DNA of 46,990 nt, taken from assembly GCF_003851125.1 (NCBI RefSeq), contig NZ_BGOW01000011.1, positions 1 to 46,990 on the forward strand. The letters are read 5' to 3'. The position numbers were made by a program, and so were the translations under genes. How positions within the stretch are numbered: position 1 is the stretch's first letter; each line of letters begins with the position of its first letter. This DNA comes from Sulfuriferula multivorans. GTDB taxonomy: Bacteria; Pseudomonadota; Gammaproteobacteria; Burkholderiales; Sulfuriferulaceae. Positions 1 to 46,990 of the stretch are shown one piece after another. The notes under the pieces were generated by a model. That model made no database searches, was not told the origin of the DNA, and saw only the letters and a list, made by a program, of their open reading frames with translations.

Positions 1-92
1 AGGCCGCGTTAAATCGGTTCACGATCATGTTCGATGAGCGCATGCCGCAGCTTTAAACGATTTCCCGTTTACACAAAATCGCGGATACCCCC
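1..92 (+). mobile_element. 3' end of an IS256-family-like insertion sequence, running off the left edge
   Basis: These 92 bases are exactly repeated, in inverse orientation, at 46899-46990. Read inward from the element's outer edge at base 92, the minus strand begins GGGGGTATCCGC and then carries TTTTGTGTAAAC; a TGTGTAAA core near the tip is typical of IS256-family terminal inverted repeats. The plus strand also carries an open frame ending at 56 that looks like a transposase C-terminus. The identity stops abruptly at 92/93, which I take as the element boundary. The family call rests on the tip sequence and the short C-terminus only. Confidence 0.6.
3..56 (+). CDS. Transposase C-terminal fragment (partial, 17 codons plus stop)
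   Basis: The frame reads AALNRFTIMFDERMPQL and stops with TAA at 54-56. The hydrophobic pattern ALNxFxIxFxER resembles the last residues of IS256/Mutator-type transposases, which normally end shortly before the terminal repeat, as here (36 bases before base 92). Everything upstream lies outside the window. The same fragment occurs on the opposite strand at the right edge. Such a short stretch cannot prove the family. Confidence 0.4.
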   Translation, partial: AALNRFTIMFDERMPQL

Positions 93-200
93 TGGAACGC
101 CGGAGCGAGCCACATGAACGCGGCCTATCCAAAACGCTTCTTTGACGTACTGGGGTTGGTTTCGTTGCTGGACACTCAGCGACGCTTCCAGCATGTTTAA
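93..200 (+). pseudogene. C-terminus of a group II intron-encoded reverse transcriptase/maturase, cut by the IS end
   Basis: The in-frame sequence runs from a Trp codon at 93 to TAA at 198-200 and includes AAYPKRFFDVLGLVSLLD followed by TQRRFQHV. A C-terminal 'PKRxFDxLGLxSL' pattern just upstream of domain V is characteristic of bacterial group II intron proteins. No reverse transcriptase domain remains in the window, so the visible piece cannot be functional by itself. An ATG at 114 could in principle open a 28-codon peptide, but it has no Shine-Dalgarno sequence and I see no reason to call it a gene. Confidence 0.65.
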
Positions 201-201
201 T

Positions 202-274
202 GAACCGCCGTATGCGGAACCGCACGTACGGTGGTGTGAGAGGGCGACGGGGGCAACTCCGTCCCCTACTCGAT
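202..274 (+). ncRNA. Group II intron domains V and VI
   Basis: Domain V is the hairpin beginning GAACCGCCGTATGCGG at 203, with its complementary arm CCGCACGTACGGTGGT. Domain VI follows as a GC-rich hairpin (about 239-271) whose two arms pair around a GCAA loop. An unpaired A at 268 between CCT and CTC sits six bases before the inferred 3' splice site after 274, the expected place for the branch-point adenosine. The sequence after 274 shows no open reading frame, so the intron probably sits in non-coding DNA. Confidence 0.75.
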
Positions 275-496
275 CACGACGCCTCCCATTCTTAGTATCT
301 CCTCCTCTCCGCCGGTCTGACTGCTCGCTTAAAAATTCGGTTTAAGAAATGATTATGGGGAGCCGTAAACCCTTGTATGTGCAGGCCCGATGGCACGTGC
401 CCGATTACAGGTACCAAGACGTCTGACCATCGTGGTGACTGCATGATTGATCAATTCACTCATCAATAAATAGCGAAATCTGCAAATTGCCGATAG

Positions 497-3400
497 ATGC
501 CAAGAATGGAAGTAATGCACGAGTCCAAGTTTTTTACAAACGACATCGCCGCGCAGGCACGCATTGAACGCTTGATGCAACTCTATAAAGCACTCAGTGA
601 AGTCAATCAAGCCATTGTGCGGGTGCGCGACGAATCCGATTTGTTTCCGCTGGTATGCAGGGTAGCGGTGGACATGGGGGGCATGAGAATGTCCTGGATT
701 GGACAGCAGAATGAGACGGGTGACCTAATCAAGTCAGTGGCGAGTTACGGCAGCGGTGCAGAATATCTGAATGGCATCGTCATTTCCACGAAAGAGGACA
801 TGCCCGAAGGCCGAGGCCCTTTCGCAATTGCATTCCGCGAAAATCGTAATGTGGTGCTAACAGACTTCCAGACGAATGAAATCACGGCACCCTGGCATGC
901 TCGTGCTTATAAATATGGCTGGAAATCCGGGGGCTTTTTCCCGATCACGCGTGCTGGCAAACCGATTGCAGTACTGGCTGTTTACCATCAGAATGCGCAG
1001 GCTTTCGATCAGGAAACTGTCACTTTGTTTGGCGAGATGGTGTGTGATATTTCCTTTGCCTTGGATAATTTCGATCGCGAAAAACAGCGTAGTGAAGCAG
1101 TGCAAGCGCTCTATCAAAGTGAACAACATTTCCGTGCCTACTTCGAGCGCTCCATGGTTGGGATGGCCGCCACTAGCCCAGAGACTGGCTGGTTGGAGGT
1201 CAATGATGCCATGTGTGCAATGCTGGGCTACTCGCGTGAAGAATTATTGTGCCTGAACTGGTCTGACCTGACTCATCCTGACGACCTGCCTGCCAACCTG
1301 ATTTTGCTGGATCGCTTGCGGAGTGGTGAATCCGACGAACACACGATAGATAATCGCTTCCTCCGCAAGGATGGCAGCATTATTCATACTCACCGCGCTG
1401 CGCGTGCAGTTCGCAAGGCGGATGGCAGCCTAGACTATGTCATAGCGCTGGTGGAGGATATTACCGCGCGCAAGCAGATGGAAAACCACGAGCGCCTACG
1501 CAATCGCGCACTGGAACTCCTGGCCAAAGGCGCGCCACTTGCGGATATCCTGAATACCGTGGTGAGTGGTGTGGAGGCCGATGACCCCACCATGATATGT
1601 TCCATACTGGTGCTCGATGACTTGGGAAAATATCTCATGACAGGCGCTGCCCCCAGTTTGCCGGACTATTTCAACACCGCCATGAACGGGATAGAAATCG
1701 GCCCTGGTGCAGCTTCCTGTGGCACAACTGTCTACACCGGTAGCCGTGTCATCGTGGAGGATATCCAGACACATCCTTATTGGAAATCCTTTAAAGAACT
1801 CGCCGCCAAGGCCGGACTCGTTTCATCCTGGTCGCAGGCGATCCGCTCTGCTTCAGGCAAGGTGCTTGGCACCTTCTCGATCTATCATCGTACAAAATGT
1901 GCTCCTACGGATTCAGATATTGAATTGATAGAGAATGCAGCGAATCTGGCCGGTATCGCCATTGATCGCAAGCATTTTGAAGATGAGCAGCAACTCGCCT
2001 CGCTGGTGTATCAAAACAGTGCCGAGGCAATGATGATCGCTGATGCAAAAAACAGGATCATCGCCATCAATCCTGCCTTTTCACAAGTGACCGGATACAA
2101 CTTTGAAGAGGTGCGCGGCAAGAATGCAAAGATTCTCAGTTCTGGCCGCCATAACGAAGCTTTTTACCAAGAGATGTGGCACTCGATTAACACTAGCGGT
2201 TATTGGCAGGGAGAAATATGGGATCAGCGTAAAAATGGCGAGGTATTCCCAGAGTGGCTAACCATTAACGCCATCCGCAACAAGGACGGATCGGTTTACA
2301 GGTATGTGGCCATTTCCTCTGATATCAGCGAGCGCAAGCAGAATGAAGAGCTGATATGGAAGCAGGCCAACTATGACTCGCTCACCGATTTGCCTAACCG
2401 GCGCATGTTCCGTGAGCGTTTAGAACAGGAAATCAAGACCGCACATCGTGCCGATTTTTTATTGGCTTTGCTCTTCATCGACCTTGACCTCTTCAAAGAG
2501 GTCAACGATACACTGGGGCATGATATTGGCGATATGCTGCTGAAAGCCGCAGCTCGCAGGATCAATGAGTGTGTGCGTGAATCGGATACGGTGGCTCGTC
2601 TGGGCGGGGATGAGTTTATGGTGATTTTGTCGCAGCTCCCGGATACCAGCCCCATTGAAAATATCGCTCAAAATATAATACAAAAACTCTCCGAGCCTTA
2701 CATTTTGGGTAGTGAAATAGTCTATGTATCCGCCAGTCTCGGCATCACCATTTACCCTTTCGATGCTGAAGAAGCGGAGCAACTGGTCAGGAATGCCGAT
2801 CAGGCCATGTACGTTGCCAAATACGAGGGGCGCAATCGATTCAGCTATTTCACTCATTCCTTGCAAGAGGCGGCGCAAACCCGGCTGAAACTCATCAAGG
2901 ATTTGCGTGTGGCGTTAGCGGCTAATCAGTTCAGGGTTTTTTTTCAGCCGATTCTGGATCTGTCGACTGGATGCATCCATAAGGCGGAAGCGCTGTTGCG
3001 CTGGGAGCATCCCCAGCGGGGAATGATTAGTCCAATGGAATTTATTCCGTTGGCCGAAGAAACGGGCCTCATTATTGAAATTGGTAACTGGGTGTTCCGG
3101 GAGTCGGCCCTTTGGGCGAAACGCTGGGCTGTCCAAGGCCGCGAAGATTTCCAGGTCAGCGTCAATGTGTCACCGGTCCAGTTCCGTGATGAGGGCAATC
3201 ACATTGATACCTGGCTTACATATTTACAAACGCTCGAGCTTTCCGGGAAAAATATAGTAGTAGAAATTACTGAAGGCCTGCTTTTGCATGCGGATTCAGG
3301 CGTTATCGACAAATTGCTCAAGTTTCGTGATGCCGATATTCAGGTTGCCATCGATGATTTCGGTACGGGCTATTCATCCCTTTCCTACCTCAAAAAATTT

Positions 3401-3655
3401 CACATCGATTATCTGAAGATCGACCAGTCCTTCATTCACAATCTGGAAACCGATCCAAGCGACATGGCGTTATCGGAAGCCATCATTGTGATGGCACACA
3501 AGCTTGGACTGCAGGTCATCGCGGAGGGTGTAGAAACAGCGGGGCACCGGCAGTTGTTGGCAGCAGCCGGCTGCGACTATGCTCAAGGCTATCTGTTCTC
3601 CATGCCTGTACCACCCGAAGAATTGGAGACGTTGCTACACAGCGGATTTGCTTAG
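497..3655 (+). CDS. GAF/PAS sensor protein with GGDEF and EAL domains (cyclic-di-GMP turnover)
   Basis: A 1052-residue cytoplasmic signalling protein without transmembrane segments. Rough domain order: GAF (25-195), PAS (210-335), GAF (345-490), PAS (505-630), GGDEF (640-800), EAL (815-1050). The diguanylate cyclase signature GGDEF is intact at 703-707, and an inhibitory-site RESD lies at 694-697, exactly five residues upstream. The phosphodiesterase motif EAL is at 831-833 and DDFGTGYSS is present, so both activities look possible; which one dominates cannot be told. The first GAF domain resembles one in the protein at 40599-44849, and the GGDEF-EAL part resembles the protein at 29580-31277. 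The start is uncertain: ATGs at 497, 506 and 515 all lack a well-spaced ribosome binding site. The 222 bases upstream (275-496) hold no gene and no convincing promoter. Confidence 0.93.
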   Translation: MPRMEVMHESKFFTNDIAAQARIERLMQLYKALSEVNQAIVRVRDESDLFPLVCRVAVDMGGMRMSWIGQQNETGDLIKSVASYGSGAEYLNGIVISTKEDMPEGRGPFAIAFRENRNVVLTDFQTNEITAPWHARAYKYGWKSGGFFPITRAGKPIAVLAVYHQNAQAFDQETVTLFGEMVCDISFALDNFDREKQRSEAVQALYQSEQHFRAYFERSMVGMAATSPETGWLEVNDAMCAMLGYSREELLCLNWSDLTHPDDLPANLILLDRLRSGESDEHTIDNRFLRKDGSIIHTHRAARAVRKADGSLDYVIALVEDITARKQMENHERLRNRALELLAKGAPLADILNTVVSGVEADDPTMICSILVLDDLGKYLMTGAAPSLPDYFNTAMNGIEIGPGAASCGTTVYTGSRVIVEDIQTHPYWKSFKELAAKAGLVSSWSQAIRSASGKVLGTFSIYHRTKCAPTDSDIELIENAANLAGIAIDRKHFEDEQQLASLVYQNSAEAMMIADAKNRIIAINPAFSQVTGYNFEEVRGKNAKILSSGRHNEAFYQEMWHSINTSGYWQGEIWDQRKNGEVFPEWLTINAIRNKDGSVYRYVAISSDISERKQNEELIWKQANYDSLTDLPNRRMFRERLEQEIKTAHRADFLLALLFIDLDLFKEVNDTLGHDIGDMLLKAAARRINECVRESDTVARLGGDEFMVILSQLPDTSPIENIAQNIIQKLSEPYILGSEIVYVSASLGITIYPFDAEEAEQLVRNADQAMYVAKYEGRNRFSYFTHSLQEAAQTRLKLIKDLRVALAANQFRVFFQPILDLSTGCIHKAEALLRWEHPQRGMISPMEFIPLAEETGLIIEIGNWVFRESALWAKRWAVQGREDFQVSVNVSPVQFRDEGNHIDTWLTYLQTLELSGKNIVVEITEGLLLHADSGVIDKLLKFRDADIQVAIDDFGTGYSSLSYLKKFHIDYLKIDQSFIHNLETDPSDMALSEAIIVMAHKLGLQVIAEGVETAGHRQLLAAAGCDYAQGYLFSMPVPPEELETLLHSGFA

Positions 3656-3769
3656 CTCCCCCTGTTGTTGATTGGCTTCCGGTTAGACGCCTTGGGCGTA
3701 CGTCGTACGGTAACTCGCCGTCTGCGGTTTTGGCTGACTCAATAAATGGCTTGAGTGTTATTGGAGAGG

Positions 3770-3807
3770 AAATGAAAAGGGCTGCAGAAATGCAGCCCTT
3801 TTCATTT
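3770..3807 (-). terminator. Strong bidirectional intrinsic terminator between the GGDEF-EAL gene and tRNA-Arg
   Basis: A 17-bp perfect inverted repeat (3770-3786 with 3791-3807) encloses a 4-base loop. Its GC-rich core GGGCTGCA/TGCAGCCC is followed by TTTT on either strand. On the minus strand it lies 6 bases after the CCA end of tRNA-Arg; on the plus strand it lies 114 bases after the stop of the signalling gene. It probably ends both transcripts. Confidence 0.88.
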
Positions 3808-3813
3808 CATTAA

Positions 3814-3890
3814 TGGTGCGCCCGGCACGATTCGAACGTGCGACCCCTTGGTTCGTAGCCAAGTACTCTATCCAGCTGAGCTACGGGCGC
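3814..3890 (-). tRNA. tRNA-Arg(ACG)
   Basis: The minus strand begins GCGCCCGTAGCTCAGCTGGA and ends with an encoded CCA. The anticodon loop CTACGAA places ACG in the anticodon; the A is expected to be deaminated to inosine so that CGU, CGC and CGA are read. The T arm GTTCGAATC and a closed acceptor stem (GCGCCCG/CGGGCGC) are visible. Length is 77 bases with CCA. It lies 29 bases downstream of tRNA-Ser and is probably co-transcribed with it. Confidence 0.97.
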
Positions 3891-3919
3891 TTTGAAGCGT
3901 GACATTTTAACATAAGTTC

Positions 3920-4012
3920 TGGCGGAGAGAGAGGGATTCGAACCCTCGGTAAGGCTATAAACCCTACGCTCCCTTAGCAGGGGAGTACCTTCGACCACTC
4001 GGCCATCTCTCC
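3920..4012 (-). tRNA. tRNA-Ser(GCT)
   Basis: The minus strand begins GGAGAGATGGCCGAGTGGTC and ends with an encoded CCA. The anticodon loop CTGCTAA gives GCT, reading AGC and AGU. The long variable arm expected of a class II tRNA accounts for the 93-base length. It sits 48 bases downstream of the lysC stop codon on the same strand, so read-through from lysC is possible. Confidence 0.97.
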
Positions 4013-4060
4013 GTTTGAGACAGCGCGCAATGATAGCTTCTTGCGCGTCACCGGTCAAAT

Positions 4061-5287
4061 TTATGCGGCTTTTTCCAACCCGAAAGCCTTATGCAGAACG
4101 CGCACGGCCAGTTCCAGATATTTTTCATCAATGACGACGGAAATCTTGATCTCGGATGTGGAGATCATCTGGATGTTGATGCTTTCTTCGGCCAGAGTTT
4201 TGAACATGCTGCTGGCAATGCCTACATGCGAGCGCATGCCAACACCGACGATGGAGACCTTGGCAATTTTGTCGTCACCGGTCACTTCGCGGGCACCGAT
4301 TTTCGCTTGCAAGTCGCGTAGCATTTGCAATGTGCGTACATAGTCATTGCGATGCACAGTAAAAGTGAAATCCGTGGTGTTGTTAGCGCCTACGTTCTGG
4401 ATGATCATGTCAACATCAATGTTTGCGTCTGCGACAGGTCCCAGGATTTGATATGCAACGCCAGGGGTGTCTGGCACGCCAAGCACGGTAATTTTGGCTT
4501 CGTCGCGGTTGAAGGCGATGCCGGAGATAATGGCTTGTTCCATGTTGTCATCTTCCTCGAATGTGATGAGCGTGCCTTCGCCTTCTTCCTGAAAGCTGGA
4601 TAGCACACGCAATTTGACTTTGTATTTTCCGGCGAACTCGACTGAGCGGATTTGCAGCACTTTCGATCCCAGGCTGGCCATTTCCAGCATCTCTTCAAAA
4701 GTGATCGTCTTGAGACGCCGTGCTTCTGGCACGATGCGCGGATCAGTCGTGTATACGCCATCGACATCGGTGTAGATCTGGCACTCGTCAGCCTTCAGTG
4801 CAGCAGCCAGCGCCACGCCCGTGGTGTCAGAACCACCGCGACCCAGCGTCGTGATGTTGCCGTGTTCATCGACACCCTGGAAACCCGCCACAACAATGAC
4901 ATTTCCAGCCTGAAGGTCGGAGCGCAGGTGTTGCTCGTCAATATTCAGGATGCGCGCTTTGGTATAGGAGCTGTCAGTGAGGATGCGCACTTGCGCGCCG
5001 GTGTAGCTCTTGGCTTTGAGGCCAAGATCCTTGAGCGCCATGGCGAGCAGGGCTATTGTGACTTGCTCGCCAGTGGAGACCAATACGTCCAGTTCGCGTG
5101 CGTCGGGTTGCGATTGAACATCGTGTGCCAGTTTGATCAGTCGATTGGTTTCCCCACTCATGGCGGATAACACAACCACGACTTGGTGCCCGAGCATTTT
5201 GAATTTGGCGACGCGTTCGGCTACCTGCTTGATGCGCTCGACGCTGCCGACTGAGGTTCCGCCGTATTTCTGTACGATGAGTGACAT
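4061..5287 (-). CDS. lysC: Aspartate kinase
   Basis: A 408-residue monofunctional aspartokinase, which phosphorylates L-aspartate as the first step toward lysine, threonine and methionine. The N-terminal kinase motif KYGGTSVG lies at residues 7-14, followed by the STGEQV and GRGGSDTTG nucleotide-binding segments. The C-terminal third carries two ACT domains (about 265-405), the usual site of feedback inhibition by lysine and threonine. Length matches the proteobacterial enzyme of about 405-412 residues. Initiation at 5287 gives the canonical MSLIVQKYGGTSVG start. suhB ends 73 bases upstream on the same strand; two tRNA genes follow downstream. Confidence 0.97.
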   Translation of the reverse strand: MSLIVQKYGGTSVGSVERIKQVAERVAKFKMLGHQVVVVLSAMSGETNRLIKLAHDVQSQPDARELDVLVSTGEQVTIALLAMALKDLGLKAKSYTGAQVRILTDSSYTKARILNIDEQHLRSDLQAGNVIVVAGFQGVDEHGNITTLGRGGSDTTGVALAAALKADECQIYTDVDGVYTTDPRIVPEARRLKTITFEEMLEMASLGSKVLQIRSVEFAGKYKVKLRVLSSFQEEGEGTLITFEEDDNMEQAIISGIAFNRDEAKITVLGVPDTPGVAYQILGPVADANIDVDMIIQNVGANNTTDFTFTVHRNDYVRTLQMLRDLQAKIGAREVTGDDKIAKVSIVGVGMRSHVGIASSMFKTLAEESINIQMISTSEIKISVVIDEKYLELAVRVLHKAFGLEKAA

Positions 5288-5360
5288 TTATTATTTTCTG
5301 CTTCAAAAAATCAAATTCTATCCCAGCGCCGTAAAAATAACGAGGCGGGCCAGCTGCGAC

Positions 5361-6155
5361 TTACTTTAATGCCGTTGTCAGGTGAGGCGCCAGGGTTTGC
5401 AGTAACTGGGCGAAAATTTTCGGATTGCCGGCGACGACATTGCCGGTATCTATGTAACTATCGTCGCCATTGAAATCTCCCACCAAACCTCCTGCTTCCT
5501 GAATGAGCAGACAGCCGGCGGCAATATCCCATTTGTTCAGACCGATTTCCCAAAAGCCATCCAGTCGCCCGGCAGCAACATAAGCCAGATCCAGTGCAGC
5601 CGAGCCAGGCCGCCGTACGCCGGAGGTTTTTTGCAGCATGTCCCGGAACATGGCCATATAAGCATCGAGATGGCTGAAATCCCGATACGGAAAGCCAGTG
5701 CCAATCAGGGAATCCGCCAGCTTCAGTCGATTGGACACGCGAATGCGGCGTTCATTCAAATAGGCGCCTTGACCACGCGAAGCGGTAAACAGGTCATTGC
5801 GGCTGGGATCGTATACCACGGCCTGATTCAGCTGGCCTTTATGCAACAGCGCGATGGATACGCAATATTGCGGAAATCCATGCAGGAAATTGGTCGTGCC
5901 ATCCAGCGGATCGATCACCCATTGGTATTCGGAACTGCCTTGCGCGCCGCTCTCTTCTGCTAAAATCGCATGGTTGGGGTAGGCGGTCAGCAGTACGTCG
6001 ATAATGGCTTGTTCCGCAGCACGATCCACCTCCGTAACGTAATCATTGTGATTCTTGTGTTTGACCGTGAGTGCGTCAATATCCTGGGACGCGCGGTTGA
6101 TAATGCCGGCGGCTCGGCGAGCGGCTTTCACCGCGGTGGTGAGCATGGGATGCAT
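5361..6155 (-). CDS. suhB: Inositol-1-monophosphatase family protein SuhB
   Basis: A 264-residue member of the Mg2+-dependent inositol monophosphatase family. The metal-binding motif DPLDGTTNF (around 82-90) and the second family motif KWDIAAG (around 208-214) are intact, so catalysis looks possible. In enterobacteria the orthologue is better known as an RNA-related factor acting with the Nus antitermination complex on rRNA operons; whether that holds here is unknown. The gene is divergent from trmJ with 53 bases between the start codons. The order suhB, trmJ, cysE, iscR is also found in Pseudomonas. Confidence 0.93.
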
Positions 6156-6208
6156 GTTGATATGTCAATGAGCGTGGAAACAGCCTCCATTTTAAAGGTA
6201 AGTGCGCG

Positions 6209-6934
6209 TTGAATAAAACTTTTTTACTAAATAATGTACGGATTGTACTGAGCCATACCAGCCATCCCGGCAATATTGGCTCGGCAGCGCGAGCGATGAA
6301 AACAATGGGGCTGAGCGACCTGCGCCTGGTGAATCCCAAGCAATTTCCGGATCCGGTTGCCCACGCCATGTCATCCGGAGCGCAGGATGTGCTCGATAAT
6401 GCACATGTTTGCTCGTCACTGGACGAAGCCCTGAACGGTAGCGTATTTGCCGTTGGATGCACGGCTCGGCGACGAGATTTGTCGCATGAAATGCTTAGCG
6501 CACGCGACGTGGCACCGATTCTGCTGAAGCAGGCAGCTCTTCAGCCGGTTGCCCTGGTGTTCGGGACTGAAATGTCGGGCTTGACGAATGCTGAGTTGGA
6601 CCGCTGTCAATTACTTACCCATATCCCGTCCAACCCAGACTATAGCTCATTAAATTTGGCGTCTGCCGTACAGGTTTTGTCTTACGAGCTGCGCTGTGCC
6701 TTGCCGGATTTGACCATGCCACCCGCGGACACGCCGGAATTGGCGCAGCACGAAGAGATTGAACTGTTTTACCGCGAGCTTGAGCTTACCCTGATTTCGG
6801 CAGGTTTTCTGAATCCAGCGGCACCCCGGCGCCTGATGACGCGCTTGCGCAGACTGTATTCGCGTACCCGGCTAGAAAAAGAAGAGCTTCATTTTCTGAT
6901 GGGGATAGTTAAGGCGATGCGTAAAGTTGACTGA
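6209..6934 (+). CDS. trmJ: tRNA (cytidine/uridine-32-2'-O)-methyltransferase TrmJ
   Basis: A 241-residue SPOUT-class methyltransferase that 2'-O-methylates position 32 in the anticodon loop of certain tRNAs using S-adenosylmethionine. The N-terminal motif VLSHTSHPGNIGSAARAM is the family's SPOUT motif 1, and FGTEMSGLTNAEL and NPDYSSLNLASAVQ form the SAM-binding trefoil knot. Initiation is at a TTG codon (6209), with AAAGG at 6194-6198 as a plausible ribosome binding site; no in-frame ATG stands before the conserved N-terminus. Its last codons overlap the promoter and IscR-like site that serve cysE. Confidence 0.95.
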   Translation: MNKTFLLNNVRIVLSHTSHPGNIGSAARAMKTMGLSDLRLVNPKQFPDPVAHAMSSGAQDVLDNAHVCSSLDEALNGSVFAVGCTARRRDLSHEMLSARDVAPILLKQAALQPVALVFGTEMSGLTNAELDRCQLLTHIPSNPDYSSLNLASAVQVLSYELRCALPDLTMPPADTPELAQHEEIELFYRELELTLISAGFLNPAAPRRLMTRLRRLYSRTRLEKEELHFLMGIVKAMRKVD

Positions 6935-6955
6935 ATTAGTTGGGTATAAGATACT
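6923..6955 (+). promoter_or_regulatory. cysE promoter overlapping an IscR type 1-like site
   Basis: A sigma70-type promoter is visible: TTGACT (6927-6932), 17-base spacer, GATACT (6950-6955). Bases 6923-6947 match the published IscR type 1 consensus (ATASYYGACTRWWWYAGTCRRSTAT) at 23 of 25 positions by my reading; the left arm is AAAGTTGACT and the right arm AGTTGGGTAT. The site overlaps the end of trmJ. A closely similar site precedes iscR. Binding by [2Fe-2S]-IscR would be expected to repress. The two sites read as one motif used twice. Confidence 0.72.
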
Positions 6956-6987
6956 TTTGATTTATGTTGAGAAGGTTTGCATGAGCC

Positions 6988-7740
6988 ATGTTTAGCAAGC
7001 TGCGTGAAGACATTTTGGTGGTGTTCGAGCGCGATCCTGCGGCCCGCTCCAAGTGGGAAATTCTCACAACGTACCCCGGCATTCATGCGATATTGGCGCA
7101 TCGCCTGGCAGCGCGATTATGGCGTGCGAACTTCAAGTGGCTGGCACGTTTCATCGCGTACTTGGCACGCAGTGTGACCGGTATCGAAATTCATCCCGGC
7201 GCTATCATCGGCCGACGAGTGTTTATTGATCACGGTATGGGGGTGGTCATTGGTGAAACCGCAGAAATAGGCGATGACTGCACCTTGTATCATGGTGTGA
7301 CCCTGGGTGGCACTTCGTGGAATAAAGGCAAGCGTCATCCCACTCTGGAGAAGGGCGTGGTGGTGGGGGCGGGGGCCAAGATATTGGGGCCGCTCACGAT
7401 AGGCGAAGGCGCCAAGATCGGTTCCAACGCCGTGGTGGTAAAAGATGTGCCTGTGGGCGCTACTGCCGTAGGGATACCTGCGCGTATTCTGGACGAGAAT
7501 CAAGCCAAACCAGATGAGCTGATTGCCCGTAAATTGGGTTTCTCCGCTTACGCCATTAGTGCGGATATGAATGATCCTATGGTCAAGGCAGTGCATGGCT
7601 TGATTAATCACTCCACGGTTACCGATGAGCGTATCGCATGGATTTTGCAGCAGCTGGAAAAAATGGGGGCGGAGCCGCCGGCAACCTGCAAAACAGACGC
7701 GCAATTCGACGCCGCCTACCTCAATAAAATAGTTGACTGA
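6988..7740 (+). CDS. cysE: Serine O-acetyltransferase
   Basis: A 250-residue enzyme making O-acetylserine from serine and acetyl-CoA, the committed step to cysteine. The left-handed beta-helix appears as hexapeptide repeats from about residue 65 to 165, containing [16 protein letters not shown] and the active-site region [18 protein letters not shown]. Start at ATG 6988 gives the usual MFSKLREDI beginning. A GAAGG at 6971-6975 is rather far from it (12 bases) and is better spaced to an ATG at 6981, which opens only a four-codon frame (MSHV) overlapping the cysE start; this may be chance. Cysteine is the sulfur source for IscS, so its place directly upstream of iscR makes sense, and its promoter carries an IscR-like site. 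Confidence 0.96.
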
Positions 7741-7761
7741 ATTAATCGGGTATTGTATTGT
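7729..7761 (+). promoter_or_regulatory. iscR promoter overlapping an IscR type 1 site
   Basis: TTGACT (7733-7738), 17-base spacer and TATTGT (7756-7761) form a sigma70-type promoter. Bases 7729-7753 match the IscR type 1 consensus at 24 of 25 positions; the left arm is ATAGTTGACT and the right arm AATCGGGTAT. The site overlaps the last codons of cysE. Overlap of the -35 element fits classical autorepression of the isc operon by [2Fe-2S]-IscR. Confidence 0.85.
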
Positions 7762-7794
7762 CTTATCAATAGTTATACGAGTGAGGCAACGCAA

Positions 7795-8268
7795 ATGCGC
7801 TTGACGACCAAAGGAAGATTCGCAGTAACCGCCATGATCGATTTGGCGTTGCATAACGGTCACGGACCGGTGGCGCTGGCCAGTATCAGTGAGCGGCAAA
7901 AAATATCGCTGTCTTATCTGGAACAGCTGTTCGGCAAATTAAGACGGCGCACGCTGGTGGAAAGTGTACGCGGCCCGGGAGGCGGTTACCTGGTAGCAAG
8001 ACCGCTGGGTGAAATAACCGTGGCGCAAATAATTCAGGCTGTAGATGAGCCGATTGATGCGACGCAGTGTGGCGGCCTGGAAAATTGTCAGGACGACCAG
8101 CGCTGCATGACCCACGAACTATGGACGAATTTGAACAGGCGTATTCAGGACTATCTGGCGGAAGTGACGCTGGAGAATCTGGTGGCGCAGCAATCAGGCA
8201 GGTTACCATCTGCAAATGTGGTGCATGACCACCGTCGTGGACGCGAAAAAATAAGTGTCGCGGCCTGA
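7795..8268 (+). CDS. iscR: Iron-sulfur cluster regulator IscR
   Basis: A 157-residue Rrf2-family winged-helix regulator that senses [2Fe-2S] cluster supply and represses the isc operon when loaded. The cluster ligands are all present at the positions known from E. coli: Cys92, Cys98, Cys104 and His107 (in [17 protein letters not shown]). The start at ATG 7795 gives the family N-terminus [14 protein letters not shown] and follows a GTGAGG ribosome binding site; the frame is open for 14 more codons upstream, but that stretch overlaps the promoter. It leads the isc operon; iscS begins 30 bases downstream. Confidence 0.97.
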
Positions 8269-8298
8269 CGCGATACAGATTGAACAATGGAGTTAGTG

Positions 8299-9510
8299 AT
8301 GTCAAAGATGCCGATTTACCTGGATTACTCAGCGACTACGCCGGTTGACCCGCGTGTGGCGCAGAAGATGATCCCATACCTGACCGAGCAGTTTGGCAAT
8401 CCGGCCAGCCGTTCCCATGCGTTTGGCTGGGATGCCGAAAAAGCTGTGGAAAATGCGCGCGAGGAAGTAGCCAAACTGGTTAATGCCGATCCAAAAGAGA
8501 TCGTGTGGACTTCCGGTGCCACAGAGGCCATCAATCTGGCACTCAAGGGCGCGGCACATTTCTATAAGGGCAAGGGTAAGCACCTGATTACCGTGCGTAC
8601 CGAGCACAAGGCGGTTCTCGATACCATGCGCGAACTGGAGCGTGAAGGCTATGAGGTGACGTATCTCACCCCGGAACCCAATGGCCTGCTCGATCTGGAA
8701 AAATTCAAGGCGGCGATTCGCCCGGATACCATCCTGGTGTCCGTGATGTATGTGAACAACGAAATTGGGGTAATACAGGACATTCCTGCCATTGGCGAAA
8801 TCTGTCGTGACAAGGGTATTATTTTTCATGTGGATTCCGCTCAGGCTACTGGCAAGGTAGAGATTGACCTGGCCAAGCTCAAGGTGGATTTGATGTCGTT
8901 TTCGGCACATAAGACCTACGGTCCTAAAGGCATTGGTGCACTATATGTACGACGCAAACCACGCGTGCGCATCGAAGCGCAAATGCACGGCGGTGGACAT
9001 GAGCGCGGTATGCGTTCCGGTACCTTGGCGACGCACCAGATTGTCGGTATGGGCGAAGCATTCCGTATAGCTCGCGAAGAAATGGCTGCAGAAAACGAGC
9101 GTATCCGCATGTTGCGTGATCGCCTGTTGAAGGGCTTGTCCGACATCGAAGAGGTCCATGTCAATGGCGATATGGAACATCGCGTGCCGCACAATCTCAA
9201 TATCAGCTTTAATTTCGTCGAAGGCGAATCGCTGCTGATGGCAATCAAGGATCTGGCCGTGTCATCTGGATCGGCTTGTACTTCAGCCAGTTTGGAGCCA
9301 TCTTATGTATTGCGTGCGCTGGGACGTTCCGATGAACTGGCGCATAGCTCGATTCGTTTTTCGGTAGGTCGCTTCACGACCGAACAGGACATCGATTTCG
9401 CAATTGAATTGTTGCACCAGAAAATCGGCAAGCTCCGTGAACTTTCCCCATTGTGGGAGATGCACAAGGAAGGCATTGATCTCGAAACCGTGAAGTGGGC
9501 AGCACACTAA
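8299..9510 (+). CDS. iscS: Cysteine desulfurase IscS
   Basis: A 403-residue pyridoxal-phosphate enzyme that takes sulfur from cysteine and hands it to IscU, and to other sulfur acceptors. The PLP-binding lysine is Lys205 in [12 protein letters not shown] and the persulfide-carrying Cys327 lies in [20 protein letters not shown], the mobile loop typical of IscS. I chose ATG 8299 over the in-frame ATG 8287 because GGAG at 8289-8292 is correctly spaced (6 bases) only for 8299, and because the family starts just before the [11 protein letters not shown] motif. iscU follows after 21 bases. Confidence 0.98.
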
Positions 9511-9531
9511 TTTTACTGAAGGAGAACGATC

Positions 9532-9939
9532 ATGGCATACAGCGATAAAGTACTCGATCACTACGAAAATCCCCGCAATGTGGGTTCTTTTGGCAAAGGC
9601 GATGAAGATATCGGCACCGGTATGGTGGGCGCCCCGGCCTGTGGCGACGTGATGAAGTTGCAGATTAAGGTGGGCAAGGACGGCATCATCGAAGATGCCA
9701 AATTCAAAACCTACGGTTGCGGTTCGGCGATAGCCTCCAGTTCGCTGGTGACCGAATGGGTCAAAGGCAAGACACTGGATCAGGCGATGGAAATCAAAAA
9801 CACCGCCATTGCTGAAGAGCTGGCGCTACCGCCGGTTAAGATCCATTGCTCCATCCTGGCCGAGGACGCCATCAAGGCAGCGGTGGAAGATTACAAGAGC
9901 AAACACGGCAGCACACAAGCTGCTGCCAGCTACGGTTAA
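9532..9939 (+). CDS. iscU: Iron-sulfur cluster scaffold IscU
   Basis: A 135-residue scaffold on which [2Fe-2S] clusters are built. The ligand set Cys37, Asp39, Cys63, His105 and Cys106 is complete, and LPPVK at 99-103 is the recognition motif for the chaperone HscA encoded downstream. An AAGGAG ribosome binding site precedes ATG 9532. The length equals that of a typical IscU plus a short alanine-rich tail. It lies between iscS and iscA in the conserved operon order. Confidence 0.98.
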   Translation: MAYSDKVLDHYENPRNVGSFGKGDEDIGTGMVGAPACGDVMKLQIKVGKDGIIEDAKFKTYGCGSAIASSSLVTEWVKGKTLDQAMEIKNTAIAEELALPPVKIHCSILAEDAIKAAVEDYKSKHGSTQAAASYG

Positions 9940-9957
9940 ACCCAGAAGAGGTTCATT

Positions 9958-10281
9958 ATGGCGATTACCCTGACTGAACGCGCTGCCAAGCATGTCTCCA
10001 ACTTTATTGCCAAGCGTGGCAAGGGCGTGGGCTTGCGCTTGGGTGTGCGTACCAGCGGTTGTTCCGGACTGGCTTACAAGATGGAATTTGCCGATCAGGC
10101 CGGAGAAGAGGATCTGCGCTTTGAAAGCCACGGCGTGACCGTCCTGATTGATCCGAAAAGCCTGCAGTATCTGGATGGCACCGAGCTTGATTTTGTGCGC
10201 GAAGGCCTGAACGAAGGTTTCAAATTCAATAACCCCAACGTCAAAGACGCCTGTGGCTGCGGCGAAAGCTTTAACGTCTGA
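9958..10281 (+). CDS. iscA: A-type iron-sulfur carrier IscA
   Basis: A 107-residue A-type carrier that receives clusters or iron and passes them to apoproteins. The three conserved cysteines are Cys35 (in [10 protein letters not shown]), Cys99 and Cys101 (in ACGCGESF near the C-terminus). The size and motif spacing are those of IscA rather than ErpA. It starts 18 bases after iscU and belongs to the same operon. Confidence 0.97.
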
Positions 10282-10316
10282 GCTGCGCGCCGGGCATTAT
10301 TCCCAGCGAGCCTATC

Positions 10317-10850
10317 ATGCAGTTTGACTTCAATCGTAACCATTTCGAGTTGTTCGGGCTGGTTCCAGGTTTTGCACTGGACTCAGCCGCGCTCGAACAA
10401 GCCTACCGTGCATTGCAAAGCCAGGTTCATCCGGACAAGTTCACACATTTGTCAGCGGCTGAACAACGCGCTTCAATGCAATGGTCAACCCGCGTCAATG
10501 AAGCCTATCAGGCGCTGAAATCGCCGCTCAACCGTGCCCAGTATCTGCTGCAACTGCAAGGCATAGACGCGCTGGCTGAGCGCGATACTGCGATGCCAGG
10601 TGACTTCCTGATGCAGCAAATGGAATGGCGGGAAGGCATGCAGGAAGCGCGCGAGGCAGCAGATGTGGCAGCCCTGCAAACCATTGAGGCGGAGATTACC
10701 GATACCGCCCAGCAATTGCGTGCCGTACTGGCTCGGCAGCTGGATGAGCAACACGATTACCTCGGTGCTGCGCAGAGCGTGCGCAAGCTCAAATTCATGG
10801 ACAAACTGGTCGTAGAAATCCACGACACCTACGAAGCACTCGAAACCTGA
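10317..10850 (+). CDS. hscB: Co-chaperone HscB (Hsc20)
   Basis: A 177-residue J-domain protein that delivers IscU to HscA and stimulates its ATPase. The J domain occupies roughly residues 1-75 with the HPD tripeptide at 38-40. The C-terminal helical domain (about 85-175) contains the IscU-binding face and the family pattern around [16 protein letters not shown]. Its TGA stop shares a base with the hscA start (10848-10850 against 10850), so the two are probably translationally coupled. Confidence 0.96.
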
Positions 10851-12712
10851 TGGCTCTTCTGCAAATTTCCGAACCTGGCATGAGTACCGAGCCACACCAG
10901 CATCGTCTGGCTGCAGGCATTGATCTGGGTACCACTAATTCACTTGTCGCCAGCGTGCGTAACAGCGTATCCGTTGTGCTGAATGACGAAGATGGGCGGG
11001 CGTTGTTGCCATCCGTGGTACGTTACTCAGCCACGGCTGCACCTGTGGTGGGTTACGCTGCCCAATGCGCGCAAAGTATCGATCCGCACAATACCCTTGT
11101 ATCGGTGAAACGATTTATGGGACGCGGGCTCGCCGACATTACTGATGCAGGCAGCTTCCCTTATCATTTTGTCGATGCGCCGGGCATGGTGCAGTTCAGG
11201 ACCGCTGCCGGAGTAAAAAGCCCGGTTGAGGCATCGGCCGAAATTTTACGCGTATTGCGCGATCGTGCCGAACGTTCGCTGGGCGGTGAGTTGAGCGGTG
11301 TGGTGATTACCGTACCGGCGTATTTTGACGATGCCCAGCGCCAGGCCACAAAAGATGCCGCCAAGCTCGCCGGCCTGAATGTATTGCGGTTACTCAATGA
11401 GCCCACGGCAGCCGCCATTGCCTACGGTCTGGATAATGCCGCTGAAGGCATCTACGCCGTATATGACCTGGGTGGGGGCACTTTCGATATCTCCATCCTG
11501 CGCTTGTCGCAAGGCGTATTTGAAGTGCTGGCCACCAATGGCGACTCGGCACTGGGTGGAGACGACTTTGATCAGCGCGTGTTCTGCTGGATACTGGAGA
11601 AATCGCGTTTGGCCGCGCTGGATGCAAAAGACACCCGGCTATTGTTGACCAAGGCACGCGAGGCCAAGGAGTCCTTGTCCGAACACCGTGAAGTCAGTAT
11701 CACAGCCGTGCTGTCGACCGGCGAAACCGTTGATCTGATGCTGAACGCCACAACGTTTCACGAGATTACCCAAAGCCTGGTCAACAAGACCTTGGCACCC
11801 ACGCGTAAGGCCTTGCGCGACGCCGGTTTGAGCGTGGACGAGATTAAAGGGGTAGTCATGGTGGGCGGCTCGACACGGATGCCGCGTATCCAGGCGGCCG
11901 TTGCCGAATTTTTCCAGCAGACCCCACTGACTAATCTGGATCCGGACAAGGTGGTCGCGCTGGGCGCAGCCATTCAGGCCAATGTACTCGCTGGCAACCG
12001 TGGAGAAGATGACTGGCTGCTGCTGGACGTCATTCCGCTGTCACTGGGGATTGAGACCATGGGCGGCCTGGTGGAAAAAATCGTGCCGCGCAACACCACC
12101 ATCCCCGCTGCACGCGGACAGGAATTCACGACCTACAAGGATGGCCAGACCGCGATGAGCATTCACGTGTTGCAGGGCGAACGTGAACTGGTGTCCGATT
12201 GCCGCTCATTGGCGAAATTCGAACTGCGCGGCATCCCGCCGATGGTGGCCGGGGCGGCGCGTATCCGTGTGACCTTTCAGGTGGATGCCGACGGCCTGCT
12301 GTCGGTTTCGGCACAGGAGCTGAAAAGTGGCGTGCAGGCCTCGGTCACGGTCAAACCCGCATATGGTCTGGCTGACGAAGATATCACCCGGATGCTGCGC
12401 GATTCCTACACACATGCCAAAGATGACATGCAGATGCGTGCGCTACAGGAAGCGCGAGTGGACGCACAACGCCTGATGGACGCGACACAAACAGCCCTGG
12501 ATGAAAATGCTGCGGAGTTGTTGACAGCAGATGAGCGTAATGCGATTGAAGCAGCCATGCGCACACTGCAAGGCAGACTCGACGGTTCAGACCCTCGTGC
12601 CATCAAGGATGCAGCCGAAGCGCTCAATGCCGCTACCCATGATTTTGCTGCACGGCGCATGGATGTGAGTGTGCGGGAGGCATTGACAGGCCAGCGTCTT
12701 GACGCGATTTAA
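10850..12712 (+). CDS. hscA: Fe-S assembly chaperone HscA
   Basis: A 620-residue specialised Hsp70. The N-terminus [10 protein letters not shown] is the HscA family start. It is followed by an ATPase domain with [10 protein letters not shown] (about 24-33), the [12 protein letters not shown] phosphate loop and the VGGSTRMP motif. The substrate-binding domain begins near residue 395 and ends in a helical lid. It binds the LPPVK motif of IscU to promote cluster release. ATG 10850 overlaps the hscB stop. Length matches E. coli HscA (616). Confidence 0.98.
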
Positions 12713-12732
12713 TTAAACAACCGGTTATTGAT

Positions 12733-13071
12733 ATGCCAAAAATAATTGTTCTGCCCCACGTGGAGCTTTGTCCGGAAGGTGCGGTGATCGAAGCCGAGTC
12801 CGGCGTCTCCATCTGTGACACCTTGCTGGCCAATGGAGTGGAAATCGAGCATGCGTGTGAAAAATCCTGCGCTTGCACTACCTGCCATGTCATCGTTCGT
12901 GAAGGCTTTAATTCACTGGCACCATCGGATGAGCTGGAAGACGATATGCTGGACAAGGCATGGGGTCTGGAACCCCAATCGCGACTGTCCTGCCAGGCAA
13001 AGGTGAATCAAGCCGACCTGGTCGTCGAGATTCCCAAGTACACCATCAACATGGTCAAGGAAGGGCATTGA
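12733..13071 (+). CDS. fdx: [2Fe-2S] ferredoxin of the ISC system
   Basis: A 112-residue adrenodoxin-type ferredoxin that donates electrons for cluster assembly on IscU. The cluster ligands are Cys42, Cys48, Cys51 (in ACEKSCACTTCHVIV) and Cys87 (in LSCQAKV), the same positions as in E. coli Fdx; Cys46 is the extra non-ligand cysteine common in this group. It follows hscA after 20 bases, and iscX begins one base after its stop. Confidence 0.97.
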   Translation: MPKIIVLPHVELCPEGAVIEAESGVSICDTLLANGVEIEHACEKSCACTTCHVIVREGFNSLAPSDELEDDMLDKAWGLEPQSRLSCQAKVNQADLVVEIPKYTINMVKEGH

Positions 13072-13072
13072 C

Positions 13073-13267
13073 ATGAAGTGGACAGACACCCTGGATATTG
13101 CTATTGAATTGCTGGAAAACCATCCGGATGTTGACCCGCAATACGTGCGTTTCACCGACCTGCACCGCTGGGTGACTGAATTGCCCGGGTTTGACGATGC
13201 GCCGGATAAATCCAGTGAAAAGATACTTGAAGCGATACAGCTGGCATGGATGGATGAGGCCGAATAA
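13073..13267 (+). CDS. iscX: Iron-binding frataxin-like protein IscX
   Basis: A 64-residue acidic protein that closes the isc operon. It contains the family blocks KWTDTLDIAIEL, VRFTDLHRWV and LPGFDD, and the acidic surface through which IscX binds IscS and iron. It begins one base after the fdx stop. No convincing intrinsic terminator is visible in the 76 bases between it and the convergent feoB; only short hairpins such as GCCAC-GTT-GTGGC (13321-13333) are present. Confidence 0.95.
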   Translation: MKWTDTLDIAIELLENHPDVDPQYVRFTDLHRWVTELPGFDDAPDKSSEKILEAIQLAWMDEAE

Positions 13268-13343
13268 CGCCACCTGATCCGTTCCGGGCAATGACTTTGT
13301 TCTGTCCGGATCGGCCTGCTGCCACGTTGTGGCTGCTATGGCA

Positions 13344-15128
13344 TTACCAGCCCAAAGCGCGCGCGCTCTGGTAGAAAATAAAGCTCACCAGCCAGGCCAG
13401 GCCGAGTGGCCAGGCGACTGCCAGCACGGTAAACCACCAGCTTTTCGACTCCTGCTTGAGCACCGCCACGGTGGACAGGCACGGCGTATAAATCAGTGTG
13501 AACAGCATGAAACTATACGCCTGTACCCAATCCAGTTTGCCGGCGATGATACCCGCCAGATTGGACTGGCCGGCGCCATAAATTACCGCCAGAGCACCGA
13601 TCACGATTTCTTTGGCGATGAAGCCGAACAGCAGCGCCACCGATAACAATCGGTCGATACCCAATGGCTGAAACAGTGGCGCCATGAAATCGGCCAATTG
13701 ACCGGCCAGGGTAGCGGGGCTGGCGGGCGGGACGTTGAATGGATAGTGCGTTAATGCCCACACCACAATGACCCCGCCGACGATGTAACCCGAGGCACCT
13801 TTCAAAAAATGCTGCGACTGCTGCCAACCTTGAGCGATGAGTTGTTTGAAGGTGGGAAATCGGTAAGGTGGAAGTTCCAGCAATAGCGGTTCCACGCTGC
13901 GGTATTTGCCGCGCCACACCAGCGCGGTGAGGAAAGCCATCAAAAAACTCATCAGATACAACGAAAACATCACCATCGCAGCCGCGCGTGGCGCGAAAAT
14001 GGCGGTGGTGAAAAACAGGAATACTTGCAAGCGGGCCGAGCATAGCGAGAACGGAATCACCAGCATGGTCAGCAGGCGCAAGGCGCGAGAGCGCATCACC
14101 CGCGTGCCCATCAGGGCGGGGACATTGCAGCCAAAGCCCATTAGTTGCATCACGAACGAGCGCCCATCCAGCCCCAGCCTGGCCATGACCGCATCCATCA
14201 GGTAGGCAGCACGCGCCAGATAGCCGCTGTCTTCGATAATCGCCATGAACATGAAGAACACGACGATGATGGGCAGGAAGCTCAACACGGTGCCGATACC
14301 ATCGAACAAGCCATCCTGAATGAAACTCTGCAGGGGTAACGGTGCGTGAACCAGTGCGGGTTGCAACAGGCCGGTCTTGATATGCTCCAGCCCCCAGTTC
14401 ATGCCATCCTGCAAGGGCGTGCCAATGCCGTAAACCAGCTGGAACAGCAAAAACACGGTAATAAAAAACAAGGGCAGGCCCAGCCAGGGATGCAGCAAGA
14501 CCCGGTCCAGACGGCGCGTGATACCGGGCGACAGCGTAATCGGCGTGCTGACCGAGCCACTGACAATCCGGTCAAGCTCGACCTCGATGCGGTCATCCTG
14601 ACTGAGACCCTCGGTATCGGCCAGGCGTGCTGCCGGATTGTGTTGCACAATTTGTTCGATGGCATGACGTGCCGACTCGAAACCCTGACCATATTTTGCG
14701 CTGATCAGCGTGACTGCCATATCGAGGTTGCGCGCAAGCTCGGCGAGATCAATTTTGACCCCCAGTTGTTTGGCCTCGTCCGACATATTCAGAACCAGCG
14801 TCATCGGTAGCTTGAGTGCCTTGAGCTGAAGCAGCAGCGCCAGTTGCCGATCCAGCTGGGCGGCATTGAGAATCACCACCAGACCATTGACGACCTGGGA
14901 TTCAAGAAAATGCCGCACCACCTGCTCGTCGTCAGAAAAGCCGTGCAGATTGTAAATGCCCGGCAAATCCACCACCTCCACCATGTTGCCGCCCAGCAGA
15001 ATTTTGGCGGCCAGCAGGTCAACCGTGATGCCCGGCCAGTTGCCAACACGTGCGCCAGCGCCGGTCAGGCGGTTAAAAAAAGTGGATTTACCCGTGTTGG
15101 GCATGCCCAAAAGAGCGATACGTTTCAT
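13344..15128 (-). CDS. feoB: Ferrous iron transporter FeoB
   Basis: A 594-residue inner-membrane Fe(II) transporter. The N-terminal G domain has G1 GMPNTGKST (8-16), the G3 DLPG and the G4 NMSD motif. After a helical linker, the membrane domain (about 215-590) has many hydrophobic helices and the conserved GFGCNVPA and VIPFSLCSARLQVF gating segments. It is shorter than the 773 residues of E. coli FeoB, which fits the many beta- and gammaproteobacterial forms with a shortened C-terminus. feoA lies 12 bases upstream. Its 3' end converges on iscX, placing iron uptake next to Fe-S assembly. Confidence 0.96.
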   Translation of the reverse strand: MKRIALLGMPNTGKSTFFNRLTGAGARVGNWPGITVDLLAAKILLGGNMVEVVDLPGIYNLHGFSDDEQVVRHFLESQVVNGLVVILNAAQLDRQLALLLQLKALKLPMTLVLNMSDEAKQLGVKIDLAELARNLDMAVTLISAKYGQGFESARHAIEQIVQHNPAARLADTEGLSQDDRIEVELDRIVSGSVSTPITLSPGITRRLDRVLLHPWLGLPLFFITVFLLFQLVYGIGTPLQDGMNWGLEHIKTGLLQPALVHAPLPLQSFIQDGLFDGIGTVLSFLPIIVVFFMFMAIIEDSGYLARAAYLMDAVMARLGLDGRSFVMQLMGFGCNVPALMGTRVMRSRALRLLTMLVIPFSLCSARLQVFLFFTTAIFAPRAAAMVMFSLYLMSFLMAFLTALVWRGKYRSVEPLLLELPPYRFPTFKQLIAQGWQQSQHFLKGASGYIVGGVIVVWALTHYPFNVPPASPATLAGQLADFMAPLFQPLGIDRLLSVALLFGFIAKEIVIGALAVIYGAGQSNLAGIIAGKLDWVQAYSFMLFTLIYTPCLSTVAVLKQESKSWWFTVLAVAWPLGLAWLVSFIFYQSARALGW

Positions 15129-15140
15129 GATGGCGGGGCG

Positions 15141-15374
15141 TCAGGCAACCAGATTGACGCAGATTTTGGCAGCGTCGATGCGTCGTATCATCAACTCGGT
15201 GTGACCAATACGAATTTGCATCGGGCCTTTGAGCGGCGCCGTGCGCACCACTTCTATACGTCGTCCGGGGCGCAGTCCCAGCGCGGCCATACGCCGTCCC
15301 AACTCGGGACCGGCATCGATGGTTTCAATCGTGCCACTTTGATTTGGAAACAGATGATCAAGCGAGGTATGCAT
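15141..15374 (-). CDS. feoA: Ferrous iron transport protein FeoA
   Basis: A 77-residue SH3-like cytosolic partner of FeoB. The family pattern is clear in ELGRRMAALGLRPGRRIEVV followed by PLKGPMQIRIGHTELMIRRIDAAKI. It begins the feoAB operon; a palindrome resembling a Fur box lies 11 bases upstream of its ATG. No separate FeoC gene is present. Confidence 0.95.
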   Translation of the reverse strand: MHTSLDHLFPNQSGTIETIDAGPELGRRMAALGLRPGRRIEVVRTAPLKGPMQIRIGHTELMIRRIDAAKICVNLVA

Positions 15375-15384
15375 AAATTTTTAT

Positions 15385-15405
15385 AAATGAGAAACGTTCT
15401 TATTT
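15385..15405 (-). promoter_or_regulatory. Fur-box-like palindrome upstream of feoAB
   Basis: AAATGAGAA (15385-15393), three bases, then TTCTTATTT (15397-15405): an inverted repeat matching at 8 of 9 positions. The ATGAGAA/TTCTCAT arms resemble half-sites seen in proteobacterial Fur boxes. It is very close to the feoA start codon (11 bases), consistent with repression of feoAB under iron sufficiency. The matching -35/-10 elements were not identified with confidence. Confidence 0.6.
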
Positions 15406-15485
15406 GTATCATAAGCCAGTATGCCATGCAAGCCTGCGAGCAATAATTTTGAAAAGCCATGCAAAATAAAATACAGTTGGAACTC

Positions 15486-15508
15486 ATTGATCCTGTAATC
15501 GGATCAAT
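15486..15508. repeat. 8-bp perfect inverted repeat in the feoA-glgP intergenic region
   Basis: ATTGATCC (15486-15493), seven bases, GGATCAAT (15501-15508). It lies in the 292-base gap between the divergent feoA and glgP, 159 bases before the glgP start. It could be an operator or simply a small hairpin; there is no T-run, so a terminator is unlikely. Apart from this and the Fur-like palindrome I see nothing else in the gap. Confidence 0.35.
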
Positions 15509-15666
15509 CAGCAATAATCACAACACGGGCTATAACAACGTTCGGGCATGGAGCAGACGTTGAATACGTACTAAATGCGAACCCGTATCCGGCACTTTTG
15601 TAGAACTAGCCACTCTGCCAATGTGCAAAATCAACAAACAGGCCAATTAATCAAGGAGCCCCATCC

Positions 15667-18156
15667 ATGCCAGGTTTTACCCCCAAAAACGTTTATCGTC
15701 CGGTTCAGCTCAAACCTCTGGCTCACAATGCCAAGGCTATTGGCGCCGACTTTCAGCGTTATCTGTCTTACCATCTGGGACGCTTTCAGGGATGCGAGCC
15801 ATTCTATGCATACGAGTCCCTTGCGTACACGCTGCGTGACCGTCTGATGGTGGACTGGCGCAACACCTGGGATCGTCAGTTGCAGCCAGGCAGCCGGCGT
15901 GCCTATTACTTATCTCTGGAATTTCTGATCGGACGGGCCCTGGGTAATCATCTGCTGAATCTTGGCATTAAAGATGAAACCCATAAAGCCATGCTGGATA
16001 TTAGCGAGCAGCTGGAAGACATTGTTGATCAGGAGCCCGATGCAGGCCTGGGCAACGGAGGCTTGGGGCGTCTGGCGGCGTGCTTCATGGATAGCTGTGC
16101 GACGCTGCAATTGCCGGTAATGGGATATGGCCTGCGCTATGAATACGGCATGTTCCGCCAGCATATTGACAACGGTTATCAGGTGGAAGAGCCGGATCGC
16201 TGGTTGCGCAATGGCAATCCCTGGGAGATTGAGCGCAGTGAATATGGCCAGCGCGTGCATTTCGGCGGACGTAGCGAGCACTACCGGGATGACCATGGCA
16301 ATCAACGCGCACGCTGGGTGGATACACAAGACGTGCTGGCGATTCCATTCGATATGCCTATTTCCGGCTATCGCAACAAAACAGTGAATACCTTGCGCTT
16401 ATGGAAGGCGGCAGCTACCGAGGAATTCAATCTGGGTGAATTCAATGCCGGGAGCTACACCGAAGCGGTGCAGGCGAAGAATAATGCCGAGCATATTTCC
16501 ATGGTGCTCTATCCCAATGACACCAGCGAAAATGGCAAGGAGCTGCGTCTGCGTCAGCAGTATTTCCTGGCTTCGGCCAGTATCAAGGACGCCATGCGCG
16601 TATGGGAGCACCATGAGGCGCGTGATTACCGCGATTTTGCAGCTGAAAATGTGTTCCAGATGAACGACACACACCCGACCATCGCGGTGGCCGAACTGAT
16701 GCGCATCCTGATGGATGAAAAAAACCTGAGCTGGGAACAGTCCTGGTCAATTACCACGCGCTGCATGGCTTATACCAATCACACCCTGCTGCCGGAAGCG
16801 CTGGAGAAATGGCCGTTGAACCTATTCGAGCGCTTGCTGCCGAGATTGCTGGAAATCATTTACGAAATCAACGCACGTTTTCTGCGTCAGGTATCACTCA
16901 AATGGCCCGGCGATATCGAACGACAGCAGCGAATGTCCATTATCGAAGATGGCAGTCAGCGCTACGTGCGCATGGCGTGGCTGGCAATCGTGGGCAGTTT
17001 TTCGGTCAATGGTGTGGCGGCCTTGCATTCGAAGTTGCTGCGCGACGGCTTGTTTCAGGATTTCTATCAATTGTGGCCGGAGAAATTCAACAACAAGACC
17101 AACGGTGTGACGCCGCGCCGTTGGGTGGCTTATGCCAACCCCGGCATGACTGCGTTGATTAGCGAAACGATCGGTGATGGCTGGGTGGCGGATTTGAGCC
17201 AGCTGGAACAACTGAAATCCTATGCCGAGGTTCACCATGAGGCCTTTCATACGCGTTGGCGAGAAGTTAAATTATCCAACAAGCAACGTCTGGCTGCTCT
17301 CGTCAAAGCCGAGTGCGATGTGGATTTTGATCCAACGGCGTTATTCGATGTGCAGGTCAAGCGTATTCACGAATACAAGCGTCAGTTGCTCAATGTACTG
17401 CACGTGATCCATCTCTACCTGCGCATCAAAAATGGGCGCCTGGAAAACTGGACCAATCGCTGCGTACTGATAGGCGGCAAGGCTGCGCCAGGCTATGTCA
17501 TGGCCAAACGCATCATCAAGCTGGTCAATAATGTGGCTGCCGTGGTGAATAGCGACCCCGACGTTAACGGGCGCCTGAAACTTGCGTTTCTGCCCAATTA
17601 CCGGGTATCCAGTATGGAGATCATTGCCCCGGCGACGGATCTTTCCGAGCAGATTTCCACCGCGGGAAAAGAGGCTTCCGGTACCGGCAACATGAAGTTC
17701 ATGATGAACGGTGCTGCCACCATTGGCACCTACGACGGTGCAAACATCGAAATCCTGGATGCGGTGGGCGCAGAAAATTTCTTCCTGTTCGGACTCAAAG
17801 CCAATGAAGTTGATGCCTTGGGCCACCATTATCAGCCATCACGCTATGTCGACGAGGATAATGACCTACACGACGTGCTCAGGCTGCTGCGTTCAGGCCA
17901 TTTCAACCCTAACGAGCCACACATCTTCGACATGATTCTGGATGCGCTGCTAAGCCCTCACGACCCATGGAAGACGCTGGCGGATTTTCACAGTTATGTG
18001 GATGCACAGGAGCAGGTTTCGCTGGCCTGGCAGGATACTGCACGCTGGACGCGCATGAGCATCCTCAATACCGCTTCCAGTGGCTTCTTCTCCACCGACC
18101 GTACCATGCTGGAATACAACCGCGAAATCTGGAAGCTCAAGCCCGGAGTGAAGTAA
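15667..18156 (+). CDS. glgP: Glycogen/starch/maltodextrin phosphorylase
   Basis: An 829-residue GT35 family phosphorylase that releases glucose-1-phosphate from the ends of alpha-1,4-glucans. The pyridoxal phosphate is held by Lys677 in EASGTGNMKFMMNGA, followed by the signature TIGTYDGANIEI. The N-terminal glucan-binding half includes GLGNGGLGRLAACFMDS. AAGGAG at 15653-15658 fixes ATG 15667. No other glycogen gene is nearby, so the exact substrate (glycogen or maltodextrin) cannot be told. It converges on lysS, with 6 bases between the stops. Confidence 0.96.
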   Translation: MPGFTPKNVYRPVQLKPLAHNAKAIGADFQRYLSYHLGRFQGCEPFYAYESLAYTLRDRLMVDWRNTWDRQLQPGSRRAYYLSLEFLIGRALGNHLLNLGIKDETHKAMLDISEQLEDIVDQEPDAGLGNGGLGRLAACFMDSCATLQLPVMGYGLRYEYGMFRQHIDNGYQVEEPDRWLRNGNPWEIERSEYGQRVHFGGRSEHYRDDHGNQRARWVDTQDVLAIPFDMPISGYRNKTVNTLRLWKAAATEEFNLGEFNAGSYTEAVQAKNNAEHISMVLYPNDTSENGKELRLRQQYFLASASIKDAMRVWEHHEARDYRDFAAENVFQMNDTHPTIAVAELMRILMDEKNLSWEQSWSITTRCMAYTNHTLLPEALEKWPLNLFERLLPRLLEIIYEINARFLRQVSLKWPGDIERQQRMSIIEDGSQRYVRMAWLAIVGSFSVNGVAALHSKLLRDGLFQDFYQLWPEKFNNKTNGVTPRRWVAYANPGMTALISETIGDGWVADLSQLEQLKSYAEVHHEAFHTRWREVKLSNKQRLAALVKAECDVDFDPTALFDVQVKRIHEYKRQLLNVLHVIHLYLRIKNGRLENWTNRCVLIGGKAAPGYVMAKRIIKLVNNVAAVVNSDPDVNGRLKLAFLPNYRVSSMEIIAPATDLSEQISTAGKEASGTGNMKFMMNGAATIGTYDGANIEILDAVGAENFFLFGLKANEVDALGHHYQPSRYVDEDNDLHDVLRLLRSGHFNPNEPHIFDMILDALLSPHDPWKTLADFHSYVDAQEQVSLAWQDTARWTRMSILNTASSGFFSTDRTMLEYNREIWKLKPGVK

Positions 18157-18162
18157 AGTCGG

Positions 18163-19665
18163 TTATTCCGGCCGCATCTGCGGGAACAGAATCACGTCGC
18201 GGATGCTCTGGCTGTCCGTTAGCAGCATCACCAGCCGGTCGATGCCGATGCCGCAGCCGCCGGTGGGGGGCAGGCCATACTCCAGCGCGCGGATATAGTC
18301 GGCGTCGTAGTGCATGGCTTCCTCGTCGCCGGCTTCCTTGTTGCGCACTTGTTCCATGAAGCGTTCGGCCTGATCTTCTGGGTCGTTCAATTCGGAGAAG
18401 CCGTTGGCCAGTTCGCGTCCGGTGATGAACAACTCGAAGCGCTCGGTGATATCCGGCTGGCTGTCGGAACGGCGCGCCAGCGGGGACACTTCCGCCGGGT
18501 AGTCGATGATGAAAGTCGGCTGGATCAGCAAGGTCTCGGTGGTTTCCTCAAAGAACGTCAACTGCAAGCCGCCCAGCCCATCGGATTCGCGGAACTTGGC
18601 CTTGTTGGCCTTGAACCATGCGGCCAGCCAGGCGCGGTCGTTGAGTTGCTCGACGCTGAATTCGGGATGGTATTTGCGCACCGCATCGACGATGGTGAGG
18701 CGGTCGAACGGCTGGCCCAGGTCAATGATCTGGCCGTTGTAGTTGACCTGCTCGCTGCCGGTGGCGGCACGCGCCGTTTCGCGCAGCAGCGTTTCGGTGA
18801 AGTCCATCAGGTAGCGGTAATCCCGATACGCCTCATAGAATTCCATCATGGTGAATTCAGGATTGTGACGTGTGGAGAGGCCCTCGTTGCGGAAGTTGCG
18901 GTTGATTTCGAACACCTTCTCGAAGCCGCCCACCACCAGCCGCTTCAGATACAGTTCCGGCGCAATGCGCAGGAACAGTTCCATGTCCAGAGCATTGTGG
19001 TGCGTGGTGAACGGCTTGGCCGCCGCGCCACCGGGAATGGGGTGCATCATCGGCGTTTCCACTTCCAGAAAATCGTGACCGGTCATGAAATTGCGGATGG
19101 TCTGCACGATTTTCGAACGCGTTGCAAATACTCGGCGTGCATCCTCGTTGGTAATCAAATCAAGATAGCGCTGGCGGTATTTCTGTTCCTGATCGCTCAA
19201 GCCGTGGAATTTTTCCGGCAGGGGGCGCAAGGATTTCGACAGCAGGCGCACCGATGTGGCACGCACCGACAACTCGCCGGTCTTGGTCTTGAACAGCACG
19301 CCGGTGGCGCCGATAAAATCGCCCAGGTCCCAATGCTTGAATGCCTCGTGCGTGGCTTCGCCGGTAATATCGTTGGCAACATAAATCTGCAAACGCCCGC
19401 CCATGTCTTGCAAGGTCGCAAAGCTGGCCTTGCCCATCACGCGCTTCAGCATCATGCGCCCGGCGAACTGCACTTCCACCGGCGCGGCTTCGAGGTCTTC
19501 CTTGGTTTTTTCACCATGCGCTGCGTGGATCCTGGCGGCGTAATCGCGACGTTCAAAATCGTTGGGAAACGCCACGCCGGATTCGCGCAACTGCGCCAAC
19601 TTGGCGCGCCGCTCGGTGATGATCTGGTTGTCGTCTTGCGGAATTGGTTGCGTGGTATCGGTCAT
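18163..19665 (-). CDS. lysS: Lysyl-tRNA synthetase, class II
   Basis: A 500-residue class II synthetase charging tRNA-Lys. An N-terminal OB-fold anticodon-binding domain (about 60-165) is followed by the catalytic domain with motif 2 ([20 protein letters not shown], then TMMEFYEAY) and motif 3 [12 protein letters not shown] near the C-terminus. Its ATG is 2 bases beyond the prfB stop, the same prfB-lysS operon as in E. coli and many proteobacteria. Confidence 0.97.
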
Positions 19666-19667
19666 GG

Positions 19668-20772
19668 TTAAACGCCTTGTTTCAAACTGGCTTGAATGAA
19701 CTCATCCAGATCGCCGTCCAGCACTTTCTGGGTATTGGAAATTTCCACGTTGGTACGCAAATCCTTGATGCGCGACTGGTCGAGCACGTAGGAGCGGATC
19801 TGGTGACCCCAGCCGACGTCGGATTTGCCGGCTTCGAGCTTGTCCTGCTCGGCCTGGCGTTTGCGCAGCTCGGCTTCGTACATGCGCGATTTCAGCATGG
19901 ACATGGCCTCGGCGCGGTTCTTGTGCTGGGAGCGGTCGTTCTGGCACTGCACCACGATGCCGGTGGGGATGTGCGTGATGCGCACCGCAGAATCGGTCTT
20001 GTTGATGTGCTGGCCGCCTGCACCCGAGGCGCGGTAGGTGTCGACACGCAGATCGGCCGGGTTGATATCGACCTCGATGGAATCGTCCACCTCGGGGTAG
20101 ACGAACACGCTGGCGAATGAGGTATGGCGGCCGCCGGATGAGTCGAACGGCGATTTGCGCACCAGCCGGTGCACGCCGGTTTCGCTGCGCAAAAAGCCGT
20201 AGGCGTATTCACCATCCACCTTGATGCTGGCCGATTTGATACCGGCCACGTCGCCGTCGGAGACTTCCATCACCTCGGTCTTGAAGCCTTTGCGCTCGCA
20301 GTAACGCAGATACTGGCGCAGCAGCATCGATGCCCAGTCGCACGCCTCGGTGCCGCCCGCGCCGGATTGAATGTCAATGAAGCAGTTGGCGGGGTCCATC
20401 GGGTTGGCGAACATGCGGCGAAATTCCATGGTTTCCACGGTTTGTTCCAGCTTTGCCGTATCGTCGCCTACCGCTTCCAGCGTGGCGTCATCGTTTTCCT
20501 CGCGCGCCATCTCGAACAGGTCGCGCGCATCGCGCAAACCCTGGTCCAGGCTTTGCAGCGTGAGCACCACATTTTCCAGCGATTTCTTCTCGCGGCCCAG
20601 TTCCTGGGCACGTTTCTGGTCGTTCCAGATGGCCGGGTCTTCAGCCAGCACGTTGACTTCCTCGAGGCGGCCTAACTTGGTATCGAAGTCAAAGATACCC
20701 CCGAAGTTCGGCGGTGCGGCGCACCAGGTCGGTCAGGGTGGCATCGATCTGATTGAGGCGTTCTGCTTCCAT
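19668..20772 (-). CDS. prfB: Peptide chain release factor 2, expressed by programmed +1 frameshift
   Basis: RF2 recognises UGA and UAA and releases the finished peptide. The gene is in two frames: 27 codons from ATG 20772 to 20692, an in-frame TGA at 20691-20689, then 340 codons from 20690 to the stop at 19668, giving 367 residues, the usual RF2 length. The frame 0 part encodes [13 protein letters not shown] and onward. The shifted frame contains SPF (stop-codon recognition, in [11 protein letters not shown]) and GGQ (peptide release, in [10 protein letters not shown]). Both are intact. This is the classical autoregulatory arrangement and not a damaged gene. lysS follows after 2 bases. Confidence 0.97.
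20688..20702 (-). promoter_or_regulatory. prfB programmed +1 frameshift site
   Basis: On the minus strand the site reads GGGGGTATCTTTGAC: an internal Shine-Dalgarno-like GGGGG, a short spacer, the slippery CTT codon and the UGA stop followed by C. When RF2 is scarce, UGA is read slowly and the ribosome slips forward one base to continue in the RF2 frame. The E. coli site has the same core. Confidence 0.95.
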
Positions 20773-20872
20773 GATGTTTGTATAAGGTGCTGAAAAACGG
20801 CAAATTATATCATTCTTGTACTACTGCCTTCACGCGTAGAATAAGCGCCTCAATTGATGAAGGACTCGCACC

Positions 20873-21142
20873 ATGAAAAAAACCGACCTGTACAAAAACC
20901 AGGGACTGAAAATCAACAGCCAGATGAAACAGGCCGGAATCCCCGGCCGTTTCGGCGGTGAAGCCGGGGCCATGCCGGATCGGCGCGAACAGCGCAAGCT
21001 GGATCAGGCGCAGGGGCTGGTGCCGTTTGCAGTGAAACTCAACAGTGAACTGGTGCAACAGATCCAGGCTCTGGCGCAAACGCGCCAGATGGGTTTGAAC
21101 GAGATGGTGGCCGAATTGCTGAAAAAGGGTCTGGCGGGATAA
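20873..21142 (+). CDS. Small protein with a ribbon-helix-helix-like C-terminus
   Basis: An 89-residue basic protein of unknown function. The first half is polar and lysine-rich (MKKTDLYKNQGLKINSQMKQ). Residues 50-88 (VPFAVKLNSELVQQIQALAQ, then TRQMGLNEMVAELLKKGL) fit a short beta strand followed by two helices, the layout of ribbon-helix-helix DNA-binding proteins. I infer a possible DNA-binding role from that pattern only. AAGGA lies about 9 bases upstream of ATG 20873. It is divergent from prfB and is not accompanied by a visible toxin gene. Confidence 0.75.
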   Translation: MKKTDLYKNQGLKINSQMKQAGIPGRFGGEAGAMPDRREQRKLDQAQGLVPFAVKLNSELVQQIQALAQTRQMGLNEMVAELLKKGLAG

Positions 21143-21189
21143 TTGATTTTGCCGGAATGAAATCGAGTGAGCGAACGGCAAGGCGTGCT

Positions 21190-21930
21190 ATGTGTCGTAT
21201 GAAAATTCATTTTTCCATCCTGCCTGCGGCGGCCATGCTGCTGGTAACAAATGTATTGGCGCAACCCGCGGCCGGAGGAGGCGAGCCGTCGCTGGCGTTC
21301 AAGCTCACCCCCGCTTTTTACCGTATCAGCGACGGCAATAATGCGGCTGACCTCAACCTGCGCGCCGATTATGGTGACAATGTTGGCTGGATTGGTTATT
21401 ACCGCGACCGGCTTGGGTTTCAACAAGCTCGTGCCGGTTACGAGAGGCACGTTGACTTGGATGCAGCGCGTCTGGTTCTTTCCGTTCAGGTGGCCTCGCA
21501 CGGATTTCTGGGCGGCTCGGCGAATGCGGAAATCGGCGGCGACACCTTTGCCATTGTCGGCTTTGGCCGTACCAATCTGCGCGATTACTACAATCTCAAC
21601 TTCGATCCGAACGATGCCATCACGCTCGGTATCGGTACGCGCGCGATCAGTAATACAGTACTGTCGCTATTTATGGTCAAGGATGACCGGCTCGGCACTG
21701 GGCAACGCGTCACCCACTTGATAGCACGTCGCAGGTTTGCCGAAAAGCAGCGGTTTACAATTGATCTGTCCTACAAAAGCGGGAGGAACACGGCAGGCGA
21801 CGACGTTGAGGGAAGCGGTATCGCCGTGACTTACGATTACGCGCCCTGGTTTGTGCGCGTGGCCTACGATCCTTACGTCAATTTCAGCGCCAATCGAATG
21901 ACGCTATTTGCTCTCTGCAGACGCTTCTGA
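21190..21930 (+). CDS. Putative secreted or outer-membrane beta-barrel protein of unknown function
   Basis: A 246-residue protein with a likely signal peptide (MCRMKIHFSILPAAAMLLVT, cleaved after NVLA). The mature part has alternating hydrophobic/polar strands, many glycines and aromatic girdle residues, and ends in a short segment terminating with Phe (ALCRRF), which suggests an outer-membrane barrel. I do not recognise the family. ATG 21190 is chosen because AAGG precedes it by 6 bases and it puts the signal peptide at the N-terminus; the frame is open to 21157. The yqaA-like gene follows after 25 bases, possibly in one transcript. Confidence 0.7.
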   Translation: MCRMKIHFSILPAAAMLLVTNVLAQPAAGGGEPSLAFKLTPAFYRISDGNNAADLNLRADYGDNVGWIGYYRDRLGFQQARAGYERHVDLDAARLVLSVQVASHGFLGGSANAEIGGDTFAIVGFGRTNLRDYYNLNFDPNDAITLGIGTRAISNTVLSLFMVKDDRLGTGQRVTHLIARRRFAEKQRFTIDLSYKSGRNTAGDDVEGSGIAVTYDYAPWFVRVAYDPYVNFSANRMTLFALCRRF

Positions 21931-21955
21931 AAACTGCAATCCTGAATGTTTCGGA

Positions 21956-22351
21956 ATGACTGAAACCGCCAGCCTGATTTCATTATTTGTCAGCAGCTTT
22001 CTCGCGGCCACGCTATTGCCGGGGGGCTCGGAGGCGGTGCTGTTCGCGCTGCTTAAAGCCTATCCGTCAACGATGTGGACGGCTCTTGGCATTGCCACCC
22101 TGGGCAACACGCTGGGCGGTATGGTGAGCTTCGGCATGGGCTGGCTGGTGCCGCAAACCAAACGACTCAAACACGTGGAGAAGGTGCGCCGTTACGGCAC
22201 ACCGGCATTGCTGCTTGCCTGGGCGCCCTTGATCGGCGATGCGTTATGCCTGGCTGCCGGCTGGTTACGCCTCAATCCGTGGCAGGCCGCGCTGTATATG
22301 GCGATGGGTAAATTCGCACGCTATTGGGTGATTGCTTACGCCGCCGGTTGA
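21956..22351 (+). CDS. YqaA family (DedA-like) inner-membrane protein
   Basis: A 131-residue membrane protein with about four hydrophobic segments (roughly 5-25, 37-58, 80-98, 106-128). The motif LPGGSEAVLFALLKAYPSTMW and the later AWAPLIGDALCLAAGWLRL are typical of the YqaA group within the VTT/DedA superfamily, whose members affect membrane homeostasis or lipid flipping. The precise role is unknown. ATG 21956 is preferred over upstream in-frame starts because it sits directly before the first membrane segment. The heptamer repeat begins 7 bases after its stop. Confidence 0.82.
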   Translation: MTETASLISLFVSSFLAATLLPGGSEAVLFALLKAYPSTMWTALGIATLGNTLGGMVSFGMGWLVPQTKRLKHVEKVRRYGTPALLLAWAPLIGDALCLAAGWLRLNPWQAALYMAMGKFARYWVIAYAAG

Positions 22352-22358
22352 TCCGGAA

Positions 22359-22428
22359 GGCAAAAGGCAAAAGGCAAAAGGCAAAAGGCAAAAGGCAAAA
22401 GGCAAAAGGCAAAAGGCAAAAGGCAAAA
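22359..22428. repeat. Tandem heptanucleotide repeat (GGCAAAA) x10
   Basis: Ten uninterrupted, identical copies of GGCAAAA fill 22359-22428. The array sits in the 165-base gap between the 3' ends of the convergent yqaA-like gene and the gene at 22517, so it is not in a known coding region. One plus-strand frame stays open through it, but the resulting Lys/Arg-rich peptide has no support as a gene. It is a simple-sequence array likely to vary in copy number by slippage. Confidence 0.97.
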
Positions 22429-22516
22429 ATCAAGCCTGGGGAGGGACTTAAATTGTGCCTTCTCGTTTTCCCGTGCTTTGCGTGGTTAACGTTTTTTTTC
22501 CAGGATCAAGCAGCCT

Positions 22517-22777
22517 TCAAAACAGTTTGCGTATCCTGTCGTAACCAAGGGCAATTTCATCCGCTAACTGCTTGGCAGCAGTCTTGACGTTCCTGGCGGT
22601 GTCTTCTGCGGAGTCGCCCACCAGGCTGGCCCTGGCACGCAGCTGCGTCAGTTTGCCTTCCATGCTTTCCCATTCTTCCATGGCTTCCAGCTTGGCCAGA
22701 TGGGCCTGGACTATCAGTTCGTCACGTTGCTGGGCAAGACCATCCAGAACTTTTTGTATTTCCTCGCGCGTATCCAT
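22517..22777 (-). CDS. Small helical (coiled-coil-like) protein of unknown function
   Basis: An 86-residue, highly charged protein without signal peptide or membrane segment. Residues 1-50 (starting MDTREEIQKVLDGLAQQRDE) show heptad-like spacing of hydrophobic residues and suggest a long helix or coiled coil; the second half contains ARNVKTAAKQLADEI, also helical. AAGGA precedes ATG 22777 by 7 bases, which supports translation. The pattern is reminiscent of small conserved betaproteobacterial proteins, but I cannot name the family. Confidence 0.75.
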   Translation of the reverse strand: MDTREEIQKVLDGLAQQRDELIVQAHLAKLEAMEEWESMEGKLTQLRARASLVGDSAEDTARNVKTAAKQLADEIALGYDRIRKLF

Positions 22778-22864
22778 GTTGCTTCCTTATTGATTGCGAT
22801 AGGGTATCGGGTTTCTACAATATAGCCCGGATTCCGGGATGATGGGTTTGAATTGGTGCCGGAC

Positions 22865-23788
22865 TCATAGTCCTGCCAGTACCCGGATATGGGCGGCGGC
22901 ACTGCGACCCAGTGCGGGCAGGGCATAACCGCCCTCAAGGGTGGAAACGATGCGGCCATGGGCGTATTTCTGCGCGATGGCTTTCACCTGTTGCGTCACC
23001 CATGTGTAATCTGCCTCGGTGAGATTCAGCATCGCCATGTCGTCCTCACGGTGGGCGTCAAAGCCGGCGGAAATGAACACCATTTCCGGCGCAAATTGTT
23101 CCAGCGCAGGCAGGCACCGTGCCATGAAGGCCGCGCGGAATCCGGCGCCATCCGTGCCTGCCGGCAGCGGCACGTTGATGATGTGTTCGTTGCCGGAACC
23201 CGCGCCGCTGTGCGGGTAGAACGGATGCTGGAAAGTGGAGCACAACATGACGCGCGGGTCGTCGTGGAAAATGTCCTCGGTGCCGTTGCCGTGGTGCACA
23301 TCGAAGTCGACGATGGCCACGCGCTGCAAGCCGTGTTGCGCGAGGGCATGGGCGACGCCGACAGCAACGTTGTTGAAAATGCAGAAGCCCATGGCCTGGT
23401 CGCGAGTGGCGTGGTGGCCGGGCGGGCGTACCTTGCAGAAGGCGTTGTCCACCTCGCCCCGCATCACCATATCGGTAGCCATGACTGCCGCGCCCGCCGC
23501 ACGCAGGGCCGCTTCCAGTGAATAGGGGTTCATCGCGGTGTCGGGGTCAAGCCTGGTCAGCCCGGCGGCAGGCGCACTGGCCTCTATCCGGTCCAGATGC
23601 GCCGCCGTGTGCACCCGCAACAACTGTTCCCGGGTGGCGCGCGGCGCATCGTAATAGCGCAGAAAATCATGCAGCCGGGCGGCGATGAGCTGATCCTGGA
23701 TAGCAGTGAGCCGCTCCGGGCACTCCGGGTGGTACGGCCCCATGTCGTGTCTGGCGCAAGCGGGATGGGAGATGATGGCGGTGAACAC
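22865..23788 (-). CDS. Histone deacetylase family protein (class II-like deacetylase)
   Basis: A 307-residue member of the arginase/deacetylase fold, Zn2+-dependent. Catalytic features are intact: RPPGHHATRDQAMGFCIFNN (tandem His active site), DFDVHHGNGTEDIFHDDP (zinc ligands Asp and His), ISAGFDAHREDD (third zinc-ligand Asp) and LEGGYAL near the end. Bacterial members remove acetyl groups from proteins, polyamines or small molecules. I prefer a GTG start at 23788 (VFTAIISHPAC); the frame is open to an ATG at 23854, but that has no ribosome binding site and overlaps the likely promoter region. It is divergent from the acyl-CoA synthetase/GNAT gene, which suggests opposed activities. Confidence 0.93.
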   Translation of the reverse strand: MFTAIISHPACARHDMGPYHPECPERLTAIQDQLIAARLHDFLRYYDAPRATREQLLRVHTAAHLDRIEASAPAAGLTRLDPDTAMNPYSLEAALRAAGAAVMATDMVMRGEVDNAFCKVRPPGHHATRDQAMGFCIFNNVAVGVAHALAQHGLQRVAIVDFDVHHGNGTEDIFHDDPRVMLCSTFQHPFYPHSGAGSGNEHIINVPLPAGTDGAGFRAAFMARCLPALEQFAPEMVFISAGFDAHREDDMAMLNLTEADYTWVTQQVKAIAQKYAHGRIVSTLEGGYALPALGRSAAAHIRVLAGL

Positions 23789-23880
23789 AGGCTTGGTCTC
23801 GTTCGGTTGGTAGCAAGAATGATCATGTTGTAACCAATGGATGCTACATTGCAAATACTTTGTAACGATCGGGTCAAGTT

Positions 23881-26559
23881 ATGGCGAGTCATTACCTCAC
23901 CCCCCTGTTCAGCCCGCGTTCGGTCGCCGTGATCGGTGCCAGCACCAAGCTGGAGTCGATCGGCGGCATCGTGTTCCAGAACATGCTGCAAGCCGGTTTC
24001 CGCGGCAAAATCTACGCCGCCAACCCGAAATACACGGAAGTTCAGGGGCAGCCCTGCTATGCCAGCCTCGCCGATATCCCCGAGCAGGTCGACCTGGTGG
24101 TGATCGCCACGCCTGCCGCCAGCGTACCGGATCTGGTGGAAATCGCCGGACGTCGTGGCGTGCGCGCGGCGGTGGTGATGTCCGCCGGCTTCAGCGAGGG
24201 TGGCGCGCAAGGCAAGGCGCTTGAAGCGGCCATGCAGCAAAATGCACAGCGCCACGGGCTGCGGCTGATCGGGCCGAATTGCCTGGGCATCATGCGCCCC
24301 AGTATCGGGCTCGACGTGACCTTCAGCCGCGGCGGTGCCAACTCCGGCAATCTGGCGCTGGTCTCGCAGTCCGGGGCGATTTGTACTGCCATTCTCGACT
24401 GGGCCAAACCCAATGGCGTGGGCTTTTCCACCGTGGTTTCCGTGGGCATTTCCGCCGATCTGGATTTCGGCGAGATCCTCGACTATCTGGTGGCTGATCC
24501 CTTGACCGACAGCGTGCTGCTCTACATCGAGGGCATCCGTAACGCGCGCGGTTTCATGAGCGGTCTGCGCGCGGCCGCGCGCGTCAAGCCGGTAATCGTG
24601 GTGAAATCCGGGCGTCACCAGAGCGGCTCGCGCGCCGCGCAGTCCCATAGCGGAGCGCTGGTTGGCGCCGACGACGTGTTCGATGCCGCGCTGGCTCGCG
24701 CCGGTGTAGTACGGGTGGATACCATCGTGCAGCTGTTCGCCGCGGCCAAGGCGCTGGCCGGACACCTGCGCAGCCAGGGCAACCGTCTGGCCATCGTCAC
24801 CAACGGCGGCGGACCGGGCGTGATGGCAGCGGACCGGGTGGCGGAGCGCGGCGTCCGGCTGGCTGAACTGGCGCCGGAAACCATGACCCGGCTGGATGCG
24901 GTGCTTCCCGCCACCTGGTCTCACGGCAATCCGGTGGATGTGATCGGCGACGCCGATGCCGGGCGCTATCGCGCGGCGATGCGCGCCTGTCTGGAAGACC
25001 CCGGTGTGGACGGCGTATTCGTGATTCTCACCCCGCAGGCCATGACGCATCCTTTGGAAGTGGCCGAGGCCGTGATCGAGGCAGCAGCGTCCACCAGAAA
25101 GCCGGTGCTGGCCTGCTGGATGGGCGAAACGCAGATCGCCGAAGGACGGCGGGCCTTGACTGCGGCGGGTATTCCCAATTTCCGCACGCCGGAGCCGGGG
25201 GTGGACGTGTTCGCCTGCATCTCTGCCCATTACGCGAACCAGAAGCTGCTGTTGCAAACCTCCGGACCGCTTTCCCACCACCTTGAGCCGGACGTGGAAG
25301 GTGCACGCTTGCTGATCGAGAACGCCTTGTCCGAGCGCCGCCGCGTATTGAGCGAGATGGAGTCCAAGGCGCTGCTGGCGGCTTTCCACATTCCGGTGGC
25401 GCAGGCGCTGCTGGCGCGCTCGCCCAACGAGGCCCTGCAGATTGCCGAGCAACTGGGCTTTCCCATCGCGATGAAAATCCTTTCCCCCGATATCACCCAC
25501 AAGACCGATGCCGGGGGTGTGCGGCTCAATCTGAACAACGCCAGCGCCTTGCGCTCGGCCTACCATGAGCTGATCGCCACGGTGGAAGCAGCCCGGCCGG
25601 GTGCGCGCATCGAGGGCGTGCTGATCGAGCCCATGGTGATCAAACCCAATGGCCGCGAGTTGCTGGTGGGCGTGATCCGCGATCCTGTATTCGGCCCGGT
25701 GATCACTTTCGGCGCCGGCGGCACCGCAGTGGAAGTGCTGGCCGACCGCGCGGTGCAGCTGCCGCCCCTCAATGCTTACCTAGCCCGCAACATGATCGCT
25801 TCCACCCGCGTCGCGCGCCTGCTCGGCGCGTTCCGGCACCTGCCGCCAGTCAATATGGAAGCGCTGGAGAGCGTGCTGTTGCGGGTGTCGGAGATGGTGT
25901 GCGAGCTGCCCTGGCTGGAGGAGATGGACATCAATCCGCTGATCCTGGACGAGCACGGTGCGCTGGCTGCCGATGCGCGCATCGTGATCGGGCCGCGGCC
26001 GCCGGTGGCGGATCCTTACGCGCATATGGCGATCTGCCCCTACCCGACGCAGCTGGTCAGCCACTGGCAACTGCCGGACGGTACCAATCTGACTATCCGC
26101 CCGATTCGCCCGGAAGACGCGGAAATGGAGCAGGCATTCGTGCGCGGCCTGTCCCATGAAACCAAATATTTCCGCTTCATGGACACCCTGCAGGAGCTCT
26201 CCCCCAGCGCGCTGGCACGTTTCACCCAGATCGACTACGACCGCGAGATGGCACTGCTCGTCTCCAGCGCGGAAAACGGCCGCGAAGTGGAATTGGCCAT
26301 TGCCCGCTACATCACCAATCCGGACGGCGAATCCTGCGAATTTGCGCTGGTCGTGGCCGACGCCTGGCAACATCGGGGAATCGGACGCAAGCTGCTGCAC
26401 AGCCTGTTCGACGTGGCCCGGCAGAAAGGTTTGAAACGCGTGGAAGGCGAGGTGCTGTACAGCAATGAGAAGATGCTGGAGATGATGCGCTCGCTCGGTT
26501 TTCAGGTCAGCCAGAACCCGGACGATGCGCAGGTGAAACAGGTGGTGAAATACCTTTAG
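23881..26559 (+). CDS. Pat-like fusion: NDP-forming acyl-CoA synthetase domains plus GNAT acetyltransferase
   Basis: An 892-residue protein in four parts: CoA-binding Rossmann domain (about 5-140, starting SPRSVAVIGAS), succinyl-CoA-synthetase-like domains (about 145-450, with SHSGALVGADDVFDAA containing His256), an ATP-grasp domain (about 480-700, ending in EEMDINPLI), and a C-terminal GNAT domain (about 730-890) with the acetyl-CoA motif QHRGIGRKLL. This architecture is that of protein lysine acetyltransferases such as Salmonella Pat (YfiQ/Pka), which acetylate and switch off acetyl-CoA synthetase. Whether the synthetase part is catalytic or only a sensor cannot be told from sequence. The gene is GC-rich and produces a long antisense open frame that I reject. 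Confidence 0.95.
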   Translation: MASHYLTPLFSPRSVAVIGASTKLESIGGIVFQNMLQAGFRGKIYAANPKYTEVQGQPCYASLADIPEQVDLVVIATPAASVPDLVEIAGRRGVRAAVVMSAGFSEGGAQGKALEAAMQQNAQRHGLRLIGPNCLGIMRPSIGLDVTFSRGGANSGNLALVSQSGAICTAILDWAKPNGVGFSTVVSVGISADLDFGEILDYLVADPLTDSVLLYIEGIRNARGFMSGLRAAARVKPVIVVKSGRHQSGSRAAQSHSGALVGADDVFDAALARAGVVRVDTIVQLFAAAKALAGHLRSQGNRLAIVTNGGGPGVMAADRVAERGVRLAELAPETMTRLDAVLPATWSHGNPVDVIGDADAGRYRAAMRACLEDPGVDGVFVILTPQAMTHPLEVAEAVIEAAASTRKPVLACWMGETQIAEGRRALTAAGIPNFRTPEPGVDVFACISAHYANQKLLLQTSGPLSHHLEPDVEGARLLIENALSERRRVLSEMESKALLAAFHIPVAQALLARSPNEALQIAEQLGFPIAMKILSPDITHKTDAGGVRLNLNNASALRSAYHELIATVEAARPGARIEGVLIEPMVIKPNGRELLVGVIRDPVFGPVITFGAGGTAVEVLADRAVQLPPLNAYLARNMIASTRVARLLGAFRHLPPVNMEALESVLLRVSEMVCELPWLEEMDINPLILDEHGALAADARIVIGPRPPVADPYAHMAICPYPTQLVSHWQLPDGTNLTIRPIRPEDAEMEQAFVRGLSHETKYFRFMDTLQELSPSALARFTQIDYDREMALLVSSAENGREVELAIARYITNPDGESCEFALVVADAWQHRGIGRKLLHSLFDVARQKGLKRVEGEVLYSNEKMLEMMRSLGFQVSQNPDDAQVKQVVKYL

Positions 26560-26644
26560 GCTCTCCTATAAAATCCCTATTGGAAAAGCATGTTCCCGGC
26601 CCGGCCTATTCGCAAGGCCGGCACCTCGCAGTTGCCGGGATGGT

Positions 26645-27433
26645 TTACTTGCGGCCGGTTTCCCAACCCCATTTGGCGAATATTTTTGCGCCTGCAGGGG
26701 ATTCCAGGAAGCTGGCAAAAGCCTTGGCTGAAGGTTTGTTTTCAGCGCGCTTGGTGATGGCGATACCGGTATCGCGATAGATGGCGTAGTCGCGCTCAAC
26801 CGGCACGATGTCGGCCAATTTCGGGTTGGAAACCTGCCAGATATTCCAGATCAGCCAGACGTCGATGTCCTTGTCGTCTATCCAGGTCTGTCTGGCTTCG
26901 GCGCTGTTTTTGGAATAGGCGACGATATTGCGGCGTAGCGCGCGGACGGTGTTGATATCGCCCTTGCGCCCGGCCATGTCTTCCCAGACACCATTCTGTC
27001 CTGCACCATTCACCACCAGCACTTTCACGCCAGGCTTGAGAATGTCTTTCACGTCCTTGATGTGTTTGGGGTTGCCGGGCCGCACCAGGATGGACAACGG
27101 ACGCAGGTACAAAGGCGTGACTTGCTGATGGGAAAGCTGGCCGTCCAGGGCATAGACAAAATCGGTCATCATCGTCTCCGAGCCGCTGAAAATCAGGTCG
27201 GCGTCGGTCTTCGCCTTGTCCAGCCATTTAGGTGTGGGGCCGGCGCTGACTTCGACTTTTACGCCCGAGGTTTTTTCAAAAGCAGCGGCGGCTTCCTTCA
27301 TGGCCGGGGCGGGGCCACCTGGACCGTAAACGTATAGCGTTTCCTGTGCCAGAGCCGACTGGGATAGCGCAACCGCAGCGGAAAAAACGAGTGCATGAAA
27401 ACTGTTGAAGAGCATGGATTTGAATGAGAGCAT
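26645..27433 (-). CDS. acfC: AcfC-like periplasmic substrate-binding protein
   Basis: A 262-residue solute-binding protein with a signal peptide (about residues 1-29, ending in SALAQ). The mature protein begins ETLYVYGPGGPAPAMKEAA, the hallmark of the AcfC (accessory colonization factor) group, which is related to sulfate/molybdate-binding proteins. Further family blocks are GVWEDMAGRKGDI and WLIWNIWQVSNP. The ligand is unknown and no permease or ATPase genes are adjacent. AAGGA precedes ATG 27433 by 8 bases. It lies 127 bases downstream of the SnoaL-like gene on the same strand and may be in the same transcript. Confidence 0.85.
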   Translation of the reverse strand: MLSFKSMLFNSFHALVFSAAVALSQSALAQETLYVYGPGGPAPAMKEAAAAFEKTSGVKVEVSAGPTPKWLDKAKTDADLIFSGSETMMTDFVYALDGQLSHQQVTPLYLRPLSILVRPGNPKHIKDVKDILKPGVKVLVVNGAGQNGVWEDMAGRKGDINTVRALRRNIVAYSKNSAEARQTWIDDKDIDVWLIWNIWQVSNPKLADIVPVERDYAIYRDTGIAITKRAENKPSAKAFASFLESPAGAKIFAKWGWETGRK

Positions 27434-27560
27434 TTGAGATTCCTTAAATCCGGGAAGCCGGGGAGAAGTCTATTTGGACAAGGCGTCCGGCACTAAGTGA
27501 CTATGGCTGTGGGAATAAAAACTGGCGGGGCTGCTTGCGTTAGAGCGGCAGCTTGCCTGA

Positions 27561-27983
27561 TCAGTAAGCCACCAGTTTCGGATCGATTTGCCAGATTTCG
27601 TCGACGATCTTGCCGTCGCGGTAGGTCAGCACATAGCGCACCTTGATCGCGCTCTGTCCCTGGAACACGACATTGGCAGTGACGGTAGCGCCTTTCGGAT
27701 TCGCGGACTCTTCCACCTTGTCGGCGCTGACTTTGAGGTTCGGGTTGCCTTTGGTGAATTTTCCCCAGACTTCGCGTACCTTGTCGGCACCGACATAGGT
27801 GCCGTCCAGCGGGCCGCCGACCCATTCCAGTACGGGCTGCGCCCCGTATTGCTGCATGATGGCAGACACATCGCCGGCAGCAATGGCGTTGAAGTGGGCC
27901 TTGGCGTCGTCTGCGGGCGCGGCCAGTGCGGACGAGGCAATGGCGAGACTGACGGCAGATGCGGACAGGATTTTTTTCAGCAT
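27561..27983 (-). CDS. Secreted SnoaL/SgcJ-like (NTF2-fold) protein
   Basis: A 140-residue protein with a signal peptide (MLKKILSASAVSLAIASSAL, cleaved near AAPADD). The mature part (about 22-140) fits the NTF2-like/SnoaL fold: helix DDAKAHFNAIAAGDVSAIM, then AQPVLEWVGGPLDGTYVGAD, and strand-rich RYVLTYRDGKIVDEIWQIDP. Such proteins bind or transform small ligands; no function can be assigned. ATG 27983 is chosen because GGAG stands upstream and it starts the signal peptide; the frame is open to 28070 across the predicted promoter. Its promoter shares a motif pair with the divergent ECF sigma gene, suggesting it is a target of that sigma factor. Confidence 0.85.
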   Translation of the reverse strand: MLKKILSASAVSLAIASSALAAPADDAKAHFNAIAAGDVSAIMQQYGAQPVLEWVGGPLDGTYVGADKVREVWGKFTKGNPNLKVSADKVEESANPKGATVTANVVFQGQSAIKVRYVLTYRDGKIVDEIWQIDPKLVAY

Positions 27984-28029
27984 GATGGGTGCTCCTTCTG
28001 TTGGGTGGGTCGACATGAGTGCTACCCTG

Positions 28030-28059
28030 ACGTATACAGTCGCACGCTGCGTTTTATTC
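28030..28059 (-). promoter_or_regulatory. Predicted ECF-sigma promoter of the SnoaL-like gene
   Basis: On the minus strand, GAATAAA (28059-28053), a 15-base spacer, then GTATACGT (28037-28030), 46 bases before ATG 27983. The same arrangement, GAATAAA-15-GTATATGT, occurs on the plus strand ahead of the sigma factor gene. The spacers are unrelated in sequence, so the match is confined to the two boxes. Confidence 0.6.
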
Positions 28060-28116
28060 GCCTGTTCCAATATTGTTTTGAAATTCCGGAAACAGGAAAA
28101 TTTCCGTTTATGGATG

Positions 28117-28146
28117 GAATAAACTGCCTTAACCGGCCGTATATGT
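28117..28146 (+). promoter_or_regulatory. Predicted autoregulatory promoter of the ECF sigma factor gene
   Basis: GAATAAA (28117-28123), a 15-base spacer, GTATATGT (28139-28146), 52 bases before the sigma factor ATG at 28199. It pairs with the divergent promoter at 28030-28059. ECF sigma factors commonly transcribe their own gene, so a shared motif pair in the divergent region is the expected signature. Confidence 0.6.
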
Positions 28147-28198
28147 AGAATAAATCAGCTGCTGTTGCGAACTATTTTTTGAAGTAGCGTTTGAGCCT

Positions 28199-28720
28199 AT
28201 GCCGTTATTCAAACATCCGATCATCGACCATATCCCCAGCCTGCGCCGCTACGCCCGTGCGCTGACCGGAGGCCGTCCGGACGACGCCGATGACCTGGTA
28301 CAGGACACGCTGGAACGCGCCTATGCCAAGTGGCACTTGTGGCGAATCGGCTCGGATCTGCGCCCCTGGCTGTTTTCCATCATGCATAACCTGTTCGTGA
28401 GCCAGGTGACGCAGCTTAAAAACCGCACATCGCATGTCACGCTCGACGATATGCCGGAGATCGCCACGCGCGCCACCCAGTCGGAGCGGCTGGAAGGGCT
28501 GGACATTGCGGCTGCCGTGACCCGGCTCTCTCCTGAATTGCGCGAAGTATTGTTGCTGGTGGCACTCGAAGATTTCAGCTATGCCCAGACCGCCAAGGCA
28601 CTCGATATCCCGATTGGCACAGTGATGTCGCGTCTGGCGCGTGCGCGGCAACGGCTAATGGAATTCATGGATGGCTCAATATCTTATGAGCACAAAGTTG
28701 GATTAAAGGTAGTGAAATGA
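28199..28720 (+). CDS. ECF-family RNA polymerase sigma factor
   Basis: A 173-residue group IV sigma factor. Region 2 covers about residues 8-75 with DDADDLVQDTLERAYAKWH and LRPWLFSIMHNLFV; region 4 covers about 105-160 with SPELREVLLLVALEDFSYAQ and the helix-turn-helix LDIPIGTVMSRLARARQRL. No region 3 is present, as expected. It overlaps the anti-sigma gene by four bases (ATGA at 28717-28720). The signal it responds to is unknown; its likely targets include itself and the divergent SnoaL-like gene. Confidence 0.95.
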   Translation: MPLFKHPIIDHIPSLRRYARALTGGRPDDADDLVQDTLERAYAKWHLWRIGSDLRPWLFSIMHNLFVSQVTQLKNRTSHVTLDDMPEIATRATQSERLEGLDIAAAVTRLSPELREVLLLVALEDFSYAQTAKALDIPIGTVMSRLARARQRLMEFMDGSISYEHKVGLKVVK

Positions 28721-29517
28721 AGGCACATGTACAGCCTGTTACGCTGGATGATCTGATGGCTTATGTCGATGGGCAGCTGGATGCTCAGCGGTGCCCGCAA
28801 GTCGAGGCACTCATCGCATCCGATCCGCTTGTCGCTGAACGTGTCGCCGGGATGCGCGCGCAGCGTCAGGCGTTGCATGCCCATTACGACCCGGTATTGA
28901 CCGAGCCCATACCGGTACGACTCCTCGCCCAGCCCCAGACCGGTTCCGCGTGGACCAGGGGAGCGAGCATTGCCGCATCGGCATTGATCGGACTGGCGCT
29001 AGGCAGTGCCGGTACCTGGCAATACCTGGGCCACGCTTCAGGTGGCTCAACAAATATGGCATTAAACGGAAGTCAGATGGATTTGCCGCGCTTTGTGCAT
29101 CAGGCGGCGGTGGCCCATATTGCCTTTGTGCCGGATGTGCGCCGCCCGGTTGAAATCTATTCGGCCCAGGAACAGCAACTGGTGACCTGGTTGTCCAAGC
29201 GGCTGGGACGCCAACTCAAGGTCCCCGATCTGGCCAGCACTGGATTCAAGCTGGTAGGGGGTCGCCTGCTACCCGGCGAAGTCAATAAGCCGGCGGCGCA
29301 ATTCATGTATGAAAACCCGGCGGGTCAGCGTATTACCTTGTATCTGCGCAACATGGCGCAACCCACGCCGGAAACCGCGTTCCGTTTTGCCGAGCAGGAC
29401 GGCATCGCCACGTTTTATTGGGTTGATCTGGATTGGGGCTATGCGTTGTCAGGAGATTTGCCGCGCACCACTTTATTGAAAGTGGCTAACTCGGTGTATC
29501 AACAACTGGGTGGTTGA
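28717..29517 (+). CDS. Membrane-anchored anti-sigma factor
   Basis: A 266-residue protein with an N-terminal cytoplasmic anti-sigma region (about 8-60; VTLDDLMAYVDGQLDAQRCP resembles the zinc-finger-less ASD of RseA/FecR-type factors), a single membrane segment (about 87-105, SIAASALIGLALGSAGTW), and a periplasmic domain (about 110-266). Start and stop overlap with the sigma gene indicates translational coupling. The periplasmic part includes LVTWLSKRLGRQLKVPDLAS and is presumably the sensor. No HxxxCxxC zinc motif is seen. Confidence 0.9.
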   Translation: MKAHVQPVTLDDLMAYVDGQLDAQRCPQVEALIASDPLVAERVAGMRAQRQALHAHYDPVLTEPIPVRLLAQPQTGSAWTRGASIAASALIGLALGSAGTWQYLGHASGGSTNMALNGSQMDLPRFVHQAAVAHIAFVPDVRRPVEIYSAQEQQLVTWLSKRLGRQLKVPDLASTGFKLVGGRLLPGEVNKPAAQFMYENPAGQRITLYLRNMAQPTPETAFRFAEQDGIATFYWVDLDWGYALSGDLPRTTLLKVANSVYQQLGG

Positions 29518-29579
29518 ACATGGCTCATTGTCTGTTTACCTGCGCGGATCAGTTTTTTTGGGTACCAGAAAATGTCCGT

Positions 29580-31277
29580 CTACTTGAATTGCCTGTTTAG
29601 TAAGGCCTCGAAATCTTCGGCTGGCACCGGTATGGAAAACAGGTAGCCCTGGCCGTAGTCGCAACCCGCGGCTGCCAAAAGCTCGCGTTGCTCCGGGGTT
29701 TCCACACCTTCTGCAATCACCTTCAAGCCAAGTTTGTGCGCCATGGCGATCATGGCCTCGCACAGCACCATGCCATCGGAATCTGGAGCAAGATTGCGCA
29801 CGAAGGATTGGTCAATCTTGATGTTGTCGATGTTGAACTTTTTGAGGTAACAGAGCGACGAGTAACCGGTGCCGAAATCGTCAAGGGAGACTTCCATGCC
29901 AGCTTCGTGGAATGCGCGCAATTTTTCAGTGACGCCGATACTGGCATCCAGCAATAGCCCCTCGGTAATTTCCACCACGATGCTTTGTCCCGGCAAGCCG
30001 AGAGTCTGCAAGTAATCTGGCCAATTGCGGGCATTGGCCATGTTGTGAATCTGTACTGGCGAAACATTGATGCTGATCTGGAATGCAGCATGGTGGGATA
30101 GACGCCAGCGTGCGGCCTGACGCGCTGCATCGCGGAATACCCAGTCGCCGATTTCGAGGATCATTTGGGTTTCCTCGGCTATTGGAATAAATTCCATGGG
30201 ATGGATGAGGCCGCGCGTGGGATGCTGCCAGCGGATCAATGCTTCCGCCTTATGGGTGGTGCCGGTGGCCAGATCCACGATAGGCTGGTAAAACAGCCGG
30301 AACGAGTCGTTCAGAGCGCTCAATGCAGAGCGCAAATCGTTGGCCAGCCGCATCCGGGTCTGCACTGCTTCCTGCATGAACGGAGCATAGTAGCTGCAAC
30401 GGTTGCGACCCTGATGCTTGGCCGCATACATGGCTTGATCGGCGTTCTTGAGTAGTTCGTCAAAGCTGGTAGCGTCTTGTGGATAGAACGTGATGCCGAT
30501 GCTGGTCGACAGGTAGACCACTTGATCGCCCAGATGAAACGGTTCGGAAAGTTTTTGCAGGATGGTCAGGGCAATCCGCTCCACGCAATCAACATCGTTC
30601 AGTTCGCCCAGAATGACCGTGAACTCGTCTCCACCCAGGCGGGCCACGGTATCCGCTTCACGCACGCAGCTGATCAAACGCTGCGCCGCCGCCTTGAGCA
30701 AAAGGTCACCCACGTCGTGTCCAAGAGAGTCGTTTACTTCTTTGAAACGATCCAGATCGAGGACCATCAACGCCAGCGGCAGATTGGCGCGATATGCTTT
30801 TTTGATATCCTGCTCCAGACGATCCTGGAACATATGGCGATTGGCGAGCCCGGTCAGGGAATCGAAGTTGGCTTGCTGCCAGATCAATTCTGCGGTTTTT
30901 TTCTTTTCGGTGATGTCGCGTGCCACACCGATGAACATGTCGCCGGCATCCAGATTGACTTTGTTCAGGCTGATTTCAATCCATCTAGGGACAGTGCTTG
31001 CAGGTTGGATGAAACATTCAAAACGAACCGGCTGCCCCGTCAGCGCCACTCTAAAATGGCGTGAAAATAGCTGCCGGTTTTCTTCATTGCCAATGAAATC
31101 GGTGATCGGCCGACGGCGCCCATGCTCGGTCAGGCTTTCCTCGGATACGCCAAGCCAGGATTGGAGTAGGGGGTTGGCGACATGAAACTTCATCTCATCA
31201 CACAGCACGAAAATGCCATCGTTCGCACTGTCGATGTAGGCTCGCAATAAGCTGCGGTAAAATTCGCTATCAGTCAT
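29580..31277 (-). CDS. PAS-GGDEF-EAL cyclic-di-GMP signalling protein
   Basis: A 565-residue cytoplasmic protein: PAS (about 5-125), GGDEF (130-295), EAL (305-560). GGDEF is intact at 215-219 with an inhibitory-site READ at 206-209. EAL is intact at 345-347, and DDFGTGYSS follows. Both synthesis and hydrolysis of c-di-GMP are possible. The GGDEF-EAL portion is strikingly similar in sequence to the protein at 497-3655, so the two are probably paralogues. Downstream there are 62 bases to the convergent anti-sigma gene. The 247 bases upstream (31278-31524) hold no gene. Confidence 0.94.
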   Translation of the reverse strand: MTDSEFYRSLLRAYIDSANDGIFVLCDEMKFHVANPLLQSWLGVSEESLTEHGRRRPITDFIGNEENRQLFSRHFRVALTGQPVRFECFIQPASTVPRWIEISLNKVNLDAGDMFIGVARDITEKKKTAELIWQQANFDSLTGLANRHMFQDRLEQDIKKAYRANLPLALMVLDLDRFKEVNDSLGHDVGDLLLKAAAQRLISCVREADTVARLGGDEFTVILGELNDVDCVERIALTILQKLSEPFHLGDQVVYLSTSIGITFYPQDATSFDELLKNADQAMYAAKHQGRNRCSYYAPFMQEAVQTRMRLANDLRSALSALNDSFRLFYQPIVDLATGTTHKAEALIRWQHPTRGLIHPMEFIPIAEETQMILEIGDWVFRDAARQAARWRLSHHAAFQISINVSPVQIHNMANARNWPDYLQTLGLPGQSIVVEITEGLLLDASIGVTEKLRAFHEAGMEVSLDDFGTGYSSLCYLKKFNIDNIKIDQSFVRNLAPDSDGMVLCEAMIAMAHKLGLKVIAEGVETPEQRELLAAAGCDYGQGYLFSIPVPAEDFEALLNRQFK

Positions 31278-31524
31278 CAGATGAAGTGGCGAATAGGATT
31301 AACGTCATTGCCTGTATTTTGGATCATTATGCAGATTCTATGCGATTTATGGATGCGTCTGCACTTTCGAATCAAACCGGAAAGCTGAAAATATGGCGGC
31401 AAGTTTCCATGAGTGACAGGAGGCCTCGATGCGGGAACATCATCACAGAATACTGCTGCCGGTTCTGATCGAGTTCAGTTAAGGCTGTCCAAAACGCCTG
31501 GTCAGGCATTTCGTTCGTTGGGAA

Positions 31525-32403
31525 TCATTGCGTATGGATAGGCTCTGTGCTGGACAGGACGTCCGTGCAATGCCGTGGCAGTGTATAGCCATTGGCGGGG
31601 TCGTCTATCGCCGCAATGTTGATCACTGGCGCAATTGATTTGACCGAGCCGAACACCGTAGCGAAAGAAGCATCGGCTGCGTCCCGCCCGGTACCGAGCC
31701 TGACCAGACCCATCGGTGGTGAAATGCCGCTGGGATCAAAGGAATACCAGCGCTTACTGAGAAAAACTTCGACGAAGGCATGAAAATCGGTCGGCCCTAA
31801 TTTTGGGTCTGCGCCATAATCGATTCCCGTGACGAAGCGTGCAGGGATATTCATCGCCCGGCACAACGCTATCATCAGATGGGCGAAGTCACGGCATATC
31901 CCCGCCTGCTCGATAAGGGTATCGGTTGCCGAGGTGTTGCTGTTCGAGCTTCCTGACAAAAATGACGTGCGCCGGCGCACCCAATCCTGTATCGCCTGCA
32001 CCCGCGGATAGCCGGGTTGGAAATGCGCGAATTCCCAGGTTGCCAGCTTCCCCAGCCGGTCAGACTGGCAGTAGCGACTCGGGTAAATATACGGCAGTAC
32101 CTCCGACGGCAGTTGCGAAATTGGTACTTCCGCAAGGTTTTCGGGCGACTCGAAATAATGGGCGATATCAACGGTCGCCTCGTAGCGTACGGTCAACGGG
32201 CCAGGGGCGGTTTGCAGTCGCATATAACGCGTGCCATAGGTCAGATCGGTATAGATCACCGGTGTTACAGGCTGGCTGAGATAAAGCTGCTCGTTGGCTA
32301 CTGATTGATGGGCCGTTTGCGCAGCATGAATGTTAAAGATGAAATCGCTCGTGGATCCGGCGATTTCGTAGCCAAGTTCTATGTCGAATTTTAACCTGAT
32401 CAT
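31525..32403 (-). CDS. Transglutaminase-like cysteine peptidase family protein (last gene of the Anbu operon)
   Basis: A 292-residue protein with a transglutaminase-type N-terminal beta domain (about 1-100) and a transglutaminase/protease core (about 130-235). The catalytic triad is complete: Cys170 in AGICRDFAHL, His208 in TDFHAFVEVF, Asp223 in SFDPSGI. No signal peptide is seen, so it should act in the cytoplasm, as Anbu does. Proteins of this group accompany Anbu in many bacteria and could be proteases, amidases or crosslinking enzymes. It starts 37 bases after the dioxygenase-like gene. Confidence 0.92.
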   Translation of the reverse strand: MIRLKFDIELGYEIAGSTSDFIFNIHAAQTAHQSVANEQLYLSQPVTPVIYTDLTYGTRYMRLQTAPGPLTVRYEATVDIAHYFESPENLAEVPISQLPSEVLPYIYPSRYCQSDRLGKLATWEFAHFQPGYPRVQAIQDWVRRRTSFLSGSSNSNTSATDTLIEQAGICRDFAHLMIALCRAMNIPARFVTGIDYGADPKLGPTDFHAFVEVFLSKRWYSFDPSGISPPMGLVRLGTGRDAADASFATVFGSVKSIAPVINIAAIDDPANGYTLPRHCTDVLSSTEPIHTQ

Positions 32404-32440
32404 GGCGACCCCGCATTATTATGAGGATGTATCTCCTGTA

Positions 32441-33661
32441 TCAACTCGCCTCCCGCACGCCTTCTTCCAGCCCCGCCGCAAACGTTAATAACGCGACATT
32501 GTCGCGTGCGAAGAAGCCTTGAAAGTCGCCAAAACGTTGTACGTATTCGATAATCAGTGCGGAAAAATCCGACGCGGAAGAGAAGATTTGCTTGAGACCT
32601 TCCTCGCGTGAGCCGACGGTGTCGAGCAGAAAGCCTTTGCCCTGGGCAGTGATTGCTTCCACGACAAAATCAATATGCTCCTTGCCGTCATGCTGGCCAT
32701 CTTTTACCGCAAGCGCCATGTGGTGCAGGCGTGGGCCATAGTTGCGCACGAAAGTTTCGGTGGGGCTGGGCAGTTTATCCAGGTGGTTGACGCAGTAGGG
32801 GTGATTGTTGGCGGTGAACACCTTGGCCGGGCTTGCGGATTCGGGTGCGCCGCGCACGTTTTTGGTGACGTTGGTGGAGGAGTTCTGATCCCCGATATCG
32901 TAGCTGCCCCAGTAGTAGTAGCTTGACAGCGCCAGGTATTCAAGCAAAGCGGCCTCGCGGTTCTGACTGTACACGCGGGTGGCAAGATGGTCGATAGGCA
33001 GAATGAGGTCTTTGATGCCGATCCGTTCCTGCATCTCCTTGCCGCGTTCGTAGGCCGCCTGCGCGCTGCCAAGGATGACGCATTCACCATGCTGATAGAC
33101 GCGGATACCGTCCGCAGCTCGCTCCATATAGCCCACCATGTTCTGGGTATAGGGTGAGGGCTTGGACAGGCTCACATTGAGCGGCAAATCCAGTTCGGCG
33201 AGCTGGCCGATGGGAAAGAAGCGAAACTCACGCTCCTGTTGCTGTGCAACGACTTCGTGACGGTTGGACGTGAGCAGGATTTCGCCCAGATAACGGCTGT
33301 GCGGGCGCCGTGCACCCACCGGGTACAAGTCATTCAGGCTGCGGAAAATATCGCTGTAGCCCGGATCTTTTACCTCGCGCAACAGGATGTCTGGCGCATT
33401 CATATCGATGCGCAACACGTGTGTGAGATGTTTTGGGCTGTCCAGCGTGACCAGATAATGATAGGGCGTCATCAGCGCCAGCTCGGCGATGTATTCAAGC
33501 GCATTGCCCGGTTCTACGGTCATCATCAGCGCTTCGATGCCGCCGATCATTTCGGTCAGGCCACTGCGGTCGCGCGCTTCCAATAGACGTGGGAGGTATG
33601 CTTCAAAGAACGCGGAGTTTTGCTTGTCGCCAAAGCGCGGGCGGTGGCTTGAGTTGAGCAT
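32441..33661 (-). CDS. Protein with a 4-hydroxyphenylpyruvate dioxygenase-like (VOC fold) C-terminal half, in the Anbu operon
   Basis: A 406-residue protein. The N-terminal half (1-215) is not recognised. The C-terminal half follows the catalytic module of HPPD-type non-heme iron dioxygenases: PIDHLATRV with His225, RLHHMALAV with His314, and LIIEYVQRFG with Glu372, corresponding to the two-His-one-Glu iron site; EEGLKQIFS precedes the Glu as in HPPD. The stretch between the second His and the Glu is about 58 residues against roughly 80 in typical HPPD, so a segment near the active site is missing and the substrate is probably different. It is enclosed by Anbu-cluster genes (14 bases after the large transglutaminase gene, 37 before the small one). 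No tyrosine-degradation genes are near. Confidence 0.8.
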   Translation of the reverse strand: MLNSSHRPRFGDKQNSAFFEAYLPRLLEARDRSGLTEMIGGIEALMMTVEPGNALEYIAELALMTPYHYLVTLDSPKHLTHVLRIDMNAPDILLREVKDPGYSDIFRSLNDLYPVGARRPHSRYLGEILLTSNRHEVVAQQQEREFRFFPIGQLAELDLPLNVSLSKPSPYTQNMVGYMERAADGIRVYQHGECVILGSAQAAYERGKEMQERIGIKDLILPIDHLATRVYSQNREAALLEYLALSSYYYWGSYDIGDQNSSTNVTKNVRGAPESASPAKVFTANNHPYCVNHLDKLPSPTETFVRNYGPRLHHMALAVKDGQHDGKEHIDFVVEAITAQGKGFLLDTVGSREEGLKQIFSSASDFSALIIEYVQRFGDFQGFFARDNVALLTFAAGLEEGVREAS

Positions 33662-33675
33662 ATCTGTTCCTGCGG

Positions 33676-36600
33676 CTACCTGGGTTGCCAGCGCAAATCC
33701 AGGGTCATGGGAAAGCGCGGATTGAGTGCTTCGGGTTTGATTACCATTGCCCCGGTGCTGTGGCCGTGATCCCAGAAACGCGCTCGGCGGCGCGCCTCAG
33801 CCTCATTGGCATTGACCGGAAAAGTGTCGTAGTTGCGCCCGCCGGGGTGGCTGACATGGTAGGTGCAACCGCCGATGGCACGGCCATTCCAGCTGTCCAC
33901 CACATCGAATACCAAGGGCGCATGAATACCAATGGCGGGGTGCAATGCAGACGGCGGTGCCCACGCCTTGAAGCGTACTGCAGCAACGAATTCACCGGGC
34001 ACGCCAGTCGGATGCAGCGGTAGCGGACGGCCATTGCACGCTACCTGATGGCGGCTGTCGGTCATGCCGCTCACCTTGACCTGCATCCGTTCTGCCGATG
34101 AGTCCACATAGCGTGCCATGCCGCCCGCGGCCATTTCTTCGCCCAGCACATGCCACGGCTCGATGGCCTGGCGCAGCTCCAGCTGTATACCCTCATAGGC
34201 CACGCTGCCGTAGCGTGGAAAGCGGAACTCGATGAACGGCGCAAACCAGGCGTCTTCGAATGCATAACCTGCTGCGCGCAGGTCGCGGCTGATGTCGCGC
34301 ATGTCCTGCTCGATGAAATACGGCAGCATGAAGCGGTCATGCAGCGCAGTATCCCAGTACACCAGCTTGCCTTGATAAGGTGTTTTCCAGAACCGGGCTA
34401 CAAGCGCCCGCAGCAATAGCGATTGCACCAGACTCATACGGTAATGGGGCGGCATCTCAAACGCGCGTAATTCCACCAGCCCCAGCCGCCCGGTAACAGA
34501 ATCCGGCGCGTAAAGCTTGTCGATGCAGAATTCCGCGCGGTGCGTGTTGCCGGTCAGGTCAATCAATAAATTGCGCAACAGCCTGTCCACCAGCCAGGGC
34601 TGGTCGCTTTCTTTACCGGGAGTGAGCCTGGCATCCATTTGCTGGAACGCGATTTCCAGTTCGTACAGGTTGTCATCACGCGCTTCGTCCACTCGTGGCG
34701 CCTGGCTGGTGGGGCCGATGAACTGTCCGGAAAACAGGTAGGACATGGCCGGATGTTGCTGCCAGTAAGTAATCAGGCTTTTCAGCAGGTCCGGCCGACG
34801 CAGAAATGGGCTGTCTGCCGCTGTAGCGCCTCCCAGCGTGACGTGGTTGCCGCCGCCGGTACCGGTGTGGCGACCATCAAGCATGAATTTTTCGCTGCCC
34901 AGCCGGGTCTGGCGTGCATCCTCATACAGTGTCTGGGTACGTTCCATCAGCGTTGGCCAATCGGCAGCGGGGTGGATGTTGACCTCGATGACGCCCGGGT
35001 CGGGTGTGACTGACAGCGACAACAAACGCGGGTCGCGCGGAGGCGCGTAACCTTCCAGGCGAATGGGCTGGTTAAGTGCTTCAGCGCAGTGTTCCAACGC
35101 AGCGACCAAGGCTAGCCAGGATTCAATCGTGGTGGTGGGCGGCATGAAAACGTGCAACAGACCGTCGCGTACTTGCAGCGCCAGCGCCGTGTGGATGACT
35201 TCGCGCGCATTCGGGGATTCGTCGATGGCTGTGGCGGCGGTTGTCTTGGGAGCGGGTGGAGATTCCGGCAGCGGGACGTGCTCGGAAAATGGGTCGGGAG
35301 CCAACTCGACTTCAAAATCTTCTGGCGCCAGCCACGGCAGGCTATCTAGCGGCAGCCGGTAACCCAGCGCGGAATCGCCTGCCACCAGATACAGTCGATC
35401 CTGACGTAACGGCCAGCGGCTGGAACGCCATTGCGGCGCTACGGCGGTACCGGCTTTAAGCGGCAGCACGTAGCCGACAACCTCTGCCAGTCCGGCGCGT
35501 AGCTGTTTAGCGAGACGGTTACGCGCATCGGGTTGGGTGAGGTCAGCCGTGTGTGGGTCGAGGTTGGCAGGCAAGCGGCTTTCCATGTCCAGCGCCTGCC
35601 ACGGGTCTTCATACGCCGGGATAATATAGCCTGGGTTGAGCCCAAGCCGCTGGGCAAGGTGGGTGGCGAAGTTTTTGAGTGCATCGAGGCTGATAGTTTT
35701 GCTGGCCTCGGCGACAAGTGCCGGCTTGTGCCAGAGTGGGGTGCCATCCGTGCGCCAATAGACCGTCAGAGCCCAGCGTGGCAGCGGTTCGCCCGGATAC
35801 CATTTGCCTTGGCCGAAGTGCAGCACGCTGCCGGGAGCAAAGCGTGTTTGCAGGCGGCGCATCAGGGCGTTGGCAAGTGTCCATTTTTCTTCGCCCAGCG
35901 CGGCGATGTTCCATTCCGCGCCGTCCATGTTGTCGATCGAGACAAAGGTTGGCTCGCCCCCCTGGGTGAGGCGCACATCGCCTTTTTTCAATTCGGCGTC
36001 AATCTGCAGCCCGAGCGCGTTTGCCGCCTGCCACTGTGCGTCGGTGTAGGGTTTGGTCACGCGCGGGTCTTCGTGGATACGGGTGACCGTCATGCTCACG
36101 TCGAGCTGCGATTCGCAGATGCCGGTGAGGCCGTTGATGGGCGCTGCGGAGGCAGGTTGTGCGGTGGCGGCCAGTGGTATATGGCCTTCTCCGGCGAGCA
36201 GGCCCGAGGTGGCGTCCAGTCCGACCCAGCCGGCGCCAGGGATATAGGCTTCGCACCAGGCGTGCAGGTCGGTGAAATCGGCGCTGGGTCCGGCCGGGCC
36301 GTCGAGCGGTTTTTCATCGGCGGCAAGCTGAATCAGATAACCCGATACAAAGCGTGCGGCAATGCCCAGATGGCGTAACACTTGTACCAGCAGCCAGGCG
36401 CTGTCGCGACATGAGCCGGAACCTTTGGAGAGTGTTTCCTCGCAGGTTTGTACGCCTGCCTCCATGCGGATGAGATAGGAAACGCTGCGCTGTATGCGTT
36501 GATTCGCGTGGACCAGAAAATTGGTAATGCCCATCTCGGCAGGCAGGGCACGACGGAGTTCGTCTAGCCATTGCGCCAGAGCTGGGCCCGCAGCGTCAGT

Positions 36601-36957
36601 CTGCAGAAACGGCGTCAGTTCTGATTTAAGCTCGGCCGGGTACTGAAACGGGTAATGCTCTGCCCATGGCTCGACAAAAAAATCGAACGGATTGATTACC
36701 GTCATGTCCGCCACCAGGTCCACCGTCACTTCGAGTTCGCGTGTTGGCTCAGGGAAGGTGAGGCGGGCAACGAAATTACCGTAGGCGTCTTGCTGCCAGT
36801 GAATAAAGTGTTTGGCTGGCTGCACCTTAAGCGAATATGCCGAAATGGGAGTACGGTTATGCGCAGCAGGTTTAAGCCGGATTTCATGAGGAAACACCAT
36901 GACCGGGCGATCGAAGCGGTAATGGCTGTGATGATGCAGAGCAACGCGTATGGTCAT
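33676..36957 (-). CDS. Large transglutaminase / DUF2126 protein of the Anbu operon
   Basis: A 1093-residue cytoplasmic protein. Residues 1-90 form a transglutaminase N-terminal domain (VALHHHSHYRFDRPVMVFPH). The transglutaminase core lies at about 140-260 with an intact triad: Cys183 in GSGSCRDSAW, His232 in DLHAWCEAYIP, Asp248 in GLDATSG. The remaining 700 or so residues are the DUF2126 region, beginning near VRLTQGGEPTFVSIDNMDG, of unknown function. I start at ATG 36957 (MTIRVALHHH), one base after the Anbu stop; the frame stays open 65 codons further but into the Anbu gene, with no homology. It follows Anbu and precedes the dioxygenase-like gene by 14 bases. Confidence 0.94.
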   Translation of the reverse strand: MTIRVALHHHSHYRFDRPVMVFPHEIRLKPAAHNRTPISAYSLKVQPAKHFIHWQQDAYGNFVARLTFPEPTRELEVTVDLVADMTVINPFDFFVEPWAEHYPFQYPAELKSELTPFLQTDAAGPALAQWLDELRRALPAEMGITNFLVHANQRIQRSVSYLIRMEAGVQTCEETLSKGSGSCRDSAWLLVQVLRHLGIAARFVSGYLIQLAADEKPLDGPAGPSADFTDLHAWCEAYIPGAGWVGLDATSGLLAGEGHIPLAATAQPASAAPINGLTGICESQLDVSMTVTRIHEDPRVTKPYTDAQWQAANALGLQIDAELKKGDVRLTQGGEPTFVSIDNMDGAEWNIAALGEEKWTLANALMRRLQTRFAPGSVLHFGQGKWYPGEPLPRWALTVYWRTDGTPLWHKPALVAEASKTISLDALKNFATHLAQRLGLNPGYIIPAYEDPWQALDMESRLPANLDPHTADLTQPDARNRLAKQLRAGLAEVVGYVLPLKAGTAVAPQWRSSRWPLRQDRLYLVAGDSALGYRLPLDSLPWLAPEDFEVELAPDPFSEHVPLPESPPAPKTTAATAIDESPNAREVIHTALALQVRDGLLHVFMPPTTTIESWLALVAALEHCAEALNQPIRLEGYAPPRDPRLLSLSVTPDPGVIEVNIHPAADWPTLMERTQTLYEDARQTRLGSEKFMLDGRHTGTGGGNHVTLGGATAADSPFLRRPDLLKSLITYWQQHPAMSYLFSGQFIGPTSQAPRVDEARDDNLYELEIAFQQMDARLTPGKESDQPWLVDRLLRNLLIDLTGNTHRAEFCIDKLYAPDSVTGRLGLVELRAFEMPPHYRMSLVQSLLLRALVARFWKTPYQGKLVYWDTALHDRFMLPYFIEQDMRDISRDLRAAGYAFEDAWFAPFIEFRFPRYGSVAYEGIQLELRQAIEPWHVLGEEMAAGGMARYVDSSAERMQVKVSGMTDSRHQVACNGRPLPLHPTGVPGEFVAAVRFKAWAPPSALHPAIGIHAPLVFDVVDSWNGRAIGGCTYHVSHPGGRNYDTFPVNANEAEARRRARFWDHGHSTGAMVIKPEALNPRFPMTLDLRWQPR

Positions 36958-36958
36958 A

Positions 36959-37729
36959 TCAGGGAGGCGGTAGGGAGAAGCTGTCGCGGGTGTCTGGCGC
37001 GATTTCCCAATCGGGGTCGGGGAGCGAAGCGAATACGCCGCGCAGGCCTTCGCTCCAGCGCTGGCTGATCTGGGAAAAATAGCTGTCGCTATCGGTGATG
37101 TGATGTACGCGATCCAGATTAAAGCTGTTGCGCGCATAGCATGCCAGGTCAATCGGCAGTCCTACCGAGATATTGCTGCGCATGGTCGAGTCAAACGATA
37201 CCAGTACGCACTTGATGGCATCCATCAGGGGCGTTTCGGCATGAATGACGCGATCAATGATGGGTTTGCCGTATTTGGTTTCGCCGATCTGGAAGTAAGG
37301 GGTTTCGTCGGTGGCCTCGATAAAATTGCCCTCGTCGTACATCAGGAACAAGCGTGGCGGTTCGCCTCTTACTTGACCACCGATGATGAAATTGGCACCA
37401 GCCGCAACATTCCCTTCGAGCAGGAAGGGACCATCGCGTTCGCGTACCTCTCGCAGGCAGTCTCCCAGTAGCATGGCTACGTCAAACATGGATTGGGCAT
37501 TCCACAAATTCTGCAATTCATTTCGCCGCCCCCGTTGCTCGAGCAAATTGATCGCGCTCTGGGTGATGGACAAATTACCCGAGCTGAGGATGACGATGAC
37601 GCAGTCGCCGTTGTTGACGAAACTGCGCATTTTCTTGAATCTGGCGATTTGATCCACCCCCGCGTTGGTGCGGGAATCCGAAGCAAAAACCAGCCCGGCG
37701 TTGAGCTTGAGTGCGACACAGTAAGTCAT
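36959..37729 (-). CDS. Anbu: proteasome-related peptidase
   Basis: A 256-residue member of the Ntn-hydrolase/proteasome beta superfamily, group Anbu ('ancestral beta subunit'). The N-terminus MTYCVALKLNAGLVFASDSR places Thr2 as the nucleophile after Met removal. Asp18 and Lys32/Lys33 (in ARFKKMRSF) are the expected partners. Anbu assembles into large rings or open helical rings; its substrates are not established. The gene lies between the alpha-E gene (30 bases upstream) and the DUF2126 gene (1 base downstream). No HslUV or unfoldase gene is adjacent, so any peptide fed to it must come from elsewhere or from the products of the neighbouring ligase. Confidence 0.94.
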   Translation of the reverse strand: MTYCVALKLNAGLVFASDSRTNAGVDQIARFKKMRSFVNNGDCVIVILSSGNLSITQSAINLLEQRGRRNELQNLWNAQSMFDVAMLLGDCLREVRERDGPFLLEGNVAAGANFIIGGQVRGEPPRLFLMYDEGNFIEATDETPYFQIGETKYGKPIIDRVIHAETPLMDAIKCVLVSFDSTMRSNISVGLPIDLACYARNSFNLDRVHHITDSDSYFSQISQRWSEGLRGVFASLPDPDWEIAPDTRDSFSLPPP

Positions 37730-37759
37730 GAAGGAAGCGGTGCTGTCATGGGGTATCTT

Positions 37760-38752
37760 TTACTGTACTTGAGCCATCTGGCGTATGGGAAACGGCGCAA
37801 CTGATTCGTCGCGGCGCGCCAGATATGCGCTGCGAATTTCCTTCGCGAGGACATCGATCCGCCCGAGAAAGTCGGTCAGATACTCATGCAATCCTTCGGC
37901 GAAGATATTTTCAATGAGATTGAAATGCAGGGATGCATGTAGTTCGCCCGCGCAGCGGCGAGCTTCGCGTCCGGTCGAGCCGTTGATGATTTCCAGAGTG
38001 GAATCCACTTCGTTCAGGCAGGCGTGCAGCGAACGCGGCATGTCGGCGCGCAGTACCAATAGCTCGGCAACGCGTTGCGGTGAAATCACATCGCGGTATA
38101 TTTTACGATATGCCTCAAGTGCACTGACCGAACGCAACAGCGCACCCCACTGGTAATAATCTGCTGCGCCGCCGACATCCTGCACGCTGGGCAGCAGAAT
38201 GTGGTACTTGACGTCGAGAATGCGCGCGGTATTGTCCGCTCGCTCCAGAAAGGTGCCGAGGCGGATGAAGTTGAGAGCATCGTCTTTGAGAATGGTCCCC
38301 AGAGTCACCCCGCGAAACAGGTGTGAGCGTTCTTTCACCCAGTCGAAAAATGGTGTCAGACGATTGCCACTGAGGGTAGGTGACATGCGGTTGAGTTCCA
38401 GCCAGGTGGCGTTAATGATTTCCCACATTTCTCCGGTGATTGCACCGCGAACAGCGCGTGCGTTTTCCCGGGCCAGCATCAGACTGGTGTAGATGCTGGC
38501 CGGGTTGTCCGGATCCAGTGCGATAAAGCGTGTTACCGAAACCGATTCTGCCAATCCGCCATATTTGGCAGTATAGTCGGCGGCACAGCCAGAAATGTTG
38601 AGGGGGGCATACCACAAGTTGGCTTCTGCGCCAGCGGAATCGTCCGGGAGCAACGAGGTGCTATGCGTGACATCCAGTACGCGAGCGGTATTTTCGGCAC
38701 GCTCGATGTAGCGCGCCATCCAGAACAGGTGATCTGCGGTTCGTGACAACAT
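37760..38752 (-). CDS. Alpha-E domain protein (DUF403) of the Anbu operon
   Basis: A 330-residue, almost entirely helical protein of the alpha-E family. The N-terminus MLSRTADHLFWMARYIERAE is the family signature; further blocks are FIRLGTFLERADNTARILD and a duplicated helical pattern. Its role is unknown. It nearly always accompanies the circularly permuted ATP-grasp protein and may be its partner or a peptide-binding scaffold. It starts 3 bases after that gene's stop, suggesting translational coupling. Confidence 0.93.
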   Translation of the reverse strand: MLSRTADHLFWMARYIERAENTARVLDVTHSTSLLPDDSAGAEANLWYAPLNISGCAADYTAKYGGLAESVSVTRFIALDPDNPASIYTSLMLARENARAVRGAITGEMWEIINATWLELNRMSPTLSGNRLTPFFDWVKERSHLFRGVTLGTILKDDALNFIRLGTFLERADNTARILDVKYHILLPSVQDVGGAADYYQWGALLRSVSALEAYRKIYRDVISPQRVAELLVLRADMPRSLHACLNEVDSTLEIINGSTGREARRCAGELHASLHFNLIENIFAEGLHEYLTDFLGRIDVLAKEIRSAYLARRDESVAPFPIRQMAQVQ

Positions 38753-38755
38753 GGT

Positions 38756-40195
38756 TTAATCCTCCAATATCCAGGTATCCTTGGTGCCACCGCCCTGGGA
38801 TGAGTTGACGACCAGCGATCCCTCGGTCAATGCCACACGGGTGAGCCCTCCCGGCACCAGACGGATTTCCTTGCCGGACAGTACGAATGGGCGCAAATCC
38901 ACGTGGCGTGGGGCGATACCGGCCTCTACCAGGGTAGGGCAGGTGGATAGCGCCAAAGTTGGTTGGGCGATAAAGCTGGCAGGGCTGGCCAGAATCCGTT
39001 CGCGGTATGCAACAATTTCATCGGGAGTGCTGGTCGGACCGACCAGCATGCCGTAGCCTCCCGAGCCTTGTACTTCTTTCACTACGAGCTCGGGCAAGTG
39101 GGCGAGCACGTATTTGAGATCTTCCGGTTCGCTCAGACGCCAGGTGGGTACGTTGGACAGAATGGGTTTTTCTCCCAGATAAAATTCGATCATGGCCGGC
39201 ACATACAGGTAAGTTGACTTGTCATCGGCCACGCCAGTGCCGACAGCGTTGGCCAGTACTACCCCTCCACCGCGGTAAGCACTCATCAGACCGGGAACGC
39301 CCAGCATCGAATCGGGGCGGAAAACCAGCGGATCGAGAAAATCATCATCCACACGTCGATAAATGACGTGTATTTGCTGCGGACCCTCGGTGGTATGCAT
39401 GTAGACCTTGCCTGCATGGACAAACAAATCCTTGCCTTCCACCAGTTCCACCCCCATTTGACTGGCGAGGAAAGCGTGTTCGAAGTAGGCGCTGTTGTTG
39501 GCTCCAGGTGTCATCACAACAATTACTGGTTGATCCACATTGGGGGGAGCCGCCTCGATCAGGGTGTCGAGCAGCATTTGCGGATAGTGGTCGACCGGGG
39601 CGACGGTATGGCTGGCAAACAGATCGGGAAACAGCCGCATCATGGTATTGCGGTTTTCCAGCATGTATGACACGCCAGAAGGCGTGCGCAGATTGTCTTC
39701 CAGTACATAAAAGTCGTTTTCTGCCACACGCACCAGATCAATGCCGGCAATGTGTGCATAGACCTGATTAGGCAAATCGATACCTTGCATTTCCGGCTGA
39801 TACTGGCTGTTTTTCAGTATCTGATGGGCGGGAATCAAACCTGCTTTGATGATTTCCTGGCCGTGATAAATATCGTGTAAAAAAGCGTTAAGTGCGCGCA
39901 CCCGCTGCTTCAGGCCGCGCGCCAGGAGACCCCATTCGCTGGCACTGAATATGCGTGGAATAACGTCGAACGGAATCAGGCGTTCAGCGCCTGCGTCCTG
40001 CCCATAAACGGCAAAGGTAATTCCCAGTCGACGAAACAGCACCTCGGCTTCGCGTTGTTTCAGAGATAGGGCTTCCAGAGGCATGGAAAATAGCTGACCA
40101 GTTACATCCCTGTATTGATCGCGCACTTCGCCTTCCGGGGAGAGCATTTCGTTGAATGCGGGCGGTTTAGACAATATGGTTGTAGATTCATGCAT
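38756..40195 (-). CDS. Circularly permuted type 2 ATP-grasp protein (predicted amide ligase), first gene of the Anbu operon
   Basis: A 479-residue protein with the ATP-grasp fold in circularly permuted order. Family blocks include YVLEDNLRTPSGVSYMLENR (a metal/ATP-binding region), VVMTPGANNSAYFEHAFLA, YRRVDDDFLDPL, LANAVGTGVADDKSTYLYVP and VKEVQGSGGYGMLVGP near the C-terminus. Comparative genomics has proposed that such enzymes join amino acids or peptides by ATP-dependent amide formation; the substrate is unknown. The start at 40195 gives MHESTTILSKPPAF. It opens the six-gene operon; the 403 bases upstream contain no gene. Confidence 0.93.
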   Translation of the reverse strand: MHESTTILSKPPAFNEMLSPEGEVRDQYRDVTGQLFSMPLEALSLKQREAEVLFRRLGITFAVYGQDAGAERLIPFDVIPRIFSASEWGLLARGLKQRVRALNAFLHDIYHGQEIIKAGLIPAHQILKNSQYQPEMQGIDLPNQVYAHIAGIDLVRVAENDFYVLEDNLRTPSGVSYMLENRNTMMRLFPDLFASHTVAPVDHYPQMLLDTLIEAAPPNVDQPVIVVMTPGANNSAYFEHAFLASQMGVELVEGKDLFVHAGKVYMHTTEGPQQIHVIYRRVDDDFLDPLVFRPDSMLGVPGLMSAYRGGGVVLANAVGTGVADDKSTYLYVPAMIEFYLGEKPILSNVPTWRLSEPEDLKYVLAHLPELVVKEVQGSGGYGMLVGPTSTPDEIVAYRERILASPASFIAQPTLALSTCPTLVEAGIAPRHVDLRPFVLSGKEIRLVPGGLTRVALTEGSLVVNSSQGGGTKDTWILED

Positions 40196-40598
40196 AGTCG
40201 TACTCTGCTCAGGCCGTGGATGCTCACGGCATTTCTATAAATCACATTGTTCTCTCTTGGTAACGCAAGCAATATGCCAGCTCAAGAATTGTTTTAATTT
40301 ATTGTTTTTTAATGTTTTTGTAAGTTATTTATGTGATGAAGAGGATAGGGCGCTCTCTTCAGGTGCAGGTACGGCGGGGCAAGCACAGGTCCGGTGCGCT
40401 GTCTAAACTTCGTTATTGAACGAGCATCGGTGCTGCGTAGGTGGGACAGTTATTACTCACAGGAGATTATTCTGCGTGGTGAAGCCGGGACGGAGAGAGG
40501 CCGATCGGGGAAATTGGCGCTATGGGAGTATTAACCAGCAGAGAGGAGATTGTTTGGCATTGGACATTTTTTATCGGCCAATCGTCGATCGGTGAAAC
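40196..40598. other. Intergenic region upstream of the Anbu operon
   Basis: 403 bases without a credible gene. It contains an A/T-rich stretch at about 40278-40335 that is a likely place for the minus-strand operon promoter, and a small hairpin GCCGTG (40213-40218) with CACGGC (40225-40230) in the presumed leader. I could not identify -35/-10 elements with confidence, nor a known operator. Confidence 0.4.
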
Positions 40599-43500
40599 TC
40601 ATAATTTGATCAATGCCAACTTTGCATTTTCAGCGAAGGCTGCAAACTGTGCTGCCGGCAACGGCTTGCTGTAAAAATAGCCCTGTACCTCATCGCAGCC
40701 CTGTGCGCTCAAGAACTCGAGTTGCTCGGCTGTCTCGACGCCTTCAGCAATGGTTTGCAGGCCCAGGCTTTTTGCCATGCTGATAATCGCCGCAACAATG
40801 GCTTTGTCTTCAAGGTCGGTACTGATGTCGCGTACAAAAGACTGGTCGATCTTGAGTTTGTATACCTTGAATTTTTTCAGGTAGCTCAGTGACGAATAGC
40901 CCGTGCCGAAATCATCTATCGACATGCGGATGCCGCGTTCATGCAACTTGTTCATCATCGCGATCGCTCCCGGCGGATCCTGCATCGCTACGCCTTCTGT
41001 CAGTTCCAGCTCCAGATATTGCGCAGGTAATTGTGCTTCATTGAGAATGTTCGTCACCAGATCGGGCAAGCCTGGGTGACGGAACTGCACTGCCGACAGA
41101 TTGACTGAAATGATCATGGGCTCCTGGCCGTTGTCTATCCACTGTTTTAGCTGTTGTACAGCGGTACGCAGCACCCATTCTCCAATGGTTAAAATCAATC
41201 CGCTATCTTCAGCAGCGGGGATGAATTCCTCCGGTGAGATCATGCCAAATTCCGGATGTTGCCAGCGTAGCAAGGCTTCTGCGCCGGTGATATGCGGATC
41301 TCGCATGGACACTTGCGGCTGGTAATAAACCTGGAGTTGGTCTCGTTCCAATGCGTGGCGCAACGCATTGATCAATTGCAGATTGCGGGTCGTGCGCGCC
41401 TGCATTTCTGCGGTAAAGAAACAATATCCATTGCGGCCATCCTGTTTGGCGCGATACATGGCCGTATCGGCGCTTTTAGACAGTGTTTCCAGATCCACAC
41501 CATCATAAGGATAGAGGGCGATGCCGATCGATGCGGTTATGACCAGGTCATATAGATTTATCAGGTAGGGCTCGGAGATGGCATGCAGTAACTTCTGCGC
41601 CACTTGCGCTGCGCCTACCGCATCACAACCCGGCAACATCAGAATAAATTCGTCACCACCCATGCGGGATGCCGTATCTTCTTCACGCAGAACCGATTGC
41701 AAGCGTCTGGCGGCTTCGATCAAAAAAGCATCGCCAATACTGTGACCAAGCGTGTCATTGATATCCTTGAAACGGTCAAGATCAATGAACATCAGCGCCA
41801 AATATCCGTTACTGCGCTTCGCCAGACTCAGCGCATATTTGAGATGTTCGGCCAGCTGGATGCGGTTGGGCAGGCCGGTGAGCACATCGAAATTGGCCAG
41901 ATACTGAATACGTTCCTCGGCGTACTTTCGTTCGGTGATATCTTCCTTGATGCCCAGGTAGTGAGTGATCTGTCCTGAGTCTTCACGCATAGGCGAAATG
42001 TACACAGACTCGATGTATTCGGTGCCGTCCTTGCGCTTATTGAAGAGCTCTCCTTGCCAGCTTTCCCCGCGATTCAGACAATCCCACATGCTGTCGTAGG
42101 TTGTGCGCGGCGTCTTGCCGGATTTCAACAGGCGCGGGTTTTTTCCGATGACCTCGTCGGAGCTGTACCCGGTCGTTTTGACAAAGGCCGTGTTGACGTA
42201 CTCAATCCTTGCATCGAGGTCAGTGATAAGGATGACGTTGGGGCTTTGCTCGACTGTCTGCGACAGCTTGCGCAACTGATCCTGCTCCCGCCTGCGTTCA
42301 GCCTCGTTGTCGAAGCGATCCAGCGCAAAGCCGATATCCATCGCCATTTCAACCAAAAGATCCTGAGCCGCCTTATCGAATGCATTGACTGTATCGGAAT
42401 ACAGAATGAATGCGCCCACAGCGACGCCGTTTCGATGCAATGGCAGCGAAGCCATGGCACGCCAGCCGAATTTTGCACCACCATTACGCCAGGCGGCGGT
42501 AGCGGGGTCCTGGTGAAAGTCCTGACACCAGTAAGGTTTGTTTCCACGCATGGCAGTACCGGTCGGGCCAAGTCCGCTTGGTTTATTCGCATCCACCGAG
42601 ACTTCGATCCCTTCCAGAAATTCAATGCCGATACCGAATGAAGCCACTGGTTTGATCAGTTTGCTTGCTTCATCCAGCATGCCGATCCACGCCATTTTCA
42701 TGCCGCCGAAAACGACCGCGTCACGGCAGACTTGTGGCAACAACTCTGCCTCGCAGGCACAGCGCACGATGGCCTGGTTGCATTGACTCAGTGCGGCGTA
42801 CAGCTGGGTTAATCGCAGCACCTGGGCCTCGGCAAGCTTGCGTTCGGTGATGTCGCGTATGATCCCAAGCAGGTTGCCATCAGGCATTGTGGTGGCAGTC
42901 ACCTCCGCCGCAAAGGTGGAACCGTCCTTGCGGCGAAGCCGCCACTCGCGCAGGTAATGGTTTTCGGTTTTGATCGCCTGCAACGCGGGTTCGATATACT
43001 GAATCTCGGCCTGAAAAACGATATCCGAGGCGTGCAAACCAATTAATTCGTCGCGTGTATAGCCGAGCATTCGGCACATGCTCTCATTGGCGTCGAGATA
43101 GTAACTCTCAGGATCGGCGATGACGATACCGCTTGGCGTATACTCGAACAGCAAACGGTAACGAGCCTCGCTTTCCTGTAGCGCAACCTCCGCCCGCTTG
43201 CGTTCGGTAATGACATTGGCCGACGGGACGAGAAACTCGACCTTGCCGGTCTCGTCGCGCAGCGGATGCAGGGAGAAATCAATGATGATGAACTGATTTT
43301 CAGCTGCGCGTACCTGCACGTCATAGCGCGAACTTTCACCCAAAGCGGCGCGTTCGATGGCGGCGCGCAGCTGTTGCTGAACAGACTCGGAGTAAGACCA
43401 CCAGTAGGTGTGTTCAAACGGCTTTCCCAGTACATCGGCGGGTTTTAACCCGCCTGCTGCCAGCGCCAATCGGTTGGCTTCGATCAATGTCCCGTCTGTT

Positions 43501-44849
43501 GTCATCAGGCCCAGGAATGTTTCCGGGCCAAGTCCGTCAATCAGTTTACGCAGCCGTTCTTTACCCGCCTTCAACGCAGTTTCTGTTCGATGGTGGATGA
43601 TGGCGATGGCAGCAGTATGCGTGGCGGTGTCGATGAGCCGCAGATGCTCGGGTTGCGGCAGGCCGGGCTGGCGGTAATACATCGCGAAGGTGCCGAGTAC
43701 GCGTTGCTGCTTGTCGAAAATCGGCGTGGACCAGCAGGCGTGCAATCCGTGGGGCAACGCCGCCGCCTTGTAAGCAGCCCAAAGCGGATCGGTGGCAATT
43801 TCCGCCACGAACACTGCTTGCTTGCGGTAGGCGGCTGTGCCGCACGATCCGGCGCATGGTCCGATCGGTTGCCCATCCACCGCCGCCACAAATTCCGCCG
43901 GCAGGCTCGGCGCTGCGCCATGCCGAACGTGAATACCGTCCGCGTCGAGCAGAAGTATGGAACCCAGCATTCCCGGTGATTGTGCCTCGATCAGCCGCAC
44001 CAGTGCGGTCAGCGTATCCGGCAAAGGGGTTCCGGTGGCGATCATCTCCAGGATCTGCTTCTGCCCGTCAAGCAGGGTTTCCATGTGTTTGCGCCGGGTG
44101 ATGTCATGTGCAATTCCGAGAATCTGGTTTACTTGTCCATGCTCATCCCGGGTAAATGGGGTTTCCCGACTATGCAGCCAGTGCCAAACACCCTGTTTAT
44201 CCCGGATGCGGTATTCGATAGAGCGGATTTCTTCATTCGAGGCATCTTTCCATGCGGCATGCTTTGCGGAGATAGCGGGCAAGTCGTCAGGGTGGAAAAG
44301 TTGAAGCACTTCGCTGCCCATTGCCTGCGCCTCTTCATGCGTATAGCCGAAGGCAGTAAGCCAGTGCCGGTTGACATAGATATTTTTCTGTTCTGGCAGA
44401 TCGAAAATATAGACCGTGCCCGGTTCAGTTTCCAGAATCCGCTCAAGCATGTGCGTTTTATCTTGAAGCCTGGACTCAAGTTTTTTGCGCCGGCTGATGT
44501 CGCGCACACTGGAAAGAATGGCTCGTTCACCCAGGTAAATGATGGGGGAGGAATAGATTTCCACCTGCAGTTCGTTACCGTTTTTGCACCGGTGTATCCA
44601 CTCGAACTGTTCGGCAGAGTCCAGGGCTTTATGCAGCCGGGGCAAGATTTCATCCCTCAGTTGCGGGGCAGCCAGGTCAGAAACATTCATCTGCATCAAC
44701 TCATCTGTACTGTAGCCATATCGTAAGGTCGCAGTCAGATTTGCATTGAGTATCTGGCCAGTGGAATCAACTATAAAAATCGCATCGGAAATCGCATCGA
44801 AGATCATGCGGAAATCAGCATTTTTATCAGGCGGGGTATTTTTTCCCAT
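40599..44849 (-). CDS. Multi-PAS/GAF sensor with GGDEF and EAL domains
   Basis: A 1416-residue cytoplasmic protein with seven sensory modules in the order PAS, PAS, GAF, PAS, PAS, GAF, PAS before GGDEF and EAL. GGDEF is intact at 1064-1068 with an inhibitory-site REED five residues upstream; EAL is intact at 1191-1193, followed by DDFGTGYSS. The second GAF domain (YAALSQCNQAIVR and onward) is close to the first GAF domain of the protein at 497-3655. ATG 44849 (MGKNTPPDK) is preferred because GGAA stands 8 bases upstream; the frame is open to 44939 without homology. No membrane segments are apparent. The 277 bases upstream hold no gene I can support. Confidence 0.94.
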   Translation of the reverse strand: MGKNTPPDKNADFRMIFDAISDAIFIVDSTGQILNANLTATLRYGYSTDELMQMNVSDLAAPQLRDEILPRLHKALDSAEQFEWIHRCKNGNELQVEIYSSPIIYLGERAILSSVRDISRRKKLESRLQDKTHMLERILETEPGTVYIFDLPEQKNIYVNRHWLTAFGYTHEEAQAMGSEVLQLFHPDDLPAISAKHAAWKDASNEEIRSIEYRIRDKQGVWHWLHSRETPFTRDEHGQVNQILGIAHDITRRKHMETLLDGQKQILEMIATGTPLPDTLTALVRLIEAQSPGMLGSILLLDADGIHVRHGAAPSLPAEFVAAVDGQPIGPCAGSCGTAAYRKQAVFVAEIATDPLWAAYKAAALPHGLHACWSTPIFDKQQRVLGTFAMYYRQPGLPQPEHLRLIDTATHTAAIAIIHHRTETALKAGKERLRKLIDGLGPETFLGLMTTDGTLIEANRLALAAGGLKPADVLGKPFEHTYWWSYSESVQQQLRAAIERAALGESSRYDVQVRAAENQFIIIDFSLHPLRDETGKVEFLVPSANVITERKRAEVALQESEARYRLLFEYTPSGIVIADPESYYLDANESMCRMLGYTRDELIGLHASDIVFQAEIQYIEPALQAIKTENHYLREWRLRRKDGSTFAAEVTATTMPDGNLLGIIRDITERKLAEAQVLRLTQLYAALSQCNQAIVRCACEAELLPQVCRDAVVFGGMKMAWIGMLDEASKLIKPVASFGIGIEFLEGIEVSVDANKPSGLGPTGTAMRGNKPYWCQDFHQDPATAAWRNGGAKFGWRAMASLPLHRNGVAVGAFILYSDTVNAFDKAAQDLLVEMAMDIGFALDRFDNEAERRREQDQLRKLSQTVEQSPNVILITDLDARIEYVNTAFVKTTGYSSDEVIGKNPRLLKSGKTPRTTYDSMWDCLNRGESWQGELFNKRKDGTEYIESVYISPMREDSGQITHYLGIKEDITERKYAEERIQYLANFDVLTGLPNRIQLAEHLKYALSLAKRSNGYLALMFIDLDRFKDINDTLGHSIGDAFLIEAARRLQSVLREEDTASRMGGDEFILMLPGCDAVGAAQVAQKLLHAISEPYLINLYDLVITASIGIALYPYDGVDLETLSKSADTAMYRAKQDGRNGYCFFTAEMQARTTRNLQLINALRHALERDQLQVYYQPQVSMRDPHITGAEALLRWQHPEFGMISPEEFIPAAEDSGLILTIGEWVLRTAVQQLKQWIDNGQEPMIISVNLSAVQFRHPGLPDLVTNILNEAQLPAQYLELELTEGVAMQDPPGAIAMMNKLHERGIRMSIDDFGTGYSSLSYLKKFKVYKLKIDQSFVRDISTDLEDKAIVAAIISMAKSLGLQTIAEGVETAEQLEFLSAQGCDEVQGYFYSKPLPAAQFAAFAENAKLALIKL

Positions 44850-45126
44850 ATTCGATTCCGTTGAGATTATCGTGAGACCCTGAATTACTATAGCAAATAC
44901 GGATTTGATTTGATTTGATTGGCAAATTTTGGCTATCAATTCACGCTAGCATCAAGTTTGAAGATGCTATTCGCCAGGCCGAGGACGCAAGCAGGTGCAC
45001 CTCGTTTGTAGATAAGATGCGGGCGGGAATGAAGTGTGCTGCAATCTTGCCGTTGCGCTTGCGAATTGAAGGGGTGCCAACCAATAACAGTGCGTCGATA
45101 ACCAATGCGGCAGTGGGTTCGCTGAC

Positions 45127-45453
45127 TTACGCCTGCCAAACCCCATAGCCGGCCTCACGCAGGCCGATCGCCAACTCCACTTCCATGTCGCGAGCCCCCT
45201 CATAGGGCATCGGGTTGTAAACTTCGTAGAGATCCGGCAACAGGCGCAAGCCGAATTGTTTGACGTATCGATTGGACTGGATACCTGCCTTATGTTTGTC
45301 GAAGCGCACGTCGGGGTCCAATCCGGTCATGCCGACATAAACGCAGGGTTTGCCCGTGACATAACCGGGGTTGGATTTTTTGAAGCGGCCTTCGTAAAGA
45401 ACGTCTTTCGACAGTTCGATCACATAGACGTGGTAGTGGTTACGGCGCCCCAT
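45127..45453 (-). CDS. GIY-YIG-like protein
   Basis: A 108-residue protein. HVYVIELSKDVL and KPCVYVGMTGLDPDVRFDKH reproduce the start of a GIY-YIG nuclease domain (the Y-V-I and Y-V-G strands and the Arg-containing helix), with a late Glu in MEVELAIGLREAG as a possible metal ligand. It is a free-standing domain without a DNA-binding module. Small proteins of this type are widespread and mostly uncharacterised; DNA repair or mobile-DNA origin are both possible. No good ribosome binding site precedes ATG 45453. It lies 73 bases downstream of the HU gene, past a terminator-like hairpin. Confidence 0.75.
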   Translation of the reverse strand: MGRRNHYHVYVIELSKDVLYEGRFKKSNPGYVTGKPCVYVGMTGLDPDVRFDKHKAGIQSNRYVKQFGLRLLPDLYEVYNPMPYEGARDMEVELAIGLREAGYGVWQA

Positions 45454-45492
45454 GGTTGGGGGTCAGAGGACTTGTTTCACAGGCTCTGTTAC

Positions 45493-45518
45493 AAGACCGG
45501 CGGGTGATCGCCGGTCTT
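45493..45518 (-). terminator. Hairpin terminator downstream of the HU gene
   Basis: AAGACCGGCG (45493-45502) pairs perfectly with CGCCGGTCTT (45509-45518) around a 6-base loop, 8 bases after the HU stop codon. The T-run is short (TT then G), so termination may be incomplete; the strength rests on the GC-rich stem. Confidence 0.7.
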
Positions 45519-45526
45519 TATGGTGA

Positions 45527-45811
45527 TTACTTCTTGCTGCCGTTCACCGCTGCTTTCAGTGTGGCACCCGCCTTGAAGGCAGGCGCTTTCGATGCCTTGA
45601 TCTTGAGCTCGGCGCCGGTAGCAGGATTGCGGCCGGTACGCGCTGCACGCTTGCGGACTTCAAATGTACCAAAGCCGACCAAGGCAACATTGTCGCCTTT
45701 CTTCAGCGTGGCAGTGACGATTTCGATCAGCGCAGCAATGTTACGGTCAGCGTCAGCCTTGGTGCTGCCAGTCTTGCCTGCCAAAGCGTCAATCAGTTCT
45801 TTACGGTTCAT
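45527..45811 (-). CDS. hupB: Histone-like DNA-binding protein HU
   Basis: A 94-residue HU/IHF family nucleoid protein that bends and compacts DNA as a dimer. MNRKELIDALAGKTG begins the helical body, VGFGTFEVRKRAARTGRNPA is the DNA-binding arm signature, and IKASKAPAFKAGATLKAAVN closes the fold. ATG 45811 follows a GGGAG ribosome binding site; an upstream in-frame ATG at 45850 would add 13 residues with no family match. The beta-subunit symbol is a convention here, since only one HU gene is in view. Confidence 0.95.
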   Translation of the reverse strand: MNRKELIDALAGKTGSTKADADRNIAALIEIVTATLKKGDNVALVGFGTFEVRKRAARTGRNPATGAELKIKASKAPAFKAGATLKAAVNGSKK

Positions 45812-46054
45812 TTTGATAGCTCCCGGTTGTTGTGGTGAAAGTACCGGCATGGATTGTTGTTGAAATTTGGTTTACTTGCAAGGGTTAGCTGCGCGCCTGC
45901 CTCGTGCCAAAGGGGCGCTTCAGTTTGCGCTGCCCCACAACGATGACATCCTATGTTGGCTACCGTACAGTGTTTGAGGTGAGGCAGGAGTATTTTAAAT
46001 TCTGGTCGACGCCGGATGCGACGCGACTGACAAACTATTTACCAGGAGACTGTC

Positions 46055-46210
46055 ATGACTAAGCAAACCAAAGATCAGCATCAGAAACCGGGACAGACTC
46101 ATCCTTCTCCTTTAGAAGAAGTGAACAAGCAAAAACAGAAGGCGGAAGAACGCGAGGTAGCTGGCCGGCATAAAAATGACGGTCAAAAAGATCACAAAGG
46201 CGCCCGTTAA
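46055..46210 (+). CDS. Very small, highly charged hydrophilic protein (51 residues)
   Basis: The frame starts MTKQTKDQHQKPGQTHPSPL and ends HKNDGQKDHKGAR; it is rich in Lys, Gln, His and Asp/Glu and has no hydrophobic core, so it is probably disordered. AGGAG at 46044-46048, 6 bases before ATG 46055, strongly supports translation, and a terminator-like hairpin follows at 46228-46253. I do not recognise it. Small hydrophilic proteins of this kind are sometimes stress-related, but nothing here shows that. Confidence 0.65.
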   Translation: MTKQTKDQHQKPGQTHPSPLEEVNKQKQKAEEREVAGRHKNDGQKDHKGAR

Positions 46211-46227
46211 TGAGGACGTAACCACCG

Positions 46228-46253
46228 AAAAAAGGTGGCCAATATCCTTTTTT
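46228..46253 (+). terminator. Terminator-like hairpin after the 51-residue gene
   Basis: AAAAAAGG (46228-46235) pairs with CCTTTTTT (46246-46253) around a 10-base loop, and a CCACC/GGTGG hairpin (46222-46226 with 46234-46238) overlaps it as an alternative. The U-rich 3' arm after the small gene fits an intrinsic terminator, although the stem is A/U-rich and not very stable. Confidence 0.45.
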
Positions 46254-46412
46254 GTCAGCCATGACACGGTCACACTGATCGCTCATGCGGCGCCAGGCGG
46301 TTGAACATCCGTTCGGGACGGATGGGCGCAACGCATTCCACCATAGTAGATGCTTCCAGGTTCGCAGACTTCAAGCAGTGGCGGATCAACTGTTTTAATA
46401 AAAGGATGGATC

Positions 46413-46592
46413 ATGAAAAAACTACTGCTGATCTTGAGCTTAATGGTGATTGGTCTGAGCGGTTGCTATGTTGTGCCTTACGGAGGCCATGATGATGGCT
46501 ATCGGAGAGGACATGATCATCGTGATGATGGTGATCATCAGCGAGGTCGCGATGACCATGATGGTGGGTGGGGTGGAGAACATGGCGACTGA
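46413..46592 (+). CDS. Small His/Asp/Gly-rich lipoprotein
   Basis: A 59-residue precursor. MKKLLLILSLMVIGLSGCYV is a clear lipoprotein signal with lipobox LSGC, so Cys18 should become the lipidated N-terminus. The mature part is a low-complexity stretch of His, Asp, Gly and Arg (for example GHDHRDDGDHQRGRDDHDGG) and might bind metal ions. AAAGGA precedes ATG 46413 at good spacing; longer in-frame starts do not give a signal peptide. The mature sequence is too simple for family assignment. Confidence 0.8.
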   Translation: MKKLLLILSLMVIGLSGCYVVPYGGHDDGYRRGHDHRDDGDHQRGRDDHDGGWGGEHGD

Positions 46593-46898
46593 GATGGCTG
46601 TCATTGGGTAGCTGCCGCATCTAGAGCCAAGGTCTATCTTCGACAGGGTTTGAACAATTCGAAATGATGTCGTCTGAATGGCTGCTTCGAGAAGCGACGG
46701 ACACATCCGACAGGCTCAAATCCGAATAGCAGAAATAACGACGCGAGACTTCGCATGATTCTCGAATAACTACCCCATGCCGAGATTGACGCTCCGACAG
46801 CAGCCTCCATCAACACAAGTCGAAGTAGACTACGGCGTAGACACATCTGCACGGGTGATGTTGATCGAGAATGGTGACCGGCTACCCACTATAAAATC
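46593..46898. other. Intergenic DNA between the small lipoprotein gene and the right-hand IS end
   Basis: 306 bases in which I see no supported gene, RNA or promoter. Open frames are short and lack ribosome binding sites. The stretch may include remnants of older mobile DNA, as expected beside an IS element, but nothing identifiable remains. Confidence 0.4.
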
Positions 46899-46990
46899 GG
46901 GGGTATCCGCGATTTTGTGTAAACGGGAAATCGTTTAAAGCTGCGGCATGCGCTCATCGAACATGATCGTGAACCGATTTAACGCGGCCT
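46899..46990 (-). mobile_element. 3' end of a second copy of the IS256-family-like element, running off the right edge
   Basis: Exact reverse complement of bases 1-92. The outer tip GGGGGTATCCGC starts at 46899, followed by TTTTGTGTAAAC. The flanking eight bases here (46891-46898, ATAAAATC) differ from those at the left copy (93-100, TGGAACGC), so the visible flanks are not a shared target duplication. The two copies, if real separate insertions, are inverted with 3' ends facing inward. Confidence 0.6.
46935..46988 (-). CDS. Transposase C-terminal fragment (partial), mirror of the left-edge copy
   Basis: Minus-strand frame reading AALNRFTIMFDERMPQL followed by TAA, identical to the fragment at 3-56. 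The rest of the gene is outside the window. Confidence 0.4.
   Translation of the reverse strand, partial: AALNRFTIMFDERMPQL

Follow-up and report, generated by a model that had tools for sequence, protein, structure and literature searches.

A predicted HPPD-fold protein encoded in an Anbu operon of Sulfuriferula multivorans is a candidate iron-dependent oxygenase

Introduction

Two reports describe the Anbu operon as encoding an ATP-grasp protein, an Alpha-E protein, a transglutaminase and Anbu, and state that no peptidase activity of Anbu was found (PMC6376114, PMC5666114). According to one of them, neither a substrate of Anbu nor specific binding to its operon partners was found, and the ATP-grasp protein of the operon released phosphate from ATP (PMC6376114). 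In nitrogen-limited P. putida, Anbu is reported to be upregulated and to be unchanged under several other conditions (PMC5666114), and a transglutaminase-like gene and its neighbours, possibly belonging to another operon, are also reported to be upregulated under nitrogen limitation in this bacterium (PMC3325844). In B. cenocepacia, loss of ntrC is reported to lower expression of DUF404/DUF407, of DUF403 and of two transglutaminase genes, and the NtrC regulon includes a DUF404/DUF403/transglutaminase cluster (PMC5491218).

The subject of this study is a protein, here termed X406, that is encoded in an operon of this kind and whose predicted structure resembles 4-hydroxyphenylpyruvate dioxygenase (HPPD) and hydroxymandelate synthase. 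Hydroxymandelate synthase shares its substrate with HPPD and belongs to secondary metabolism. At one motif X406 also resembles HglS (DUF1338, PF07063), a 2-oxoadipate oxygenase in which His70 is presumably an iron ligand. In HglS, the distal carboxylate of 2-oxoadipate is described as salt-bridged to Arg74, and the R74A substitution as abolishing activity (PMC7286885).

Results

The window, by which we mean the whole stretch of 46,990 nucleotides of S. multivorans DNA that was analysed, carries on its minus strand a run of six genes in the order ATP-grasp, Alpha-E, Anbu, transglutaminase-DUF2126, X406 and transglutaminase. Pfam matches identify the circularly permuted ATP-grasp protein (CP_ATPgrasp_2, 38756..40195), the Alpha-E protein (PF04168, 37760..38752), the transglutaminase-DUF2126 fusion (33676..36957, also drawn from the list of open reading frames) and the second transglutaminase-like protein (31525..32403). 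The gene at 36959..37729 encodes a proteasome-like Ntn hydrolase. All five of its PDB matches at an E-value of 0.001 (5loy, 5nyw, 5lox, 5nyj and 5nyf) have E-values of 1.2e-73 or better and are named Anbu or peptidase, and by these matches its identity as Anbu is secure. The transglutaminase-DUF2126 reading frame extends to 37152 by way of a TTG codon, and the ATG at 36957 is the likelier start. Like the described Anbu operon, the window holds genes for ATP-grasp, Alpha-E, transglutaminase and Anbu, together with a putative sigma-54-type promoter; the difference lies in X406, since the published descriptions examined name no oxygenase (PMC6376114, PMC5666114).

X406 is a protein of 406 amino acids encoded at 32441..33661 on the minus strand. 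The reading frame described in the earlier note is confirmed. An AGGAA motif lies ahead of its ATG, and X406 is under purifying selection, with a dN of 0.029 and a dS of 0.41 in the comparison with one relative (locus L013); dN was far below dS for the relatives compared. As the note had stated, 14 bases separate X406 from the transglutaminase-DUF2126 gene upstream, whose stop is at 33676, and 37 bases separate it from the transglutaminase gene downstream, which starts at 32403. X406 has a GC content of 0.568 and the operon one of 0.574. A search after the last operon gene gave no terminator-like site. The window also encodes, at 28199-29517, a sigma factor of ECF type with Sigma70 regions 2 and 4, overlapped by a 266-amino-acid reading frame that has no Pfam match and that may, as a guess, encode an anti-sigma factor; solute-binding and SnoaL-like genes on the opposite strand adjoin this pair.

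Sequence searches did not place X406 in a described family. No Pfam model matched above its cut-off (YecM, at E 0.088, is at chance level), no NCBIfam model matched, the cut-off of TIGR01263 (HPPD) was not exceeded, a PDB sequence search gave only chance-level matches with X406 alone and none with a 53-row profile, and plasmid records gave no match at E 1e-5. Judged by sequence, X406 belongs to a family of bacterial proteins that no Pfam or NCBIfam model covers. A scan across 84,980 species genomes yielded 84 relatives, the best 80 of which by similarity were kept as the locus set; these are 62-94% identical to X406 in their best segment and mostly near full length, some being cut by contig ends. 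According to record titles, the hosts of these best 80 of 84 are beta-, gamma- or zetaproteobacteria or unplaced proteobacteria, and they are often sulfur or iron oxidisers, methanotrophs or methylotrophs.

With the source genome counted, profile searches found X406 in 23 of 274 genomes of the class and 7 of 398 genomes of the phylum, and a single-protein search found it in 10 of 18 genomes of the window's genus, the other 8 giving no match. The family is compact, because matches in the class and phylum searches at E 0.001 were either very strong or else fragments or split copies. All 23 X406 genomes of the class sample are counted below, including three with only copies cut by contig ends (G065, G258 and G281), one in which X406 lies in two pieces (G173) and one with a broken copy (G223). 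A match in two pieces was seen in four genomes (L012/L004 in G002, L010/L011 in G005, L112/L116 in G173 and L113/L118 in G223); the G223 pieces contain an internal stop, and sequencing error and decay are indistinguishable in such split copies. In a distant clade, which includes L046, L049, L055, L057, L062, L066 and L079 along with similar loci, identity to the corresponding protein of the window is 62-67% for X406, about 50% for the neighbouring ATP-grasp, about 40-51% for Anbu and about 33% for Alpha-E. By these identities, the accessory enzyme of this clade is better conserved than the core.

We used structure prediction to compare X406 with proteins of known fold. The AlphaFold model, built from 53 rows, has a pLDDT of 79.5 and a pTM of 0.85. 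The 50 matches listed by Foldseek against the PDB are all HPPD or hydroxymandelate synthase, with a best E-value of 5.8e-14, alignments of 391 to 441 columns and 11-16% identity. The highest TM-score by target among the matches listed, 0.71, belongs to a hydroxymandelate synthase (2r5v), although this enzyme has no sequence match to X406. A second model, made for a relative that is 61% identical (pLDDT 71.6, pTM 0.75), again listed HPPD and hydroxymandelate synthase first, at E 1.1e-9, and left the C-terminus unimproved. The region of E372 is of low confidence in both models, with block means of 56-68 in the first and 26-40 in the second; the latter also falls below 50 at residues 225-228, which include H225, and over much of the C-terminus. 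In these predicted models, X406 agrees with the two-domain VOC fold of HPPD. The N-terminal half had been called unrecognised; this must be corrected, as the X406 model matches HPPD along its whole length, even though the sequence of the N-terminal half is unlike that of HPPD.

The predicted iron ligands, which occur in the same His-His-Glu order as in HPPD, are H225 (codon at 32987..32989, motif IDHLATRVY, aligned with DHLTHNV of HPPD), H314 (codon at 32720..32722, motif RLHHMAL, QHIA in HPPD) and E372 (codon at 32546..32548, motif IIEYVQRFGD, FFEIIQRKGN in HPPD), all encoded on the minus strand. All 53 aligned rows carry these three residues together with R229 and H313; we quote this set because the larger 83-row set is redundant, comprising 77 distinct proteins. 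When X406 was aligned by profile with 22 HPPDs (from 30 loci, 8 of which were left out because no frame met the motif filter), H225, H314 and E372 fell on the HPPD ligands with a P value of 0.0019, at an HHalign probability of only 14%; the same alignment pairs QIF with QIF and EYVQRFGDFQGFF with FFEIIQRKGNEGFG. Control profiles gave P values of 0.11 (reversed HPPD), 0.087 (Anbu) and 0.31-0.35 (HGLS), and as a yardstick HPPD and HGLS, two families of one mechanistic class, gave 0.0072 against each other. A local profile alignment with 21 HPPD sequences covered the C-terminal motif only (P 0.0088). Near the C-terminus, the QIF and EYVQRFG-GF motifs of X406 follow the QIF and E-x-[IV]-Q-R-x-G motifs of HPPD. 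An HPPD HMM scored every one of the 83 X406 rows (median 4.3 bits) and reported 46 of 83 reversed copies (median -2.3 bits); its best segments for the X406 of the window are short, one lies on the HPPD N-domain, and the scan alone says little.

The predicted model, the conservation and this weak profile alignment together support a fold like that of HPPD and a similar set of iron ligands. The spacing of the ligands differs from that of HPPD. From the second His to the Glu there are 58 residues, as against 77-84 (mostly 80) in 21 HPPDs, and the interval is thus shorter by about 22, close to what had been noted; from the first His to the second there are 89, as against 78-79, which is about 11 more. 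Seven residues of the N-domain, between positions 78 and 127 and away from the predicted iron, are invariant as well (H78, H81, R84, R95, E96, R123 and E127), and it is possible that they form a second site or a partner surface.

The surroundings of the predicted iron site set X406 apart from HPPD. D-H-x3-R is present in 83 of 83 X406 rows (77 distinct), as is R-x-H-H at the second ligand; of the 22 HPPDs, 20 have DHLTHN at the first ligand and two gave a different D-H match, and all 22 have QHIA at the second. X406 thus has R229 (ligand +4, codon at 32975..32977 on the minus strand) for Asn and H313 for Gln. H-x3-R also occurs in 11 of 11 HGLS/DUF1338 proteins, at residues 70 and 74 in one of them (L155), and R229 takes the place of HglS Arg74. 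On account of this position, R229 points to an acidic substrate, one that would carry a second acidic group. Because the comparison with the HGLS profile finds nothing, the likeness is one of analogy at a single residue and not of homology; the PF07063 model matches neither X406 nor anything in the source genome, HglS/DUF1338 is absent from the 50 structural matches listed, and HglS differs further in belonging to lysine catabolism. An aromatic substrate had been suggested earlier, and nothing that we found speaks for it.

In the class sample, X406 is tied to the Alpha-E/Anbu system. All 23 genomes with X406 have Alpha-E, as do 56 of the 251 that lack X406 (274 genomes, Fisher 2.8e-14). Counted by family, it is present in 19 of 19 X406 families (3e-10), with 61 Alpha-E families in a total of 172 that was taken from labels. 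The corresponding figures are 22 of 23 and 47 of 251 for Anbu, and 19 of 23 and 31 of 251 for DUF2126. Among the 79 genomes that have Alpha-E, the association of X406 with Anbu (P 0.09) and with DUF2126 (P 0.04) is only mild, and 29 of the 30 X406 genomes examined have Anbu. ATP-grasp and Alpha-E are absent from the fetched stretch in 22 of 80 loci, and Alpha-E is present in 17 of the 17 genomes checked; five such loci (L027, L029, L036, L050 and L087) lie outside this check, several of the 17 end at contig edges, L016 and L024 begin inside a DUF2126 gene, and the genome of L033 also holds L034, which has the operon. These counts make Alpha-E the constant partner of X406, Anbu nearly so, and DUF2126 less. 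Among the genomes sampled, X406 is found only where Alpha-E is, and co-occurrence among related genomes does not amount to proof of a shared pathway.

Linkage was counted in the locus set. Of 34 loci whose flanks are complete, 30 hold both ATP-grasp and Alpha-E within 10 kb and the other 4 hold neither. A same-strand operon-type neighbour lies within 300 nt in 59 of 80 X406 loci, although both counts lean to close relatives, the loci being the best by similarity. In the class sample, contig coordinates place an Alpha-E match within 10 kb of 12 of the 23 X406 copies and none within that distance of the other 11, some of which are at contig ends. The proposed tie to the Anbu system is supported: orthologues do not occur mainly outside Anbu clusters beside tyrosine genes, and the 11 copies that lie away are in genomes that carry Alpha-E.

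A shared gene context for the copies outside the operon was considered and rejected, as the 20 neighbouring reading frames in 11 loci disagree. Neighbours of such copies include a GH15-type kinase subunit, glucokinase, QRPTase, HisA, an aminotransferase and, at L085:1-2314, a TIR/NB-ARC/TPR protein of the type found in defence systems. The aminotransferase, of class I/II, is divergent from X406 at L017:5138-6223; enzymes of this type make 2-oxo acids, yet it may fit many pathways. Recurring non-operon clusters of reading frames (at least 6 loci) comprise redoxins, U32 peptidase, short-chain dehydrogenase and one cluster in 16 loci. This last was discarded as a neighbour family since it seems to be antisense, two of its members lying opposite Alpha-E or X406 without a Pfam match.

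A role in tyrosine breakdown, which the earlier note had thought unlikely, finds no favour in the genomic record. TIGR01263 has no match in the source genome, and in the class sample HPPD exceeds the cut-off in 1 of the 23 X406 genomes and in 39 of the 251 others (P 0.22). Canonical HPPD is thus not enriched among X406 genomes, and the sole X406 genome of the sample that has it (G223) is the one whose X406 is broken. Of the 20 neighbouring reading frames scanned in the 11 loci away from the operon, none matched a homogentisate or tyrosine-breakdown family.

A sigma-54-like site with 2 mismatches, TGGCATATTGCTTGCG, lies upstream of the ATP-grasp gene at 40264..40279 on the minus strand. Alone it is not significant, there being 38 matches with at most 2 mismatches in the window and 36.6 expected. 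It is supported, however, because related loci have sites upstream of the ATP-grasp gene: 45 of 54 loci carry one with at most 2 mismatches, as against 1.04 expected from shuffling of single bases, and since the loci are related these are not 45 independent events. Where X406 is not directly downstream of an operon gene (n = 45), it has a sigma-54-like site of its own in 10 cases (1.2 expected) and none in 35, and where it is downstream of one (n = 58) it has its own in 4 (1.1 expected); these two sets contain duplicates between collections, and one gene is present as two pieces (L112 and L116).

Discussion

We judge, at a probability of roughly 0.57, that X406 is an Fe(II) 2-oxo-acid oxygenase that acts on a substrate probably bearing a second acidic group and that serves the Anbu/Alpha-E system. 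It would belong to the Fe(II)-dependent two-domain VOC-fold oxygenases, in the mechanistic class of HPPD, hydroxymandelate synthase and HglS, with the iron held by H225, H314 and E372. From the chemistry of that class, we infer that the 2-oxo-acid group of the substrate itself would bind the iron and that O2 would decarboxylate the substrate, with hydroxylation of the same molecule. R229 would probably grip the second acidic group, and a dicarboxylic 2-oxo acid, either free or at the end of a peptide-like amide, would be a more likely substrate than an aromatic one. X406 would thus serve a system of ATP-grasp, Alpha-E, Anbu, transglutaminase and DUF2126 that is nitrogen-controlled in other bacteria. 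The direction of the pathway is speculative. The 2-oxo acid might come from the removal of nitrogen from an amino acid or amide, or the product might be fed to the ATP-grasp ligase; X406 might accordingly dispose of the carbon skeleton after nitrogen removal or make a building block for the ligase.

The VOC superfamily is mechanistically diverse, and X406 could be an HPPD-fold metalloenzyme of the Anbu/Alpha-E system that performs other chemistry of that superfamily, such as ring cleavage, isomerisation or hydrolysis, and uses no 2-oxo acid. The altered pocket, in which His313 replaces the Gln before the second ligand of HPPD and Arg replaces the Asn at ligand +4, would suit such an enzyme. 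We think it unlikely, however, given that the best fold matches among those listed are all intramolecular 2-oxo-acid oxygenases and that the C-terminal motifs follow HPPD. Loss of catalysis, leaving a binding or scaffold protein, might account for the heavy conservation of the N-domain away from the predicted iron, but it would leave the invariance of the three ligands and their surrounding motifs unaccounted for and strikes us as highly improbable. That X406 is a true HPPD of tyrosine catabolism is scarcely credible: the predicted fold and iron ligands would fit, but TIGR01263 does not match, X406 does not occur where HPPD does, no tyrosine-breakdown family was seen among the 20 neighbours scanned, and the first-ligand motif and the Gln position differ.

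A different kind of objection concerns the partnership and not the chemistry, namely that X406 is an oxygenase with a house-keeping or stand-alone function whose gene just happens to sit in or close to the operon in certain lineages. Several of the observations lean this way, among them the 11 of 23 class-sample copies with no Alpha-E within 10 kb, the lack of a sigma-54-like site in 35 of the 45 copies that do not directly follow an operon gene, and the distant clade, where the conservation of X406 (62-67%) is far above that of ATP-grasp (about 50%) and Alpha-E (about 33%). Against them stands the finding of X406 only in genomes with Alpha-E, in all 23 of the class sample and all 17 of those checked, and on balance we regard a stand-alone role as quite unlikely.

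The Anbu/Alpha-E system may be a metabolic pathway and not a protein-tagging or proteasome system, one that assembles or takes apart an amide-linked small molecule under nitrogen limitation and in which X406 oxidises the acidic 2-oxo-acid part. We advance this tentatively, as a possibility that could well prove wrong. The same holds for the suggestion that goes with it, that X406 is a new oxygenase family joining an HPPD-like body to an HglS-like carboxylate-binding Arg. An amide-ligase system was reportedly proposed by Iyer et al. 2009. Our literature search, which did not extend to the gene tables of Iyer et al. 2009, found no paper tying the Anbu system to an oxygenase. X406 leans to a metabolite hypothesis over protein tagging, hinting that the proteasome-like Anbu system handles a small molecule that gets oxidised. 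An oxygenase of this kind could expose the chemistry of the whole system through a cheap oxygen-uptake assay, and if the metabolic-pathway reading is true, the substrate of X406 would be a first chemical handle on the role of Anbu.

Two loci each carry two Anbu genes, at L037:11509-14018 and at L023:2434-6581.
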